Origin: Halocynthiibacter sp. SDUM655004
GTDB taxonomy: Bacteria > Pseudomonadota > Alphaproteobacteria > Rhodobacterales > Rhodobacteraceae
Length of the DNA stretch: 64,000 nucleotides
NCBI RefSeq assembly: GCF_026015885.1
Contig: NZ_JAPDUG010000004.1
Span: forward strand, 1 to 64,000
Direction: 5' to 3'
Shown: positions 1-64,000 of the stretch, in pieces
Layout of the letters: each line of letters begins with the position of its first letter
How positions within the stretch are numbered: the first letter of the stretch is position 1
The notes under the pieces: generated by a model
The model's input: the letters and a program-made list of their open reading frames with translations, nothing else
What the model was told of the DNA's origin: nothing
The model's database searches: none
Program-made: the position numbers and the translations under genes

Positions 1-556
1 CTATCAATCCTGATGAGCACGGGAAAGGTACCGAACGCTCGCCGCGCTGAGCGCCCGATGTGGCAAAAAAATGAAACTGATAAATTACAGGGCGGAAACC
101 AGACGTTCGCGGCGAACCGTACCAGTGTCCGCTAAGGGCCGTTCATGTATGTGCAGTTACGCTCGTTTCGAGGAGCTGCTTCGAGCAATCTAACGGCAGC
201 AATGAACCCGATCCGGACGCAACTAGAATACACCGTTTGCGCCCGCAGTATCTCCAGTTCCGTATGGAATGCGATATCCTTTCGGCTCTGATGCTGTAAC
301 CACGTGCGACGGCGTCTGATGTGCCAATGTGAGTTGGTCGCAATACGCATTGGAGCCGGTTATGTCAGAGATTGTGAGTACAGCTCGAATTCGCTTCCGA
401 ACACAACATTCAACATGGTGGGCGAACACTGTTCTCAGCGATGCTTTGGAAAGCTCGCCAGCATAAGAGATTGCCATTTCAGTTTCGGGCTGTTCTTCAA
501 GTGCTCTGCAATCTATCCTGCCCGCTTGAGAAGCTGAACAACAAGGAGCGTTTCGC
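1..556. other. non-coding stretch with a degenerate repeat
   Basis: I see no credible gene in the first 556 bases. The short open frames here lack ribosome-binding sites and protein-like composition. A copy of dispersed repeat family A sits at 134-209. The last 50 bases hold the ribosome-binding site and presumably the promoter of the CPBP protease gene that starts at 557. Confidence 0.6.
134..209. repeat. dispersed repeat family A, copy 1
   Basis: About 75 bp that align with 9759-9834 and 29516-29590. The shared core reads GGGCC, a short variable spacer, then CGTTTCGAGGA(G/T)CTGCT, CGAGCAATCTAACGGCAG and CAATGA. All three copies lie between genes and none has a conserved reading frame. The block just upstream contains the word GTGTCCGCT, which resembles the TCCGCTT word at the start of repeat family B. 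Confidence 0.7.
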
Positions 557-1393
557 ATGAGACAGTTCTTTACCAGCCGCCCCATCGCCACTTCGCTGGT
601 TGTCGTTGCGGGTTATTTCACCATCCTCGCAGCGCCGGCGATATGGTCTTCTCAGGCTTTCGGCGGCGATCCCTCCCGGTCGCCACAACAGGCTCCGATC
701 GATCAATTGGCCGCCGAAATCCTGCTTGCGGCTTCTGCCGTTGCGATCGTTTTCCTCCTCGGCTGGGCGAGACAGGCGAGACTTACGTCACGTCCGGCGT
801 GGAGCGGATTGGGGTACGCATTGGTTCCGGCGATGATCACGCTTGGTCTGTTCGGCGTGGCCATTCTTGCCGCCAGCCAGGGCGAAGCCGACTTCTCTGC
901 CTTGATCTCCAGCGGCCTCCCGCAATCGATTCTGCTCCTTGTTCTATTTGTTGGAATTTTCGAGGAAGTTCTGTTTCGCGGCATACTGCTGCATGGATTT
1001 GAGCTCCGTATCGGCCCCGTGGCGGCGCTTTTTGCGTCCTCATTCGTCTTCGGAATCAGTCACTACGTTAACTGGATCAACGGGCAAAGCTTTGCAGCAA
1101 CCCATCCACAGGTTATCCACGCCGGACTTTCTGGCATCCTCTATGGTGCAATTGCCCTCCGCACGCGATCGATCTGGCCCGGGGTGCTTCTGCATGCGCT
1201 ATGGGATTTCGTGGTGACCATGAACCATGCCTTGATTGGCGATACTTTCGGCGCTGACCCAGATTCAACGACAGGTGGCGCTTTAGTGCAGGTCTTCGGC
1301 TTCTTGTTGCGCCACTTTGAACCGCTTCTGGGGTTGATCGTCCTTGCGGGGTGGTTTCGTTGGCAAAGGCGTCAGGCCGATCAGATGCAATGA
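557..1393 (+). CDS. CPBP-family intramembrane glutamic protease
   Basis: 278-residue polytopic membrane protein with a good ribosome-binding site (AAGGAG, 8 nt before the ATG). It carries the three hallmarks of the CPBP (Abi/CAAX prenyl protease 2-like) family: EEVLFR at residues 136-141, a FGISH block ending in His169, and HALWD at 213-217, each in or near a predicted membrane helix. Known members cleave substrates within the membrane; bacterial substrates are mostly unknown and some members give immunity to small peptides. About seven hydrophobic segments are visible. The next gene is 156 bp downstream and starts a separate group of exported proteins, so a shared function is not evident. 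Confidence 0.9.
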   Translation: MRQFFTSRPIATSLVVVAGYFTILAAPAIWSSQAFGGDPSRSPQQAPIDQLAAEILLAASAVAIVFLLGWARQARLTSRPAWSGLGYALVPAMITLGLFGVAILAASQGEADFSALISSGLPQSILLLVLFVGIFEEVLFRGILLHGFELRIGPVAALFASSFVFGISHYVNWINGQSFAATHPQVIHAGLSGILYGAIALRTRSIWPGVLLHALWDFVVTMNHALIGDTFGADPDSTTGGALVQVFGFLLRHFEPLLGLIVLAGWFRWQRRQADQMQ

Positions 1394-1549
1394 TTGTTTT
1401 CTCTGATCTGGATGACGGCCTCTGTCGATGGACACGAACCTGTCCCGCACTATTTGCCTATTTGGACACTCTAACGTACCCTCAAGGGACCCCGCAATCG
1501 AAAGGGACCCCCTAATCGAATCGTGCAACCAAAGTAATCGGAGACACCC

Positions 1550-1840
1550 ATGTTCAAACAAATCGGACTATGCGTCGGCCTCGTCATTGCCGCCGGCGCG
1601 GCTCAGGCCTTTGACCGGCAGACAACCAACGCTCTTAAAGCCTGTCACGACTACATCTGGGATGTGCCGGAATTCAAGGACCTGCCGAATGCGGCGATAT
1701 CAGTCTTTCCGGGCTCGGAGAATGGCGACAAAATCGTGGTCAACTGGAATGTGAACTGGGATCAGCCGGCTGTTCAGGCCGCTGGCAACTGCACGGTCAT
1801 CAGCGGCAATGTTGAAGGTTTCGAGGACTATACCAAATGA
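1550..1840 (+). CDS. small secreted hypothetical protein
   Basis: 96 residues with a clear Sec signal peptide (hydrophobic stretch at 6-18, cleavage expected after AQA at about residue 20) and a GGAGA ribosome-binding site. The mature part is short, has two cysteines (about residues 32 and 82) that could form a disulfide bond in the periplasm, and resembles no family I can name. Its stop overlaps the ATG of the next gene (ATGA), which argues for translational coupling and a shared transcript with 1837-2121 and probably 2149-3225. Confidence 0.7.
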   Translation: MFKQIGLCVGLVIAAGAAQAFDRQTTNALKACHDYIWDVPEFKDLPNAAISVFPGSENGDKIVVNWNVNWDQPAVQAAGNCTVISGNVEGFEDYTK

Positions 1841-2121
1841 AGCTGCGCGAAGAATCTACTGGTGCTGTAGTCGAGAACGACCGAAAACAATCGCGTGGAC
1901 TGCGACTGCCCCTGTTGGCGGTGTCTGCATTCGGGCTCATCACCCTATGGGGATGTGGCGCAACGGAAGATGAGGTACGAACGGCCGCGACCGTCGGTGC
2001 TTCGGCTGCACTTGCTGCCGAAGCCTCGGAGGAGGCGAAGAAGGCCACAGACTATGACGCTATTGCAAAAGAAGCAGTCGCCGATGTCGATACCACCGGT
2101 TTCGATGCTCTTACCGACTAG
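1837..2121 (+). CDS. putative lipoprotein, hypothetical
   Basis: 94 residues. After a charged 22-residue N-terminus comes a hydrophobic helix ending in LWGC (Cys40), which resembles a lipobox, although Trp just before the Gly is unusual and the N-region is long. The rest is rich in Ala and Glu and probably helical (EASEEAKKATDYDAIAKEA). The start overlaps the stop of the upstream secreted protein by ATGA. Function is unknown. The gene is retained because of the coupling and the clean frame, but the lipoprotein assignment is an inference. Confidence 0.55.
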   Translation: MKLREESTGAVVENDRKQSRGLRLPLLAVSAFGLITLWGCGATEDEVRTAATVGASAALAAEASEEAKKATDYDAIAKEAVADVDTTGFDALTD

Positions 2122-2148
2122 ACAATCCATCGCAGGGATCGCCGAGAG

Positions 2149-3225
2149 ATGGGATCATTGAAATGGGCGGCTTTGCCGATAGGCGTGGCCCTTGTCATCA
2201 CCCTGCTGTCTGTTCCCCAGGTTCGGTTCCTGTTCTTCGGGATGCCGGAGCAACGGTTGGATGGGCGCTCGATCGCGCTTGACGTTGCCGATGCGCCGTC
2301 AACGTCAGCGCCGCTTCGCAGCAGCGTTGAGCGGGCCTTGACAGATGCCGGGCTGAGCGCGGAGCCACTGCTCGGCGACATTGCAACCTCCGGACACCTC
2401 GCGCGCCTGGATGCGGGAGAGGTAACAGTAGACCAATTGCTGAACTATGCGGAGCATCTCAATGCACTGGCGCTTCGCACCAAGGAGGCGGGTCGCCAGA
2501 TCCCGTCTACCTTCTGGGATGCTGAGACTGACCAGATGCGCGTCGATGGATGGACGCCATATCGGGTTGTTGCTGCACTAGCATCGACAGAAGGCCGACC
2601 ATATATCGACGCGCTTGGAGCCGCCTTTTCCCGTTTCTATGATTTCAAGACTTCCGAGCCCGATGCCGGCGATACGGCTCTCGATACGGCTTTGGATTTG
2701 TTCGAGCCAGCCATCAGACTGATCGACGAAGTGCCGCGGGAACACATGCTTGAGACATCCGAGTACATCCGCAACAAGGAACAGGCCGCTCTATATCTTT
2801 GGCAGCAGCTCGTCGTCGGATCGTCGCGCCGCAATCCCCTGACACATATCAAGCTGTTCAATCACGGCTTCGCCCAGCGGTTTCATGTCGGGACCATCTG
2901 GCAATATGATACCGGAATAGCCCAGAATAATTCTGCGATCTGGGGAGTGTCTGGTTTTGCGCCTCGATATGTCGGCCCGCCTGAGAACAACAACCAGGTC
3001 GAGCACATGTCGATCAGCATGACCGTTCAGGGCATCCTGCGCGAACCGCTTCAGGTCCTTCAGGCCTTTGAAGAATTTGAACGTCTTGCGGGGCCCGTGA
3101 GTTCGGCAGAAACCGCTGCAGACGAAGCGTTGAATACTGCGGTTCGGCAAACTTTCGTTTCGAACCTTGAGAAAGGCCTGCAAGCCGCGGTGTCTGCTTT
3201 GAGAGAAACCCTCCGCGCCCCTTGA
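2149..3225 (+). CDS. membrane-anchored hypothetical protein
   Basis: 358 residues. A single N-terminal membrane segment (about 6-22) is followed by a soluble domain of about 330 residues, mixed in charge and largely helical by composition, presumably periplasmic. The segment 235-290 has an aromatic and glycine-rich stretch (IWQYDTGIAQNNSAIWGV). It lies 27 bp after the putative lipoprotein gene on the same strand, so the three genes 1550-3225 may form one operon of envelope proteins. I do not recognise the family. The start at 2149 follows a GAGAG stretch. Confidence 0.65.
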   Translation: MGSLKWAALPIGVALVITLLSVPQVRFLFFGMPEQRLDGRSIALDVADAPSTSAPLRSSVERALTDAGLSAEPLLGDIATSGHLARLDAGEVTVDQLLNYAEHLNALALRTKEAGRQIPSTFWDAETDQMRVDGWTPYRVVAALASTEGRPYIDALGAAFSRFYDFKTSEPDAGDTALDTALDLFEPAIRLIDEVPREHMLETSEYIRNKEQAALYLWQQLVVGSSRRNPLTHIKLFNHGFAQRFHVGTIWQYDTGIAQNNSAIWGVSGFAPRYVGPPENNNQVEHMSISMTVQGILREPLQVLQAFEEFERLAGPVSSAETAADEALNTAVRQTFVSNLEKGLQAAVSALRETLRAP

Positions 3226-3894
3226 GCCCTTGCTTCACGTCCTTTGGCACCGTCGTCCCGGGTTGTTGATGCAGACCTCAATAACACCAGATTGAAGGCT
3301 CGTTAGCGCGTGCGAATTGATCGCGGCACACGAAGGCCCGGAGCACGGAAAGATATGCTCCTCGGGATGGTTGCCTTGTCCAGCAGCTCGATTGTTGAAG
3401 CCGACCGCCGCGAAGGAGAGGCTTTGACTCGCCCGACTCCGATACCATCGAATGGCTGGTCTCGTGAAGCTGCAACGCTGTACATAATGGCGGAATGGAT
3501 GGCAGGTCTGGGCCGTTCGTGTCGTGTGACCTCGGTTGATTACCTATGATACTGCAAAGCGGAAAATGGCAGGAATGAGTCCGAAGCGGAAGTGGTTTGG
3601 CTTTGATGCTCGCAGGTGCTGCAAGCTGATCACTGACGCCGTGCGGGCACCACAGAAAGAAGAGCGGCCTTTCGTTGTAATCGCAGCGAAATCTGAAAGG
3701 GCAGGGACCGAGTTGCGATAAAGAACAGCGCTTGACACGCGACTATGCTTTACGCAGCCTATTGCTATCCTGGAGCCCGGGCGGGTCCGTTAGCTTAGCA
3801 ATGCAGATAACGACGTGAAATTTCAAAAGTTTGTGTTTGTTGAGCAAATACCCGAGCTTTTCTTATACTGATATTCTGGATAGCAAAGACCGAT
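3226..3894. other. 669-bp intergenic stretch with repeat family C
   Basis: No convincing gene. A 186-bp frame at 3536-3721 would encode a basic 61-residue peptide but has no ribosome-binding site and overlaps a repeat. A 34-bp element at 3547-3580 recurs at 10742-10775. The remainder looks like eroded intergenic DNA. Confidence 0.5.
3547..3580. repeat. dispersed repeat family C, copy 1
   Basis: The sequence GATACTGCAAAGC, then a GGAAAATGGCAGGAATGAG block, recurs at 10742-10775 with about four differences. Both copies are intergenic. The second copy lies just downstream of a stretch containing GTCCGCTTC and AAGGGCCGATT, so this may be the far end of a larger eroded element related to family A. 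Confidence 0.5.
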
Positions 3895-4719
3895 ATGTCT
3901 GAATTTTGTGGAACTCTAGACAACAATTATCTGCACGTGGCACTAAGCGATAGTGCCGTGGGCTGCCTTCGCGCGGCTTGCCAGTCAGGTGCGATGCCGG
4001 GCACTGTTATTGGCATCCCAGATGATCTCAGCCATGGCCCGCTGGACGATCTGCAAGTACGCCGCAGCTACTTTCAGAACTTGTTTATTCAAAGTGGCGC
4101 AAGACGAGAAGAGGCATGTGACATTCTTGCGTCCTGGCGCTGTCTTATGGCTGAAGCTGGCAGAATACAGACAAGGGAAGTTGTCGTTTGGGCTGGCGAA
4201 AACGTATCAGAGACTATGTTTCTTCACATGTTTTGCGACTGGATGCACGTTACCGATATTAAGCTATCGCATGTCAATGTTTCTGAAAGCAGCGACCAGC
4301 ACTACGTCGCTATGTGGCAGCCGTCATATCTGGCCGGTATTTGCAATAACGCTCGCGAATTGAATAACGCAGAGCGGGAACATCATTCATCTGAATATCG
4401 GCGCCTTTGCGCAGAAAAGGGTGTATTGCGCCGATGGTCAGCGGGACGTGTCGCTACAATGCAATCCAACTTCTATGATGACCTGCTCTTGTCAAGCTGC
4501 ACGACCGATTGGTCCGTTGCCGGTCGGGTCGTGGGTCTTGCAATGAGCCGGTGCGACGCACATAATCGGTTGAGCGATCTCTTTTTCGCCAGTCGACTGG
4601 CGGCCCTGATCGAGAACGGCTTGATTGAGGTCCAGAAAAAGACAGGTCGATTGTTTGAAAACAACATTCGCATGTCGGCATCGAGTCCAGCGCATGAATC
4701 GAAGGCTTGGCGCGGCTAG
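3895..4719 (+). CDS. DUF1835/DUF3658 domain protein
   Basis: 274 residues, no signal peptide, predicted cytoplasmic. The N-terminal part (about 13-50) has the DUF1835 pattern: an H-V-x-L-x-D-S-A stretch, then VIGIPDDLSHGPL. The C-terminal part (about 192-245) fits DUF3658, with a D-D-x-L-L sequence, an arginine and valine-rich helix and SRLAALIENGLIEVQ. The two domains occur together in many bacterial proteins of unknown function. The gene stands alone. The last 20 residues are low in conserved character. No enzymatic role is known to me. Confidence 0.8.
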   Translation: MSEFCGTLDNNYLHVALSDSAVGCLRAACQSGAMPGTVIGIPDDLSHGPLDDLQVRRSYFQNLFIQSGARREEACDILASWRCLMAEAGRIQTREVVVWAGENVSETMFLHMFCDWMHVTDIKLSHVNVSESSDQHYVAMWQPSYLAGICNNARELNNAEREHHSSEYRRLCAEKGVLRRWSAGRVATMQSNFYDDLLLSSCTTDWSVAGRVVGLAMSRCDAHNRLSDLFFASRLAALIENGLIEVQKKTGRLFENNIRMSASSPAHESKAWRG

Positions 4720-4924
4720 CCGTTTCCCAGGCTTTGCGCAGATAGTGCGTCAGCCACGCGAATTTGAGGATTCGTGCCCGATAGCGTCGCTCGCAGGAGC
4801 TCTCTGCAACTGAAACATGCAGCGCCAGACCAAGCCAGTAGAAGAGTTTCGAGTCGACCTGAGCGCGAAATTTGGGTTACGCTTGCCGAAGCGAACGTTG
4901 GCTTGAAAGTCTTGGGAGTGAAAT

Positions 4925-5689
4925 ATGAACTGTTGGGTATTGGTGGCAGTCATATTGATGGGGAGCTCGGGCAACCCGGCAGTAGCACAACCGCTTGAAG
5001 AAGAACCAAGGGCGTTCAATCCCTATAGCGAAACGGCCTTGGCGATTACCGGGCCAGTGATTTTGTCGACCAGCCGAATGGTCTTTGAGACAGGTAAGTT
5101 TCTAGAACTCGAGACCGTCAACCAAGCTGCTTCGGGTGCCTGGGGAGTTTCCGGTGACGTGCCTGTGGCACAAGTGTTCCAAGTTACAGGAGACGTAGGA
5201 CCTCTTCGACGGGACAACAACCTCTGCGGAGATCAGAGCATAACCTACATGGCAGCTTGGGCGGAGGAACTCTCCGGCTTCGAGTACCTGGGAATCGCGA
5301 TGTTCAGCGGTGCGGAGATGCCGGGTGGCGCAATCGCAGACGGCACCTGCGGGACCTATTTCTATTCGATCGATATTACAGAGGCACTAGCCCAAGCACT
5401 CAGGTTTGGACCGATCCTGGTCACAGAACGCGATCTGGTCAGGCTCGAGGTTCGGTATGAATCAAGCAATCAAGCACTTGTCCACTTTACTTTGGAACAA
5501 GGGATCGCAAGCGCGTTGGCTGCCTTTACCTCCGCCTCGGTTGGACAACACTTGGACATCTGGGTCGGCAACCAAATGTTGAACTCTGTCTACATTGCTG
5601 AAGCCGTCACGGGGGACCAATTCATCTTGCCGCTAAGCAAGCTACAAGCGGAGAACCTCGAACGGTTGCTAGGCGCAGAAATTCGCTAA
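4925..5689 (+). CDS. secreted protein with a SecD P1 head-like C-terminus
   Basis: 254 residues with a Sec signal peptide (cleavage expected after AVA near residue 21) and a GGGAG ribosome-binding site. The central region has two cysteines (NNLCGD and DGTCGT) suited to a disulfide. The last 70 residues, VHFTLEQGIASALAAFTSAS through GQHLDIWVGNQML to ITGD-like TGDQFILPL, follow the pattern of the SecDF periplasmic head subdomain. No SecD membrane part is present, so this is a free periplasmic protein. The similarity is my reading by eye; what the domain does here is unknown. The gene is followed directly by an IS remnant. Confidence 0.6.
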   Translation: MNCWVLVAVILMGSSGNPAVAQPLEEEPRAFNPYSETALAITGPVILSTSRMVFETGKFLELETVNQAASGAWGVSGDVPVAQVFQVTGDVGPLRRDNNLCGDQSITYMAAWAEELSGFEYLGIAMFSGAEMPGGAIADGTCGTYFYSIDITEALAQALRFGPILVTERDLVRLEVRYESSNQALVHFTLEQGIASALAAFTSASVGQHLDIWVGNQMLNSVYIAEAVTGDQFILPLSKLQAENLERLLGAEIR

Positions 5690-5722
5690 GTGTCTGCCTT
5701 CAATTCATTTTAAGGACACCAA

Positions 5723-6525
5723 GGGTGCTGTCAGACGAATTCGAACTCGTCTCGACTAGGCCATTGAGTCTGCCCTTTTTGTCGCGCAAAGACCGCGCCA
5801 CTCGATAAGCGCGACCGTGCGATTTAGCTTGAAATGATCTCTTTGGGAAAGGCTGCGATCCTGATTGAAGTGATTGAAAATGGATGCATGGACGGAGACG
5901 AATTTCTGCAAACTTCGCATCCTGCGAAAGCGGTGCATAGCTCGTTCCCTTCGTCGAAACGGGAGATGAGAATTCTCAGCGCGTTTGTTCTTCCAGCGTC
6001 CCGATTCCTGCTTAGTCGCATTACCAATTTCTTTCATCGCCGCGCCGTAGGAACGCAATTTATCCGTGACGACCACACGTGACTGACCATCCGCTTCATC
6101 GCGTTCTTCAAGAATTTAAGGGCTGAATCGCGATCCCGGCGCTTGGTGACATAGCTTTCCAGCACTTCGCCTTCGTGATCGACTTCCCGCCAGAGGTAAT
6201 GTCGCTCGCCGTTAATCTTCACAAAAACTTCATCCAAATGCCACTGCCAATTCGAGTAACACGCTTTCTGCGAATCTCAGATGCAAACATTGGACCAAAT
6301 CGGTTCCACCAAAAACGGATCGTTTCGTGGCTCACATCGACGCCGCGTTCATGCAGCAAGTCTTCGACATTCCGAAGCAAAAGCGGAAACCGGACATACA
6401 TCATCACCGCAAGTCGGATGACCTCAGGACTGGTTTTAAAATAACGAAAAGGGGAACGTTTTGTCATGGAATGAGGTTAATGTCCCGCCCTACGCTTCAC
6501 AACCGAGTTTCCTCTGACAGCGCCC
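5723..6525 (-). mobile_element. degenerate IS6-type insertion sequence
   Basis: An element of about 800 bp bounded by imperfect terminal inverted repeats: GGGTGCTGTCAGA at 5723-5735 and its inverted counterpart GGGCGCTGTCAGA read on the minus strand from 6525 to 6513. It encloses a broken transposase on the minus strand. Size and layout fit the IS6/IS26 family. I find no matching 8-bp target duplication at the two ends, which suggests that DNA next to one end has been deleted since insertion. Confidence 0.75.
5756..6467 (-). pseudogene. IS6-family transposase, two frameshifts
   Basis: Three minus-strand frames join into one IS6-type transposase of near normal length (about 235 codons). The first (6467-6219) has the helix-turn-helix region from YFKTSPEVIRLAVMMYVRF to HETIRFWWNRFG. 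The second (6237-6034) has MDEVFVKINGERHYLWREVD followed by the SYVTKRRDRDSALKFL stretch. The third (6076-5756) starts VVTDKLRSYGAAMKEIGN, with the DDE-type core continuing to FNLFN-like FNHFNQDRSLSQRDHF. One frameshift lies near 6240 and one near 6080. With both, the enzyme cannot be made in one piece. Confidence 0.85.
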
Positions 6526-6535
6526 CTCGGAAGGT

Positions 6536-6946
6536 ATGGTGAACCCGCCAGTCGGCGCCGGTCAGGTCTATATGACGGCAAAACGCGACAGCAATGGCGA
6601 GCTTCTGCGCGCGGACCGGACGTACCGGCTGCATGTGCTGGCGGATGCGCCGATCAAGCAGTTCTGGTCGGCAACGTTGTACAGCGAAAACACACGCCGG
6701 CCGTACGACAACGGTGGCACCGAAATCCGTGACGGCAGCCTTGGCAGCCGGACCGAAGGCGTGAAGGTATTTGACGACGGCAGTGTCGATCTCTATTTTG
6801 GCCCGGAAGCGCCTGATGGCATGGAAAGCAATTTCCTCAAGACGGTCGGAGATGATGGCTGGTTCATCTACTTCCATATCTACGCACCGGAACAGCCGTT
6901 CTTTGACAAGACGTTCCAGCTACACGATTTCGAACTGATCAAGTGA
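6536..6946 (+). pseudogene. 3' fragment of a DUF1254/DUF1214 gene
   Basis: 136 codons that correspond to the C-terminal DUF1214 domain (TYRLHVLADAPIKQFWSATL, then DGSVDLYFGPEAPDGME and GWFIYFHIYAPEQPFFDK). The N-terminal DUF1254 half is missing: the frame runs straight into the right end of the IS remnant at 6525. No matching 5' half is present on the other side of the IS (5690-5722), so insertion was accompanied by deletion. The intact neighbour downstream is a paralogue of the same family. Confidence 0.85.
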
Positions 6947-8318
6947 GGACTTTCCCAAGATTGCCCAAACATCGAAGCTGGCCGGAGCTGCCGCGATCGC
7001 AACAGCGACGGCTCTCGGGTCCGCGAATGCTCAAGTTGACAACATCTCTGCCATTGCAGAGGAGGCATATATCTTCGCCTACCCAATGCTCTACAACTAT
7101 CAAACGCTGTACAATCAGACCCAGGACGCAATGGACGCCGGTTACATCGGTGGGTTTTCGGAGTATCGCCACTACTCCCATCCCTACTCTCCAAAGGACA
7201 CTGACATTGTCACGCCAAACAATGACACGACCTATTCCTGGGCTTGGCTGGATCTGCGTCGAGAGCCGATTGTGTTTGAGACGCCGGATCTCGACGAAGG
7301 ACGTTACAACGTCTTTCAGTGGGTGGACCTTTACACCCACGTTTTTGCCAGCCCCGGCTCACGCCTCAATGGCGATGAGGGCAAAACTTTTCTGTTTGTC
7401 GGGCCTGACTGGGACGGTGACGTGCCCGACAGTATCGATGAGGTGTTGAAGAGCGAAACAGATTTTGTCGGCACCCTGACACGGACCAGCATTGTAGGCG
7501 TGGATGACATTCCGGCTGTGAAGGCGATCCAGCACGGCTATCGGTTCACACCGCTGAGTGCCTATGTAGGCAAGAAGCCACCCGCGCCCGCACCGGAGCC
7601 AAACTTCCCGGTCTGGCATGGGGCACTGGCACAATCGCCCGCCTTCATCACCTATTTGAACTTTCTGCTGGGCCATGTGGATCCGCATCCTGACGATGCA
7701 GAAGCGCTGGCCTCCTTTGAAGCAATCGGCATTTCGCCGGGGGCCGTGTTTGATGCCTCTGCTCTGGACAAGGAGACCCACGACGCGATCCAGTCCGGCA
7801 TCGATGCGGCGCTGAAACGTCTTGAAGATCGCACGGCTACCAACAAGGACAACATCGGCCTGTTTGGTTCGCGCGCTTATCTCGGCACGGATTACGAATC
7901 CCGTGCTGTGGGAGCAATGATTGGTATCTATGGTCAGAATGAGGAGGAGGCAGTCTACTTCTCCTATTCCGCCGACACCGATGGCAACCCGTTGGATGGG
8001 TCCAAAACCTATACGATGAAGTTCGACCAACAGCCGGAGGTGTCAGAATTCTGGTCCCTGACCATGTACAACCTGCCGCAGCGGCTGCTTGTGGACAACG
8101 AGATCGATCGCTACTCCATCGGCGACCGCACGGAGGGGCTTGTCACCGATGGCGACGGCCTGACCATAACGCTCGGCCCGGATGACCCGGGCGAGGGGCA
8201 GAACTGGCTTCCGACCCCTGACGGACCCTTTTTCATGGTGATGCGCATGTACGGCCCCGGTCAGAGTGTCGTCGAAGGTACCTGGCCGCGCCCGGAACCG
8301 GGGTTGAGCTCGAACTGA
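6943..8318 (+). CDS. DUF1254/DUF1214 exported protein, start uncertain
   Basis: Exported protein of about 455 residues. The frame from ATG 7086 gives 410 residues, but in-frame codons upstream (from about 6957) encode a perfect signal peptide (KLAGAAAIATATALGSANA) with no ATG or GTG in frame. A GTG at 6943, overlapping the stop of the upstream fragment, lies one frame away, so one base seems to be missing or extra in the CCC run near 6954-6956. The N-terminal half is DUF1254 (VTPNNDTTYSWAWLDLRREP, then RYNVFQWVDLYTH), the C-terminal half DUF1214 (GDRTEGL, NWLPTPDGPFFMVMRMYGP). Family role is not established. Either a recent frameshift or a sequence error explains the start. Confidence 0.75.
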
Positions 8319-8932
8319 ACCAGGCAAGACAGAAGGCGGATCTGGCGGGAAACACCATCGTCCGCGCGCCTCCTGTCGAACGGCTTTGTCGATGCTGACT
8401 AGCCCTTGGCAGCGGCGTGCAGAAGACGGCGGCCTTGTCCGCTAGCTTCCCGATCGTGTGGTCCGCCTCGCATGTCCAGTTCTCGCCCGTTGTTTTGGTT
8501 CTCGATCGGAAATCGTGGGAACGCTGAGGATACGGCGAAGGTCCGGAAGGTCGGCATTCTACCAGCCCGTCCGGACCGTAGAATTGGTTACTCTGGGCTC
8601 TTCACTGCCGCTCACCGTTTCCACCCTGGAGGTCTGCTTCCGGTTACGAAGGTGATGCTGCACGTGCAAAGCGTTCTTGAATCTTGTCCGGCAGCTTTGC
8701 GCAGGTAGCGGAACAGTGACTCTCGGCCTCGAACGGCAGCAACGTCCGCATTGCAGTCATCGGTTTGCCTATAATGCTGCGCTTCACTCCCAATTTCCGC
8801 TTTGGAGAAGCTGCGGTTAGGCATCAATGATCTGAGCCAATGTCTGCAAAGGGCCGTAAACAGCAGCGTTTGCAAACGGCAGAGACGATGATGCCGTGAA
8901 CGGCTTAGGGCCACTGAGGGCCCAAGAGAGCG
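8319..8932. other. 614-bp intergenic stretch, no gene
   Basis: No protein-coding or RNA gene recognised. The stretch contains words shared with the other intergenic repeats (CGGCAGCTTTGCGCAGGTAG, CGAACGGCAGCAACGTCCGC near 8690-8750), so it is probably made of eroded repeat copies. Confidence 0.5.
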
Positions 8933-9550
8933 CTATCCGGCCTCTCGTAAAGCATCAACAACCGATTGACGGCGACATTCGTCCTCAAAATGGACAACAC
9001 GCTTCATTTCCATAATATCGGCCATCTGATCCGTCGAGAATAGTTCATTGATTGGTAGTAACGCATCAAGCAGGGGTTCATTCACAACCGCAAGCAATTC
9101 AGGCATGCGCGTTAACAGCGGTTTACCAGGGCCGACCTGAAAGAATGCTGCAGAAGTGTCTAGCTGTTCTTTGGTGAAACTCTGAACAAGAAAGGCTTGC
9201 CCTTCATCGCTTCGGTAATAATTCGCTAACAGGGCGAGTTCTTCGGGCGCTAAAACCTCTTGAAAGGCGATGATTGCATTTTCTTGGATTTTTTGCTCCA
9301 GATCTTGAAAATATGTACCGCCGATTTCATCCCATAACCTATCAGGGGCGATGATTTCTGCGCCAAGACGCTCAAATGCGGGCTCAACCTTGGCCAAGAT
9401 GCTTTGTGATAGCAACTCCAGTTTTTCCTCATAATCTCCCAATATCATGTGTTGTCGAACGATATAGGCAGCGTCTTCCTCCGTGTCCGCCCGAGAGAAG
9501 GATGCTGTTCCAATAGCTAAACAAGTCATGAACGCAAAAAACTGTTTCAT
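8933..9550 (-). CDS. DUF2059-like secreted protein
   Basis: 205 residues with a Sec signal peptide (cleavage expected near residue 21, after SFSRA). The mature part is helical and includes LAPEELALLANYYRSDEGQA at about 114-133, which matches the core pattern of DUF2059 proteins (a P-E-E-L, a short helix, Y/F-x-S-x-E-G-x stretch). Family members are periplasmic proteins of unknown function. The gene stands alone on the minus strand between repeat-bearing intergenic regions. Only a weak ribosome-binding site precedes the ATG. Confidence 0.7.
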   Translation of the reverse strand: MKQFFAFMTCLAIGTASFSRADTEEDAAYIVRQHMILGDYEEKLELLSQSILAKVEPAFERLGAEIIAPDRLWDEIGGTYFQDLEQKIQENAIIAFQEVLAPEELALLANYYRSDEGQAFLVQSFTKEQLDTSAAFFQVGPGKPLLTRMPELLAVVNEPLLDALLPINELFSTDQMADIMEMKRVVHFEDECRRQSVVDALREAG

Positions 9551-9883
9551 GATGCGATGCTTACCGAGATTTCTGTCAAAAGTAAGACGTCAGCCGAGTT
9601 CAGCGGATTAGGCTAGGGGTGACTTGTCAAGCGATGTCCGCCACAGCAAATTGCAGGAGAGGTGCGGGCATCAAGCGAACCCCAATGATTTGAAAGGAAA
9701 AGAGGAACTAGGCGCGGCGGCTACAACGCGAAACGGGATGACGGAAACAATATCAAGTTAGGGCCTTCCTTTTAGGCGTTGCTACGCCCGTTTCGAGGAT
9801 CTGCTGCGAGCAATCTAACGGCAGCAATGAGCCCATACCGGGCATCTATTACGCTTTAGTGTTGGCGGCCGGTGTACGAGAAA
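9551..9883. other. intergenic stretch with repeat family A
   Basis: 333 bp without a gene. It contains repeat family A copy 2 at 9759-9834, just downstream of the acetyltransferase gene on the other strand. Confidence 0.5.
9759..9834. repeat. dispersed repeat family A, copy 2
   Basis: Aligns over about 75 bp with 134-209 and 29516-29590. This is the best preserved copy, with CGTTTCGAGGATCTGCTGCG followed by AGCAATCTAACGGCAGCAAT. No reading frame is conserved between the copies. Confidence 0.7.
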
Positions 9884-10522
9884 CTAATCGTCTACCGAAC
9901 GAAGTTCACGCGCCGGGTTGCCCGCAACGATCATCCGCGACGGGACATCTTTCGTAACAATCGAGCCAGCAGCGACGACCGCGCCCTCTCCAATCGTAAC
10001 TCCTGGCATGATGATTGCTCCTGCGCCGATCCAAGCATGATTTTCGACCGTAATTGGTAACGCGTAGTTTACAACTCTGAACGGAAGGGGGTCGCCCTCC
10101 TTTGGGGGTTGAAACCGGTCTTCTGGCCGAACGGGATGGGTGTCTGTAATGAACTGGACATTGGGCCCAACTGCAACAAAATCACCTAATGTTATGATGT
10201 TTGAGTCGAGAAATGTGGCGCCATAATTTACGAAAGACCACTTTCCAAGCTTTACATGTCGTCCGTACTGGATAGTAAAAGGTGAAAGAACTATCGACGG
10301 TCCACTTCCTTCTGCAAACAAATCTTTTGCAGCCTCAACTCGTGCCGGCAAATCATTGTTGGAGACAGCATCCAGCCGCGCCTTGGCCTTGCTCGCTTTA
10401 GATTTCAGTTCGAAAAGAAAGGGGTCGGCCCCATTGTGATGGCGTCCAGCCAGCATGTCCTCGTAATTCTTGTTTGTCATATAATCCATATCTCCACAGA
10501 GGATACGATGTGCGTCAGCCAT
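9884..10522 (-). CDS. sugar O-acetyltransferase, left-handed beta-helix
   Basis: 212 residues in the longest form. An N-terminal maltose-acetyltransferase-like helix (NYEDMLAGRHHNGADPFLF) precedes a hexapeptide-repeat beta-helix (about 75-205) with the active-site-type stretch FITDTHPVRPEDR and the loop WIGAGAIIMPGVTIGEGAVV. It fits the Maa/NodL/LacA type, which moves acetyl from acetyl-CoA to a sugar hydroxyl. The family usually begins near the sequence MTNKNYEDMLAG, so ATG 10480 (GGAG 11 nt upstream) is a likely alternative start. No sugar genes are adjacent. Confidence 0.85.
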   Translation of the reverse strand: MADAHRILCGDMDYMTNKNYEDMLAGRHHNGADPFLFELKSKASKAKARLDAVSNNDLPARVEAAKDLFAEGSGPSIVLSPFTIQYGRHVKLGKWSFVNYGATFLDSNIITLGDFVAVGPNVQFITDTHPVRPEDRFQPPKEGDPLPFRVVNYALPITVENHAWIGAGAIIMPGVTIGEGAVVAAGSIVTKDVPSRMIVAGNPARELRSVDD

Positions 10523-10914
10523 TACTTTACTTGTTTTAGACTTTTCTAGCGACTGTTCAATGAAGCGCGGCTTCTAGCCCTTAATCCAAGAACGGCTTCG
10601 TCCGCGCTTCGGTCATTGATCTCCCAAGAATGCGGCGTTTTAGATGAACGTCCGCTTCTAGGCAGCTGCATTGCAGCGACGTCTAGATGTAGACGGCAGC
10701 AAAGGGCCGATTGTGTTAATCCTATCTGGACCGCAAGCCTTTGATACTGCAAAGCAGAGAATGGCATGAACGAGCCCATAGTACCAGATGCTGCGCCTTG
10801 GAGGAATGTCGGCTCTTGGTGATGTGTGGCCCGAGCCGGAAATTTCTGAGACGGCGCTGCTCATAACTTCGCTGGTAGATGTGGCGCTCACATTGCCAGA
10901 GATGGCGGGAATAT
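10523..10914. other. 392-bp intergenic stretch with repeat family C
   Basis: No gene recognised. The stretch has the word GTCCGCTTC at about 10650, the word AAGGGCCGATT at about 10704 and repeat family C copy 2 at 10742-10775. Confidence 0.5.
10742..10775. repeat. dispersed repeat family C, copy 2
   Basis: GATACTGCAAAGC followed by an AGAGAATGGCATGAACGAG block, matching 3547-3580 with about four differences. Located in non-coding DNA beyond the 3' end of the membrane protein gene at 10915-11616. Confidence 0.5.
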
Positions 10915-11616
10915 TCATGCTGTCCGCGAAGGATGCTTGCCAGCGACAGCTCGGTCTCCCTGAAAAAACAGACGAAGATCGTTAACATCAAAAGCCAAGC
11001 AGATTGCAACGGTGAGAGAAAGCAGCATCGAATAGGCGGACCTATCTGGTATGAAGACTAACCACGCCAAGAGCGGAATCCACGGTACCAGATGCGCCAG
11101 CCCGAGAATGCGTCGAAGCCCCCCATCGTATCCCACCTGTCCCGCCAAAAGCGGGGCAGTCGCGAGGTAAGCCAAAAGCGTAACTTCGCCTATCCTATCG
11201 GGCAGCAAGGCAAATGCAGCTATGAACACACCATTCAGAAGTACCAGCCAAAGTCTAACCCACAGCGGCAGGGCCAACCAGGATGTCACAATTGCCCTAA
11301 AGTGTTGCTTGCTCGTGTGCCCATGCGCCTGAAGGCCGCAAGTCCATAGTTGTGCAACCCCAAGTCCCGCTACAAATGTGGCGACGATTACCGCCGCGGC
11401 GATGCCCCATGTCGTCGTTATCCAAAAATTTGTGACAATCAGTGCAAGTGTGGCGAGCCACCAACCAAAGTCGCCAATTGAAAACCAGATAACTTCAAAC
11501 TCGCGGACTGTTTTGCGCCGAGAAGCGACAATCAGATGGACACCATTGGCCAGCAACCCGATGCCAAGGCCGAGGATAACTACTTTGGGAACCGCACCCA
11601 AGAAAGCCGCAATCAC
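10915..11616 (-). CDS. polytopic membrane protein, hypothetical
   Basis: 233 residues with about seven hydrophobic segments (first at 8-30, then 45-62, 70-95, 118-140, 145-165, 170-190, 195-212), so an inner-membrane protein. I do not recognise the family. It is transcribed away from a MarR-type regulator whose start lies only about 20 bp away. That divergent arrangement commonly means that the regulator controls the membrane protein, but that is inference. Start at 11616 is not backed by a strong ribosome-binding site. Confidence 0.6.
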   Translation of the reverse strand: MIAAFLGAVPKVVILGLGIGLLANGVHLIVASRRKTVREFEVIWFSIGDFGWWLATLALIVTNFWITTTWGIAAAVIVATFVAGLGVAQLWTCGLQAHGHTSKQHFRAIVTSWLALPLWVRLWLVLLNGVFIAAFALLPDRIGEVTLLAYLATAPLLAGQVGYDGGLRRILGLAHLVPWIPLLAWLVFIPDRSAYSMLLSLTVAICLAFDVNDLRLFFQGDRAVAGKHPSRTA

Positions 11617-11636
11617 ATGCGGAATGATGATGAAAA

Positions 11637-12005
11637 GTGAGCCAAATGAAATGCAGCTTGTTGCACGGTAGAGGCTTCATGGGTCTCACACAAAGTCAGT
11701 TGAGCTTTCTCAGCGCGCTGGATTGCGGGCCAAACAGCGCCTCGCAGATTGCAAATGATCTTGGAATTACCCGCCAAGCTGTCCACAAAACGGTCAAAGA
11801 GCTTGAAGTCTTGGGATGGTTGAATAGCGAAGCTGACCCGATCCGTCGCAATCAACGCATCATCACCTTCACGGATGAAGGGGAACGTTTGATGTCAGAA
11901 GCTCGCGCACTGTTTGAGCAGTTGGATGAACGACTTTTCGCCGGCTGGAAATCAAGTGAAATAGAAGCGGTGTTCTCGCTCTTACGAAGCCCGTTAGACG
12001 GCTAA
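11637..12005 (+). CDS. MarR-type transcriptional regulator
   Basis: 122 residues, from a GTG start. A winged helix-turn-helix is visible: SASQIANDLGITRQAVHKTV as the helix-turn-helix (about 33-52), LEVLGWL, then a wing with DPIRRNQRIITFTDEG. That order is typical of MarR proteins, which bind operator DNA as dimers and release it on ligand binding. It is short for the family because the N-terminal dimerisation helix is nearly absent. It lies divergent to a polytopic membrane protein, the natural candidate target. Confidence 0.75.
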   Translation: MSQMKCSLLHGRGFMGLTQSQLSFLSALDCGPNSASQIANDLGITRQAVHKTVKELEVLGWLNSEADPIRRNQRIITFTDEGERLMSEARALFEQLDERLFAGWKSSEIEAVFSLLRSPLDG

Positions 12006-12607
12006 GAATGTTTTCGCCGTATCGCCTTCCCCTCGTCGTTAGGAATACGTAACTTTGTATATGGCAGCAAAAGCGGACATTGTTGGGTTATGCTCTGCAG
12101 AATCCTGGTCATTATACAGATTTATTGGGCTTAGAGGTCAATCTATGCTGTCGGCCCGCGAACATAGCTGGTGGGTTAGATAAGCATTACTGGGTGACGA
12201 CTGATACAAGGTCAGCTGGTATGGGAGCCAACCCCTATATACGCCCGGCAAAGAATATGAACGATGGGGCATACCAGTACAAATTACTGATCACTCTCAA
12301 GATAAGCCCACGCAATGCAGCGTGATGAGTAACGTCGATGAGCAATGTGTAAATGAAGAGCTCGTTATTGGGACACCGCTTGGGCGATTTACACCCCCGT
12401 TTAATCATTGCCAAGCATTTGCATATGGAGTGGTAAACCGTTGTCGATATGGACCACAGTATGGCATAGGTGTCCCGTCACCTACAAAAGGAGACTTTGG
12501 TGGCATCTCTATTCCCAGACACCCGACCCCTTGAACTGTGCAATGGGATCACGGCATGACATCCGCTGGACTAAAATAAATCTCCAGACGAACCCTGAAA
12601 GATAAGT
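12006..12607. other. 602-bp intergenic stretch, no gene
   Basis: Several short frames exist but none has a ribosome-binding site or protein-like composition. The word AAAGCGGACATTG at about 12068 matches words in the other intergenic repeats. Confidence 0.5.
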
Positions 12608-12850
12608 ATGAAAATAATGAAAGGTTGGCAAAAAATAGCTGTAGCTCTCTTTTCTGCGTTCGCCGCTTTCTTTTGTGTAGGGCAGGCGATTGCATTTTCG
12701 TGGCTGTCGTCTTTCCCTGAACGATCTGAGTGGCTTACAGCATATCAGACGTACTTTTGGGGGTTCAGTGCGCTCGCTCTTTGCTCACTTGGAGTGTCGA
12801 TTTATGCGACTGTATCATTCTTTAGGAGCAGGTCACCGAACCAGCCCTAG
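12608..12850 (+). CDS. small two-helix membrane protein
   Basis: 80 residues with two clear membrane segments (about 11-31 and 50-70) joined by a short loop with Pro, Glu and Tyr, and a basic C-terminal tail. No family is recognised. It is the first of a run of AT-richer orphan genes. It precedes, by about 50 bp, a secreted protein gene on the same strand, and the two may be co-transcribed. Confidence 0.5.
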   Translation: MKIMKGWQKIAVALFSAFAAFFCVGQAIAFSWLSSFPERSEWLTAYQTYFWGFSALALCSLGVSIYATVSFFRSRSPNQP

Positions 12851-12899
12851 ACAGGTAAATTTCTACTGCACCTGGATTCGAATAGGAGCACCTTAAAGT

Positions 12900-13331
12900 A
12901 TGACTGCAAGAATCGTCCTACGCCTCGCTTTTATAGCATCCATGGCCCTCTTTTCGAGCAAGGCTTGGAGCAATGAACTTCGTGACGCCCCATTTTGGGC
13001 AAATCTCCAAAGTCTCAATGCGTTGGTTCCAGAGCATCTCGCAGATAAAGGGTTAGGGGTCATCTTCGTCGACGTGCCGACTCCACGATTTTCATGGTTT
13101 CTTTGGCCTAAAGAAAGAAAAAGGCATGCTATTCTTTGGTTTAAAGTTTCCCATGAAACACATCTCTATGGTGGCCTATTTTTGACCGTATTGGATGCGG
13201 AAGGCTCCCCATTTTTCTTCCCTGTAGACCCTGTTATTTCATTGCCTTGTATTGATATCGATGAAGTGGTGAGATCTGTGGACGTCTTGGACCCCATTGA
13301 CAGCTTCATTCGAAGCTTTTGTACTCAGTGA
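12900..13331 (+). CDS. secreted hypothetical protein
   Basis: 143 residues with a Sec signal peptide (hydrophobic 5-20, cleavage expected after KAWS near 24) and an AGGAG ribosome-binding site. The mature protein is compact and aromatic-rich (RFSWFLWPKERKR, GSPFFFPVDPVI), with two cysteines near the C-terminus. I know no family for it. Confidence 0.55.
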   Translation: MTARIVLRLAFIASMALFSSKAWSNELRDAPFWANLQSLNALVPEHLADKGLGVIFVDVPTPRFSWFLWPKERKRHAILWFKVSHETHLYGGLFLTVLDAEGSPFFFPVDPVISLPCIDIDEVVRSVDVLDPIDSFIRSFCTQ

Positions 13332-13497
13332 TAGAAGAATCCGGTGTAAATATCGCTAGATATTCACTTAATCTAGCGCATTGAAACTTGCTTTTTGCAG
13401 TAAGCTAAAAAGCAACTCCAACGTTCTTGGGGGACTTCCTTTGGCTGTCGTTTTATGTGCAAGATCCATCCAGTTCGCGTGCAACACATGGTAGTCC

Positions 13498-13629
13498 TAG
13501 CCCTTTTTGCGTGCGATTTCTTCGGCCCATTCCGGCAGGGTAATGTCAGCAATGGTGGTGACGCGGGTCTGGTGCGGTCGGAAGATAACCAGGCCTTGCG
13601 GGGTTAGCTCTAGCTTATAAAAAGGGGTG
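13498..13629 (-). pseudogene. 3' fragment of an unidentified gene, cut by IS
   Basis: A minus-strand frame ending in a stop at 13498 reads NTPFYKLELTPQGLVIFRP, then HQTRVTTIADITLPEWAEE and a basic tail. The composition is strongly protein-like. No start is found before the frame enters the IS3 remnant that begins near 13630. I take it as the C-terminal end of a gene whose remainder was removed or separated by the insertion. The family is not recognised. Confidence 0.4.
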
Positions 13630-14090
13630 TTATCTTGGCCCCCTAAAACAGCGCCACTATTTGTTGACGAAGGGAGTTCCAGAGAACGGCACGGAAACGG
13701 TATTCAGATGAAGATGCGCTTAAGATATTGCGCGAGATTGATGTCCATTTACACGATGGGCTTAATGTTGTTAGCGCGTGTCGCAAAGCGGGTATTTCCG
13801 ATAAGACTTATTACTATTGGCGCAAGAAGTTCGGCGGTCTGGGGCGCCCGCAGCTTTCCGAGTTGAAGGCACTCAAGAAGGAAAACGATCGGCTGAAGTA
13901 AATTGTTGTGGAACTTCAGCTGGACAAGGTGATCCTGAAGGAGAGCCTTGATTATTTAAAGTCGAAGGTCTGACGATTGATGGGGTGCGTCAGGCCGTGA
14001 TCCACACCCGTCAAAGGTTGAGCACTTCAGAGCGTCGAACCTGCGCCGTTCTGGGACCACTTCACAACCAAGAACCTATTCATCTAAAAC
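13630..14090 (+). mobile_element. IS3-family remnant
   Basis: Contains most of orfA (13690-13972) with a nonsense codon and only the first part of orfB (about 13975-14090), then stops abruptly. The element is thus truncated on its right side and dead. The left boundary is approximate and is placed where the truncated minus-strand frame loses its protein-like character. Confidence 0.7.
13690..13972 (+). pseudogene. IS3-family transposase OrfA, internal stop
   Basis: The frame translates to KRYSDEDALKILREIDVHLH, GLNVVSACRKAGISDKTYYY, WRKKFGGLGRPQLSELKALK and KENDRLK, then TAA at 13899-13901, then IVVELQLDKVILKESLDYLK. The helix-turn-helix and leucine-zipper portions are textbook IS3 OrfA. A single base change (AAG to TAA-type codon) explains the stop. 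A following frame starting at about 13975 reads like the beginning of OrfB (RLSTSERRTCAVLG). Confidence 0.8.
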
Positions 14091-14100
14091 AAAAAGAACC

Positions 14101-14613
14101 TTACTTGCAGTATGATTTTATATACTCAGATAGCAACTGAGCCAGTTTAGGTTCGGTTTTCTTTGAGACAACAACACCAGCTGAAATGTGAACGTCTTGC
14201 TTAAAAGCGTCCCCATCGCAGTGATACATAGTTTTACTTTGACGAACCCTGACAGGCAGCCCCATAACCGCGGATAAGAAGTTTTTCTTCGATGGCCAGA
14301 ACCCAACATGCATGTCACCGTGGACTGGTGATATCCTCACACGCTCAACTGTCGAAAGGTCTATTGTCCACACCGTCTTTGCAATCTTTGAAGATTGTTG
14401 TGACGATTTGTCGTGCATTGAGCAATTTCTTGGATAGGCGTTGATAATCTCCAGCTCGCATTCTCTTAACTGGGACCTAATAATACTCGCCTCAGCTGTA
14501 TTGGAAAATGTTGATTCAATTGCTTCAATTAAGCCATTTTTAGACTGAGATTCAAATGCGACCACCGACTGAGCGCAAAGATAAGCCATCAAAAACAAGA
14601 TTAGTTTCTGCAT
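14101..14613 (-). CDS. secreted hypothetical protein
   Basis: 170 residues starting at the ATG with AGGA about 9 nt upstream (MQKLILFLMAYLCAQSVVAF). A signal peptide with cleavage after VVA is clear. The mature part has several cysteines (about 50, 62, 130 and the penultimate residue) that may form disulfides. No family is recognised. A frame extending the N-terminus by 14 residues exists, but it spoils the signal peptide. Confidence 0.55.
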   Translation of the reverse strand: MQKLILFLMAYLCAQSVVAFESQSKNGLIEAIESTFSNTAEASIIRSQLRECELEIINAYPRNCSMHDKSSQQSSKIAKTVWTIDLSTVERVRISPVHGDMHVGFWPSKKNFLSAVMGLPVRVRQSKTMYHCDGDAFKQDVHISAGVVVSKKTEPKLAQLLSEYIKSYCK

Positions 14614-14996
14614 GCGGGAAATCCTATCGAAGCAATAATTGATGATATGTATCACACACTTTTACACCTTATAAAACACACCCGATGTGAACTGGTCGCT
14701 TGTCGCGGGCGAGATGACTTTGGCTTTAGCCCCAGTCCGAACTGATTGGCCTCCGAAGTACACGGCTATGGGCTCTTCGTGATCCAGCTTGGACACACCT
14801 AGCCGCACGCCCCCTTCCCTCAAGGGGAGGGTATGGCTAATGTTGCTCAAACTGGGACGCGCTAATTTGGAGCAAGACATGAATTTATTGAGATGTCAGA
14901 TAGGTCCCGTAATTGGGGCATGCTGTCTAACGCGATTTTCGTGCTTCAAGAAAGTATCACCTAGACTTGCTTGTGCCGTTTTCTTACACTCTCCTT
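14614..14996. other. 383-bp intergenic stretch
   Basis: No convincing gene. A minus-strand frame at 14662-14880 (72 codons) has a protein-like second half (KLDHEEPIAVYFGGQSVRTG) and could be the remains of a gene, but there is no ribosome-binding site and no family match. Confidence 0.4.
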
Positions 14997-15494
14997 ATGG
15001 GCGAGTGGCCAACATACTCCAAAAAACAATGGGTTAAGGCGGTAAACTTTTCTGCGCTTTTTGGGTGGGCACTAATCTCAGTCCCCATGTCCGCTGCAAC
15101 CGGTTTAAGCACTATTATATATGCAGCAATATATGGTTTACCCCTCTCTTTTTTCTGTTGTTGGTTGGTTGGTGGCTCTATCTTGTGGCGTGCTATGCGC
15201 TACCGGGTAACCTGGCTTAAAGCGATGTCGCTCGGCGGATGTATTGCGTTGATCCTTGCCATCGTACTTAATGCCGGAACTGCTTTCGGACACTACTTGG
15301 ATTGGAAAAAGTCGATCGAACTAGTCACTTACTACTCGGGCGGCGAAGCTCAATCCTTGAATATTGAAAGCATATTTACCGCTAGTGAGTGGTTATTTGT
15401 CGCTTTGTCGACAGCTGCCCTCGTAGGTGTGGGTTCATTTGTCGCGTTTGTTGCCTGGCTGTTCGTGGGCGAGCCCGAAACACAGTCATCTTAA
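14997..15494 (+). CDS. four-helix membrane protein, hypothetical
   Basis: 165 residues from ATG 14997, with membrane segments at about 14-34, 36-56, 72-92 and 128-150 and a short acidic tail. No ribosome-binding site is obvious, and a start 10 codons upstream (14967) is possible. No family is recognised. It belongs to the AT-richer orphan set between 12.6 and 18.6 kb. Confidence 0.5.
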   Translation: MGEWPTYSKKQWVKAVNFSALFGWALISVPMSAATGLSTIIYAAIYGLPLSFFCCWLVGGSILWRAMRYRVTWLKAMSLGGCIALILAIVLNAGTAFGHYLDWKKSIELVTYYSGGEAQSLNIESIFTASEWLFVALSTAALVGVGSFVAFVAWLFVGEPETQSS

Positions 15495-15674
15495 ACTTAA
15501 GCTCTCTTTTTCTAATGAATTGATTCACCTGCTTCGGTTTGTGGCTTAGTTCCACTGTGTTGCGATTGCCCCGAAAGGGTGCTCGAAAGTATAGCGAGTG
15601 TTTCATTTGAAAAGGCTGCTTGGTGGTAAAAACTTTCATGGTCAAAATGAAGGGAAAGCTCCGCCCTACAAAGC

Positions 15675-16559
15675 ATGATCCCATGCGCTCAGATGGATTG
15701 TTGCACGCGTAGTGATGAACACGATGAACTCAGAAAATCATATAGTGCGCAACGTGAAAATGCTAAACTAAAAAGCCTTGTTGGTCATAAATTTGCGTGG
15801 CATGGTCTCAGCATGCTGCGCATTGTTGGCCACTTATTTTTCGTTCTAACTTTGACAGTTCTCACCCAACTTGGCGGTCTGGCGTGGCTCATTGCCGCTT
15901 TCTTTCAACGGAAGATTTTCGCCTTCGCGGTCGTCTATTCCGCTTTAACCGTTTCAGCCGTGTGGGTTGCGCCGAGCTTTGGGCGGGTCGCTTTGAATTG
16001 TTTTGATGACGGGCCGCTTGAAGTTCAAAGCTGGATGTACTGTGTACTCAATCGCAACTATGTCGTCCCGGAGCTCCGTGACATTCTTGTTGAGACCGCA
16101 AACGAATTGGAGCGCCAGTTTCCGGGCACAAAAACGATTGTCCTAGACGCGAATTTCCCCTTCCTGAACGGGTTTCCCCTATTGCCGCATTTGTCGCACG
16201 ACGATGGCGAGAAAGTCGACCTCGCCTTCTATTACAGAGACAAAACTGGGTATCTGCCGGGAGCGACGCGCTCTCCGATAGGGTACTTCGCTTTCGAGCA
16301 AGGCCCGACGGAATGCTCGGCAGCATGGCCGACTCTCAGGTGGGATTTAGCCGCGTTGCAACCAATGTGGCAGATATACGAACTGGAGGAAAAGCGTACC
16401 GCTGCCCTTATTCGGCTTCTCTCAGATCACAGGAGAGTACGAAAAATATTCGTGGAACCACATCTTGTGCACGACTTAAATGTAGCGAGCTCAAATGTCC
16501 GCTTCCAAGGTTGCAGAGCGGCACGGCATGACGACCACATTCACATCCAGATCAGGTAG
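15675..16559 (+). CDS. membrane-anchored LAS-type peptidase candidate
   Basis: 294 residues (or about 248 if translation starts at Met47). Two membrane helices at about 50-72 and 80-100 precede an extracytoplasmic domain. The motif LSHDDGEKVDL gives His175 and Asp182 spaced as in LAS metallopeptidases (M15/M74, MepA-like). The C-terminus RHDDHIHIQI supplies the closing H-x-H (288, 290). LAS enzymes bind zinc with two His and one Asp and cut peptidoglycan peptides. The overall sequence is otherwise unfamiliar, so substrate and activity are inference. Confidence 0.6.
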   Translation: MIPCAQMDCCTRSDEHDELRKSYSAQRENAKLKSLVGHKFAWHGLSMLRIVGHLFFVLTLTVLTQLGGLAWLIAAFFQRKIFAFAVVYSALTVSAVWVAPSFGRVALNCFDDGPLEVQSWMYCVLNRNYVVPELRDILVETANELERQFPGTKTIVLDANFPFLNGFPLLPHLSHDDGEKVDLAFYYRDKTGYLPGATRSPIGYFAFEQGPTECSAAWPTLRWDLAALQPMWQIYELEEKRTAALIRLLSDHRRVRKIFVEPHLVHDLNVASSNVRFQGCRAARHDDHIHIQIR

Positions 16560-16727
16560 CTTCTAGGGGCTGATATGGGGTAAGTGACCCTTAATCAGCG
16601 AGAATGTTTTTTTCGTCTTCAAACAAAGCAGCAACGGCTCCCAGTCGACATGAATTTCGTGGCTTGCAAATGTATTGCGACGCGACGAAAGTCGGCTAAC
16701 GCATTCACTTGCCGGGGATTTTTAGTA

Positions 16728-17441
16728 ATGAAGCAGGTTTTCTGTGGCTTTATTTTGCTCTTAGTCGCATCTCCAGCACTTACAGAGGTTTGTGGCACGA
16801 CGCACCTAGATTTGGAGCCAAACTACGGCATCACCAATCAGTTTAAGGAGATGTTTGATTTCTTCTCCTCCCCGCTTGGTGTTGGTTTGATTGTACTGAT
16901 CGTAGTAACCCTCCGCGTCAAAAGGCGATGGCTCTCTGTTTTTTCGGCAGCCCTAGTTCTTTTTGCAGCAGTTCTCGCGGCTGTTGATTGGTATCTGCTC
17001 AGAGATGAAATAATTCACGCCTCCCAGAAAGAAGTCAGTGCTGCCCCACCGTTCGCTACAATAGGATTGTTGCTATTACTCTCTATATGGCTTTTTCAAC
17101 GCGGGAGACTACGCATTACGCAACGCCTAAACACTATTAACCTAAGCGACGATTATGATGACGTTGAAATGCTAATGGATATTGAAGAAGCATTCTCAAT
17201 AAAAATCGAAGACAGCGAAGCGGAAAAACTTGAAAACATGGGTGACCTTTATGAGCTTGTGAGTGGAAAACTTAAGCCCCAATCAGATATTGATCCCGTT
17301 TGGCTACTGCTCTGTAGAATTGCACGAATTTATTCTGGATCAAAAGACCCAATAAACAAGAAGACAACGTTCTTTCCAGAGTCTGCAGAAAAGCGCGTAG
17401 AACTTTCCCAAAAGACAAGTAAATTCTCGGGCCAAGATTAG
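16728..17441 (+). CDS. membrane protein with acyl-carrier-like domain
   Basis: 237 residues, starting at ATG 16728, which gives a good signal peptide (MKQVFCGFILLLVASPALT). Membrane helices follow at about 49-62, 69-91 and 108-123. After them comes SDDYDDVEMLMDIEEAFSIK and EDSEAEKLENMGDLYELV (140-178), which aligns with acyl carrier proteins over helices II and III. The Asp-Ser-Leu that carries phosphopantetheine in true carriers is Asp-Asp-Tyr here (141-143), so no prosthetic group can be attached. A second conserved-looking block (WLLLCRIARIYSGSKDPI) follows. Function is unknown. The domain is probably cytoplasmic. Confidence 0.65.
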   Translation: MKQVFCGFILLLVASPALTEVCGTTHLDLEPNYGITNQFKEMFDFFSSPLGVGLIVLIVVTLRVKRRWLSVFSAALVLFAAVLAAVDWYLLRDEIIHASQKEVSAAPPFATIGLLLLLSIWLFQRGRLRITQRLNTINLSDDYDDVEMLMDIEEAFSIKIEDSEAEKLENMGDLYELVSGKLKPQSDIDPVWLLLCRIARIYSGSKDPINKKTTFFPESAEKRVELSQKTSKFSGQD

Positions 17442-17772
17442 GCGTTTGCAGATGAATTTAGAGGCTTTCCTGATCCTGGAAATGGAACTCATGCGGTCGA
17501 GCGGCAAAGGCTAAGAACAGCGGTTTTGATGCCGAAACGCACGATTACAACGCAACGCAAGCATTGTTCGCTAGTTGAACTTTCCGGCGCGACGATCTCA
17601 TTTTCGTTGGCTGGCTACAATTGCGTAATGCAATCTGAGGAAGCGAAACTGCCCAACATCTGTCGCAGCGCATCAGAATCTGCATGTTGTTTAACTATTT
17701 GATGTAACTCAAATTTTAGACTAACACTGGGTCAGATTCCGATATCGCCAATCTGACAAATTCGGGTAGACA
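17442..17772. other. 331-bp intergenic stretch, nothing recognised
   Basis: No gene, repeat or terminator is clear. The final 60 bases are AT-rich and may hold the promoter of the gene at 17773. Confidence 0.4.
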
Positions 17773-18171
17773 ATGACAAACTTGAATAAGGAAATGTTAG
17801 CAAAGCTAGATGGCTACGATGGGTATGAAATCGACGCAAGCGATGACCAGATAACCGTCTCCTGCAACAACCCCGAAAGCTTCGACGTGTCGATCTTTGC
17901 TTTTGACGAACAATTTCAGGTGAACTTCGCAGGTTGGCACGAGGTCTTTGACGATCAAGAGGAGGCAATGCGTTGTTTTGCGTTTGGCCTTTCACAACAA
18001 TGTCGCCTCGAGGTGGTAAAACGTGGCAAGATGGAATGCAGCTGGACCATGCAGTTTTTGCAAGATGACACTTGGGTCGATGACAGCGTTACTGGTATGT
18101 TCTTAATCCCATTCTGGCGGCCAAAACAGATCGAATATAGGTTCAATCTTATCAAGAGAAAACCGTGCTAA
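17773..18171 (+). CDS. small cytoplasmic hypothetical protein
   Basis: 132 residues, acidic N-terminal two thirds (EIDASDDQITVSCNNPES, HEVFDDQEEAMRCFAFGLSQ) and a basic C-terminus, with no signal peptide or membrane helix. The alternation of short strands suggests a compact alpha/beta domain. No family is recognised. Its end overlaps the possible start of the next frame by 7 bp. Confidence 0.5.
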   Translation: MTNLNKEMLAKLDGYDGYEIDASDDQITVSCNNPESFDVSIFAFDEQFQVNFAGWHEVFDDQEEAMRCFAFGLSQQCRLEVVKRGKMECSWTMQFLQDDTWVDDSVTGMFLIPFWRPKQIEYRFNLIKRKPC

Positions 18172-18611
18172 AACCCCTTGAGCCGTGGTCCAATTTGGTG
18201 AGCGCAGTGTTGACTGGCCTCGAGTGTTCTGTTGATCAACTAAAAAGGCTTCTCAGAAACGTAACTACTCTTAGAAATTCGGGTGTAGATCGAAAAGACG
18301 CGGATGGCTCTGTTGTCCGAGATAACCACACAAGATGCGTAGAGTGTACTGTCACCGACGGAACCAGTGCAAGTGAATCAAAGATCCTGACTGAGCTATT
18401 GGTTTTTGGTTCTTTGCTGCTAATTAGTGTTGGGTACAATGCTATGGCACAACAAGTTGTTATTACGACTGATGGTGAATTCGGTGGCTTAGTTATTGGT
18501 CAATCAAAGCAACAAATTTTTAACGAACTCGTAAGTAGGCCAGATGTCCTGAGTGTTTGGCCCTCGACGGTATCACGCGTGTTTGACGTCAGCGCCTATG
18601 GGTCCAAATAG
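18165..18611 (+). pseudogene. fragment of a secreted protein gene
   Basis: Open frame of 148 codons. The first 75 residues look unlike a protein, but residues 76-148 start with a hydrophobic signal-like stretch (LTELLVFGSLLLISVGYNAM then AQQ) followed by VVITTDGEFGGLVIGQSKQQ. That looks like the beginning of an exported protein. The frame ends at a stop just before the IS3 relic at about 18620, so I suspect truncation by insertion. A short intact protein starting at a TTG or at ATG 18441 cannot be excluded. Confidence 0.35.
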
Positions 18612-18619
18612 GGCAATTT

Positions 18620-18775
18620 GATAAGAGAGAGTTTATGGCTCATCGTCACCACTGAGGAGTGGACGATGAGAAAGACAACAAAAAGCCCTGGCGAGAAGAT
18701 CGTCAAAGACATCAAACGTGCTACGCGCAAGCAATATTCATCCGAAGATGAAGATCAGGATCGTCTTGGAAAGCC
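18620..18775 (+). mobile_element. second IS3-family remnant, 5' end only
   Basis: ATG 18666 opens MRKTTKSPGEKIVKDIKRAT then RKQYSSED, which is the N-terminus of a common IS3-family OrfA. One extra G near 18751 shifts the frame; the shifted frame continues KIRIVLE and then the similarity ends at about 18775. Only the first 40 or so codons of the transposase survive. The leader ACCACTGAGGAGTGGACG supplies a good ribosome-binding site, so a short peptide could still be made. Confidence 0.7.
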
Positions 18776-19101
18776 ATAGGCGTCCTCTGTCACCTCTGTA
18801 TAGCGATTGCAGAGCAGAGTCTTGAGTTCCGTGACCGTACCTCTCCAACGCTTGTCATCCTGCATGAGCTTGAGGATCGCCAAGCCCACAGGGTGACCTT
18901 CCACAGTGGCGCAGTCGCTCCGGCATCGATTAGCCGCGTAGGACTCCAGAAACGCCCCGTCAGGCCATCCGCCCAATTGGCAAAGTCCACCATCCGTGGC
19001 CGCTCTGTGAGCGTCTCAGCAGGGAGGTTTCCAAGCGCGGTTGAGACAGCATCCAGCAATCCGTCCAGAATCCGTGGTCTTATCGCTGACCTGAGCCCCA
19101 A
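18755..19101 (-). pseudogene. 3' fragment of a phage/plasmid ATPase-like gene
   Basis: Two minus-strand frames joined by one shift near 18960. The first reads RPRILDGLLDAVSTALGNLP then ERPRMVDFANWADGL; the second reads WPDGAFLESYAANR, GHPVGLAILKLMQDDKRWRG and TVTELKTLL. This order resembles the C-terminal part of ATP-binding primase/helicase-like proteins of phages and plasmids. The 5' part is absent: upstream sequence (19102-19230) does not continue it. It lies against the IS3 relic, which suggests a scar of several mobile-element events. Confidence 0.5.
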
Positions 19102-19230
19102 GTTTCCTCCAGCCTTCGGAGAGTCCTTGGGGTATACTTGATGGCGGCAAGCGGCCAGTTCGGCAGCGCCGTTGGTTTCAAGTTAAGTGAAACACCCTGC
19201 GACAACGGTTCATTCACGGATGAGTAGCCT

Positions 19231-20706
19231 TCACAGTTCGCATCCCGGGCGTGAGTAGATGTCATAGGTTCCGACCATGCCGCGGTGTTGATAGGTGTTC
19301 CAAGCGATGGAAAATTTGTCAACCTGTTGAAAATAATCCAAATAATCGAATGCGGCACCGTTAAAATAGGCTTTGTCAGGGCTGGTATCGACAATAACCA
19401 CCTGCGGGCGTGTGCGAAAGAAATCGTCCAGAACCATCTCGCGGGCGTCATTGAGAATAGCGCGGTAGTTTGCTTGCTCAATCGAGTTTTCAGTCTGACT
19501 CAGCAAGTAGCTGGCACCAGGGAAAAGCCACAAAGTGGGCGCGCGGTTTGCCGGTTCTGCCTGTGCTAAATTGGCCAGAGGGAAGCCCGATGATACTGTT
19601 GAACTGAAAATTTGAAAACTGCGTTGGCCTGGCGGACAGATAAAATACGGCGCGGCATTGGTGGCGAAAGTGTTGGTATACGGTCCAGCCCTGAGCGCAG
19701 GCACCAATAGCACTCCGATGGCCAGAGTGGCGGACAACATCGGCCACCAATGTTGTCGTGCATGCGCGAGGCCCGTAGCGGCCCATGTCACCGCCAGCAC
19801 CACGTAAAAGTTGGCGGGAATGCGTTGGTAATTCCAACCCTTGGATTGAAACAGGTAGGCTGCGATAGCGCTCGCGCCAACAAGGATCACGAGAGCGGTG
19901 GCATGGTTTCTCTGCGGTGTCAGCGCCATAAGTACCAAGGCGAATGCCAGTACCGCGATCAAGGTATTGGAGCGCACCAGCATATCTGAAAAGGGCGTGT
20001 CAAAAGCGCCATAAAGCTGAAGCGTACGAGGAATAACACTGTCAAAATAGGCTGGGTGCAGGATGTAAGAGGCTATAACATAAGCAACTAATAGCGCAGC
20101 GGGCAATACAAATTCGATCCTTAGCGTCGGGCGCAGGCTGCGAGCGCTCAGGACCTTGTAGATCAGGATTATCAGCGGTAACAAAAGGAAGTAATGCTTG
20201 AGCGCGACACCTAAAACCGCCCATATGGCGATGCCTGCACGTTGTGCCTTGCTCGGCGGATTTTCGAGTAAACTCATCACCAGAAATGGCAAAAAGAAGA
20301 TCGTAAAAAGGTGGTCGCGTTGCCCGAAGTCACCAATTGGAAGCAAGACTAAACCGACCGCAGCGACGCCAAGAAAGATCCGACGTGAAAGAGGTGTTAT
20401 CGTTGGTGAGTTCCGAAACAGGCTCCATGTCGTCAAAAGGGATACTGAAATCAGGGCAAAAACAAATGCTTTATAAACTGCGATTTCTGATAACCCAGAA
20501 ACACCAGAAATCCAGACGGGTATAGCAGTCAGATAGAACGCCAAAGGCGGATTTAGCTCAAAGATTTCTTCATAGATCGGAAGGCCGTCAAGCCACCAGC
20601 GGGTTGAGATCAGATACCAGCTAATGTCGTGGCTTAGCATTGTGCCGGATAGCAAAAAGACGCCCAGCATTATGACGCAGATAGGGAAAAATAGATCGCG
20701 TGTCAT
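19231..20706 (-). CDS. GT-C fold membrane glycosyltransferase-like protein
   Basis: 491 residues from the ATG that overlaps the stop of gtrA-like gene (ATGA), rather than the longer frame from 20745. About ten to eleven membrane helices follow an N-terminal helix and a first periplasmic loop with acidic residues (SHDISWYLISTRWWLDGLPI, then EEIFELNPPLA), as in GT39/GT83-type enzymes that use polyprenyl-phosphate sugars. The C-terminal 150 residues form a periplasmic domain. Last gene of a four-gene overlapping operon, so it probably transfers the sugar made available by the GT2 and GtrA proteins to a surface glycan. Confidence 0.75.
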   Translation of the reverse strand: MTRDLFFPICVIMLGVFLLSGTMLSHDISWYLISTRWWLDGLPIYEEIFELNPPLAFYLTAIPVWISGVSGLSEIAVYKAFVFALISVSLLTTWSLFRNSPTITPLSRRIFLGVAAVGLVLLPIGDFGQRDHLFTIFFLPFLVMSLLENPPSKAQRAGIAIWAVLGVALKHYFLLLPLIILIYKVLSARSLRPTLRIEFVLPAALLVAYVIASYILHPAYFDSVIPRTLQLYGAFDTPFSDMLVRSNTLIAVLAFALVLMALTPQRNHATALVILVGASAIAAYLFQSKGWNYQRIPANFYVVLAVTWAATGLAHARQHWWPMLSATLAIGVLLVPALRAGPYTNTFATNAAPYFICPPGQRSFQIFSSTVSSGFPLANLAQAEPANRAPTLWLFPGASYLLSQTENSIEQANYRAILNDAREMVLDDFFRTRPQVVIVDTSPDKAYFNGAAFDYLDYFQQVDKFSIAWNTYQHRGMVGTYDIYSRPGCEL

Positions 20707-21080
20707 GTGCGGAAAACAAAAAATTTCATCATTATGAACGAACATAACGGAATCACTATCAGCACCGACAAGAAGGACACCACCGGAGCAAAGCGGTAAA
20801 GCAACACCGGAATGATTAGCGATAGTACCAACCCCATAAATGTTGCGGCGGCGAACCTACAAGCTTCAAAAGGCGCCGCCCCAACGTTTCGGAATGTCAG
20901 GTGTTTGTGACCCAGGTATGCGAAAACAGCGGCGAATGCGTAAGCAATGACCGACGCAGTAATTGTATTGAGCCCCAAAAGGCTATTCAGTGTGGCGGCA
21001 CAAAGAAAGTAAAGCGCCGAGTTGGCAGCACCCACTCCGACAAATCGAAGTGCCTCCCCTGATACTGATCCGAAAATCAT
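20703..21080 (-). CDS. GtrA-family membrane protein
   Basis: 125 residues, four membrane helices, with typical GtrA features: LRFVGVGAANSALYFLCAAT at the start, AYLGHKHLTFRN in the first cytoplasmic loop, and a last helix ending in KFFVFR. GtrA proteins are thought to flip polyprenyl-phosphate-linked sugars across the inner membrane. The start at 21080 overlaps the methyltransferase stop (ATGA); a longer form from 21125 is less likely. Confidence 0.85.
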   Translation of the reverse strand: MIFGSVSGEALRFVGVGAANSALYFLCAATLNSLLGLNTITASVIAYAFAAVFAYLGHKHLTFRNVGAAPFEACRFAAATFMGLVLSLIIPVLLYRFAPVVSFLSVLIVIPLCSFIMMKFFVFRT

Positions 21081-21769
21081 GATACTTGCCCAATGGCCGC
21101 GTACTGTGCCCCAAGAGGTAGCCAATGCAATCGGCGCTCAATTTTTCTGAAGCCTGACTTGTTGGACGGGAAAAACACGAAATTGCGGGTTGCAACATCA
21201 ATTAGCCCAGCCTTTCGCATGCGACGGCGCATATTGCGTGTACCGAGCAAAACAGCGTCGGCATCAAACGGGCAACGAGCAACGGACAGACGCGTGGCGG
21301 GATTGAGAGGGTTGTGTTCAATCAGGCAAACCAAACCGCCGGGAGATACAACTCGGTTTAACTCTGCCATGAAATTATCCCAATGTGCAGGCGGCACATG
21401 ATGCATAACGCAAATTGACAGGCACATGTCAAAACTGTCGTCGTCGTAAGGTAGAGTTAGCCCGTCGTAGACTTCGTATTTGCGATCTGGGTTTTCGGTT
21501 CGAGCGCGAGCAATACTATCGATTGATACATCAACTCCTTCAACCGAAGAGAACATTGGAGAAATCAGAGGATGCAGCGCGCCTACACCACAACCAACAT
21601 CCAAAAGCTTGGGATTCGGGCGCTCACTTAGGCGCAGAGCCAAAAGATCTTGAATCATCAGCGCTTTGGAGTGCTGAAAGAAACCATGCGACAGGCCAGA
21701 GAAGCTTATAGACTGCTCCACCGTGTCTATATAGCGATCACTGTAGGCATCAAATTGATCCTTAGCCAT
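21077..21769 (-). CDS. class I SAM-dependent methyltransferase
   Basis: 230 residues from ATG 21769, which lies inside the 3' end of the GT2 gene. Motif I is KLLDVGCGVGALHPL (about 53-67), followed by VEGVDVS (motif II), FDMCLSICVMHHV (motif IV) and a post-motif region with SPGGLVCLIEHNPLNP. These define a Rossmann-type methyltransferase. Its place between GT2 and GtrA genes suggests that it methylates a lipid-linked sugar or the glycan. The substrate is not readable from sequence. Confidence 0.85.
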   Translation of the reverse strand: MAKDQFDAYSDRYIDTVEQSISFSGLSHGFFQHSKALMIQDLLALRLSERPNPKLLDVGCGVGALHPLISPMFSSVEGVDVSIDSIARARTENPDRKYEVYDGLTLPYDDDSFDMCLSICVMHHVPPAHWDNFMAELNRVVSPGGLVCLIEHNPLNPATRLSVARCPFDADAVLLGTRNMRRRMRKAGLIDVATRNFVFFPSNKSGFRKIERRLHWLPLGAQYAAIGQVS

Positions 21770-22760
21770 TGGAAACTCGATTTGAACTTGGCATTTGAAC
21801 AACTTCCGCTACGCCGATGCTTTCCGTGACGAAATAAAGGGGGCGTTGTTTGCTCTCGTTATGGATGCGGCCAACATAAAGGCCGATTACGCCACTGATC
21901 AACAGGTTCATGCCTGAAAGGAATGACAATATAACGATCGTTGAGGCCCAGCCATCTATGAGCTCGTCCGTAAAAAGCGCCATAGCAAAAATGTATGCGC
22001 CATAGGTCATGGCACCCAGCGAAACGAGCGCACCCAACCAAAGTGCAAGCCGCAGAGGTGCGTCAGAAAACCCAACAACACCGTCCATTGCCAATCTCAG
22101 CATCTTCTTAAACGGGTATTTGGTTTCGCCGGCCACGCGCTCAGGGCGGTCAAACTGCACAATGGTCTGACGGAACCCGACCCACGCAAACATACCACGT
22201 AGGAAGCGATCGCGTTCTGGCATGGATTTAATCGCTTGAATAACCTTTGAGTCAACCAATCTGAAATCACCAACATCACGTGGAATTTCGACCGACGATA
22301 ATTGCGACAAAATGCGATAGTACAAACTGGCAGTGAACTTCTTAAAGCGCGTTTCCCCTTCACGCGCTCGGCGTTGAGCATGAACGATTTCGTAGCCCTC
22401 CTGCCATTTTGCAATCAGGTCATGCACAACTTCAGGCGGGTCTTGAAGATCGGCGTCCATGATAATCACGGCTTTTCCACAAACTGTGTTCAACCCTGCT
22501 GTTACTGCAACTTGATGGCCAAAATTTCGTGACAAGCGGATCATTTTAATACGCGGATCTTGTGCTGTATATTCGGCTACAATGACAGCGCTTTGATCTC
22601 GGCTCCCGTCATCGACAAACACAACTTCACTTATCCCATCGATCTTGTCCATTAGTGCTGTTATCCGCTCCAACAGAGCAGGCAAAACTGCTTCTTCGTT
22701 CATGAATGGTATAACAAAGCTGTATGTGACGAATGAATTCATTGTTGTCTCTATGTGCAT
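21762..22760 (-). CDS. GT2 glycosyltransferase, GtrB/DPM1-like
   Basis: 332 residues. The N-terminal domain (about 10-235) is a GT2 domain, with FVIPFMNEEAVLPALLERI, VFVDDGSRD, the DXD-type MDADLQDPPE, and DVGDFRLVD. Two C-terminal membrane helices (about 240-262 and 272-298) are followed by YVGRIHNESKQRPLYFV. This is the GtrB/DPM1 type that loads a sugar from a nucleotide donor onto polyprenyl phosphate on the cytoplasmic face. First gene of the operon that continues with the methyltransferase. Met7 (22742) is an alternative start. Confidence 0.9.
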   Translation of the reverse strand: MHIETTMNSFVTYSFVIPFMNEEAVLPALLERITALMDKIDGISEVVFVDDGSRDQSAVIVAEYTAQDPRIKMIRLSRNFGHQVAVTAGLNTVCGKAVIIMDADLQDPPEVVHDLIAKWQEGYEIVHAQRRAREGETRFKKFTASLYYRILSQLSSVEIPRDVGDFRLVDSKVIQAIKSMPERDRFLRGMFAWVGFRQTIVQFDRPERVAGETKYPFKKMLRLAMDGVVGFSDAPLRLALWLGALVSLGAMTYGAYIFAMALFTDELIDGWASTIVILSFLSGMNLLISGVIGLYVGRIHNESKQRPLYFVTESIGVAEVVQMPSSNRVSNG

Positions 22761-22940
22761 AGATGCTACCTAATGCGGTAAGGGTCCGCGATCTAATACA
22801 GAGTCTTATAGGAATGAGGCAGGATTTAGACTGTTTCTTGTCGTGAAATGGTTTTGAGTGAGAATAAATATTGTTTCTATTTTTTGGTTTCTAAAAGCAA
22901 CGCATTCGAAACAGCAGAGACTAAAGCTCAGGTATGAATT

Positions 22941-24143
22941 ATGAATGAAACAACCTCAGGCGGAGGCGAAGCTCACTTCGGAACGCCGCCGCTGACTTGG
23001 GTGCTGAGTTTCAGTCTGATCGTGAGCTACGCGCTGCTTTACCCTGTCACACAACCGGATCATTATAAATATCTTGTTCCCTGGTTGAGGGCGATAACCG
23101 GTTCTGACGGACATGATGTCTTTGCTACGGAATTTTCAAACTATACGGGCGGCTATATTAGTTTTCTTTGGCTGGTGAGTTTAGCCAAACCACTCCTGTC
23201 TGAACTGGCGGTCATCAAGATTACTGCAGTCATCGGCAGCGTTCTGGCCGCATTTGGTGTCACGCAATGCCTGGCCGCCGCAGGGTGGGCGGGACGAGCC
23301 CGCCTAAACGCAGGATTGGCGTTCTTATTGCTGCCGACGACAATGCTCAATGGCATTGGGTGGGGGCAGGCAGATGCATTTTTTACAGCCTTTATTTTGT
23401 ACTCCATGGCCGCCGTTCTCCGGCAGCGGCCGTTGCTGGCCGGTCTGATGTTTGCCATCGCCGTGTCTTTCAAACTGCAGGCGATGTTCTTCGCCCCCTT
23501 TTTACTAGGGTATTTGCTAAAGTCTCCTGGTCGGATGCTGATATCTGCGGGCATACTTTTTCCCGTCTATCTATTAGTTAACGCCATCTATCTGGCAGCT
23601 GGGCGTGACTTATTGGAGGTTCTGACTATCTATGCTGGCCAAGCCCAGACATTTACCCGCTTGTCGATGAACGCTGGGAACTTCTGGTTAATGCTTGATA
23701 TGCTTGGCCCGAACGAGCTTCTAAGCACACAGCATCGATCATTTGTGCTGGCTGGCTTGACTGCTGCGTTGGCTGCTGGCGTTGCGATTGTTTTCAAGGT
23801 TCTCAAAGCGCCGTTTACTCTACATGCAATGATCTATTACGCCAGTCTTTCTGCGATTTTAATGCCATTTCTGCTACCCAAAATGCACGAGCGGTTCTTC
23901 TTCCCCGCTGAAGCACTATTGTTTGTTGCCGCGCTAATGTACCCACGGTTTCTGCCTGTAGCAGTATTAACGCAACTCTCTGGAATCGCGATGTATTCGG
24001 TTTATCACGATACTCTTGGTGTAAGGGCGATACTTGGCTGGCCTTGGGTCGCGATTGCGGGGATCGTATTGATGGCGGCTGCTATCTACTTACTGTTGCG
24101 TTGGGGAAGAGTGGGTGGGGAAGAGAATGAATTTAGACGATGA
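22941..24143 (+). CDS. GT-C/GT87-like membrane mannosyltransferase
   Basis: 400 residues with about ten membrane helices. The pattern is an early loop with HYKYLVPWLRA and acidic residues, GWGQADAFFTAFILYSMAAV (the GQ-D motif common in GT87/PIG-M-like proteins), FKLQAMFFAPFLLGYLL and KMHERFFFPAEALL. It fits polyprenyl-phosphate-dependent mannosyl- or hexosyltransferases. It is divergent from the GT2 operon with 180 bp between, so both units may belong to the same surface-glycan pathway. Confidence 0.7.
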   Translation: MNETTSGGGEAHFGTPPLTWVLSFSLIVSYALLYPVTQPDHYKYLVPWLRAITGSDGHDVFATEFSNYTGGYISFLWLVSLAKPLLSELAVIKITAVIGSVLAAFGVTQCLAAAGWAGRARLNAGLAFLLLPTTMLNGIGWGQADAFFTAFILYSMAAVLRQRPLLAGLMFAIAVSFKLQAMFFAPFLLGYLLKSPGRMLISAGILFPVYLLVNAIYLAAGRDLLEVLTIYAGQAQTFTRLSMNAGNFWLMLDMLGPNELLSTQHRSFVLAGLTAALAAGVAIVFKVLKAPFTLHAMIYYASLSAILMPFLLPKMHERFFFPAEALLFVAALMYPRFLPVAVLTQLSGIAMYSVYHDTLGVRAILGWPWVAIAGIVLMAAAIYLLLRWGRVGGEENEFRR

Positions 24144-24251
24144 TTAGAATTTCTTGACCCAACCGCATAATTAACTGACTATGAATTCCTTAGACAAGGA
24201 TGCCTAAAGCCAATAATTTTCCCGGAGTAGTCGCCTTTTCTCAGCGTTAAG

Positions 24252-24292
24252 CAGGCAAAGCCGAACCTCGCCATGTTGTGGCGGCCTTTTTG
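24252..24292 (+). terminator. possible intrinsic terminator
   Basis: CGCCA, loop TGTTG, TGGCG, then GCCTTTTTG. An outer AGGC/GCCT pairing may extend the stem. It lies about 110 bp after the GT-C gene stop, rather far, so the assignment is tentative. Confidence 0.4.
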
Positions 24293-24593
24293 TGATCACC
24301 TAATTGGCTGTAGGATAACGCTCCCTGCAGAACCTTCAGTTCTAACGCGCAAAGGCATCATGCTACGAAAGCTAGCTAAAAAGTGGTTTGGCGCCATTTC
24401 AGCAACCACCCGGCATCTGTGTCTACTGTCTGACTGTATTAAGAGCGCACTCACAGCGAATTGTCGGCTTGAAATCTACTGAGATCGACAGAGCGGAATG
24501 ACTTGGACGGGGAGATTCGCTGTATCGCCGAAGCCTTGCCGCTGCAGGCGCAAAAAGCGTGTTGAACATTCAGTACCTGTATCCACTACGATC

Positions 24594-24722
24594 GCAGACG
24601 TCCGCTTAGTCCCGCACAGCCGAGCTTGCCCCTACGCAAATGCTGCATGATGTTCTAACGGCCGGTCTGGTGAGGCCGCGCTGCAGCAAAGACGTCTTTG
24701 ATGAAAGGCAGGTTCGGGCCGA
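24594..24722. repeat. dispersed repeat family B, copy 1
   Basis: About 128 bp alignable with 30583-30706. Shared landmarks in order are GTCCGCTT, GCTGCATGA, CGGTCTGGT, CTGCA, CGTCTTTGATGAAAGGCA and GGTT(C/T)GG-type end. Both copies are intergenic and no reading frame is preserved. Confidence 0.65.
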
Positions 24723-25401
24723 CTTCTGCCCCTAAACTTTGCTCGACAGCATAGTTCGACAACGGCGGTTGCGTACTCCCGTAACCAAATTTAAAAAGTA
24801 CTTACAATAACTTACGACCAGTGAGGCGATAGCTTCGTTGGTCCCGTTTCCTCGCGGTTCTACAAGGCCCAGTGAAAAGGGCAGGTTCCAGTCATTCGCG
24901 GCAGGCGCGAATTCTGCATGCTGCCACGCTAATAGCATACACCGAGAGTTCACACTCTCATGAAGGCGATCAGTTGGCGAAGCTATTGGTTCGGCATTTC
25001 GACTACGCGTTGAATGTACTGGTCTGTTCGAGTTGTGACGAACTGTAACCGCGTCGCGCTACGGCGTTTTCGCGATTGATTGGCGAAGACCCAATGCAAG
25101 CCGAGAAGGTCATATTTCCTGTCAACCGCGATGATCTCGCCGAATTTGTAAGCGTGATGCGCAACTGCATTACCAGAATACTCCACCTGTCGCTGCAGAA
25201 GGGTGCATTGAATACGGCTATGGGCAGGTTACGATCACCCACAGGGCCATCGGAGTTTTCCGCGAAAAGCGCTTGACCTAGAGCGCACAGATTGCCTCTG
25301 TAGACATTGCGATGGACCAAATCACAGGTTTGTTCCTTCGCACAATAGTTCAAACAATGCTCTACTGGGGGCACGAAGAGGCTCGACAGGAGAATTCAGT
25401 G

Positions 25402-26727
25402 ATGCGGGTTAATATCTGGACGGTTTTATGCGTACTGACTGCGACAGTCCTTCTTGCCGTTCCGTGGCTTGAGCTGGCTGGCGACGGTGTGGCGCTCCCT
25501 TGGGGCATTTATCTTCAGTTGCTCTTTGCCACTGGGTTTTTGTCAGTGACGTTAATGTCTGTCGCGATGGTACTGTCATTGCGAAACCCGCGGGTTGAGA
25601 ATTGGGTCGGCGGGCTTGACCGAAGCTACCGCCTCCATCGGCGGGCAGCGCAGTGGGGCGTTGGTTTTGGGTTGGCCCATTACCTTATCAAGCTGGGTTC
25701 AAAGCAACTCCGCAAAGCCGAGCTTCTAACGAAACCGGAGGGTTATGACAGCGGCATCCCGGCATTCTTCGACCCATTGCACGATCTCGCCAAACTTGCC
25801 GGAGAATGGGGGCTGTATGTCGCGATTGCGCTTGTCGCGGTGGCTCTGATTCAAGCGATTTCCTATCGTCAGTTCGTGCGTCTACATCGTATCTTTCCAG
25901 TGATCTACCTCGGGTTCGTTCTGCACGCAGTCGTGTTTATGCCACTGGCCTACTGGATAAATCTAACGGGTGCGGTTCTGTCGGTGAGTGTGGTTGGAGG
26001 TCTGATTGCCAGCGGGCTAAGTCTATCTGGAAGGATCGGGCGATCCAGACAGGTGCAAGGGCGGGTTACTCAGGTTCAGCCCATCGGCAACGACGTTTTG
26101 GAAGTGATTATAGAGCCCGGCCCGGCCTGGCCCGGACATCAAGCAGGGCAGTTTGCCTTATTTACCTTTGACACCAAAGAGGGCTCTCATCCGTTCACAC
26201 TTGCTTCCGCCTGGGAGAGCGGCGCGGGGCCGAAAAAGATCAGAATCGCCATAAAGGCTCTTGGGGATTACACCTCGACCTTGCCTGGGTCTTTGGCAGA
26301 GGGCGCGCCGGTCAGGATCGAAGGCCCCTATGGGCGGTTCGACTTCGATAATGGCAAAGGTAGGCAAATCTGGATTGCTGGCGGAATCGGGCTGACACCG
26401 TTTGTGGCTCGGCTGGAACACCGTACGGCCCAACCGATGGCGCTGGAGCCCGTAGATCTGTTTTTCAGCACACGCGGGGTATCATCAAACCTCCTAGATC
26501 GTATTCAAAAGATCGCAGAGGCCGGTCATGCACGGCTACACGTCGTCGACACAGGGCATGACGCGCCTATCGACGCAGCGTTGATCATGCAGGCAGTACC
26601 GGATTGGCATATCGCAAGCATCTGGTTTTGCGGCCCAGCAGGATTTGGTGATGCATTGGAAACGGCGTTCCACGACGCAAGCCTGCCGCGCGGGAAATTC
26701 CACCGCGAAGCATTCGCGTTCCGGTAG
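25402..26727 (+). CDS. ferric reductase-like flavocytochrome
   Basis: 441 residues starting at ATG 25402 (GGAG 8 nt upstream). The N-terminal half has about six membrane helices with His residues placed as heme ligands (LHRRAAQWGVGFGLAHYLIK, RLHRIFPVIYLGFVLHAV). The C-terminal half is a ferredoxin-reductase module: GHQAGQFALFTF, then SHPFTLAS (FAD site), GPYGRFDFDNG, IAGGIGLTPFVARL (NAD(P) site) and WFCGPAGFG. This is the FRE/NOX-type architecture, which moves electrons from cytosolic NAD(P)H through heme to ferric iron or oxygen outside. A longer start at 25312 has no signal support. Confidence 0.85.
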   Translation: MRVNIWTVLCVLTATVLLAVPWLELAGDGVALPWGIYLQLLFATGFLSVTLMSVAMVLSLRNPRVENWVGGLDRSYRLHRRAAQWGVGFGLAHYLIKLGSKQLRKAELLTKPEGYDSGIPAFFDPLHDLAKLAGEWGLYVAIALVAVALIQAISYRQFVRLHRIFPVIYLGFVLHAVVFMPLAYWINLTGAVLSVSVVGGLIASGLSLSGRIGRSRQVQGRVTQVQPIGNDVLEVIIEPGPAWPGHQAGQFALFTFDTKEGSHPFTLASAWESGAGPKKIRIAIKALGDYTSTLPGSLAEGAPVRIEGPYGRFDFDNGKGRQIWIAGGIGLTPFVARLEHRTAQPMALEPVDLFFSTRGVSSNLLDRIQKIAEAGHARLHVVDTGHDAPIDAALIMQAVPDWHIASIWFCGPAGFGDALETAFHDASLPRGKFHREAFAFR

Positions 26728-27048
26728 TCCATTTGCAAGTGCCATAAATAGGGCCGAACACACAGAGAAGTTGAAAACAGAGATGCGTGAGCAAGCATAT
26801 TCAGTCCAACTCTCGATAGCCTCGCATGGCATAAAGCAGACGTTGAAATTGAGGGCAACTTAGTTCGCGCTCAAGCACGTCGTGCGATGGCAGAGCTAGA
26901 AGAACTTTTGCGAAGAGAGTTTCGGTGAGGCAGGACATTGGGCTTGGTCACCGGTATGTTCGTCCTGCTTGATTAATGAAGAAACTATCTTCAGATCAAA
27001 AAGTAGCTGGTGGAAATATTACCCCACCAGCAAAGATTTCGACCGTCG
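26728..27048. other. 321-bp intergenic stretch
   Basis: No gene. A frame at about 26800-26926 encodes a helical stretch (EIEGNLVRAQARRAMAELEE) ending in a stop, which might be a gene relic, but it has no start or family match. Confidence 0.4.
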
Positions 27049-28497
27049 TCAAACTTTGACATTGTTCTTGGCCAAGCCATGATAGAACAGGCCGCCAAGA
27101 ATGGCACCAATGACCCAAGCATACCCCGAAAGGAACGACAACCAAGGCACCCAGACAGTGGCAACCGAGAAGATGGCCGCCAAGCCAAAAGCCTTGACCG
27201 CGGCGTTATTCCATCCGTTCTGGTAATGGTATGTGCCACCGTCCAAGTTGTAGAGGTCTTCAACATTCAGGTGTTCTTTCCGATGCCAATAGTAGTCAAC
27301 GATCATTATCCCGAAGATTGGCGCCAGCGTTGCGCCTAGGGTGTTGACGAAGCCGCTGATCCCGAACTGGCTGATGAAGCTGTTCCAGAAACCACCGATA
27401 ACAAGCGCAAAGATTGATGTGATAAGACCCGCATTCCGAAAGCTGATCTTCTTGGGCGCCAGATTGCAGATGCCGTTAACAGCCGGAATGAAATTTGCCA
27501 CTAGGTTGATGCCGACAGTAGCGGCAAAAAAGGTGATGGCCGCGATCACGCCCAGAAGCACACTGTCGGTGCGCTCGACGATTTCGGTCGGGTTAATGAT
27601 TGCTTCACCGTAGACCACCGCCGCACCACCGGTTGTCATCAGCGCCAGTGCCGAGAACAGGATCATATTCAGGGGTAGACCCGCGAGGTTGCCCTTGATC
27701 ATTGCCGGCTTGTCTTTTGCATACCGCGAGAAGTCGCTGAAATTGATCATCACCGCAGCAAAATAGGCCACCATCGTGCCGACAATGGCAATGAAACCCT
27801 TAAGTTCGGTCCAGAATGTTCCCTCGGGATTGGCGAAGATCGTTAAGGTTGCTTCCAGAAGCTGCCCGTCAGAACGTTGCCAAAGCACGATCACGAGGCC
27901 AATCATCACGAGATAGACAAAGGGACCAGCTATATTGAGGAAGGTTTCCACCCAACCCATGCCGCGCCAGAATATGAAGATGTGGAAGGCCCAAACGATC
28001 AGGAAAGAGAGCCAGTCGATACCTGTGAGACCCATGATTTGAGCGCCGCCCGCTTCGGCGCCGGTGATCGTCCGGATCAAAAGGGCAAGTGCCGTCGAGG
28101 CGAAGTAAACCTGTACCCCGTACCAGAAAACGGCGACCGTCGCCCTGAGGATGGCCGGCAGGTTTGACCCAGCGGTGCCAAGGCTGGCACGAGCGAAAAC
28201 TGGGTAGGGAATGCCGTACTTCTCGCCCGCGGCACCGGACAGGTTCACCATCCACATCACAAACAATCCGGCAACGACCAGCGCCGCAAATGCAGTCCAG
28301 CCGCCAACGCCGTAGGAAATGAACAGCGATGCCACAAGTGAATAGCCGAACAGCGACTGCACATCATTTGCCCAAATATTGAAGATGGCGAACCACCCCC
28401 AGTTTTTTTCATCAGCGCCGACAGGGTTGAGCGTGTGCGTGCTGTCCCCCGAGAGCGTGTCGCCATGAGTGACGCGCATGTCATCTGTTGAAGCCAT
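27049..28497 (-). CDS. NCS1-family nucleobase/allantoin-type permease
   Basis: 482 residues starting at the ATG preceded by GGAGAAAAAA, which is better supported than the longer frame from 28641. About twelve membrane helices. NCS1 hallmarks are NWGWFAIFNIWANDVQSLFGY near the N-terminus, AGEKYGIPYPVFARASLGTAGSN (about 90-112) and FIAIVGTMVAYFAAVMINFSDFSRY. The family takes up cytosine, uracil, allantoin, hydantoins or thiamine with a cation. It lies divergent to a GntR regulator, which probably controls it. The exact substrate cannot be read from sequence. Confidence 0.9.
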   Translation of the reverse strand: MASTDDMRVTHGDTLSGDSTHTLNPVGADEKNWGWFAIFNIWANDVQSLFGYSLVASLFISYGVGGWTAFAALVVAGLFVMWMVNLSGAAGEKYGIPYPVFARASLGTAGSNLPAILRATVAVFWYGVQVYFASTALALLIRTITGAEAGGAQIMGLTGIDWLSFLIVWAFHIFIFWRGMGWVETFLNIAGPFVYLVMIGLVIVLWQRSDGQLLEATLTIFANPEGTFWTELKGFIAIVGTMVAYFAAVMINFSDFSRYAKDKPAMIKGNLAGLPLNMILFSALALMTTGGAAVVYGEAIINPTEIVERTDSVLLGVIAAITFFAATVGINLVANFIPAVNGICNLAPKKISFRNAGLITSIFALVIGGFWNSFISQFGISGFVNTLGATLAPIFGIMIVDYYWHRKEHLNVEDLYNLDGGTYHYQNGWNNAAVKAFGLAAIFSVATVWVPWLSFLSGYAWVIGAILGGLFYHGLAKNNVKV

Positions 28498-28638
28498 TTT
28501 TTTCTCCTGAGTCCGCTGAATGAGCGGCGATTGGATTTTCTGCAGAACCTCGTGCGAAGTTGTGCTTGTAGCTAACATTTTAGGTGGTAGTTTAGCAGTC
28601 ATGCTATAAAAAAGAACAGGCAGGACTTTATTGATTTT

Positions 28639-28651
28639 CAAGATAGTCTTG
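28639..28651. promoter_or_regulatory. palindrome in GntR/NCS1 intergenic region
   Basis: CAAGA-TAG-TCTTG is a perfect 5+3+5 palindrome 15 bp upstream of the GntR start and between the two divergent genes. Its place and symmetry suit an operator for the adjacent GntR protein. No second copy is obvious, so the assignment is tentative. Confidence 0.4.
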
Positions 28652-28666
28652 AACGGGAGGTGAGAT

Positions 28667-29323
28667 ATGGAACAGCCACGCGATGGTCAGCTTTTGGCAC
28701 ATCAGGCGCAACTGGCTCTTTGGGAGGCACTTCGGGACGGTAGATTGCGTGATGGACAGTTTCTTTCCATGGCGCAACTTGTCGGACTTCTTGACTTTCC
28801 CATCGCCGCCATTCGCGAAGCGGTGAAGCAAGCCAGTGCGCAGGGATTGCTGTCTGCGTTGCCCAAACGCGGAATTCAGGTGATGGAGGCTCACCCAGAA
28901 GCGATCCGTGAATGTCTCGATTTTAGGATGGCGCTAGACCAAGAAGGTGCGCGGCGCCGAATTCGGATCGGCAACCTTGAAGGCCTGGATGCGTTGCGAG
29001 AGCGCCACGAGGGCATGCGGAATACGGCAGAAACGGATGCGGCGAAAGACCTGCCAACCCAAGCTATTAAGGTCGATTTGTCGCTTCATGACTATCTTGC
29101 CGAAGGTCTTCGCAATTCTCATCTGACGGCGGCTTATGCCGCAAATCGGATGCGCATGGCAATTATCCAGAACTCGCGCCCGTTTCTGCAGGACCGAATC
29201 TTTTCCGCAATGGAAGAGCACCTTGCGATTATTGATGCTATTGAAAATCGCGACGTCGAAACTGCGATAGATGCAATCCAGTATCATTGCGATCAGACGC
29301 TCCGTTGGTGGGGCATAACTTGA
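28667..29323 (+). CDS. GntR/FCD-type transcriptional regulator
   Basis: 218 residues after a GGGAGG ribosome-binding site. The N-terminal winged helix (about 12-72) includes ALRDGRLRDGQFLSMAQLVG, DFPIAAIREAVKQASAQGLL and LPKRGIQVM. The C-terminal part (about 78-210) is a helical FCD-type effector domain with the metal or ligand residues of the family in FRMALDQEGARR, LHDYLAEGLRNSHL and YHCDQTLRW. It is divergent from the NCS1 permease and likely represses it until the substrate or a breakdown product is present. Confidence 0.85.
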   Translation: MEQPRDGQLLAHQAQLALWEALRDGRLRDGQFLSMAQLVGLLDFPIAAIREAVKQASAQGLLSALPKRGIQVMEAHPEAIRECLDFRMALDQEGARRRIRIGNLEGLDALRERHEGMRNTAETDAAKDLPTQAIKVDLSLHDYLAEGLRNSHLTAAYAANRMRMAIIQNSRPFLQDRIFSAMEEHLAIIDAIENRDVETAIDAIQYHCDQTLRWWGIT

Positions 29324-29778
29324 ACTTCAAGGTACTTCCAACACCTAATGGATATTCGCGCTCAATTTGCACAGAAAACCGTCATTTGATTGGAAGTAAC
29401 GAATGTGTACTTCGTGCACGCGGCTGCCGTTGAGAAGTTTCAAATGGTGCCGATGTGATAAATGTCGCTTTGTGGACCACGACCGCAGCATTTCTGTGGC
29501 CTGGCAGATGTCGTCGATGGGCCGTTCTTGTAAGAGTTGCTGCGCCCGTTTTGCGGATCTGTTGCGAGCGATCCAATGGCAGGTGCGAGCCTTCGGCACC
29601 AATTTTGGCAATGCAGCGAATGTCACCTGTCACGGTAGTGGCAATAAACGTTCAGCAGGCTCTTGAGTTATGAGGGGGGGTGTGGATGCACAAAATGAGG
29701 ATTTTTGCAGGAGCGCTAAAAAAAGAGGTTCTTTGGGTAAGGCGCATTTGTTACGAACACATTAAAATGGAAAGATAA
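29324..29778. other. 455-bp intergenic stretch with repeat family A
   Basis: No gene. Repeat family A copy 3 lies at 29516-29590. The last 100 bp are AT-rich and probably contain the promoter of the gene at 29779. Confidence 0.5.
29516..29590. repeat. dispersed repeat family A, copy 3
   Basis: The most diverged of the three copies: GGGCCGTTCTTGTAAGAGTT, then GCTGCGCCCGTTTTGCGGAT and CTGTTGCGAGCGATCCAATG. It aligns end to end with 134-209 and 9759-9834. Confidence 0.6.
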
Positions 29779-30501
29779 ATGCTAAATCAACACACTCTTG
29801 ACTCTTTCATGAATACTTTCATGGGCTACGGCGATTTCAATGCCGACACTTGGTTCATTGGTATGGAAGAAGGTGGTGGTAATAGCCTTGAGGATGTCCA
29901 GACCCGCATAGGCACATGGGCGGAGCGTGGAGGACGCATCCTTGAGGACTGCGCAGAGTATCATCAAGCGATTGGAGACGGTCATTTATTCACCCCTCCA
30001 GTGCGTACCGCACAACGCACATGGGATTGGCTTATGCGGGCACAACTCCTATCCGAGGGTAAGGCGCATGACATTGCTGCATCAAAAGTGATGCAGGTTG
30101 AGCGTTGGTTGCGTAGCGGGTCTAAAACTTGCGGGATTGAATTGTTGCCGCTTCCTTCACCCAAGACAAGCGTTTGGCACTACAACCAATTCTCAAACGA
30201 TCCAATCCTACAAAATCGGGCCAGCTATAAAGCTGCGATGCTGCCAACGCGGATCACTGCTATCAAAAATGCTATTGATGCACACAAGCCGCGTAACGTG
30301 GTGTTTTACAGCAAACAATATCGGGCTTATTGGAAACAGATTGCGGGTAAGGATTTTGTCGAAGTTGACGGCCTGCGCATCACGCAGTCCGGCGGCACTT
30401 CTTTTATTTGCACCATACATCCAACGGCGCAAATAAAAGGTGTCGGCAAAAAAATTGCCTACTGGGAAAACATCGGTATGCGGCTGGCGGGCGCAGAATA
30501 G
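29779..30501 (+). CDS. hypothetical protein, uracil-DNA-glycosylase-like fold?
   Basis: 240 residues, no signal peptide, with a GGAAAG ribosome-binding site. The N-terminus reads GYGDFNADTWFIGMEEGGGN, which has the shape of motif 1 in the uracil-DNA glycosylase superfamily (strand, G-x-x-x-G). Near the C-terminus FICTIHPTAQ resembles its His-Pro motif. Between them NAIDAHKPRNVVFYSKQYR is like the mid-domain strand of that fold. The resemblance is by eye and the catalytic residues cannot be assigned, so this is a suggestion only. The gene stands alone between repeats. Confidence 0.45.
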   Translation: MLNQHTLDSFMNTFMGYGDFNADTWFIGMEEGGGNSLEDVQTRIGTWAERGGRILEDCAEYHQAIGDGHLFTPPVRTAQRTWDWLMRAQLLSEGKAHDIAASKVMQVERWLRSGSKTCGIELLPLPSPKTSVWHYNQFSNDPILQNRASYKAAMLPTRITAIKNAIDAHKPRNVVFYSKQYRAYWKQIAGKDFVEVDGLRITQSGGTSFICTIHPTAQIKGVGKKIAYWENIGMRLAGAE

Positions 30502-30582
30502 AAACTTGGTGTCCGCAAAACCCTCATCCAAAAACGACCCTTAGTTGACACCCAGGAAAGCAGCCATTTGCGCAGTCGCATC

Positions 30583-30706
30583 GAAGGTCCGCTTTGACAC
30601 GCTTAGTCGACCTTCTCTCTAAGAAAACGCTGCATGAAGATCGAACGACCGGTCTGGTTAAGTTGCACTGCACAAACGCGTCTTTGATGAAAGGCATGTT
30701 TGGCCT
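30583..30706. repeat. dispersed repeat family B, copy 2
   Basis: Aligns with 24594-24722 over about 125 bp; the best preserved block is GCGTCTTTGATGAAAGGCAT. A short upstream stretch (GTTGACA...CAG...TCGCA) also matches, so the unit may be somewhat longer than given. Confidence 0.65.
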
Positions 30707-30827
30707 TGAGAGTAACATCTCACAGAAATCAGAAGACTATGAGGCTGTTCGGCAGCTAAGACACCAATTTGACCTATGGCGCGGATCGACAATCCCGCGC
30801 TTCTTGGTGGGGGTTCGAATATGAGAC

Positions 30828-30856
30828 AAAACCTAGGGCAATTTTGCTAGGTTTTT
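30828..30856 (+). terminator. intrinsic terminator-like hairpin
   Basis: AAACCTAG, a 10-nt loop, CTAGGTTTTTT. The stem pairs AACCTAG with CTAGGTT and ends in a T run. No gene reads directly into it, so it may terminate a small transcript from the repeat region or be left over from a lost gene. Confidence 0.5.
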
Positions 30857-30980
30857 TGAAGAAGAACTTTTCATAGTCTTCGGCGGTAAGGCTTGATGTG
30901 CCAAGGCTGCCGCTTTTGGCGTTTAAGACTTGGCAGGCGGTTATTGATCGAACCACTATGCCCTCGGTATTGGTAGGGAC

Positions 30981-31787
30981 ATGGCAATGAATTCTAAAAC
31001 ATCGGATGAGAACGGACGCCTTTGGGGTGCGCGCGCATCAGACTGGGCCAATTACCAAGAGCGCGTACACGAAGCAGTCTACAAAGCCGTTCTAGATGCG
31101 GCAGATATCAAAGCAGGCACCCGTTTCTTAGACGTGGGCTGCGGCGCAGGATTGACCGTGAATCTGGCAGTCGCTCGTGGTGCCGAGGCTACCGGCTTGG
31201 ATGCAGCGGATGATTTGTTGAAGATTGCCGCTGTTCGCACGCCAACAGCGGCTTTCCATTTGGGCGATCTCGAAGCCCTTCCATTTGGTGACGGGGAATT
31301 CGATGTAGTTTCCGGAATTAACTCCTTTCAATATGCAGGAAATCCGGTTTCAGCTCTGTCTGAAGCAAAGCGCGTCGCCGGCGAGAATGGGAAGATTGTG
31401 GTTGTTACATGGGGCGAGCCGCAGGGTATGGGCGCGGCAAAGCTTATCGGAGCACTCAAACCCCTGATGCCACCTCCTCCGCCCGGAACGCCAGGCCCCT
31501 TTGCGCTATCTGATGAAAGCGCGCTTCGCGCGTTCGCCGAGCAAGCGGGGCTCAAGGCGGTTGAGATTTTCGATATCGACTGCCCGTTTGAGTATCCCAA
31601 CATTGAAACAGCGGTACGAGGTTTGAGTTCGGCAGGTGTCGCGGTCAAAGTGATGGAGATTGCGGGGGAAAAAGCCGTTGAAGAGGCTTATCGAAATGCC
31701 TTATCCGAGTTCCAAGCACCCGACGGAAGCATCCGTGTCGGTGCCGTATTCCGCTGTCTTATTGCAAAGTCAGCATCTGAAATATGA
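30981..31787 (+). CDS. class I SAM-dependent methyltransferase
   Basis: 268 residues. Motif I is TRFLDVGCGAGLTVNLAV (about 47-64), followed by ATGLDAAD, a DLEALPFGDGEFDVVSGINS stretch and VAGENGKIVVVTWGEPQGMG. It belongs to the UbiE/Methyltransf_11-type group acting on small molecules. A proline-rich loop (LMPPPPPGTPGPF) lies in the C-terminal half. Met3 is an equally possible start. No pathway neighbours are present. Confidence 0.85.
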   Translation: MAMNSKTSDENGRLWGARASDWANYQERVHEAVYKAVLDAADIKAGTRFLDVGCGAGLTVNLAVARGAEATGLDAADDLLKIAAVRTPTAAFHLGDLEALPFGDGEFDVVSGINSFQYAGNPVSALSEAKRVAGENGKIVVVTWGEPQGMGAAKLIGALKPLMPPPPPGTPGPFALSDESALRAFAEQAGLKAVEIFDIDCPFEYPNIETAVRGLSSAGVAVKVMEIAGEKAVEEAYRNALSEFQAPDGSIRVGAVFRCLIAKSASEI

Positions 31788-32556
31788 AAAAACCTATACT
31801 TTTTTGTCAGCATAAATTCGATGGGCTTTAGTACCACAGTTCCATCAAAGAAGTCCTTGAAGTTGTCGCGGCGGATTGGCAATTCGTCTGCTCTCTGACG
31901 TTTCAGCAATCAATATTGCACTGTGCATTGCATTCCGGTTCAGGCAAGTAGAACCCCCGCACCGTTTGCTTTGATGAAGGTCGGCGCTGGGCTATCCTCG
32001 GCGGAGGTAATATTCGAGAACAGCTCTATGCTAAGTAAACTCCAACGGCGGTAACGAAACCAAATTATCGTATGCGTCAAAGTGCTCAAATGACTTCTGT
32101 CTGCGATTTCAGTAGAGCCGTGTACCTTCATCTGATGTGTGATCATCCTCGACCTCTTGACGCGTTTGATCCCGGTCAACAGTGGATATCACACATTCAG
32201 CAAGTGTCGGAGCCGACTTCCTTTCGGGCCAGTGATCAGGGTGCCACATACGAGACTGGATGAGTGTTGTTTCCCCTGACGCGGTGGAAGGCTTCATTGG
32301 CGTGCCAGCGATGAACATTTATTTCGGCGGGGCGCTCCTAAGCTTTCCTTGAAAATCTTTGCTAATCGCTCCGAGTGCGGTTTCCCTCTAAGGTGCAAAA
32401 GTCTTGTGAAGGAAACGTGATCTAGGTCGCACGGCTCTGTATGCGCGAATACCCCTTTGGACGTCCGCATAGAGCCTCGACAGTAAAAACCGCGGGCGAT
32501 CTGGAAGTTCTGTTTGGCGAAACCAAAGCGTTTCGTGAAGCTTGAAACTAAAGCTC
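31788..32556. other. 769-bp stretch with a gene relic
   Basis: Apart from the fragment at 32109-32318, no gene, RNA or IS is recognised. The region between 32340 and 32556 holds scattered words such as GACGTCCGC that recur in the other intergenic repeats. Confidence 0.45.
32109..32318 (-). pseudogene. 3' fragment, pyridoxamine-phosphate-oxidase-like
   Basis: A 69-codon minus-strand frame reads SRMWHPDHWPERKSAPTLAE, then CVISTVDRDQT and ends GTRLY. This resembles the C-terminal end of PPOX-type flavin-binding proteins (W-x-P-x-x-W-P, a PTL-x-E helix and a final R-L-Y). The flavin-binding part is not found upstream, so it would be a non-functional remnant. The match is from memory of the family pattern and is tentative. 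Confidence 0.35.
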
Positions 32557-33411
32557 CTATTTCGGGAACATAAAGGTCATTGTAAACCGCGCGCCCCAGC
32601 CCTCTGGCCCTGTGGGCGTAGATTCAGCCCAATACCGTAACCCGCCTGAGAGGCTAACCGGTTGTTTTCCAAAATTCACTACTTTGGAAACGCCAAAATT
32701 GATCGGTACGGACCACTGATCCTCTGTCCAGTCATAGGTTGATTCTGTATTAAGGAAGGCACCCCAAGCATTTGGCCAAGTGTAGACGAGGAAGGGCTGC
32801 ATAAACGTTGAGCTGATTTCGGTTTCTCCACCTACGTCCCAGATATGGTTTGCCAGCGCGCCATAAGTCCAACCGCCGGAAATCCGCAGGGCCACACCCG
32901 TCGCGCCTAAACCCCATTCGCCAAGCCCAAACGGACCGTCATTCCAGCGCGATGTCGGAATAAGGACGACAGGACCCGCGCCCCAGATCCAACCACTTGA
33001 TGTGGGTGCTTTGGGCGAGAAAAAGAAACTTTGAACAACATCGCCAACCCCGAATTCGGATCCGGCACCGCTTGGAATGCCGTCTGTCAATTGCAGCGGA
33101 ACGATCGTACGCGAAATCAAATTCCAATCGTCGCTAAGGTCAAAGGGAATGACCGGCTGAACGTTCAAGGTCCAATTCGAACCGTCATCATTAGGCCCGT
33201 AGTTCTCGTTGTAGTTAAGCTGGAACGGCGCGCTAATAAGGGAAGCTACCGGATTCGAGAGTGTTTGGGCGAGCTCGCTAGCCGACTCTTCTTCAGCGGC
33301 CGCTCCTTGTGCGCCTAAAATGAGCGCGGCCATTGCTGCCAGTGCGGCACCCTGCTTTTGCGCCATGTATGAGCTGAGGATGCTTTTTGAAATACGTTTT
33401 AAATTTATCAT
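32557..33411 (-). CDS. outer-membrane channel-like protein ('transporter'/neuromedin U type)
   Basis: 284 residues with a good ribosome-binding site and a signal peptide (cleavage expected after QGAAA near residue 39). The mature part begins with ASELAQTLSNPVASLISAPF and continues with TLNVQPVIPFDLSDDWNLIS, SEFGVGDVVQSFFFSPKAP and alternating beta strands ending in FMFPK. It fits the family often mislabelled neuromedin U, an outer-membrane beta-barrel related to phenol-degradation MetA proteins. It is divergent from the amidohydrolase gene and might admit its substrate, which is inference. Confidence 0.8.
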   Translation of the reverse strand: MINLKRISKSILSSYMAQKQGAALAAMAALILGAQGAAAEEESASELAQTLSNPVASLISAPFQLNYNENYGPNDDGSNWTLNVQPVIPFDLSDDWNLISRTIVPLQLTDGIPSGAGSEFGVGDVVQSFFFSPKAPTSSGWIWGAGPVVLIPTSRWNDGPFGLGEWGLGATGVALRISGGWTYGALANHIWDVGGETEISSTFMQPFLVYTWPNAWGAFLNTESTYDWTEDQWSVPINFGVSKVVNFGKQPVSLSGGLRYWAESTPTGPEGWGARFTMTFMFPK

Positions 33412-33715
33412 ATATATGTTCCCCCACTAGGGTGAGTTTCTGCCCCGTAATTGCTCTCGGCTTAATTATCCTTGACGGGGATGGCTTCTTTCGAAAGCAT
33501 AATTCTAACACCAGCTTAACGCGATGAAGAGCTACCGCGTCAAGACAACATTTCGTTTACAATACGTTTAGAAAGTGGAATCTCAGTTCAAAGGAAATGA
33601 AATACTATTAACTGCCAACACATTAGGCGCGCGTTGATTGATACTGTGATCTCGTTTTCCACGCCGCATTCAAATTTCTAAGCCGTTATTTATACCAATT
33701 GCATTGGAGCCCCTC
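33412..33715. promoter_or_regulatory. divergent promoter region, AT-rich
   Basis: 304 bp between two divergently transcribed genes for exported proteins. AT-rich, with no palindrome or box that I can name. Confidence 0.35.
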
Positions 33716-35617
33716 ATGTTTAAACAAGACCGCCGCTCATTTTTGAAATCGGCACTATTTGGAGCAACCTGCCTGACGCCAATTGGTCAATTCGCTTTTG
33801 CGCAGAGTTCATCGCTGACTGACATCGGCGCGGCTATGGGAGTCGTTGATCAGGTTACCATCTACACCGCGCGCGAAATCGTCACGTTGGACCCCGATCA
33901 ACCATCGGCGAGCGCAGTGGCGGTTGTGAATGGCCGCATTCTTGGGGTGGGTGACGTCGAAACCCTGACCGAGGCGCTGGCCGATCAGCCATATGAAATC
34001 GATGAAACCTTTGCAGATAAGGTGATCGTGCCGGGCTTCATCGCGCAGCACGACCATCCGGTGTTGGCTGGCCTATGTATGTCCTCCGAAATCCTTTCGA
34101 TCGAAGATTGGGTGCTGCCCGCGGGTACTGTTCCTGCGGTGAAAGACAAAGCAGATTTTCTGACCCGCTTGAAGAGTGCCAGCGAGGCAATCGAAGACCC
34201 GGATGAGCCGCTTCTGACGTGGGGGTATCACAGCTATTTCTATGGAAAACTGACACGCGAAGATCTGGATGGTGTGAGCGAAACCCGCCCGATCATCGTT
34301 TTTGCCCGCTCCTGTCATGAGTTTACGCTCAATAGCGTCGCACTTGAAAAAGGTGGCGTTGATGAGGAATTGCTGTCCGGTTGGTCGCAATCTGCGCAGA
34401 ACCAGTCCAACCTCGAAGAAGGGCATTTCTGGGAGCAAGGCGTTTTCGCAATTTTGCCAAGCATCGCGCCATTGGTGTTCAATCCCGAAAAATTCGTCGC
34501 GGGTTTGGAGCTGATGCGCGACTACATGCATGCCAAGGGCGTGACCTTCGGAAACGAACCGGGCGGGATCCTTTCAAAAGACGTCCAAGACATGGTGAAT
34601 TCCGTCATGTCGGCGCCGTCAATGCCGTTCCGATGGACCTTTATGGCAGATGCAAAGAGCCTGATTGCCAAATACGACGATGACGCGACTGTTATTTCCG
34701 AAACGGAGAAGCTGGCCTCTTGGTACGGCGGCATGACTTCACTTGCAGAAGGCAGCGCCAAGCTCTTTGCTGACGGCGCAATTTACTCGCTGGCAATGCA
34801 ACTGCGTGATCCGCTGCTGGATGATCAGGGGCATGGCGGCGTCTGGATGATGGACGAAGACAAGTTCCTGCGCGGGTTTCAGGTTTATTGGGACGCGGGC
34901 TATCAGATTCATATTCACGTCAACGGCGATGCGGGCCTCGACAGGGTACTAAATGCGCTTGAAGTCAACATGCGTCGGAACCCGCGGTTTGATCACCGCA
35001 CCGTAATCGTGCATTTCGCAGTCAGCGATTCAGATCAAATCCCTCGCATCAAAGAACTTGGCGCTATCGTGAGCGCCAACCCTTATTATGTGCGGGCGCT
35101 CTCGGACAAATATGGCGAAGTGGGCCTTGGCCCGCAGCGCGCGGATTCCATGGTGCGCCTTGGTGATTTGGAAGAGGCAGGAATTCCTTATTCGCTGCAT
35201 TCTGATATGCCCATGGCACCGGGCGATCCGCTATTCTTGATGTGGTGCGCGGTCAATCGGGTCACTTTCTCTGGCCGGGTTGCCGATGCGGACCAGCGGG
35301 CATCACGCGAGAAAGCCCTCAGAGGTGTAACGCTAGACGCGGCCTATTCCCATCGCATGGAAGACGAGCTTGGCAGCATTCAAGCCGGTAAGCGCGCCAA
35401 TATGACGATCCTTGAAGAGAACCCTTTGACCGTAGACGCCATGAAGATCAAAGATATCAAGGTTTGGGGAACAGTGATGGAAGGTACCAAACTCAAAGTG
35501 GGCTATCAGGCACAAGAGGACGCCTTCCTTGCTCCAAATATTTCAACCGAGGCTCAAACGCGGGTAGCGCGCGCGGCACTCAACCATGCACTGTCTGTGG
35601 TTCACAGCCACCTCTAA
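33716..35617 (+). CDS. Tat-exported amidohydrolase, YtcJ-like
   Basis: 633 residues from ATG 33716 (GGAG 6 nt upstream). A twin-arginine signal is clear: DRRSFLKSALFGATCL with cleavage after FAFA. The amidohydrolase fold follows, with the metal pair HDH in FIAQHDHPVLAG, the stretch YQIHIHVNGDAGLDRVL, IVHFAVSDSDQIP and the final Asp in LHSDMPMAPGDPL. The C-terminus YSHRMEDELGSIQAGKRAN is typical of YtcJ-type enzymes, which hydrolyse amide or acyl bonds with a divalent metal. A paralogue with a Sec signal lies 4 kb downstream. Confidence 0.9.
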   Translation: MFKQDRRSFLKSALFGATCLTPIGQFAFAQSSSLTDIGAAMGVVDQVTIYTAREIVTLDPDQPSASAVAVVNGRILGVGDVETLTEALADQPYEIDETFADKVIVPGFIAQHDHPVLAGLCMSSEILSIEDWVLPAGTVPAVKDKADFLTRLKSASEAIEDPDEPLLTWGYHSYFYGKLTREDLDGVSETRPIIVFARSCHEFTLNSVALEKGGVDEELLSGWSQSAQNQSNLEEGHFWEQGVFAILPSIAPLVFNPEKFVAGLELMRDYMHAKGVTFGNEPGGILSKDVQDMVNSVMSAPSMPFRWTFMADAKSLIAKYDDDATVISETEKLASWYGGMTSLAEGSAKLFADGAIYSLAMQLRDPLLDDQGHGGVWMMDEDKFLRGFQVYWDAGYQIHIHVNGDAGLDRVLNALEVNMRRNPRFDHRTVIVHFAVSDSDQIPRIKELGAIVSANPYYVRALSDKYGEVGLGPQRADSMVRLGDLEEAGIPYSLHSDMPMAPGDPLFLMWCAVNRVTFSGRVADADQRASREKALRGVTLDAAYSHRMEDELGSIQAGKRANMTILEENPLTVDAMKIKDIKVWGTVMEGTKLKVGYQAQEDAFLAPNISTEAQTRVARAALNHALSVVHSHL

Positions 35618-36038
35618 ATGATTATCGCGCTCGTGGGCTGAATTTTAGCCATGATTTCGAAGCGATCGCGTGATACTGGAATTATTTTGAACTATTTGAA
35701 GAGGTTGAGCGACAATTTGCTGCATTTCCCCCGCGTCACAGTCATTGACGCTATAATCAGAACCTGCAAAACTTCGACTCGCCGCTTCTATTTCGAATGC
35801 GGCTAGAACAACCAGAAATAGCGAGAAAGGATCAATTGAAAGATCATTGAAATCCGGCACTTGCTACGCTGAATTTCAGGCATATGTGCATGATGTACGA
35901 TGCGCCAGTCTCTCTGTTGGTTCTGGTCGTCGTTCGTCCTGATAACGCTGATGATGGTCACCCAACCACCTCACCTCTCGCAAACATTATGAAGTGTAAT
36001 TCTTCAACAGAGCCGAATTCATCAAACCAGAGGTCAAC
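35618..36038. other. 421-bp intergenic stretch
   Basis: No gene that I trust. A 71-codon minus-strand frame at 35645-35860 is hydrophobic in part but has no ribosome-binding site. Confidence 0.4.
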
Positions 36039-37445
36039 ATGACAGATAATAGCAAACAAAAATCTCGGAAAGCGAAGTCCGGCCTAGACCGCCGAGAAGT
36101 CCTTTTTAGCGGCGCAGGTGTGGCTGCTCTCGGAGCAATGGGAGGCTTTGTCTTCGGTGGCCTGAGCCCGACACGTGCAGCAGCGCAGACGAGCGAACCA
36201 TTCATTCAGCCGATCACCGAACGCACAACACCAATTTCAAAGGCGAAAGAACCGCTTCCATACGACGTGGCAAAGGAAGTACGTGCTCGTTTCAGCGTGC
36301 CCAACTGGCAATCCGCTGGGGATGACGGCGTTTATGTCAACATGCATTTCCCGTCGTTCAAGCCAACCGATATTGCGATGCCAAGCCATCCGCCACGTGA
36401 GTTGGAACGCGACATTCAACCTCAGCTGAAAGACCTGACCTTCACTCGGGAAGACGGATCGCAATCCGATACGCTTGATGGATATGTCTATGGCGAAAAT
36501 CGGACGCAGGCGCTCTTGATGGCGCATAAAGGGAAAATTGTTTACGAAGCCTATCCTGGTATGAACCCATGGGATTACCACATTTGGATGTCCGCCTCGA
36601 AGACTTGCGTCGGTACGCTTTGCATCATCCTTGAGCGCGAAGGTCTTCTCGATCTCGAAGCGCCAATTTCTGATTATGCGACCGAACTTGCCGGCACGGC
36701 TTGGGATATGGTTTCCGTTCGCAATGCATTGAACATGGCGTCTGGTCTTGATGTTGAAGAAACAACCGAAGCGTTCCTTGACCCGAACAGCTGGATCGAG
36801 AAGTTCTTCGCATCTCTGTTTGGTGGCGACGGGAATGCATGGATTGAAATTCTCCAGTCCGTGAAGCCTCTCGACGGCGAAAAGCCGGGTGATCATTTCC
36901 GCTATTCAACCTCGATCACACAGGCGCTTGTTTTGGCGCTCCAAAGTGCTTCAAACCTGAAATACGTGGATCTCTTTAATGATCGGATCTGGTCCAAAAT
37001 CGGTGTCAAAAACCAGTACATGGTTGGATTGGCATCAGACGGCACCGCAGTCGGTGGCGGTCTGAATATGACCACGCCAGAAGACATGCTGCGTTACGCG
37101 ATGATCTTCACGCCAAGCTGGAACGTCGTATCCACGGAGCGGATTATTAGCGACGATCTGTTGCGGCGCATCCAGACACTGGGCGATCCAGCAGCCTATA
37201 AAGGCAGCACCGAAGAAGGTTATCACGCACAGTGGTTCGGCGAGAGCGGCGAACGCAACTCTGCGCAGTGGGACGTTGTCTTTGCCGATGGCGCCATGTT
37301 CAAGCACGGTAACATGCACCAAGGTATCTACAGCGACCCAGCCAGAGATTTCTGTGGGATGATCTTCTCTACAACGCCAAATGATCAGCCGGACTACACG
37401 CCGGGTTACCTCCGCGCTGCAGCTAAAATGCTGGCAGGTGGCTAA
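36039..37445 (+). CDS. Tat-exported serine hydrolase, beta-lactamase class C fold
   Basis: 468 residues with a twin-arginine signal (GLDRREVLFSGAGVAALGAM) and cleavage after RAAA near residue 49. The catalytic SxxK is Ser185-Ala-Ser-Lys188 in WMSASKTCVG. A tyrosine motif lies in HFRYSTSITQAL (about 288) and a third block GLNMTTPEDMLRYA follows. This is the class C beta-lactamase/esterase EstB superfamily (6-aminohexanoate-dimer hydrolase type), acting as a peptidase or esterase more often than on beta-lactams. It follows the amidohydrolase on the same strand and may act on the same compound class. Confidence 0.85.
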   Translation: MTDNSKQKSRKAKSGLDRREVLFSGAGVAALGAMGGFVFGGLSPTRAAAQTSEPFIQPITERTTPISKAKEPLPYDVAKEVRARFSVPNWQSAGDDGVYVNMHFPSFKPTDIAMPSHPPRELERDIQPQLKDLTFTREDGSQSDTLDGYVYGENRTQALLMAHKGKIVYEAYPGMNPWDYHIWMSASKTCVGTLCIILEREGLLDLEAPISDYATELAGTAWDMVSVRNALNMASGLDVEETTEAFLDPNSWIEKFFASLFGGDGNAWIEILQSVKPLDGEKPGDHFRYSTSITQALVLALQSASNLKYVDLFNDRIWSKIGVKNQYMVGLASDGTAVGGGLNMTTPEDMLRYAMIFTPSWNVVSTERIISDDLLRRIQTLGDPAAYKGSTEEGYHAQWFGESGERNSAQWDVVFADGAMFKHGNMHQGIYSDPARDFCGMIFSTTPNDQPDYTPGYLRAAAKMLAGG

Positions 37446-37458
37446 GCACTAAAGCTTG

Positions 37459-37486
37459 GAGTGGCGGCGCATCGTCTTCGCCACTC
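37459..37486 (+). terminator. strong hairpin after serine hydrolase gene
   Basis: GAGTGGCG, a 12-nt loop, CGCCACTC, located 14 bp after the stop codon. There is no T run behind it, so it may stabilise the 3' end rather than terminate transcription. Confidence 0.45.
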
Positions 37487-37643
37487 TAACGCATCAGGTG
37501 GGTTGCTGGGCATATCAATGCGCCCCTAAGTTGCGCGTCTGAAATTAAATTCAATTGAAATTTTCTTGAGGGTGCCCATACTGGCGCACATAAAATGAAG
37601 CGTTTTAACCTCAAGACCAAGAAACAAACAAAGGATTAAAGAC

Positions 37644-38033
37644 ATGCAAGAAACCATCGGATTCTTCGATATTATCTGGTCCATATTCTGGCTGTTCCTC
37701 ATGGTGGCCTGGTTCTGGGTCATGATTGGCGTTGTCACTGACGTTTTCAGATCACGTGATTTGAACGGATTTGCAAAGGCAGCGTGGGTTGCATTTGTCA
37801 TCCTCATCCCGTGGCTTGGCGTCCTCTGCTATGTTCTTATTCGTGGCGACAAGATGAACGAACACCGCGCCCAAACACTGGCCGAAATCGAGGACTCGCA
37901 GCGCGACTATATCCGCTCTGTCGCTCAGGTTTCTGCGGCTGACGAGCTTGAAAAGCTGGGTGCGCTAAAGGAAAAAGGCGTTATTTCCGAAGAAGAATTC
38001 AACGCGCAGAAGGCAAAAATCCTATCTGCTTAG
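37644..38033 (+). CDS. membrane protein with PLDc_N and SHOCT domains
   Basis: 129 residues after an AAGGA ribosome-binding site. Two membrane helices (about 10-32 and 45-65) with the PLDc_N pattern (WFWVMIGVVTDVFRSRDLNG then WVAFVILIPWLGVLCYVLIR) are followed by a linker and a C-terminal SHOCT motif (LEKLGALKEKGVISEEEFNA). Such proteins are common and their role is unknown; SHOCT is thought to be an oligomerisation motif. The gene is well expressed by appearance, with its own terminator at 38098-38129. Confidence 0.85.
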   Translation: MQETIGFFDIIWSIFWLFLMVAWFWVMIGVVTDVFRSRDLNGFAKAAWVAFVILIPWLGVLCYVLIRGDKMNEHRAQTLAEIEDSQRDYIRSVAQVSAADELEKLGALKEKGVISEEEFNAQKAKILSA

Positions 38034-38097
38034 TAGCGAGATTGGATGCTAAGCCACGATAGCTTCATTCTATTGGTGCTTAGGACTAGTTTACTGA

Positions 38098-38129
38098 AAG
38101 GCCTTGCTTCCGAGCGGGGCCTTTTTTTA
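38098..38129. terminator. intrinsic terminator between convergent genes
   Basis: AAAGGCC, loop, GGCCTTTTTTT. The GGCC stem and T run serve the plus-strand gene ending at 38033; the A run on the other side lets it serve the minus-strand AI-2E gene as well. Confidence 0.75.
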
Positions 38130-38136
38130 ATGAGTC

Positions 38137-39192
38137 TTAATGGTGCTCATCAATTTCGCCATCGCGAGAGAGCAAGATCGCAAGCCATCGCAAATTCGGA
38201 ACTTCGGACGCGATAACCATCACGATGACTGTCAAAGGGACGGCAAGGAACGCCCCCAGTCCGCCCCATAACAGCGACCAGAAAACCAGCGAAACTGTGA
38301 TGACGAAGGTACTCATATTCAAAGATCTACCCTGCATCATGGGTGTGAGAACGTTGCTGATTAATTGATCGGCGCCACCATAGATGACGATGACAGCAGC
38401 CAAAGGCCACAAGCTGTCGAACTGCACAAGGGCGACAAGCGAAGGGAGCAAGATGCCGATGAAAGCGCCAATATTTGGAATAAACCCGACGACGAAAATA
38501 TTGATCGCGAGGAACGCAGCGAAGTCGAGACCGATGGCGCGGAATACAACGTATGCAACTGCGCCACTTAATAGGCTCGTCGTGGCATTGACCCACATGT
38601 AGTCTTTAATTCCATCCGCTGCCCGCCGAAGGATCACGGCAAGGTCCGCTCCTTCGGGATCGGACGAAGACAGCAGGGCGATTTTCTTTGTCCAGTTTGT
38701 TCGCTCTGCGATAAGAAACACGAAATATAGTGTCAGCAAGGCGACTTGGGCGACACTTCCCAAAAGGCCATTTGCGAGGAACATGACCAATGTTCCCACT
38801 TGCAGTTTGTCGGCTGCTTGCTCAATCGCTTCCACACCACGAACGCCAATAATGGCCTCGAGACTCACGAGAAGTTCGCCAAGACGCACCTGAAACTTTG
38901 GGAACGAGTCGATGATTTCTTCGGCAGCCGCGGATGAGACCAAAGCGAATAACCAAATCGCGATGATAAATATCACCGCCGCAAGAAACCGTGCTTTCCA
39001 ACCTGAAACGGATTTCCCAAAGATCGAAACCTTTGCAAGTCTGTCCGTAAAGGCAGTTGCAAGAACAAAAATAAGAAACGCGACCGCTAGAAGCTTCAGC
39101 AGGTCGCGACCGAACCACAGCAAAGCAATAATGAACGGGACCCCGACTATGATCTTGAACCAATCAGGTGCAACGGCCTGCTGTGATTTCAT
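38137..39192 (-). CDS. AI-2E family transporter
   Basis: 351 residues from ATG 39192. About eight membrane helices with the AI-2E/PerM layout: two N-terminal helices, a long amphipathic region (IIDSFPKFQVRLGELLVSLE), then GFIPNIGAFIGILLPSLVAL and QLISNVLTPMMQGRSLNMST, ending WGGLGAFLAVPLTVIVMVI. The family includes TqsA and a range of small-solute exporters, so the substrate is open. The frame extending to 39279 is not supported by a ribosome-binding site. Confidence 0.9.
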   Translation of the reverse strand: MKSQQAVAPDWFKIIVGVPFIIALLWFGRDLLKLLAVAFLIFVLATAFTDRLAKVSIFGKSVSGWKARFLAAVIFIIAIWLFALVSSAAAEEIIDSFPKFQVRLGELLVSLEAIIGVRGVEAIEQAADKLQVGTLVMFLANGLLGSVAQVALLTLYFVFLIAERTNWTKKIALLSSSDPEGADLAVILRRAADGIKDYMWVNATTSLLSGAVAYVVFRAIGLDFAAFLAINIFVVGFIPNIGAFIGILLPSLVALVQFDSLWPLAAVIVIYGGADQLISNVLTPMMQGRSLNMSTFVITVSLVFWSLLWGGLGAFLAVPLTVIVMVIASEVPNLRWLAILLSRDGEIDEHH

Positions 39193-39443
39193 TTTTCTTA
39201 TCCCAGTGATTTCGGCGCGCGCATTTCCGCAAAGTTGAAACAACATTAGAAAACGAAATCTCAGCGCGCAAGCACCCACTGCTTTGGTTATGGCGCGCCG
39301 ATTTCGCGGAGCCTCGTATATCGGCCGTTCAACGAAAATGCCTACTTCTAAAGGTCGTTTTTAGTTGAATGGAGACGGCGTATCTCGCAAACTTCAATTA
39401 TTTAATGCGTCTCAATCTACTAAGTGATCAAGGAGATTAAGTT

Positions 39444-41282
39444 ATGCGTATAGTTCATAGATTTATGACTCTGACGAGTTTCGCACTTTCAGCAGGAGCA
39501 GTCAGCGCTCAGGATATTGCCGACAGTATTTATATGGGCGGCCCCATTCTTACGATTAACGATGAACAGCCGAACGCCGAGGCTGTTGCCGTAAAAGATG
39601 GCCGCGTGCTTGCAGTGGGCTCGCTTGCTGACCTGATGGAGCATCAGGGGGACTCTACGGAAGTCTTTGATCTTGAGGGGCGCGCCATGCTTCCAGGATT
39701 TGTCGATAGCCATGGCCATGTGGTGTTTGGAGGACTTCAGGCGCTTTCCGCAAACCTGCTCGCACCGCCCGATGGCGAGGTTACAGATATTGCAAGCCTG
39801 CAGCAGACACTGCGCGACTGGGTTGAAGAAAACAGTGAGGTTGTGGAAAAGGCCGGCGTTATCATCGGGTTCGGTTACGACAACGCACAGCTTGCGGAGG
39901 TGCGGCACCCGACTAGAGAAGATCTAGACGCGGTCTCTGAGGACCTGCCGATTATTATTGTTCACCAATCCGGCCACATTGGCGTGGCCAACTCCAAGGC
40001 GCTCGAAATCGTTGGATTTGACGCATCGTCGCCAGATCCGGCAGGGGGTGTGATTCAGCGCGCAAGCGACGGTTCCCCGAATGGTGTCCTTGAGGAGTAT
40101 GCGTTCTTTGGCGCTTTGGTGCCGATCCTTGCCCAGCTCGGTCCGGAAGCATTTGCTGAATTTGCCGTTGCTGGTGCTGAGCTCTGGGCGAGCTTTGGCT
40201 ATACAACCGGTCAGGATGGCCGATCTTCCGGTGAGGCCGTGGAAACATTGAAAGCTATGGCAAAAGAAGGACGTATTCCGATCGACGTTGTGGCATTTCC
40301 TGACGTTCTAGAAGCGCAGGATTATATCGGCGCGAATGTTTCGCAAGACTATGAGGATGGCATTCGAGTAGGTGGCTGTAAGCTCACCATCGACGGCTCA
40401 CCACAAGGCTTCACCGCGCTGCGTGATCGCCCATATTATAATCCAGTAGGCGACTATCCAGCAGGTTATAAAGGTTATGCTGCGGTCACCATGGAACAGG
40501 TTCAGGACGCCGTGGACTGGTGTTTCGAAAATGGCATCCAAATTCTGACTCATTCCAATGGTGAAGGCGCATCAGACATGCTGATCGCCGCTATTGGTTC
40601 TGCACAGGAGAAATATGGCGATCCGGGCAATCGGCCTGTCATGGTTCACGGACAATTCATGCGCGAAGACCAAGTAGACGCTTACAAGCGGTTGGGTGTT
40701 TTCTTGTCTGTCTTCCCAATGCACACCTTCTATTGGGGGGATTGGCACCGCGACCACACGGTGGGCCCAGTTAATGCCGATAACATTTCTCCGACAGGTT
40801 GGATTGTTGAGCGCGGCATGATGTTTGGTTCACACCACGATGCCCCCGTTGCTTTTCCGGATAGCATGAGAATTCTCGACGCAACCGTAACCAGACGGAC
40901 GCGTTCGGGTGACATCCTTGGACCACAGCAAAGAGTTGATGTCATGACAGCACTCAAAGCGCTAACCATCTGGCCTGCTTGGCAGCATTTCGAAGAAGAT
41001 GACAAAGGCTCAATTGAAGTCGGAAAGATTGCTGATTTCGTTTTGCTTTCGGATGATCCAACAGCCGTTGATCCGGAAACCTTGGACGAACTGCAGGTAA
41101 TGGTCACAATCAAAGACAACGAAGTGATTTACGAAGCAGACGACTCGATCAAGAAAGGCGAGATGCGATCATCGCCGTTCATGAGTGATCCGGTGACTGC
41201 ACACCGTTTTCTTCACGCGATGTATCAGGCAACCGGCGTAGAAAAACCATGGCTTCAAGGCCTCACCGCTCGCTTTCGATAA
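39444..41282 (+). CDS. Sec-exported amidohydrolase, YtcJ-like
   Basis: 612 residues after an AAGGAG ribosome-binding site, with a Sec signal peptide (cleavage after VSA near residue 22). Metal-binding residues are HGH in FVDSHGHVVFGG, His in ILTHSNGEGASD, His in VMVHGQFMREDQV and Asp in FGSHHDAPVAFP. The C-terminus has TIWPAWQHFEEDDKGSIEVG, IADFVLLSDDPT. It is a paralogue of the Tat-exported enzyme at 33716-35617 but uses a different export route, so the two probably differ in whether they fold or load metal before export. Confidence 0.9.
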   Translation: MRIVHRFMTLTSFALSAGAVSAQDIADSIYMGGPILTINDEQPNAEAVAVKDGRVLAVGSLADLMEHQGDSTEVFDLEGRAMLPGFVDSHGHVVFGGLQALSANLLAPPDGEVTDIASLQQTLRDWVEENSEVVEKAGVIIGFGYDNAQLAEVRHPTREDLDAVSEDLPIIIVHQSGHIGVANSKALEIVGFDASSPDPAGGVIQRASDGSPNGVLEEYAFFGALVPILAQLGPEAFAEFAVAGAELWASFGYTTGQDGRSSGEAVETLKAMAKEGRIPIDVVAFPDVLEAQDYIGANVSQDYEDGIRVGGCKLTIDGSPQGFTALRDRPYYNPVGDYPAGYKGYAAVTMEQVQDAVDWCFENGIQILTHSNGEGASDMLIAAIGSAQEKYGDPGNRPVMVHGQFMREDQVDAYKRLGVFLSVFPMHTFYWGDWHRDHTVGPVNADNISPTGWIVERGMMFGSHHDAPVAFPDSMRILDATVTRRTRSGDILGPQQRVDVMTALKALTIWPAWQHFEEDDKGSIEVGKIADFVLLSDDPTAVDPETLDELQVMVTIKDNEVIYEADDSIKKGEMRSSPFMSDPVTAHRFLHAMYQATGVEKPWLQGLTARFR

Positions 41283-41341
41283 GTCTGGCGGGCGCTTTGA
41301 GCTCTGATTGGTAAAATGCCTTTGTGGCCAAAACTGTGAGG

Positions 41342-41368
41342 AAGGCCGGACAAACGTCCGGCCTTTCG
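41342..41368. terminator. bidirectional intrinsic terminator
   Basis: AAGGCCGGAC-AAAC-GTCCGGCCTT, a perfect 10-bp stem with a 4-nt loop between the convergent genes ending at 41282 and 41371, followed by TCGCTT. Confidence 0.8.
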
Positions 41369-41370
41369 CT

Positions 41371-42252
41371 TCATTTGATGCTGTATTGAACAAGTAGCGA
41401 GTGCACTCCGTCATCGTTTAGTATGAACAAAGACGTGCCGTCCGGAGAGAGGGCTACGCCCTCGGCGTTATCAAGATGATGAGTGCGGTCACCGTCGCGC
41501 CAAGTTAGCTCGTTTGAAATGACTTCCTTGCTGTCATTCGCCAAAAAATGAACCGATTTTCCTGTGTCGCTTACAATCCACAAGCCGTTTCTTCGGCTGT
41601 CAAATGCAAGGCCGGATACATCCTCTTTATGCGGTAGAACTTTGCTTAAATCGCGAGTTTTGACGACGCGGTCAAGCTCGGGCGTCATCTCGATTAACAG
41701 ACTTGGCTTGTCCTCTTTGATAAGAAAAACCGAGCTGGTTTCTGGGTCAACTGTAATGCCTTCTAGCCCGTTGTCCGTATCTCGGAGGTGTTTGGCTATG
41801 CTCTTGAAGACAGGTAAATCGCCAATATCTATGGTCGCTGCATCGTGTGGATGTGAAATAGAAAACGCGACGACGGAAGCCGTACGTTCCGAAACAACCA
41901 GTAGCTTTTCAGAACCCGCTGCAACGGCAACACCTTCCAAATCCTTCACCTGAGGTCCGAGGTTATGGAAAGCAGAGAGGTCGCCGCTTGCAATGTCCAA
42001 ACGAAAGACGGTCGGCGTGTTGTCTGAAACAATCCAAAACGCGCCGCCGTCGGGATCAAGGGCCAATCCCGATGGCTCTGTCAGGTCAATTTCTGGTTGG
42101 TACAACTTCAGGTGGGAGACATATTCAAGCTCAAGCTCAAGCTCAAGCTCAAGCGCGGCTACGGGCGACGCTGCAAGTCCAGAAGCCAAAGCTAAAGCCA
42201 GAACGCGCTTAGGCAATATACCAACCTTTCGCGCCGTGCCCTTCGTTTTCAA
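41371..42252 (-). CDS. SdiA-regulated/phytase-like beta-propeller, exported
   Basis: 293 residues (269 if translation starts at TTG inside the upstream stop region). Signal peptide LALALASGLAASPVAA, then ten residues of alternating Leu-Glu encoded by a hexanucleotide repeat, then a propeller: SGLALDPDGGAFWIVSD, DLEGVAVAAGSEKLLVVSE, GLEGITVDPETSSVFLIKED, AEGVALSPDGTSLFIL. This is the SdiA-regulated family, related to esterase-like phytases. The 5' end overlaps the upstream membrane gene by 44 bp or abuts it. Last gene of the five-gene exported phosphoryl cassette. Confidence 0.75.
   Translation of the reverse strand: MKTKGTARKVGILPKRVLALALASGLAASPVAALELELELELEYVSHLKLYQPEIDLTEPSGLALDPDGGAFWIVSDNTPTVFRLDIASGDLSAFHNLGPQVKDLEGVAVAAGSEKLLVVSERTASVVAFSISHPHDAATIDIGDLPVFKSIAKHLRDTDNGLEGITVDPETSSVFLIKEDKPSLLIEMTPELDRVVKTRDLSKVLPHKEDVSGLAFDSRRNGLWIVSDTGKSVHFLANDSKEVISNELTWRDGDRTHHLDNAEGVALSPDGTSLFILNDDGVHSLLVQYSIK
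42125..42154. repeat. hexanucleotide tandem repeat, 5 copies
   Basis: (TCAAGC)5 on the plus strand, coding for alternating Leu and Glu on the minus strand immediately after the signal peptide of the propeller protein. Six-base units change length without shifting frame. Confidence 0.9.
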
Positions 42253-42973
42253 GCTCGTCGAGCGCCGAGGTGATTTGTTCTATCGCTTCGGCGTCGGCAT
42301 GAGAGAGTACGAATTGTATTACCGGCTTAAAGTCAGCTTTGCTTGTCGAGATGATCCGAAACCCTTTTCTGGAGAGGGCGGTTCGAACAGGAGTAATGGC
42401 CGCTCGCAACGCTTCATCATCCGCAAACTTCAACTCAATAGTCGTCGTTTTGCGAAAGGAAGCGAAGTAGAGGGTCAGAACGCTCGCAACCGTTGCAACA
42501 AGCGCCATGACGGGCAAGTTAAGGCCAACTGTGAGCCCAACCAGCGTGACCATGATCACAAGCGTTCCATCAATAAGCGTGTTTGATGACATCCGAAATC
42601 GGAAGAGGCTGCCGAGGCCAAAAATAACAAACCCGATTAGGAAGCCATGATGCACAACGAGAAAGCCAACAAGCATCCCGATTAATCCAAAGAGGTACAG
42701 ACTAGCCTGCACCCGCCACCCATGCGCTTCGTCGCGCATTGAGTTTGTGCGTGGATGAAACGCAAACGCAGATACAAGTATCAGAGTTTCGACCACTGCT
42801 AAAAAGAACTCAGAAATCTCTGCGGTATTCGAAATTTGGCGCCAACCAATATTTCGGATTGTCACCTCAGTTGGGAGAACCACTGTTCCGTCTGCTGCCT
42901 GTGCGATCGCCAGAGTCGGGAAAGTAATACAAAAGATGATCGCGCTGGCTAGGGAGAATGTACGTGTAATCAT
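42209..42973 (-). CDS. membrane protein, MgtC/DUF4956-like
   Basis: 254 residues. A signal-like helix (7-25) and a short periplasmic stretch precede four helices (about 55-72, 88-105, 108-125, 135-165) with GFVIFGLGSLFRFR as the most characteristic block. The C-terminal 85 residues are a soluble alpha/beta domain (TIELKFADDEALRAAITPVR...). Helix layout plus ACT-like tail recall MgtC and DUF4956 proteins, but the match is partial. It lies 25 bp after the phosphoesterase gene and overlaps the propeller gene. Confidence 0.5.
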   Translation of the reverse strand: MITRTFSLASAIIFCITFPTLAIAQAADGTVVLPTEVTIRNIGWRQISNTAEISEFFLAVVETLILVSAFAFHPRTNSMRDEAHGWRVQASLYLFGLIGMLVGFLVVHHGFLIGFVIFGLGSLFRFRMSSNTLIDGTLVIMVTLVGLTVGLNLPVMALVATVASVLTLYFASFRKTTTIELKFADDEALRAAITPVRTALSRKGFRIISTSKADFKPVIQFVLSHADAEAIEQITSALDELENEGHGAKGWYIA

Positions 42974-42998
42974 TATGCGTGCGGCCTGTATTCTTTGT

Positions 42999-43976
42999 TC
43001 ATTTTTTCATCATTACGTCACCAGAAGGGACGGTATCAATTCGTCTGATAATGCGGTCGGGTGTGTTCAGGCGCTCTGGCAAAGTGCGCGTATCTATCAC
43101 AGTTGTGAAATCGGGCCCCTTGAGCGCGGAAACATGGATTGTCCCGTCGTTTTCGATTTCAAGAACTGTGAAGCTTTTCGGGCCAGGTTGATTTGTTCCG
43201 ATTAATCTTCGCGATCCTCCTCCCAGTTCCGCCTGTGAAACCACAGAGAAGGCATCGATTTGACCAGGATAATAGGCGTGATGATGGCCGGAAAGATAAA
43301 GATCGACGCCAATACCGTCGAGCAATTGCTCTAGCTCCGGATCTCCTATGATCTCCGGCAAGCGCTCAATCGTAAACGGCCAGAGAGGCAGGTGACTAAA
43401 AACGATCCGCGCTGGGCCAGCGCCATCGAAAACCGTGCTGAGCGCAGACATTTGAGCGCGGTCCAATTCACCAATTGTTGTTGCGTCAATCGAGACGATC
43501 CGCGCGGCTCCGATATCGAATGCATAGAAGAATGGGTAAGTGCCTGTTGCCGTGAAATTCAATTTCGGCATTTTCGATTTCCACTCGTCAGCATAGATGC
43601 GCCGCTCGGCTTCAAAACCTGAATAAGCTGATCCGTCGTGGTTCCCCGGAGTGACCGCAAGCGGAATACCCGCGCGTTCAAGCGGCTCCGTTACAACGTC
43701 ATGAAAGGCGCGCCACATGGCCCGAACCTGATTTTCCGAGAGCGCAGGCCGCCTTTGCCCTGCCACCATATCGCCGGTTGATAAAACAAGATCAGGATTC
43801 AGCGCGATAATCGCATCAATAGCTTTGTGAACATTGCTTGAATATTTGGTTGAGCCATAGGAGCCGTTCAGGTCCGAGATAACAACGATCCGGATGCTCT
43901 CGGCGCTTACCTGAACTGTGGCAAACGCCCAGAAAAGGATGCCTATGAGAAACTTAAAGCGCACCACAATCCACAA
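42999..43976 (-). CDS. exported calcineurin-type phosphoesterase
   Basis: 325 residues with a signal peptide (cleavage after VSA near 25). Metallophosphoesterase motifs in order: VVISDLNGS (Asp35; the usual second His of D-x-H is Asn37), LSTGDMV (Asp69), TPGNHDGS (Asn112, His113), VFSHLPLW (His195) and LSGHHHAYY (His231, His233). All other metal ligands are present, so it is probably active, perhaps with altered metal use. The start overlaps the upstream gene by 23 bp, so the two are co-translated. Related enzymes cleave phosphomonoesters, diesters or nucleotides in the periplasm. Confidence 0.85.
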   Translation of the reverse strand: MWIVVRFKFLIGILFWAFATVQVSAESIRIVVISDLNGSYGSTKYSSNVHKAIDAIIALNPDLVLSTGDMVAGQRRPALSENQVRAMWRAFHDVVTEPLERAGIPLAVTPGNHDGSAYSGFEAERRIYADEWKSKMPKLNFTATGTYPFFYAFDIGAARIVSIDATTIGELDRAQMSALSTVFDGAGPARIVFSHLPLWPFTIERLPEIIGDPELEQLLDGIGVDLYLSGHHHAYYPGQIDAFSVVSQAELGGGSRRLIGTNQPGPKSFTVLEIENDGTIHVSALKGPDFTTVIDTRTLPERLNTPDRIIRRIDTVPSGDVMMKK

Positions 43977-45387
43977 TGTCCGGCGACACCTCCCCGTTTA
44001 GAAAGAATACTTTCGGACTAAGGTCAAAACGCAGCTTATTCGCCAGACAGCTTTCGTGCAAAATTCCCGCTGCGAGAGCGGTGTTCTTAACAACTTGGCT
44101 CACCTCGGCATCTTTCAAACCAAGGCTTGTTGAAAGCCAATCGTAAATCGGTCCTTGTGACTGAAGGTCTTGATTAAGCGCAATCAAGCGTTCGTACACT
44201 TTGCCGTCGAAATGGCGCAGCTTTTCGAGCATCTGCGTCGTCTTTGCAAAGTTTGCATATGCCACCCGTCCGCCAGCATCATTGTCATTCAGATTTGTGC
44301 GGCGCAGCAAGATAGCGCCAGACGGGATATCACCATCGTTGATCTCGTGATGCTTGGCTTTCTTGTGCTCAAGTTCACCATTTTCGGTCCAGTAATAATA
44401 GGGCGTGAAGTCTATGTTTCCGACACGGTCCTGCTGGCTAAAAATAAAATCCAGCAGCACGATCTCAGAGAGTTCGCGCATCCAATAGACCATCTGCTCG
44501 CGAGAAACATCAGGGCCCAAGTCGCGATTGATCTGACTGTCACGCCGCCCTTTGGCAAGCCCTGTATCAATTGCCTCTACCAATGGAGCATCTTTTCTAA
44601 GCGCAAGGAACGCGGGTGTCTCTTGGAAGTCCAAGTTCTGTCCTTTTCCCCATCCTGACTTACGCGTCCCGTTGATTTCTGATCCGTATCGATGGCCCGG
44701 GCTTAACGTCAGAATGCCGTAGATTTGCTTGCGATCAGATGTGAAAATATCGTCCGTCGGGCGGTATGAAGACGGGTTTGCTTCTGCGTCAACGAGGTGT
44801 TTCCACCCTGCATAGTTCATGCGCGCGGAGCGATTATGTCCCGATAGCGAAAGCCCCGGTCGCGCCACCTCCGAGGTATGCATGGTGGCATCCATAGATC
44901 GCCAAACCGAGACTGGAACTTTTACCGTCATGTCGAAGTAACGCGAGAAGTGGTAGTAAAGCAAAGAGGAGGCTGAATAAGTTCCGCTTGTCCCTTCTGC
45001 ATTCATGGTCAGCTTGAATTTTGCCAAGCTGTCTTTGGCAAGGTCGCGGGCGGACTTGCCTTCTTTACATGCATTGCGCTCAAAGGCTGTTCGATCGTTC
45101 GCATATGGCCCATCGGTGATGTCATAGACCATCATCCCGGGGCTCGTGCTCCATGTCTTGGGACAGAGTGCAATATCGGCGGCATAAAAATCGAGCGCGC
45201 AAAACGCGGCTTCGTCTTTGGTGTCGTCCTTGGAATATGTGCCGTTGGGGATTTGGGCTATCTGAATACAGCGTTCAGTTATGCCGTTGGGGCTTGAATA
45301 GTCCGTTGCATTGCCAAGGACAGCATCCGTCGCAAACGCAGGTTTCAGGGCAAGGCCCACAAGGGCAAAGGCAGCGGTGCGGAGCAT
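43954..45387 (-). CDS. exported protein with kinase-like motifs
   Basis: 477 residues from ATG 45387 (GAGG upstream), giving signal peptide LRTAAFALVGLALKPAFA. The frame extends to 45675 but only by running through the upstream gene. The mid-region has AKFKLTMNAEGTSGTYSASS (possible nucleotide-binding lobe) and YFDMTVKVPVSVWRSM. Then LLDFIFSQQDRVGNIDF (Asp320, Arg321, Asn324) resembles the catalytic loop of HipA, Fam20 and PI-type kinases, and RRTNLNDNDAGGR (Asp368, Asp370) would be the metal site. Several cysteines suggest disulfides. Kinase activity in the periplasm is my inference and the family is not named. Confidence 0.55.
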   Translation of the reverse strand: MLRTAAFALVGLALKPAFATDAVLGNATDYSSPNGITERCIQIAQIPNGTYSKDDTKDEAAFCALDFYAADIALCPKTWSTSPGMMVYDITDGPYANDRTAFERNACKEGKSARDLAKDSLAKFKLTMNAEGTSGTYSASSLLYYHFSRYFDMTVKVPVSVWRSMDATMHTSEVARPGLSLSGHNRSARMNYAGWKHLVDAEANPSSYRPTDDIFTSDRKQIYGILTLSPGHRYGSEINGTRKSGWGKGQNLDFQETPAFLALRKDAPLVEAIDTGLAKGRRDSQINRDLGPDVSREQMVYWMRELSEIVLLDFIFSQQDRVGNIDFTPYYYWTENGELEHKKAKHHEINDGDIPSGAILLRRTNLNDNDAGGRVAYANFAKTTQMLEKLRHFDGKVYERLIALNQDLQSQGPIYDWLSTSLGLKDAEVSQVVKNTALAAGILHESCLANKLRFDLSPKVFFLNGEVSPDIVDCGAL

Positions 45388-45406
45388 CAAGCTTGTATTC
45401 CCTCTA

Positions 45407-46051
45407 TTATTTTGGGCAAATCGCGGCGCGTTCGGCTTCGGAGATTTCCAAGGATGAATTGAGTTTGAACCGCTCAAACTTGGCGTCAATCCAAGCGTCA
45501 CAGCCGTTTGCACACGGAGCGCCGTTTCGGGCTTCATCCCAATAGCTTTTTGCGCGTTCCTCCGACCAACCACAGAATTGAACCAGCGCCATTGCCGAAA
45601 GCGCGCCCGATGCATGGACACCCCACATGCAATGAACCAGAACCGGCCCCTTACTGGGAGCCTTGATCGTTTCATAGATCGCCTGCATCACGGCGTCTGG
45701 TCTCGATGATCGCGCAGAACCGTAATCTAGCGAACTTGAGCCGCATGAAGTTGCGCCATATTCTGTGTTCTTTCCAAAATCAGCGTAGAATGCTGTTTCG
45801 AACCCGCTTTCACAAAGCTCGACCCGTTGGGCGGTGGACATTCCTGTGCGGTCTTTATCGCCCCCCGAAAAACCAGCGCGATACAATACACCGGATAGAA
45901 CCGGGCGAAAAAAGGTCATTCCTTCAGGGGCCGCGTCGGAGTTGCGCACGAGCATCGCACTTTCACTCGGTCCACCAGAACGCGATGTAACATCCGCATG
46001 GCCCGCTGACGCAAGTATGCAAAGGAGGAAACCTGTAAGCGTATTTCGCAT
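45407..46051 (-). CDS. exported protein-phosphatase-like protein, altered active site
   Basis: 214 residues with a signal peptide (cleavage after GHA near 19). The body follows the cysteine-phosphatase plan: FFRPVLSGVLYRAGFSGGD, CESGFETAFYADFG, then the P-loop VLVHCMWGVHASG (Cys141). In active enzymes the pattern is C-x5-R; here the Arg position (147) is Ala, so phosphate binding and catalysis should be lost or changed. GWSEERAKSYWDEARNG ends the domain. It is 19 bp before the kinase-like gene, so the two form one unit. It may act as a phospho-peptide binding partner. Confidence 0.7.
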   Translation of the reverse strand: MRNTLTGFLLCILASAGHADVTSRSGGPSESAMLVRNSDAAPEGMTFFRPVLSGVLYRAGFSGGDKDRTGMSTAQRVELCESGFETAFYADFGKNTEYGATSCGSSSLDYGSARSSRPDAVMQAIYETIKAPSKGPVLVHCMWGVHASGALSAMALVQFCGWSEERAKSYWDEARNGAPCANGCDAWIDAKFERFKLNSSLEISEAERAAICPK

Positions 46052-46152
46052 CGTATCATCCCATGTTGTCTATCGTCAGTATTGAACACCCTGTGATTTG
46101 CATCAATACACTTGTTTAGGAGCGCTCCTCTCTCTCATCCGTTCAAGGTGAT

Positions 46153-46773
46153 TTAGTCAATGCGTTTTGCCACGACAAATGGGCTCATGCGCGAGTTTGA
46201 GAGATAGCCGCTTTCCACGATCTCGAACCCTGCGTTCTTAATAAACTCAATTAGTTCGTTACGGCTTAATTGCGTTACGCGCGGGGCCACGCCGAGCAAT
46301 GACAAAACGCGAACCAACTCGCGAAGGGCGATAAACTGGTCTTTTACACAGACGGTTTTTGAGATGAGTAAACCACCCGGTTCAAGTTGGCTGTGAACAG
46401 AATTCAAAACCGCAGGTATGTCATCCACAAGATGTAAAAGGCTAAATGCAAGAATGACGTCAAAGGAATGTTCGCCGACGATCTCTGTCGCATCCGCCCG
46501 TCGAAATACGACGTTCTTTGGCGCCTCAGCAGATAGCTTGCGGTTGGCGATATCGATCATTCCGGAGGAGATATCCGTGCCTGTAAAATGGGCGCAACTG
46601 TTCGCAAGATTGAGCGCAGTGCTGCCAGTTCCGCAACCAATTTCCAAAACGCGATCCGTGGGCGAAAGGAGGGCCTGCACGCGTGTGAGTTTGGCTTGAT
46701 AGGCTATGGGGTCAGCAATTGGTTTGGCAGCATAGCTCGGTGCTTTGCGATCCCAAAATGCGGGCGATGTCAT
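46153..46773 (-). CDS. class I SAM-dependent methyltransferase
   Basis: 206 residues. Motif I RVLEIGCGTGSTALNLA (about 41-57), GTDISSGMIDIA, FDVILAFSLLHLVDDIPAVL and LEPGGLLISKTVCV. It fits small-molecule methyltransferases of the UbiE type. Its ATG overlaps the stop of the DUF2306 gene (ATGA), so the two are co-translated, with the LysR gene divergent. Confidence 0.85.
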   Translation of the reverse strand: MTSPAFWDRKAPSYAAKPIADPIAYQAKLTRVQALLSPTDRVLEIGCGTGSTALNLANSCAHFTGTDISSGMIDIANRKLSAEAPKNVVFRRADATEIVGEHSFDVILAFSLLHLVDDIPAVLNSVHSQLEPGGLLISKTVCVKDQFIALRELVRVLSLLGVAPRVTQLSRNELIEFIKNAGFEIVESGYLSNSRMSPFVVAKRID

Positions 46774-47426
46774 GATTTGGCTCCAATTTCGATAGGGGAG
46801 AATTTTGACTTAGAACGGATAATGGCTTCAGCAATTATTAGGTTGATCGTCCAGCCAAGGGGCAACAGCACGGAGCTGGCCACAGGGGTTAAGACGCCCG
46901 CGATGGCGAACCAAATACCTATCAATATCGCTTGTGTGCTTCCGGCAACGCCGATTGCGAATGCACGGATCATCCAAGCGCGATGTTTGGATTTTTGTCC
47001 TAAGGTTATGGACCGAACCGCCAATAGTACGGATCCCAAAAGCGCGACAGCAAACAAAACCCTTAGTGCATCAGAGACTTTGGTGGCCAATGGGCCAGTA
47101 GGGAAGCCGACAATCAACCAAATACCCGTTGCCGCGCTAATCACTGCAGACACCGCAGCGACACGCCCAATGAACATGTGCCATCGAAGAAACCTCTGAC
47201 GTAACGGCCGAGAAAACTGAAAAGACGCTAGAACCAAAAACAATGACCCGAAGAGGATATGCGTGATGAGCACAAGTGGAAACTCCGCGAACCTTTCAGC
47301 GCCTTCCTTTGTATTTGCGCCATAGTTCACAATTGCGAGCATACGATTGGTCGTCGCCGCAATGGGGATGAGGCTAATTGTAATAAGCAACGTTGGAGTG
47401 AGCCACGGGGTTTCTCGAATTCGCAT
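46770..47426 (-). CDS. DUF2306 membrane protein
   Basis: 218 residues from ATG 47426, after GGAG-like AAAGGAG. Six or so membrane helices and the DUF2306 landmarks: a first helix pair, HILFGSLFLVLASFQFSRPL with RWHMFIGRVAAVSAV, and HRAWMIRAFAIGVAGSTQAI. Conserved histidines in the membrane (HILFG, RWHMFIGR, HRAW) suggest heme or quinone binding, but function is unknown. A frame reaching 47555 passes into the LysR gene and is not used. Confidence 0.85.
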   Translation of the reverse strand: MRIRETPWLTPTLLITISLIPIAATTNRMLAIVNYGANTKEGAERFAEFPLVLITHILFGSLFLVLASFQFSRPLRQRFLRWHMFIGRVAAVSAVISAATGIWLIVGFPTGPLATKVSDALRVLFAVALLGSVLLAVRSITLGQKSKHRAWMIRAFAIGVAGSTQAILIGIWFAIAGVLTPVASSVLLPLGWTINLIIAEAIIRSKSKFSPIEIGAKS

Positions 47427-47501
47427 ATCTGTCTCCTTTGTAGAGAGCCTAGATATGCAGATATCGTATGAATATTGCCGAATTTTGAACTTTTGATATA
47501 C

Positions 47502-47515
47502 GTTCATGTATGAAC
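47502..47515. promoter_or_regulatory. inverted repeat over the LysR start
   Basis: GTTCAT-GT-ATGAAC is a perfect 6+2+6 inverted repeat that contains the LysR ATG (47510). A second AT-rich dyad with GATATC lies at about 47440-47465. Such symmetry between divergent genes suits a LysR binding site and could give autoregulation. Tentative. Confidence 0.3.
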
Positions 47516-48409
47516 TGGCAGGCGATATCTTTTGATTGGAACCAAATCCGCGCATTCCTTGCGACGGTTGAAGAAGGCTCGTTCAGCGGTGCGGCGCGCG
47601 CGCTGAACTCAACGCAGCCAACAATTGGGCGGCAGATAACTGGTCTCGAATCCGCGCTTGGCCTTTCGTTATTCGAGCGAACAGTTCGTGGTCCAATCCT
47701 AACGGACGCAGGGCAAGATCTCGTCGATCACGTGCGCACAATGGGTGAAGCTGCCTCGATGATTGCAACAGTTGCGACGGGGCGCTCGACCGATTTGTCA
47801 GGTGAAGTGTCTGTTACATCTAGCGATTTGATGGCCTCGTCCATTCTGCCGGCGATCCTGTTGGAGCTACAAAAGTCGTCTCCCGGTATTCGGGTTCAGA
47901 TCGTCGCATCCAATGACATACGAAATCTTGGGCAGCGCGAAGCAGACATTGCAATTCGACATGTGCGTCCCGAACAACCTGATTTGATCGCAAAGCATAT
48001 TGGCGACTTTCGAGCGAATTTTTATGCTGCTACATCCTATTTTGACCATGTTGGGCGACCAAAACTCGCCCGTGATCTCGGCGAGCACCGGTTTGTAGGG
48101 AGTTCGGATTTCACACGTATCATCACAATGCTCAAAGAGCGGGGTGTTGATACAAAACCAGAGAGCTTTGTCACCTACACTGACAGCGGATCAGCGATGT
48201 GGGAAATGGTTAAGGCTGGGATTGGGATAGCACTGCTGCCTGAAGCCTTGGGAGAAGTCGAACCGCAAGTTGAGAAAGCTCTACCTGACTTTCCGTCTTT
48301 TTCGTTTCCGGTCTGGCTCGTCACCCATAGAGAGCTGAAAACAAACCGAAGAATCCGGCTCGTATTTGACGCGCTTTCCAGAGGGTTAGCGCAAGCTTCA
48401 TCAAGGTGA
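47510..48409 (+). CDS. LysR-family transcriptional regulator
   Basis: 299 residues. The N-terminal winged helix (about 8-68) reads FDWNQIRAFLATVEEGSFSG, AARALNSTQPTIGRQITGLE and SLFERTVRG. The effector domain has a DIAIRHVRPEQPDL block and ends with a typical basic C-terminus. Divergent from the DUF2306/methyltransferase pair, which it probably controls. Confidence 0.9.
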   Translation: MNWQAISFDWNQIRAFLATVEEGSFSGAARALNSTQPTIGRQITGLESALGLSLFERTVRGPILTDAGQDLVDHVRTMGEAASMIATVATGRSTDLSGEVSVTSSDLMASSILPAILLELQKSSPGIRVQIVASNDIRNLGQREADIAIRHVRPEQPDLIAKHIGDFRANFYAATSYFDHVGRPKLARDLGEHRFVGSSDFTRIITMLKERGVDTKPESFVTYTDSGSAMWEMVKAGIGIALLPEALGEVEPQVEKALPDFPSFSFPVWLVTHRELKTNRRIRLVFDALSRGLAQASSR

Positions 48410-48531
48410 AGTTAGCGGATAGAAAATGGCCTCATCGCGAGGCGAATTGAATTTAACTGATTGCTTTTCCTTGGTGACAGGACTGAGCGTGACTGCTTAA
48501 ATGGCCAAAATACTCTTCATGAGGTGGCGAT

Positions 48532-49446
48532 ATGACTGGCATTCCGGCGAGCATTGATGACACGCTCGCGCGCTTGTCTGAACAGGGCTATGTTTGCGGG
48601 CGCGATCTTGGCACGGTTGCTTTTCTGTCTCTAAAACTGGGCAAGCCGCTATTTCTTGAAGGGGAAGCGGGTGTAGGTAAAACCGAAATTGCCAAGGCGC
48701 TTGCCGCCATGCTGGGGCGAAAACTTATCCGCTTACAATGCTACGAGGGGCTGGATGCAGCTTCGGCAATTTATGAATGGAATTTCGCTGCCCAGATGAT
48801 CGCAATTCGCTCTGCGGAGGCGTCAGGTGGGGCCAGCCGGGACGAGTTACAGACGGAACTATTCTCGCAAGATTACTTGATTAAGCGCCCGCTTTTGCAG
48901 GCGATGGAACCGCATTCAGAGGGGCCGCCGATCCTGCTAATTGACGAGGTCGACAGAACGGATGAGCCTTTTGAAGCATTTCTTCTAGAGGCGCTTTCTG
49001 ATTTTCAGGTGACCATTCCGGAGATCGGGACGGTAAAGGCCGAGGAACCTCCTATCGTCGTTCTTACGTCGAACCGGACTCGCGAGGTGCATGACGCGCT
49101 CAAAAGGCGGTGCTTGTATCATTGGGTCGATTATCCTGCGTTTGAACGTGAACTGGCCATCCTTCATGCGCGAGTGCCTGATTGCGCTGCGACACTGTCA
49201 AAAGAGATCGTTTCGTTCGTTCAGGCCCTGCGCGGCGAGGATCTTTTCAAGAATCCGGGAGTTGCTGAAACCATCGACTGGGCGCAATGCCTGATCGCGT
49301 TGGATGCTGTGGCTCTATCCCCCGATGTCATCTCTGAGACATTGGGCGCGCTTTTGAAATATCAGGATGATATCGCCAAAATCGCGGGCTCCGAAGCAAC
49401 GCGCATCCTGAACGAGGCGCGTCAGCAATTGGCACAGGCGTCGTGA
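48532..49446 (+). CDS. coxD: MoxR-type AAA+ ATPase, CoxD-like
   Basis: 304 residues after GAGGTGG. Walker A is FLEGEAGVGKTEIAKALA (about 42-59), Walker B ILLIDEVDR (about 135-143), sensor stretch VLTSNRTREVHDALKRRCLY. MoxR ATPases work with VWA proteins to mature metalloenzymes; CoxD of CO dehydrogenase is the standard example for the sulfurated Mo-Cu site. Gene order with the VWA gene 3 bp downstream and coxSLM behind supports this role, although for form II enzymes the maturation need is not known. Confidence 0.85.
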   Translation: MTGIPASIDDTLARLSEQGYVCGRDLGTVAFLSLKLGKPLFLEGEAGVGKTEIAKALAAMLGRKLIRLQCYEGLDAASAIYEWNFAAQMIAIRSAEASGGASRDELQTELFSQDYLIKRPLLQAMEPHSEGPPILLIDEVDRTDEPFEAFLLEALSDFQVTIPEIGTVKAEEPPIVVLTSNRTREVHDALKRRCLYHWVDYPAFERELAILHARVPDCAATLSKEIVSFVQALRGEDLFKNPGVAETIDWAQCLIALDAVALSPDVISETLGALLKYQDDIAKIAGSEATRILNEARQQLAQAS

Positions 49447-49449
49447 TCG

Positions 49450-50679
49450 ATGCAAACGCTGCACGAAACCGATGGGCGGCTGGTTGAGAACATCGTCCAT
49501 TTCGTGCGGGCGTTGCGCAAGGCGGGCCTGAAGGTCGGTACGTCACAAGTCAAAAGCGCGATTTCAGCTGTTGCTGCGGCTGGGTTTACCAAGCGAGAAG
49601 ACTATTACTATGCACTGCGCGCGACCTTGGTAACGCGGCCAGAGCATCTGGAAGTCTTTCATCAAGTCTTTCAGATGTTTTGGCGCGATCCCGAATTTCT
49701 TGAGCGAATGGTGCGCTCGATGCTGCCCCTAATGCAAACGATGGCGCAGGAAGAAAATGCGCCAAAACCCGCGCAGAAGCGTGCCGCTGAGGCTCTGTGG
49801 GATGGCAGCTCCCAGCCTCAAGACCAACCCGAGCGCGACGAGATCGAAGTCGACGCGCAGCTAAGCTGGTCGGAAAATGAAATTCTCCGCGATCAGGATT
49901 TTGAGCAGATGAGCGTGGGGGAACAGGAAGACGCGGCCAAACTGATCCGTACGCTTTCGCTACCGGTCTCTCCGCTCAAAACACGGCGGTTTCAATCATC
50001 CAACATAGGCAGGCGTCCCGATACGCGCGCCGTTTTGCGCCGTTCGCTGCGCAAAGGGGGCGAGATAGATCGCCTATCTTTGAAGGTGCCGAAACGCCGC
50101 CCGCCCAACCTCGTTGCGATCTGTGATATTTCCGGTTCGATGGCGGTCTACTCGCGCATGATGATGCACTTTGTTCATGCGCTTACTTGGGCTCCCGCGT
50201 CAGAATGGGGGCGGGTGCATGGCTTTACCTTCGGCACGCGGCTTACCAACATCACGCGGGCCTTGGCGCACAAAGATGTTGATCAGGCGCTTGAGGCATT
50301 GGGAAAAGACGCGCCTGATTGGCAGGGCGGCACGCGAATTGGCGAGGCCCTTTTTCGGTTCAACCGCGACTGGTCGCGGCGGGTGCTGGGGCAGGGCGCT
50401 GTCGTGCTTCTAATTACCGACGGGTTGGAGCGCGGCGAGACAGAGTTGCTGCAAACCGAAGCCGCGCGGTTGGCGCGGTCCTGTCATCGCTTGGTCTGGC
50501 TCAATCCCCTGCTGCGGTTTGACGGTTTCTCGCCGCAAGCCAAAGGCATTCAAACCCTTCTGCCTCTCGTTGACAGCTTTCATGCCTGCCACTCTCTCAA
50601 CAGTCTTGCTGATCTTGGTGCAGCTTTTGCGACAAGTGGTGACAAACGGCGATACGAGGCAATTCTGCGATCATATTGA
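49450..50679 (+). CDS. coxE: VWA-domain protein, CoxE-like
   Basis: 409 residues, starting 3 bp after the ATPase stop. An N-terminal helical part (VENIVHFVRALRKAGLKVGT) is followed by a von Willebrand A domain with the metal-ion site DISGSM (about 224-229), FTFGTRLTNITRAL and LITDGLERGE. This is the CoxE pattern, the partner of the MoxR ATPase. Confidence 0.9.
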   Translation: MQTLHETDGRLVENIVHFVRALRKAGLKVGTSQVKSAISAVAAAGFTKREDYYYALRATLVTRPEHLEVFHQVFQMFWRDPEFLERMVRSMLPLMQTMAQEENAPKPAQKRAAEALWDGSSQPQDQPERDEIEVDAQLSWSENEILRDQDFEQMSVGEQEDAAKLIRTLSLPVSPLKTRRFQSSNIGRRPDTRAVLRRSLRKGGEIDRLSLKVPKRRPPNLVAICDISGSMAVYSRMMMHFVHALTWAPASEWGRVHGFTFGTRLTNITRALAHKDVDQALEALGKDAPDWQGGTRIGEALFRFNRDWSRRVLGQGAVVLLITDGLERGETELLQTEAARLARSCHRLVWLNPLLRFDGFSPQAKGIQTLLPLVDSFHACHSLNSLADLGAAFATSGDKRRYEAILRSY

Positions 50680-50761
50680 TCGGAAACTGAAAATTCTTGC
50701 TAAGAATCAATCGGTACCTATTATCGACTGGTATGCACATTTCTAACTTCCGCCACCTGTC

Positions 50762-51034
50762 ATGGAAATGATTGGCAGCTATCGAATAAGAAAGCTAGAC
50801 GAAGTCGTTTTGGCGGCTTTGAACAGTGCGGAACTGCTTGAACGTGACATCCTTAAATACAATGAAATAGCGAGCCGATTTTTTGGCTTCAAAGTCGAAG
50901 TCGGGGCTCCGGCGAAGGTGTTGATAGGAGGCAAGCTCAACAGCTTGATCAACGCCGTAGCCATTAATCAAAACAACGCTTTTTCTGAAAATTTTCACAA
51001 GCAATTAGCCAACACAGACCCGCCGGGAGATTAG
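50762..51034 (+). CDS. orphan ORF between coxE and coxS
   Basis: 90 residues, no signal or membrane segment (KLDEVVLAALNSAELLERDI, then GAPAKVLIGGKLNSLINAVA). Codon use looks less GC-rich than the flanking cox genes. No ribosome-binding site stands out. Not a known member of cox clusters; it may be a small insertion or a chance frame. Confidence 0.35.
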   Translation: MEMIGSYRIRKLDEVVLAALNSAELLERDILKYNEIASRFFGFKVEVGAPAKVLIGGKLNSLINAVAINQNNAFSENFHKQLANTDPPGD

Positions 51035-51089
51035 CTCCGGCGGTCATTGAATATGCGGGCAACAAGACCCGTTCCAAAGGGAGGATTAA

Positions 51090-51563
51090 ATGACCAACAT
51101 TAAAATGACAGTGAACGGCAAATCCGTCAGTGGGGAGGTTCCCGACGAGACTTTGTTGTCGGAATTCCTACGCGAAAATCTACGCCTGACCGGCACGCAT
51201 GTTGGGTGTGACACAAGCCAGTGCGGAGCCTGCGTCGTTCATGTGAACGGCAAGGCATTGAAGGCCTGCACAACGCTCGCGGCATCGCTGGAAGGCGCAG
51301 AAGTCACCACGATTGAGGGTCTTGCCAATGGTGGCGAGTTGCACCCGATGCAACAGGCATTCAACGACAATCATGGCCTGCAATGCGGCTTCTGTACGCC
51401 CGGTATGATCATGACCAGCGTCGATATGGTGAACCGCTACAAGGCCGAGGGAAAAGAGCTCACCGAAGAAGCGATCCGCGACGAACTTGAGGGCAATATT
51501 TGCCGCTGCACTGGATACCATAACATCGTGAAGTCGGTTGAAGACGCCGCCGCGAAAATGTGA
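51090..51563 (+). CDS. coxS: xanthine oxidase-family 2Fe-2S subunit, CoxS
   Basis: 157 residues after GGGAGG. It has both iron-sulfur sites of this subunit: the plant-type [16 protein letters not shown] (about 43-58) and the C-terminal [12 protein letters not shown] and [11 protein letters not shown]. It passes electrons from the Mo subunit to the flavin subunit. First of the S-L-M set, an order typical of form II enzymes. Confidence 0.95.
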
Positions 51564-51583
51564 ACAAACCGGAGGACATGAAC

Positions 51584-53929
51584 ATGAAAGATGGAATTGG
51601 AGCACCGGTTAAGCGCAAGGAAGACAAGCGTTTTACAACCGGTAAAGGCAAATACACAGACGACATTCGGAACGATAATCAAGCTTATGCCGCCTTTGTT
51701 CGAAGTCCGTATGCACACGCGAGGGTAAAGGGGATTGATACCTCTGCGGCGTTGGCGATGGAGGGCGTGATTGATGTGCTGAACGGTCAGCAACTCACGG
51801 GCGATGGCATCGGAAATATCATTTGCGGGTGGGCGATTACGTCAAAAGATGGCAGCCCAATGAACATGGGTGCGTGGTCCGCTTTGGCGACGGAAAAAGT
51901 GCGCTATGTCGGCGATGCAGTGGCTGTTGTCATTGCTGAAAGCCAAGCGCTTGCGCGGATCGCGGCAGAAGCAGTTGAAGTTGATTACGAAGAGCTTCCT
52001 GTTGCCGCCAATATCACCGCCGCGATGGCCGATGGTGCGCCTCAAATCCACGACAACGCACCGGGCAACCAGATTTACGATTGGGAGCTTGGCGACGAGG
52101 CCGCGACGGATGCAGGGCTCGCAGAGGCAGCCCATGTCACCACGCTGAACATCACAAACAACCGCCTGTCGCCAAATCCGATGGAGCCACGTAGCGCCGT
52201 TGCCACTTATGATGACGCTGAAGATCATTATACGCTCTATACAACCAGCCAGAACCCCCATGTGGCGCGGCTGGTTCTTTCGGCGTTCTATAACGTTGCG
52301 CCGGAACATAAGTTGCGGGTCATTGCGCCGGATGTTGGCGGAGGTTTCGGGGCCAAAATTTATATCTATCCCGAAGAAATCACCTGCCTTTGGGCTTCTA
52401 TGAAAACCAATCGCTCCATCAAGTGGACTTCGGACCGATCGGAGGCATTCCTCACCGACGCCCATGGCCGCGACCATATCACAACCGCGAAGATGGGGTT
52501 TGACAAAGACGGCAAAATTACCGGCTTTAAGATAGATACGCTTGCCAATATCGGCGCCTATATGTCGCTGTTCTCAAGTTCGGTGCCGACCTATTTGTAT
52601 GCGCCGTTGATGTCTGGCCAGTACAATATTCAGAACATCCACTGCAACGTGCGCACCTATTACACCAACACAGTGCCCGTTGATGCCTATCGCGGCGCTG
52701 GGCGGCCGGAGGCGACTTATCTGGTGGAACGGATGATGGAAACTGCGGCGCGCGAAATGGGGATGGACCCAGCCGAGCTGCGGCGGCGCAACTTCGTACA
52801 GGAGTTCCCGCATCAGACACCCGTGCTCATGCAATACGACTCTGGTGATTTTCCCAAGATCTTGCAAATGGCGCAGGATGCCGCGGATATCGCTGGATTT
52901 GAGGCGCGGAAGGCCGAAGCTGCCAAACGCGGCAAGCTACGGGGCTTAGGCTATTCAACCTTCATCGAGGCTTGCGGGCTTGCGCCGTCCAAAGCGGCGG
53001 GCTCGCTTGGCGCGGGCGTTGGACTGTGGGAATCTGCGGAGGTGCGGGTAAACCCTGTTGGCTCCATCGAGATTCTGACAGGTAGCCACAGCCATGGTCA
53101 GGGGCACGAAACCACCTTTGCCCAGATCGTTGCCGACAGGTTTGGATTGCCTGTTGAGAATGTCTCGATCGTCCATGGAGACACCGACAAAGTACAGTTC
53201 GGAATGGGAACCTACGGGTCGCGCTCCGGTCCTGTTGGGATGTCGGCCGTCGTCAAGGCGATGGATAAGGTCGAGGCCAAAGTGAAGAAGATTGCTGCGC
53301 ATACGTTGGAAGCTTCAGAGGACGATATCGTCATCGAAGGCGGCGAAGTCAAAGTCTCCGGAACTGATAAATCCATGGCATGGCACGAGGTCGGTCTCGC
53401 TGCATATGTTGCACATAACTTGCCTGACGATATGGAGCCGGGCCTAAAGGAAACGGCGTTCTTTGACCCTGTGAACTTCTCCTTCCCATCCGGTGCCTTT
53501 ATCTGTGAGGTCGAAGTTGATCCGGATACCGGCCAAACCGAGATCGTGAATTTCACCTCTGCTGATGACTTTGGCACCATCATCAACCCGATGATTGTTG
53601 AAGGTCAGGTCCATGGCGGCGTCACCCAAGGGATCGGGCAGGCTATGTTGGAGCAAGTTGTCTATGACGAAGACGGCCAGTTGCTGAATGGGTCTTATAT
53701 GGATTACGCCATGCCCCGCGCGGCGGATGTGCCGTCCTATTCGATCAGCCACCACGAGGACTCTCCGAGCCCGAACAACCCATTGGGGGTAAAGGGCTGT
53801 GGTGAAGCTGGGGCAATCGGCGCGCCGCCTGCGGTAATCAACGCGATTACCGATGCTATCGGCACCAACGATCTGGCGATGCCAGCAACCCCGCAGGCGG
53901 TCTGGAATGCAATCCAGGCGGCGAAGTAA
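51584..53929 (+). CDS. coxL: form II CO-dehydrogenase-like Mo subunit, CoxL
   Basis: 781 residues from ATG 51584 (GGAGG with 9-nt spacing); a GTG at 51560 would add eight residues. Domains of the xanthine oxidase large-subunit family: KRKEDKRFTTGKGKYTDDI at the start, PDVGGGFGAKIYIYPEE in the middle, and the active-site loop AYRGAGR (about 368-374), then GVKGCGEAGAIGAPPAV with the catalytic Glu near the C-terminus. AYRGAGR is the form II signature; proven CO oxidisers (form I) have the Cys-bearing loop that holds Cu. Hence a Mo hydroxylase of open substrate, CO not excluded. Confidence 0.9.
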   Translation: MKDGIGAPVKRKEDKRFTTGKGKYTDDIRNDNQAYAAFVRSPYAHARVKGIDTSAALAMEGVIDVLNGQQLTGDGIGNIICGWAITSKDGSPMNMGAWSALATEKVRYVGDAVAVVIAESQALARIAAEAVEVDYEELPVAANITAAMADGAPQIHDNAPGNQIYDWELGDEAATDAGLAEAAHVTTLNITNNRLSPNPMEPRSAVATYDDAEDHYTLYTTSQNPHVARLVLSAFYNVAPEHKLRVIAPDVGGGFGAKIYIYPEEITCLWASMKTNRSIKWTSDRSEAFLTDAHGRDHITTAKMGFDKDGKITGFKIDTLANIGAYMSLFSSSVPTYLYAPLMSGQYNIQNIHCNVRTYYTNTVPVDAYRGAGRPEATYLVERMMETAAREMGMDPAELRRRNFVQEFPHQTPVLMQYDSGDFPKILQMAQDAADIAGFEARKAEAAKRGKLRGLGYSTFIEACGLAPSKAAGSLGAGVGLWESAEVRVNPVGSIEILTGSHSHGQGHETTFAQIVADRFGLPVENVSIVHGDTDKVQFGMGTYGSRSGPVGMSAVVKAMDKVEAKVKKIAAHTLEASEDDIVIEGGEVKVSGTDKSMAWHEVGLAAYVAHNLPDDMEPGLKETAFFDPVNFSFPSGAFICEVEVDPDTGQTEIVNFTSADDFGTIINPMIVEGQVHGGVTQGIGQAMLEQVVYDEDGQLLNGSYMDYAMPRAADVPSYSISHHEDSPSPNNPLGVKGCGEAGAIGAPPAVINAITDAIGTNDLAMPATPQAVWNAIQAAK

Positions 53930-53943
53930 GGGAGGATTAAACT

Positions 53944-54738
53944 ATGTATCCGACAAAATACCACAAAGCCGCCAGCATCGACGACGCCGTTGCGGCCCTT
54001 AATGCGGGCGAAGACGCGAAGCTCTTGGCTGGCGGACAAACGCTCATCGCTGCGATGAAACAGCACTTGGCTGCTCCAAGCGACCTTATTGATGTGCGCG
54101 CAATTGACGGCATGTCAGGTGTGTCTGCGGATGGTGATACTCTGGTGATCGGCGCGGCAACCACCCACGCGGAGGTTGCCGGCAACGCTGATGTACAACG
54201 TCTCTGTCCCGCGCTCGCAGCACTTGCGGGCGGGATTGGTGACCCTGCTGTTCGTTATGCTGGCACAATCGGCGGTTCTATTGCCAACAATGACCCGTCT
54301 GCTGACTATCCGGCGGGACTGTTGGCGCTGGGCGCAACGATTGTGACCAATACGCGCGAGATCGCGGCCGATGACTTCTTTGAAGGGCTGTTCACCACTG
54401 CGCTTGAAGACGGTGAAATCATCACATCCGTCCGTGTGAATGCGCCGAAACGGGCGGCCTATATCAAATTCCGCCAACCGGCCTCGCTTTTTGCGCTTGT
54501 CGGCGTGTTTGTTGCCGATGGTGCGGGCGGTGTTCGGGTTGCGGTCACTGGTGCAGGCGAGGACGGTGTGTTCCGCCACGCAGGTCTAGAGGAAGCACTT
54601 TCTGCAGATTGGGCCTCCTCCGCAGCAGATAGTGTTTCTGTTGATAGTGATGGGCTCTTGTCCGATATCCACGGCAGCGCTGCTTACCGCGCGAACCTGA
54701 TCAAGGTTCTAACCAAACGCGCAGTCGAAGCCAGTTAA
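53944..54738 (+). CDS. coxM: FAD-binding subunit, CoxM
   Basis: 264 residues after GGGAGG. It shows the FAD-binding motifs of this subunit: KLLAGGQTLIAAMK (about 26-39) and AGTIGGSIANNDPSADYPA (about 101-119). The final CO-dehydrogenase flavoprotein C-terminal domain follows. It ends the form II set. A strong hairpin lies directly behind. Confidence 0.92.
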   Translation: MYPTKYHKAASIDDAVAALNAGEDAKLLAGGQTLIAAMKQHLAAPSDLIDVRAIDGMSGVSADGDTLVIGAATTHAEVAGNADVQRLCPALAALAGGIGDPAVRYAGTIGGSIANNDPSADYPAGLLALGATIVTNTREIAADDFFEGLFTTALEDGEIITSVRVNAPKRAAYIKFRQPASLFALVGVFVADGAGGVRVAVTGAGEDGVFRHAGLEEALSADWASSAADSVSVDSDGLLSDIHGSAAYRANLIKVLTKRAVEAS

Positions 54739-54747
54739 CCAAGACTT

Positions 54748-54801
54748 ACCTCCTCCGCCGCGACCCAAGGCTGGTGCGGTGGGGGAGGTTCATTTTTACC
54801 A
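54748..54801 (+). terminator. hairpin after coxM
   Basis: ACCTCC(T)CCGC on one side pairs with GCGG..GGGAGGT on the other, followed by TCATTTTTA. Ten bp after the coxM stop. Likely the end of the cox operon. Confidence 0.65.
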
Positions 54802-54861
54802 TCGACTTATTTCTTGCAGCTCGAGCTTTACTGCCCGCGCACTTTTCTCAAAACGTGTCGC

Positions 54862-56448
54862 TTATTGCATCGCCTTGTTGATGAACTCCTCAACAACATT
54901 CGACATATCAAATGAGGTGCCGCCTTGCACTGGCGGATAGTCCGCGAGCGATTGAAGGTGCTGCCCCATCAAGGTTCCCATTGGTTGGATCAACCACGAT
55001 ATCTTCTGCATTAAATGGCCATATGCGTCGCTTGAATCGTAGCTTTCAAACGGATCCATTCGGATGTTGAATACGAGTGGTACAGTGCGCGGGATAACGT
55101 TGGCATAGTAATCTTCCTTGGTCGAGAAATGGAATTTCCACGGCCCCATGCGAACGGCTGTCAGTACGCTCTCGTAGTAATGAAAAATATGTGTGCGGTT
55201 AGATTTTTCCTGCTCGCCTTTCCAATATGCCAAATTGTCGACGCCATCGATGTACTGCTGTTCTTGCTCCATGGCTAAAGCGGCTATGTCTTCAATTCCT
55301 GAGGCTTTCGCCAATGTGGTGAACATATCTTGGTGGGCTTGGATGCCGTTGAGTATCTTGCCGGCCTCAAGCTCACCTGGCCAACGGATCATGGATGGAA
55401 CTCGTACTCCGCCCTCATAGGTGGTCATTTTTTCGCCGCGGAATGGCGTTGTTGCGCCATGTGGCCACGAGGAATGTTCCGGCCCATTGTCTGTTGAATA
55501 CCAAACGATGGTGTTCTCTGTCAGACCTTGCTCGTCGAGCCAATCAAGTACAATTCCGACGTCATGGTCATGCTGGAGCATGCCGCTGCCATGAATATCT
55601 GCCTCTGACGTGTATTCTTCTGCTGCATAGCGCCATTCGTCATTGAGGCGTGTGTAGAGGTGCATCCGGCTCGTGTTGAGCCAGACAAAGAATGGATCAC
55701 CTGCCTCTTTGGCGCTCGCCATAAAGTCGATCGCGAGAGGGATCACTTCCTCTTCATCGAAGGTCTCCATCCGTTTTTGTGTCAGGGGGCCGGTATCCTC
55801 GATTGTTTGCATGCCAACCTTGCCGAACCGCGGGTGTTCTGTGGGGTCGTCCGTTTCGCTGGCAAAGCTATGTATTACGCCGCGCGTACCATATGTTTCT
55901 TCGTAGGCCTCCAGCGACCCTGCGAACTGCTCGCCGAAACGTTGGTAGTCGCGCTGTTCTGACTCTTCCTGCGTGTTCAGATGATAGAGGTTGCCGAAAA
56001 ACTCGTCGAAGCCATGTATCGTTGGCAGGTGTTCATTTCGGTCACCCAAGTGGTTCTTGCCGAAATGACCGGTGCGATACCCTGCTTGTTTCATGTAATC
56101 GGCCAGCGACGGTGAAGCCTCCTGTAACCCGAGCGGAGATCCCGGTTGCCCCACTGTCGTCATACCAGATCGGATTGGATATTGGCCGGTGATAAATGCA
56201 GCACGGCCGGCTGTGCAGCTTGGTTGTGCATAGTGATCGGTGAATCGTATGCCTTCGTTTGCGATCCGGTCGATATTGGGAGTGGAGTATCCCATCGTGC
56301 TCATTCCATAGGCCGACAGGTTCTGCCATCCTATGTCATCGCCCCAGATTACAAGGACGTTTGGCCTATCTGCGTCTTGCGCAAAAACGGCTCCTGTAGA
56401 GAGGCTTACAGCTATTGTTGATGCAAGTAAGTTTAGTCGATAGCTCAT
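54862..56448 (-). CDS. arylsulfatase, exported
   Basis: 528 residues from ATG 56448 (GAGGAG upstream), with signal peptide [20 protein letters not shown] and cleavage after VFA. Sulfatase landmarks: [15 protein letters not shown] (metal Asp pair), the modified-Cys motif [23 protein letters not shown], and [12 protein letters not shown]. The motif is C-x-A-x-R, not the C-x-P-x-R of most FGE-matured enzymes. The frame extends to 56640, but the extension is not signal-like. It would release sulfate from organic esters in the periplasm. Divergent from imuB. Confidence 0.9.
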
Positions 56449-56691
56449 CTTGAAGTACTCCTCTGCATAAAACTCATTGAGCAGCCCTTGTGGGTAAGAT
56501 TCCGATTTGGCTGCTTGGAAAATTCTAGAATATCGAGATTGGATCAGCGCAGAAATCGGCGCCGACAGAGTTTCTTGCTCGATAAGATAGCTGAGAATCT
56601 GCGTTTGCTTCGGTAACGTATCCGTGAACAGGAGCGTCAAATGAGTTCTCCTGACAACGGACTCGACTCTCTGACATCAAGAAACTATTAA

Positions 56692-56706
56692 GAACAAATG
56701 CAGAAC
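56692..56706 (+). promoter_or_regulatory. LexA (SOS) box upstream of imuB
   Basis: GAAC-N7-GAAC (AAATGCA as spacer), which is the alphaproteobacterial LexA operator (GTTC-N7-GTTC on the other strand). It ends 16 bp before the imuB start. The placement suits repression of imuB-dnaE2 and release after DNA damage. Confidence 0.85.
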
Positions 56707-56722
56707 ATTTAGGGGGTGTAGG

Positions 56723-58198
56723 TTGACTGAAGTGCGTCGTCGTGTTGTCTCGTTATGGTTCCCGCGGTTGGGAAGTGACCGAGTTCTGCGAACGAAGTCG
56801 GTCAGTGGCCCGTTTGTTCTGACCTTATCGCAGAATAATGCCAATCAGATTTACTGTCTGAACGCAGAGGCAGAACGGCAGGGCCTTTCCCAAGGAATGC
56901 CGTTTGCTGATGCGCGCTCGTTCTGTCCCAACCTGACAAGCCAAGAAGCGGATACCACCAAAGATGCTCTGTTTTTGAGCGCCTTGCGCCGGTGGGCGAC
57001 GCGCTATTGTCCATGGGTTGGGATCGAAGGGAGAGATGGGCTTGTAATGGATATTACGGGCTCCGCGCATTTGTTTGGTGGCGAGGCAGGGATGCTGATG
57101 GATATCCGTCAGCGCTTGGCGCGAATTGGGGTTTCGGTTCAAATCGGTTTGGGCGATTCACGTGGGGCAGCTTGGGCGCTGGCGCATTATGGTGAGGGAT
57201 GCGCAGAAATCGGTCAGCCGTTGGCGGCGCTTTCGCATCTGCCAGTTGCAGCTCTTCGGCTTGGTGATGATGCTGTGATGGGGCTTCAGCGGCTGGGTTT
57301 GCGTAGAATTGGTGAAGTTGAAGCGGCAGAACGAGCGCCACTCGCGCGTCGATTTGGGCCTGACCTTTTGCTGCGGCTAGATCAGGCCTTAGGGCGCCAG
57401 CCAGAACAAATCGCACCAGAAAACGACCCGCCTCATTATGGGGTGAGAATAACCCTGCCTGAGCCAATTGGGCTAGTTCATGACGTCATGGCGGGCGTTT
57501 CCCGATTGTTAAGCCGATTATGCAGCAAGCTGAAAGAGCAGGAGGTTGGCGCAAGAGTTCTATGCCTTACGTTGCGCCGCGTTGATCAAGATGCCCAGAT
57601 TGTCGAGGTATGTTTGGCGAGGGCCCTAAGTGATGCAGATCGAATGCTGCCTTTGTTTGAGCGCGGCGTGGGCGAAATTGATGCAGGGTATGGCATTGAT
57701 CAAATGCGGCTACAGGCCGTTCAGACCGAGGCTTTGCCGACCGTTCAATTGAGCCATGTCCCTTCAAAACGATCTGATCGATTGGCTGATCTTATTACGC
57801 GTTTGGGTACACGCCTTGGATTGGAAAATATTAGGCGGCTCTTGCCTGCTGATAGTCACATCCCTGAGCGCAGCTTTGTTGTTGCAAGCGCGGCGTATTC
57901 AGAACCAGAGAGCAGTTGGTTTGTTGTGCAGCCGCGACCAATCACATTGTTCCCGCCTGAACCAATAGCCGCGACGGAGTCGCGCCCTCCGTTGCGCTTC
58001 CGCTGGAGACGTATGCCAATGACCTCAGGCCGGATCGTCGGCCCTGAGCGTATCGCGCCTGAATGGTGGCTGGAAGATGATCTCTGGCGAACGGGTTTGC
58101 GGGATTACTGGCGGGTGGACACCACACAGGGGCGGCGGCTTTGGCTGTTTTATACGCCGCAAAGCCCCGGCTGGTTTGTGCAGGGAGAGTTTGCATGA
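56723..58198 (+). CDS. imuB: ImuB, inactive Y-family polymerase-like protein
   Basis: 491 residues with a TTG start preceded by GGGGGTGT. The Y-family fold begins VVSLWFPRLGSDRVLR, where active enzymes have D-M-D-x-F-F, so the metal-binding acidic residues are replaced as in all ImuB proteins. It continues with SQGMPFADARSFCPNLT, GLVMDITGSAHLFGGEA and the little-finger region. ImuB links DnaE2 to the beta clamp. Its stop overlaps dnaE2 (ATGA). The usual third partner imuA is not found upstream. Confidence 0.92.
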   Translation: MTEVRRRVVSLWFPRLGSDRVLRTKSVSGPFVLTLSQNNANQIYCLNAEAERQGLSQGMPFADARSFCPNLTSQEADTTKDALFLSALRRWATRYCPWVGIEGRDGLVMDITGSAHLFGGEAGMLMDIRQRLARIGVSVQIGLGDSRGAAWALAHYGEGCAEIGQPLAALSHLPVAALRLGDDAVMGLQRLGLRRIGEVEAAERAPLARRFGPDLLLRLDQALGRQPEQIAPENDPPHYGVRITLPEPIGLVHDVMAGVSRLLSRLCSKLKEQEVGARVLCLTLRRVDQDAQIVEVCLARALSDADRMLPLFERGVGEIDAGYGIDQMRLQAVQTEALPTVQLSHVPSKRSDRLADLITRLGTRLGLENIRRLLPADSHIPERSFVVASAAYSEPESSWFVVQPRPITLFPPEPIAATESRPPLRFRWRRMPMTSGRIVGPERIAPEWWLEDDLWRTGLRDYWRVDTTQGRRLWLFYTPQSPGWFVQGEFA

Positions 58199-61100
58199 CC
58201 AAGCCAAGCCATACGTACTCTCAGGGGAGAGTTCTTCAGCAAAGAGCGCCGAGCGCGCAGATGCAGGCGCCAGATTATGCGGAATTGTGCGTCACAAGTA
58301 ATTTTACTTTTTTGACGGGAGCCTCCCATACGGAGGAACTGGTCTCGCGCGCTGCTGAACTGGGCCTGTCTGCGATTGCTATTACGGATCGTAATTCTCT
58401 GGCTGGTGTCGTGCGGGCGTGGGCCGCATTGAAAGAGCTAAGCCGAGAAACTGAAGAGGATTTACAAATACGCTCACGAACGCGCGTGGATGCATCCTCT
58501 CGGCAGCAAGTAGAGAGCGGCGACATGATCGAGAAGCCGCGTCTGGCAAGGTTGCCTCGGCTTATTGTGGGCTGCCGTCTTGTTCTACGCGACAGCTCGG
58601 TAGAGTGGGTCGCTTTGCCTCGTGACCGTGCGGCGTATCAACGCCTGAGTCGGCTGCTTACACTGGGTAAGCGCCGCGCGGAAAAGGGCGAATGCTTTCT
58701 CTATGCCAAAGACCTTACAACGGCTTGCAAAGGCATGATCTTGATTGCGTTGCCGCAAAAAAAGCTTAGCGATGCTATCCCTGAAATTCAGAGCATGCGC
58801 CGATGTTTTCCAAGCCATGTTTTTCTTGGGGCGGTGCCGCGTTACGACGGTAGTGACCAATCCTATCTGAAGGCCTGTGCTGAAATTGCGCAAAAGGCCT
58901 GTGCGCCGATGGTTGCGATGGGTGACGTGTTGATGCACCGGGCCAGTCGGCGGAAGCTGGCGGATGTTCTGACGTGTATGCGAGAGCATATTACAATTGA
59001 TCAGATCGGCACCCAAGCTTTGCCAAATGGCGAGCGGCGCCTGAAGGGCGGTGCTGATATGGCGCGTCTATTTCGAAACTATCTAGGGGCGATCCGCCGG
59101 ACATTGGAGATCGCGGCCCAATGTAGTTTCGATTTGAGCGAGCTGTCTTATGAATATCCTTATGAGGAAATAGAGGGCGAAACACCCTATGCGCGTTTGG
59201 AGCGTTTGGCGCGTGAGGGGTTGGAGTGGCGTTATCCTGATGGTCCACCTGATCGTGCGATCAGTTTGATGACTAAAGAGCTGGCGGTGGTTAAAGAGCT
59301 GGATTTCCCAGCGTATTTCCTGACCGTCCATGAAATCGTGCAGTTTGCAAAATCACAAGGCATCCTGTGTCAGGGGCGCGGATCGGCGGCAAATTCGATC
59401 CTGTGTTATCTGTTGGGAATTACCGATGTTAGCCCAAATATGATTGCGATGGTGTTTGAGCGGTTCGTATCCAAACACCGAGGCGAGCCGCCTGATATCG
59501 ATGTTGATTTCGAGCATGAGCGCCGCGAAGAGGTGATCCAGTGGATATATGAAAAGTATGGCCGCCATCGCGCAGGGCTTTGTGCCACCGTTATTCATTT
59601 TCGTTCACGTGCGGCTATTCGTGAGGTCGGCAAAGTAATGGGGCTATCACAAGATGTGACGGCCTGCCTCTCAAGTCAGATTTGGGGCATGAGCAATGGT
59701 GGAGTCGATCTGGACCGTGTCCGCGAGCTTGGCCTTGATCCAGATGATCGCAGATTAATGCAAACAATACATCTGATTGGCGAGATTATCGGCTTCCCTC
59801 GCCATTTGTCTCAGCATGTGGGGGGATTTGTTATCACGCGTGGGCGGTTGGATGAACTCGCTCCAATTGAGAATGCGGCAATGGAGGACCGCACTGTGAT
59901 CTGTTGGGACAAGGATGATATTGATGCCTTGGGTATCCTAAAGATCGATGTGCTGGGATTGGGGATGTTGACGTGCATTCAAAAATCATTTGCTTTGATG
60001 CAGCAACACGAGCGCATCACGCATAGCATCGCCACAATTCCACAAGAAGACGAAGCCACATATGACATGCTGTGCCGTGCTGATGCGGTCGGTGTTTTTC
60101 AGGTGGAAAGTCGGGCGCAGATGAATTTCCTGCCTCGAATGCGGCCGCGTGAATTCTATGATCTGGTGATTGAGGTGGCCATTGTGCGCCCGGGGCCTAT
60201 TCAGGGTGGTATGGTGCAGCCCTATATCAAACGACGGCAAGGGCTGGAAAAAGTAGAGCCATTTGGGCCCGAACTGGAAGCTGTTACTAAACGTACGCTG
60301 GGAGTGCCTCTGTTTCAGGAGCAGGCTTTGCAAATCTCGGTTGTAGGCGCAGGGTTTTCTGCCGAAGAAGCCGACCATTTGCGCAGGTCGCTTGCTACTT
60401 TTCGCCGAATGGGAACGATTGGTGAGCATCGGGAGAAGTTCATCACCGGAATGCTGCGCAATGGCTATAGTCTGGAAGTGGCTGAACGATGTTTTGGCCA
60501 GATTGAAGGGTTTGCCGATTATGGTTTTCCCGAAAGCCATGCTGCAGCCTTTGCGATGTTGGCTTATGTCTCCGCTTGGCTGAAGTGTCACCATCCAGCT
60601 ATTTTTGCGTGTGCACTGCTAAATTCACAGCCCATGGGGTTCTATGCGCCAGCACAGATTGTGCGCGATGTCCGTGAGCATCAGGTAGACGTGCGCCCGA
60701 TCTGTATTAACAATTCCGAATGGAACAACACGCTGGAGCGCCGTTCCGATGGTGCATTGGCTTTGCGGCTAGGTTTCCGACAGATCAAAGGGTTCAAAGA
60801 AGAAGATGCGGATTGGATCGTGGCGGCCCGCGGCAATGGATACCGTGATCCTGAAACTGTTTGGATCCGCGCGGGCGTTGCGCCGGCCGCGCTTGAACGG
60901 CTTGCGCAGGCGGATGCGTTTTTCGATATGGGTTTGACCCGCAGAGACGCCCTTTGGAAGGTAAAGGCTATTCGCAGCAACAAACCATTGCCGTTGTTTA
61001 ACGATCCGATTGACGGGGAAGCCATTCAAGAGCCTCAGGTGGTATTACCGCCGATGCAGCTGGGGGAGGAGGTTGTGGAGGATTATGTCTCGACGCGTAT

Positions 61101-61578
61101 GACTTTGCGGGCCCATCCCATGGAGCTGCTTCGTCCGTCTATTCCTGGGCTGGTGACGCATGATGCGCTTCCGAAAGTCCCGCTGGGCCGGTACTCCGTT
61201 TGTGGGCTTGTTATTACACGCCAGAGGCCAGGTACGGCGTCGGGGGTGATTTTTCTGACACTGGAAGATGAAACCGGAGTCAGTAATATTGTGGTCTGGC
61301 CCTCGGTATATGAGCGTTTCCGGCGCATTGTTATGGGTGGGCGGTTGTTGCGTGTTACAGGCTATCTCCAACGCGAAGGGATCGTTGTGCATTTGATCGC
61401 TCAGCAAGTTGAGGATTTTTCTTACCGCCTCCAAGAGCTTGGTCATCCTCAATCAGACGCAGTGACCACCGAAGGCCTGCGCGCGGATGACACCCCAAAA
61501 TCCGCACGCCATCCCGCGCGTTCTAGGCATCCTCGTGAGCAGGCCAAGCAACTCTTCCCAAGTCGAGATTTTCATTAA
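58195..61578 (+). CDS. dnaE2: error-prone DNA polymerase III alpha subunit DnaE2
   Basis: 1127 residues from the ATG that overlaps the imuB stop. PHP domain at about 29-290 (FTFLTGASHTEELVSRAAEL, AITDRNSLAG), palm with CQGRGSAANSILCYLLGI and the catalytic PDIDVDFEHERR, then thumb and fingers (GADYGFPESHAAAFAMLAYV), a helix-hairpin-helix region and a C-terminal OB fold (TASGVIFLTLEDETGVSNIV). It does SOS-induced translesion synthesis with ImuB. Confidence 0.96.
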   Translation: MTKPSHTYSQGRVLQQRAPSAQMQAPDYAELCVTSNFTFLTGASHTEELVSRAAELGLSAIAITDRNSLAGVVRAWAALKELSRETEEDLQIRSRTRVDASSRQQVESGDMIEKPRLARLPRLIVGCRLVLRDSSVEWVALPRDRAAYQRLSRLLTLGKRRAEKGECFLYAKDLTTACKGMILIALPQKKLSDAIPEIQSMRRCFPSHVFLGAVPRYDGSDQSYLKACAEIAQKACAPMVAMGDVLMHRASRRKLADVLTCMREHITIDQIGTQALPNGERRLKGGADMARLFRNYLGAIRRTLEIAAQCSFDLSELSYEYPYEEIEGETPYARLERLAREGLEWRYPDGPPDRAISLMTKELAVVKELDFPAYFLTVHEIVQFAKSQGILCQGRGSAANSILCYLLGITDVSPNMIAMVFERFVSKHRGEPPDIDVDFEHERREEVIQWIYEKYGRHRAGLCATVIHFRSRAAIREVGKVMGLSQDVTACLSSQIWGMSNGGVDLDRVRELGLDPDDRRLMQTIHLIGEIIGFPRHLSQHVGGFVITRGRLDELAPIENAAMEDRTVICWDKDDIDALGILKIDVLGLGMLTCIQKSFALMQQHERITHSIATIPQEDEATYDMLCRADAVGVFQVESRAQMNFLPRMRPREFYDLVIEVAIVRPGPIQGGMVQPYIKRRQGLEKVEPFGPELEAVTKRTLGVPLFQEQALQISVVGAGFSAEEADHLRRSLATFRRMGTIGEHREKFITGMLRNGYSLEVAERCFGQIEGFADYGFPESHAAAFAMLAYVSAWLKCHHPAIFACALLNSQPMGFYAPAQIVRDVREHQVDVRPICINNSEWNNTLERRSDGALALRLGFRQIKGFKEEDADWIVAARGNGYRDPETVWIRAGVAPAALERLAQADAFFDMGLTRRDALWKVKAIRSNKPLPLFNDPIDGEAIQEPQVVLPPMQLGEEVVEDYVSTRMTLRAHPMELLRPSIPGLVTHDALPKVPLGRYSVCGLVITRQRPGTASGVIFLTLEDETGVSNIVVWPSVYERFRRIVMGGRLLRVTGYLQREGIVVHLIAQQVEDFSYRLQELGHPQSDAVTTEGLRADDTPKSARHPARSRHPREQAKQLFPSRDFH

Positions 61579-61711
61579 GCGTTTGAAGATCGAGAGGGCT
61601 CTAAAAACGAAACGCCTCAAATCATTCAGTGTGGATGGGGTGGAAACGAACCTAAACCCAAGCGAAGCGGACATTTCTTTCCCGATACAACAATGTTAAG
61701 AAAGGGCCGGA

Positions 61712-62707
61712 TTGACACACGCTCCCGCGCCAAGGAACAAAACTAAAGTGAACTCAACTTGCGTAACTTATGTCTCTGATGCGCGTTACTTACCGCTCGT
61801 CGCGGCGTCGCTTCTAAGCATGAATACATTCGCAACAGCGAGAGTGAATGTTGCTGTTTTTCTGATTGATGTTCCGGAGAATGTTCAAGCCGACATGCGC
61901 GCGTTTTTTGCAGGCAGTAAACTTGAGATCGCATGGATCAATCTTGATCTTGAAAGCCATTTTAGCTCGCTTGGATCGCTTCGGTCGTCCATCGATCGCA
62001 TTCCACTATCCACATTCGGGCGGCTTGTCATCAACGACCAGTTAAACGGCTTTGACAACCACATCTATCTGGATGGCGATACGCTTCTATGTACCGATAT
62101 TCATGCATTTGCACCGAACGGCGTAGAGGTGTTTGGCGCCATTGATGCTGGTTGGGATATGGAGACAAAGAAAGATCTCTTCGAGAAGAACCACCTGCCG
62201 CTGAACAAAGGCTATTTCAATGCTGGCGTTTACATTCTGAATTCTGGGTACTGGCGTGAAAACGACATGACCACGCAATGCATCGCACTGGCAACTGATA
62301 CCAATGCCTATCTTCCGCTCGCAGATCAGGATGTGTTGAACCTTAAGTTCGGGGACAAATGTGACTGGTTCGGCGATAACTGGAACTTCAAAAAGGAGCG
62401 CTCCTGGACACATAAAGACGAGGCTCCAAACATCCTGCATTTTGCCGGGCGGCTAAGGCCTTGGGATAAAAGGGACGCGCGCGCGCCCGCATCTGTACGG
62501 TCGCTATATGCGGGTGTTTTCGAAACGCTTCCTGCTTCGGTGAAAACTCAAATAACGACGCTTGAACTACCCGAGAGGGAGCTCAAAAGGTCGAGGAAAG
62601 CGAATGTCCGTAAGTGGATTAGTCGCGAAGCGCGAAAAGAGTGCTGGAACCCAAAACACGACAAAGTCCTGATGCCACTCATGAACAAGATTTTACTTGA
62701 TAGCTAA
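61712..62707 (+). CDS. GT8-family glycosyltransferase
   Basis: 331 residues from a TTG (GTG at 61748 is an alternative). GT8/GT-A features: CVTYVSDARYLPLVAASLLS, HIYLDGDTLL (the D-x-D), PLNKGYFNAGVYILNSGYWR, LPLADQDVLNLKFGDKCDWF, NILHFAG. It uses a nucleotide-sugar to glycosylate a glycan or protein. A basic helical tail follows the domain. Separate from dnaE2 by 133 bp. Confidence 0.85.
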   Translation: MTHAPAPRNKTKVNSTCVTYVSDARYLPLVAASLLSMNTFATARVNVAVFLIDVPENVQADMRAFFAGSKLEIAWINLDLESHFSSLGSLRSSIDRIPLSTFGRLVINDQLNGFDNHIYLDGDTLLCTDIHAFAPNGVEVFGAIDAGWDMETKKDLFEKNHLPLNKGYFNAGVYILNSGYWRENDMTTQCIALATDTNAYLPLADQDVLNLKFGDKCDWFGDNWNFKKERSWTHKDEAPNILHFAGRLRPWDKRDARAPASVRSLYAGVFETLPASVKTQITTLELPERELKRSRKANVRKWISREARKECWNPKHDKVLMPLMNKILLDS

Positions 62708-62803
62708 CGTAAAATAGACTGGTTCTTGATTAAATAGATATCCGAATGCGCTCGTCAGGGCGCGTTCAATCATTTTATGGAACAGAATTTAATGGAGACA
62801 AAG

Positions 62804-63208
62804 ATGTATCGAATTATTGCTTTTCTTGTTGCGTCGCTGGCGTTCGCGAGTGCGTCGATTTCAGAAGAACTCTGTGTGGCAGGGGTGTGTCAGGTTGAGG
62901 TGCAGTTTGATACGGGTTCAACAGAGCCGCTTCCCGAGGACGCCCAGGCATATGTTCAACTCCTTGACGTATCCTTGATGGACGTCGCAGCAGCGCCAAT
63001 TGCAGGGAAGCGGATTGCGGTTTCTGAATTGCCGATGACGATTGACCTTTTGTTTGATCCAGCCGTGATCGATGAGAGGTTTACTTATGTCGCGACCGTA
63101 GAAATTATCTCAGATCGAAAGCGTATCTATCGAAATACGCAGAGCTATCCTGTTTTGACAAAAGGCGCGCAAAAATCCGTGAGTGTTATGTTGGACGCGA
63201 TGCAGTAA
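62804..63208 (+). CDS. YbaY/YscW-like exported protein
   Basis: 134 residues from ATG 62804 (GGAGAC upstream), with signal peptide MYRIIAFLVASLAFASASIS. The body has the YbaY pattern: AYVQLLDVSLMDVAAAPIAG, then a beta-rich IDLLFDPAVIDERFTYVATV and YRNTQSYPVLT. The family is a group of periplasmic or lipoprotein beta-sandwich proteins. No lipobox Cys is seen here. Confidence 0.75.
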   Translation: MYRIIAFLVASLAFASASISEELCVAGVCQVEVQFDTGSTEPLPEDAQAYVQLLDVSLMDVAAAPIAGKRIAVSELPMTIDLLFDPAVIDERFTYVATVEIISDRKRIYRNTQSYPVLTKGAQKSVSVMLDAMQ

Positions 63209-63305
63209 GGCACGTTCCATTTTGGGCGCGAAAAGTTTTGTGATAGGGTGAAGGTGGAGCAATTTCTCTAACGACACCAACTTTTTTCTAACCAAGGATA
63301 CTGAC

Positions 63306-63599
63306 ATGAAACTTGCTTATCTCGCTGCTGTACCGCTGGCATTTTCACTTGCTGCTTGCGTCGAAACTTCGGAACCCGTGGGCACACCTGCTGTCGGAAG
63401 TTCAACTGATCTGACCCCGTTCATTGGCGCAAAAGCAGGGCAAGCGGAAATGGGACTACAGAATCTAGGCTACGAAAACGTGCGGAGCAGTGGGCTAACA
63501 TCTTATTGGTTTAACCGCTCTACGGGCGCATGTGCCGAAATCACCACGTCCGATGGCAGATATTCTTCAGTAAACATGCTGCCATCTGGCGATTGCTGA
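63306..63599 (+). CDS. small lipoprotein, hypothetical
   Basis: 97 residues after AAGGA, with a lipoprotein signal ending in LAAC (Cys19). The body GAKAGQAEMGLQNLGYENVR, then SYWFNRSTGACAEI resembles short repeats seen in many exported proteins (a helix, then W/Y-F-N-x-x-T-x-x-C). Function is unknown. Followed by a strong terminator. Confidence 0.75.
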   Translation: MKLAYLAAVPLAFSLAACVETSEPVGTPAVGSSTDLTPFIGAKAGQAEMGLQNLGYENVRSSGLTSYWFNRSTGACAEITTSDGRYSSVNMLPSGDC

Positions 63600-63615
63600 T
63601 CGCATAAACACTTTC

Positions 63616-63648
63616 GGCCACCGTTAGGTATCAGACCTGACGGTGGCC
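63616..63648. terminator. bidirectional intrinsic terminator
   Basis: GGCCACCGT-TAGGT-ATCAG-ACCTG-ACGGTGGCC: long stem with one internal mismatch, followed by TTCTTTCT. It overlaps the last codons of the VanZ-like gene (stop at 63624), so it serves both convergent genes. Confidence 0.75.
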
Positions 63649-64000
63649 TTCTTTCTAAGATAAGCTATGAAAGCGTGATGAAGCGGCCAGCCAATCGCGG
63701 CGCCGAGAAACACGCCTGTGGTGTCTGCGATGAGATCAGCCATTTCCCGCGAGCGGCCAACAGTGGGTTGGATGAGTTCGATGAGCGCGCCGTAAAGCAC
63801 TGCCGCCAAAACCACTCGCACAAGCGCGCGCGGGTAAATCACCGCACAGGGTAGTGTCAGTCCGAAAAAGGCAAGCATATGGTATAACTTGTCGTCGCCG
63901 GGGAGCGACTTTGGAACGCTGACAGGCATCAGTGTAAGAAGTGCGATGACACAGCCAAGCACTACGGTTGCCCAAATTACAAATGCGCGACGTTGCTTTC
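63624..64000 (-). CDS. VanZ-like family protein, partial at right edge
   Basis: Runs open to the edge of the window. A GTG at 63962 would give 112 residues, but the upstream codons up to 63998 (KQRRAFVIWATV then VLGC) read like the natural N-terminus, and the true start lies just outside. Four helices with LMPVSVPKSLPGDDKLYHML, then RSREMADLIADTTGVFLGAA, the D-K-x-x-H and E/D-x-x-D-x-x-x-N-x-x-G-like blocks of the VanZ family. Function of most members is unknown. Confidence 0.8.
   Translation of the reverse strand, partial: KQRRAFVIWATVVLGCVIALLTLMPVSVPKSLPGDDKLYHMLAFFGLTLPCAVIYPRALVRVVLAAVLYGALIELIQPTVGRSREMADLIADTTGVFLGAAIGWPLHHAFIAYLRKKATVRSDT

Follow-up and report, generated by a model that had tools for sequence, protein, structure and literature searches.

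Do five adjoining genes of a marine-type bacterium form an envelope system that adds and removes phosphate? The question is raised by a run of five minus-strand open reading frames, named P1 to P5, at positions 41371-46051 of the window, by which we mean the whole 64,000-nucleotide stretch of DNA that was analysed; as a set, they look like such a system, and an undescribed one. An earlier sequence-only reading had placed five closely spaced minus-strand genes here, and the open reading frame coordinates agree with it:

45407-46051, minus strand: P1, exported DSP/PTP-fold protein of 214 amino acids, a probable pseudophosphatase with TpbA as its nearest fold match (Foldseek)
43954-45387, minus strand: P2, exported atypical-kinase-fold protein of 477 amino acids
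42999-43976, minus strand: P3, exported calcineurin-like/purple-acid-phosphatase-like phosphoesterase of up to 325 amino acids
42209-42973, minus strand: P4, DUF4956/MgtC-like membrane protein of 254 amino acids with a soluble C-terminal part
41371-42252, minus strand: P5, exported SdiA-regulated/YjiK-type propeller of up to 293 amino acids
41340-41367, no strand assigned: 12-bp hairpin directly 3' of P5, between P5 and the convergent plus-strand gene at 39444-41282

The spacing is 19 bp between P1 and P2 and 25 bp between P3 and P4, and the pairs P2-P3 and P4-P5 overlap; the hairpin is a possible terminator common to P5 and the convergent gene. A simple Kyte-Doolittle scan found a hydrophobic export-type segment at the start of P1, P2, P3 and P5, and a signal-like start with about three further hydrophobic segments in P4, consistent with the earlier claim of four exported proteins and one in the membrane. 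P3 has alternative GTG starts at 43967 and 43964, and an alternative TTG start of P5 at 42216 fits a signal peptide better.

We found that the five genes are associated far beyond chance, since P1, P2 and P3 lie contiguously on one strand in all 29 Rhodobacterales loci collected by profile searches (24 loci of the species collection, the window and four further genome stretches; in L002, P3 is cut by the contig end). Rhodovulum robiginosum and Ruegeria arenilitoris are examples of cultured marine carriers. P4 adjoins this trio in 27 loci and P5 in 22, and the full set of five, the co-occurrence on which the sequence-only reading had proposed to be checked, stands together in 22 of the 29, the other seven holding three or four genes, with two of them ending at a contig end. 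Two block orders occur, P1-P2-P3 before P4-P5 and P4-P5 before P1-P2-P3, plus an inverted P4. Three extra stretches differ, with a lone P2 relative (L041), broken remnants (L042) and P1-P2 only (L104). Upon searching 198 genomes of the family, we obtained P2 matches in 13 and P1 matches in 11, all within those 13; the two P2 genomes without P1 comprise one decayed case and one solo case, G484, whose locus L041 carries an intact, divergent P2-family member with P1, P3, P4 and P5 absent from the 16 kb searched and no P1 match anywhere in the genome. P4 was present in 10 of the 11 P1 genomes, with weak matches in 2 of the remaining 187, and the distant alphaproteobacterium G580 has P1 and P2 adjacent, at 35% and 26% identity (BLASTP). 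A search for plasmid- or virus-borne copies found none.

Two neighbours drew attention in these comparisons. The c5 neighbour, found in 9 of the 11 operon genomes (some matches partial), was dropped as a member of the operon because the present genome lacks it, and the idea that c5 neighbours are lysozyme inhibitors was dropped, having no Pfam support. Adjoining the G580 pair is a second exported protein, P0006, whose EIAAFNLSAILG, WDR and TDNG motifs look Fam20-like; it had no Pfam and no PDB match, and hhalign aligned only 18 columns (prob 2.5%).

For P2, D-R-x-x-N and D-N-D motifs like those of atypical kinases had been proposed; both are invariant, the former with the more precise form given here:

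45013-45015, minus strand: invariant Lys125 of P2, a putative ATP-binding residue, matched by eye with the FKPM of Fam20
44416-44430, minus strand: D320-R-V-G-N324, the putative catalytic loop of P2, in which DRxGN is invariant
44278-44286, minus strand: the invariant D368-N-D370 of P2, which may bind metal as a DFG-like site

K125, D320, R321, N324, D368, N369 and D370 are identical in 28 of 28 aligned relatives, K125, DRxGN and DND are retained in a 27%-identical homologue, and DRxGNI and DND occur in 31 of 32 loci, all but the decayed L042. The AlphaFold model of P2 matched Fam20 secretory kinases best, followed by PI4KII and HipA, which supports a kinase-type fold of this group, as earlier predicted for the 477-residue protein. 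In Foldseek, DrFam20C1 filled the first seven rows (prob 1.00, with 1.2e-3 as the best E), TM-scores on the query were 0.37-0.41, and no match reached E 0.001; in VIA, hydra Fam20 scored Z 12.3 (4.1 A over 247 residues), the first 12 entries were Fam20 or PI4KII, the next nine were HipA, CtkA or a bacterial Ser/Thr kinase, and no chain in the list was titled CotH (judged by titles only). Model confidence is middling, with a mean pLDDT of 69.8 and values below 50 in the active-site loops 318-326 and 363-382. That the neighbourhood is fortuitous and the kinase fold match spurious might draw on this moderate model quality and on an insignificant Fam20 profile match, but the gene association described above largely refutes it and the first 21 VIA rows are kinases of one fold group, leaving this explanation with next to no probability.

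At the level of sequence, P2 had no Pfam or NCBIfam family match, and Pfam kinase families, including PF06702 and the CotH domain (PF08757), matched none of 21 P2 members. The hhalign comparison with Fam20, whose profile held only four Fam20 stretches, was not significant (prob 1.5%, P 0.033), and sequence searches gave no significant link between the two; the alignment puts D320-R321 onto the Fam20 DR, and D368 was placed against the Fam20 metal-binding Asp by eye. Among 398 genomes of the phylum, none had PF06702 (Fam20C) above the cut-off, and two weak fragments were seen. Calcineurin B matches of P2 over the DND stretch (best E 0.37) were judged to be chance. P2 resembles Fam20A/B/C in its predicted fold, export, several conserved cysteines and DR catalytic loop, and P2-P1 may likewise be a kinase beside a pseudoenzyme partner; it differs in being bacterial, in a conserved insert of its own near 176-260, delimited by eye, in the phosphatase fold, rather than kinase fold, of its partner, and in the Fam20 helix-C Glu (E of ERHNAE), for which no conserved acid was found across the aligned region in 28 sequences (placed by eye). 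In P0007, an acidic residue is wholly absent from the region aligned by eye to this helix. Because this counterpart is missing, we regard catalysis by P2, as judged from its residues, as only likely. HipA and CtkA are bacterial kinases of the same fold group that are not known to be periplasmic; related bacterial kinase entries gave VIA Z of 4.3-7.8, below that of Fam20.

The active site of P2 differs from that of Fam20, which would also suit a kinase-fold enzyme of another chemistry, such as AMP transfer or glutamylation, with the metallophosphoesterase P3 as the reversing phosphodiesterase; kinase-like SelO and SidJ perform chemistry of this type, according to a passage in PMC10870513. P2 lacks any Pfam or NCBIfam match to such families, and we consider this very unlikely.

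P1 had been read as cysteine-phosphatase-like, and its fold agrees, the predicted model (pLDDT 79.3) belonging to the DSP/PTP superfamily, with TpbA at E 2.7e-5 in Foldseek and VHZ at Z 13.0 in VIA, and with resemblance to further DSPs, including PFA-DSP1 and Siw14, an entry titled PP-IP phosphatase. The reading as a normal phosphatase did not hold at the active-site loop:

45605-45634, minus strand: P1 loop H140-C-M-W-G-V-H-A-S-G149, with Cys kept and Ala at the catalytic Arg position (Ala/Ser in relatives)

All 30 loci having P1 fail the C-x5-R signature of active cysteine phosphatases, their P-loop being HCxxGxH[A/S]SG with the catalytic Arg replaced by Ala or Ser. P1 is probably a pseudophosphatase, and it is not an obvious eraser because this Arg is absent throughout; the earlier notion of a writer, a reader or eraser, a hydrolase and a membrane partner keeps its kinase fold and its hydrolase-like P3 and loses P1 as the evident eraser. 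TpbA, a periplasmic DSP of Pseudomonas aeruginosa, shares the fold and an alignable GPVLxHCxxG, but P1 differs from it in the lost Arg, with a His immediately before it, and in accompanying a kinase-fold protein almost without exception. In STYX-type pseudophosphatases (2r0b; VIA Z 11.4), too, the active site of a DSP fold is defective; STYX has lost the Cys and kept the Arg, whereas P1 shows the reverse.

These defects bear on the reading of the locus as two pseudoenzymes and one hydrolase, in which P2 would bind nucleotide without transfer, P1 would bind phospho-groups, and the pair would sense a ligand or control P3 or P4. Besides the Arg missing from P1, P2 lacks the helix-C Glu, and the pseudokinase Fam20A has Gln in place of the ERHNAE Glu of Fam20C, the decisive residue of that pseudokinase. 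Part of PMC5865150 describes Fam20A as missing one critical active-site residue. The strict retention of the Lys, base Asp, Asn and metal-site Asp of P2 down to 27% identity nevertheless exceeds what ATP scaffolding would need, and we judge this reading unlikely.

The assignment of P3 to the calcineurin phosphoesterases was confirmed (PF00149, 4.3e-17). Its motifs D, GD, GNH, H and GHxH follow the calcineurin-like/purple acid phosphatase pattern, the metal residues D35, D69, N112, H113, H195, H231 and H233 are invariant in 21 of 21 sequences, and N37 stands in motif I where His is usual. As this metal site is nearly intact, P3, which resembles purple acid phosphatases, appears by its residues to be a better hydrolase or eraser than P1. 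P5 is a propeller of the SdiA-regulated/phytase-like family, as first read (PF06977, 74.9 bits against a curated cut-off of 21; Phytase-like, 1.3e-12), with YjiK 3qqz as the nearest PDB structure. Since purple acid phosphatase, propeller and PTP folds include phytases, P3, P5 and P1, whose model lies near Siw14 and PFA-DSP1, recall three phytase folds, and the locus could be a cassette for scavenging inositol phosphates or similar phosphate esters. A kinase fold would be out of place in such a cassette, however, the active site of P1 is incomplete, the closest solved relative of P5 is YjiK, and a clear Pho-box signal is absent: among 25 upstream regions, the best match had 3 mismatches in 5, 4 in 12 and 5 in 8, and 13% of mononucleotide shuffles reached 3 or fewer. 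The Pho box was accordingly dropped as backing for phosphate regulation, and we find scavenging quite unlikely. The window has an FNR box, TTGATGCAAATCAC, 55 bp ahead of P1, which was also dropped because just 2 of 24 other P1 upstream regions carry a one-mismatch site, at a different distance.

P4 (P0004) scored 11.5 bits against DUF4956 (PF16316), below the curated cut-off of 30.6, and the profile matched 23 of 23 P4 members with E of at most 10, the best being 9.3e-5; we treat P4, from these scores, as DUF4956/MgtC-like and not as a DUF4956 member. The earlier statement that no system of this composition has been described stands in that our literature search found none, but a related arrangement exists: gene clusters of CotH, polyphosphate polymerase and DUF4956 are reported in a passage of PMC7112168, and CotH shares sequence similarity with Fam20C, as part of PMC12189002 notes. 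Both arrangements encode an atypical kinase with a DUF4956 or DUF4956-like protein; the present one differs in that P2 is not CotH by Pfam, P4 stays below the cut-off, and the five genes lack a polyphosphate polymerase and add P1, P3 and P5.

Our preferred reading, to which we give not quite an even chance, is a module for envelope phosphorylation, centred on a kinase and a pseudophosphatase. It builds on the observed gene set, export-type N-termini (by composition), co-occurrence and retained catalytic-type residues, and on the P1 and P2 folds as predicted models; from these we infer kinase activity of P2, the direction of regulation, the substrate and the donor. P2 would be an exported kinase with cysteines, of the fold group of Fam20, PI4KII and HipA, and would transfer phosphate to an envelope substrate (protein, glycan or lipid), and P1 would bind P2 or its phosphorylated product and regulate P2, in the manner of Fam20A and other pseudoenzyme partners. 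P3 would hydrolyse the phosphoester, P4 would tether the complex to the inner membrane or provide the phosphate donor, and P5 would serve as a propeller for docking. Combining a bacterial envelope kinase of Fam20-like fold, a DSP-fold pseudophosphatase regulator and a DUF4956-type donor feed into a periplasmic write-bind-erase circuit is a bolder and rather doubtful proposal; our literature search found no description of such extracytoplasmic signalling in Gram-negative bacteria.

The substrates of Fam20-type kinases are secreted proteins and proteoglycans, as part of PMC5865150 states, and according to a passage of a kinome survey (PMC9758233) the FAM20 cluster is one of those specific to eukaryotes or Metazoa. 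If our preferred reading is true, an exported bacterial Fam20-fold family with an Arg-less phosphatase-fold partner would offer a tractable system for two questions, namely whether envelope molecules of Gram-negative bacteria are phosphorylated in the periplasm and from which source the donor comes, and by what means a pseudophosphatase can control a kinase. DUF4956-type proteins, known beside CotH, may thereby gain a second kinase partner.

The sequence-only reading had described a closely spaced cassette of five minus-strand genes, and both the genes and their spacing were borne out:

45407-46051, minus strand: P1, DSP/PTP-fold protein (214 aa)
43954-45387, minus strand: P2, kinase-fold protein (477 aa)
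42999-43976, minus strand: P3, calcineurin-like/purple-acid-phosphatase-like phosphoesterase
42209-42973, minus strand: P4, DUF4956/MgtC-like membrane protein
41371-42252, minus strand: P5, SdiA-regulated/YjiK-type propeller

Gaps of 19 bp (P1-P2) and 25 bp (P3-P4) alternate with overlaps (P2-P3 and P4-P5), and a 12-bp hairpin (41340-41367) lies between P5 and a convergent plus-strand gene (39444-41282). In a simple scan, the N-termini of P1, P2, P3 and P5 were hydrophobic and of the export type, and P4 showed a signal-like N-terminus followed by about three further hydrophobic segments. A 6-bp repeat in five perfect copies (42125-42154) encodes a Leu-Glu run that directly follows the signal peptide of P5; length changes in this repeat would be in frame and alter the mature N-terminus. 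An FNR-box-like TTGATGCAAATCAC located 55 bp upstream of P1 (about 46093-46106) was rejected, as the other loci had no conserved site.

We found the gene set to be conserved as a unit. In the species collection, P2 patterns matched 28 stretches, 24 of which hold genes for relatives and, judging by their titles, come from Rhodobacterales-type genomes or MAGs (one labelled just Alphaproteobacteria); the window and four more stretches brought these to 29 loci. In profile searches, P1-P2-P3 were contiguous in all 29 (a contig end cuts P3 in L002), P4 adjoined them in 27 (missing from L002, at the contig end, and L043), and P5 was present in 22, missing from L002 and L009 at contig ends, from L010, L011, L043 and L045, and from the fetched flank of L023. 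Three further stretches differed, holding a P2 relative alone (L041), remnants (L042) or P1-P2 only (L104). The solo relative (L041, 7500-9110; 39% identical) keeps every catalytic-type residue, and no partner genes were found nearby. In L042, from a genome of the same genus as the window, broken remnants of P2 and P3 (about 6981-7808) lie a few kb from ORFs that appeared transposase-like by eye. One Marivita geojedonensis assembly carries two separate operon copies (L004 and L023), with P2 proteins 79% and 73% identical to that of the window.

Among 198 sampled genomes of the family, P2 matched in 13 and P1 in 11, every one within those 13; the two P2 genomes lacking P1 hold a decayed copy (G301) and an intact but divergent solo relative (G484). 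P4 matched in 10 of the 11 P1 genomes and weakly in two others. Uncorrected for kinship, the chance of the P1 nesting is 2e-16 and Fisher's test for P4 gives p = 4e-14; the 11 genomes fall into 11 genera. In the tree of P2, a branch (support 92/90) sets apart all 13 rows with the order 1-2-3-4(-5), two of them without P5; the 4-5-1-2-3 and inverted-P4 loci fall in other parts of it. Because gene orders thus differ between parts of the tree, the set has survived rearrangement of the P1-P2-P3 and P4-P5 blocks.

For P2, a Pfam search gave no match, a Pfam scan at E up to 10 found no kinase family across 21 alignment members, and its profile retrieved nothing credible among PDB sequences; no NCBIfam model reached cut-off for any of P1 to P5. 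An AlphaFold model of P2 built on 21 sequences had a mean pLDDT of 69.8 and a pTM of 0.74, with the putative active site (residues 318-326 and 363-382) below pLDDT 50. Foldseek placed DrFam20C1 chains in rows 1-7 (E 1.2e-3 to 8.2e-3, prob 1.00, none under E 0.001, and query TM-scores of just 0.37-0.41) and Fam20A in row 8 (E 0.11). In VIA-align, Fam20 was best (Z 12.3, 4.1 A, 247 residues) and the top 12 entries were all Fam20 and PI4KII (PI4KII Z 9.9), followed by nine HipA, CtkA or bacterial Ser/Thr kinase entries and, further down, PI3K and FGFR (Z 3.7 and less). On these model comparisons, a fold within this kinase group is well supported for P2, its exact family less well. Sequence alone did not establish kinship with Fam20 (hhalign prob 1.5%, P 0.033); in the best alignment, P2 D320-R321 falls on the catalytic DR of Fam20.

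The residues of P2 suggest that it is probably an active kinase. K125, D320, R321, G323, N324, I325, D368, N369 and D370, as well as Cys 63, 75, 107, 447 and 474, are invariant across 28 aligned relatives, including the solo L041 protein, and the invariant residues are retained in a 27%-identical homologue (P0007). Of 32 loci searched, 31 contain the DRxGNI and DND motifs and only the decayed L042 does not; the Fam20 motifs AxFKPM, ERHNAEIAAFHLDR, DR and LDNG compare with AKFKxTM, YYHxSR, DRxGN and LNDND in P2. It is possible that P2 is instead a pseudokinase, since no conserved acidic residue occupies the position of the Fam20C ERHNAE motif, whose Glu we take to be the decisive one and which is Gln in the pseudokinase Fam20A; the invariance of the catalytic-type residues, extending to P0007, argues against this, and we therefore grade P2 as probably active.

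P1 gave only sub-threshold phosphatase matches in Pfam, with DSPc found in 21 of 21 members at E up to 10 (best 0.0025), and its profile retrieved phosphatases among PDB sequences, including TpbA (0.024). Its model (pLDDT 79.3) has a DSP fold, with TpbA ranking first in Foldseek (E 2.7e-5) and VHZ, an archaeal PTP and Siw14-type enzymes in VIA (Z 12-13). All 30 P1-holding loci have Ala or Ser in place of the C-x5-R Arg, and their loop reads HCMWGVHSSG (n=19), HCMWGVHASG (n=10) or HCWYGLHASG (n=1, G580). Such strong conservation of a loop that lacks the Arg points to selection, either for binding or for a changed chemistry, as opposed to decay.

Among the five proteins, P3 is, judged by its residues, the most credible hydrolase; it matched Metallophos in Pfam (4.3e-17) and purple acid phosphatases among PDB sequences (2.5e-6), with D35, D69, N112, H113, H195, H231 and H233 invariant (21/21); N37 stands in motif I where His is usual in such phosphoesterases. 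P4 matched DUF4956 below threshold (23 of 23 members at E up to 10, best 9.3e-5) and MgtC in 22 of 23, with nothing credible among PDB sequences. P5 matched SdiA-regulated (7.5e-21) and Phytase-like (1.3e-12), and YjiK in the PDB (3qqz, 7.5e-11).

P2 is rare, occurring in 1 of 289 class genomes (its own) and 2 of 398 phylum genomes (its own and G580), with none found in plasmids or viral contigs. G580, of another family in the same class and the only one of 61 genomes of that family with P2, carries adjacent P1 and P2 homologues in the same order (35% and 26% identical by BLASTP), and P3, P4 and P5 were not found in the 17 kb fetched around them. As this pair occurs without P3-P5, P1-P2 is likely the core and P3-P5 additions, on this one case. 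Beside the pair lies an exported protein of 387 aa (P0006; L104, 5176-6339) with Fam20-reminiscent, kinase-like motifs (EIAAFNLSAILGY, WDRYSGGN, TDNGG); it had no family match and was found in G580 alone among the 61 genomes.

Many small proteins, exported or lipoproteins by eye, flank the operon in L003, L004, L007, L010, L013, L020, L022, L046 and others. One neighbour cluster, c5, lay near the operon in 14 of 31 stretches compared, and c6, c8, c12 and c14 also recurred. The c5 proteins share a recurrent ADDGGGAMAG-like linker, at times with SH3_3 domains. They occur in 32 of 198 family genomes and in 9 of 11 operon genomes (uncorrected p 1e-6; some matches partial). The window's own genome lacks c5, and the neighbour clusters are outside the operon there; in other genomes, the exported neighbours may be clients of the system.

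The five-gene set appeared in no title or abstract found on bacterial or periplasmic Fam20, DUF4956 or exported kinases, nor on SdiA-regulated/phytase-like proteins with metallophosphoesterases or pseudophosphatase/pseudokinase operons; subscription papers, and the Gradowski 2020 survey of bacterial kinase-like proteins (cited in PMC10870513), could mention it. In the text available, one Fam20 paper (PMC5865150) lacks the terms 'bacteri' and 'prokaryot', and a review (PMC7948968) has 'bacteria' just once, inside a reference. The closest functional parallels are Fam20C working with its pseudoenzyme partner Fam20A, which resembles P2/P1 (PMC5865150), and the reported association of CotH with a polyphosphate polymerase and DUF4956 (PMC7112168).

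The reading that fits the evidence best, given here tentatively and with slightly less than even confidence, is that P2 would act as a kinase in the envelope. In this scheme P1 would be a partner of P2 that does not itself catalyse, P3 would act as the eraser, P4 would anchor the system in the membrane or supply the donor, and P5 would serve for docking. A role of P4 in supplying phosphate donor is speculation by analogy, prompted by the association of DUF4956 with CotH and polyphosphate polymerase. A periplasmic kinase of this kind would raise a donor problem, namely that of ATP in the periplasm.
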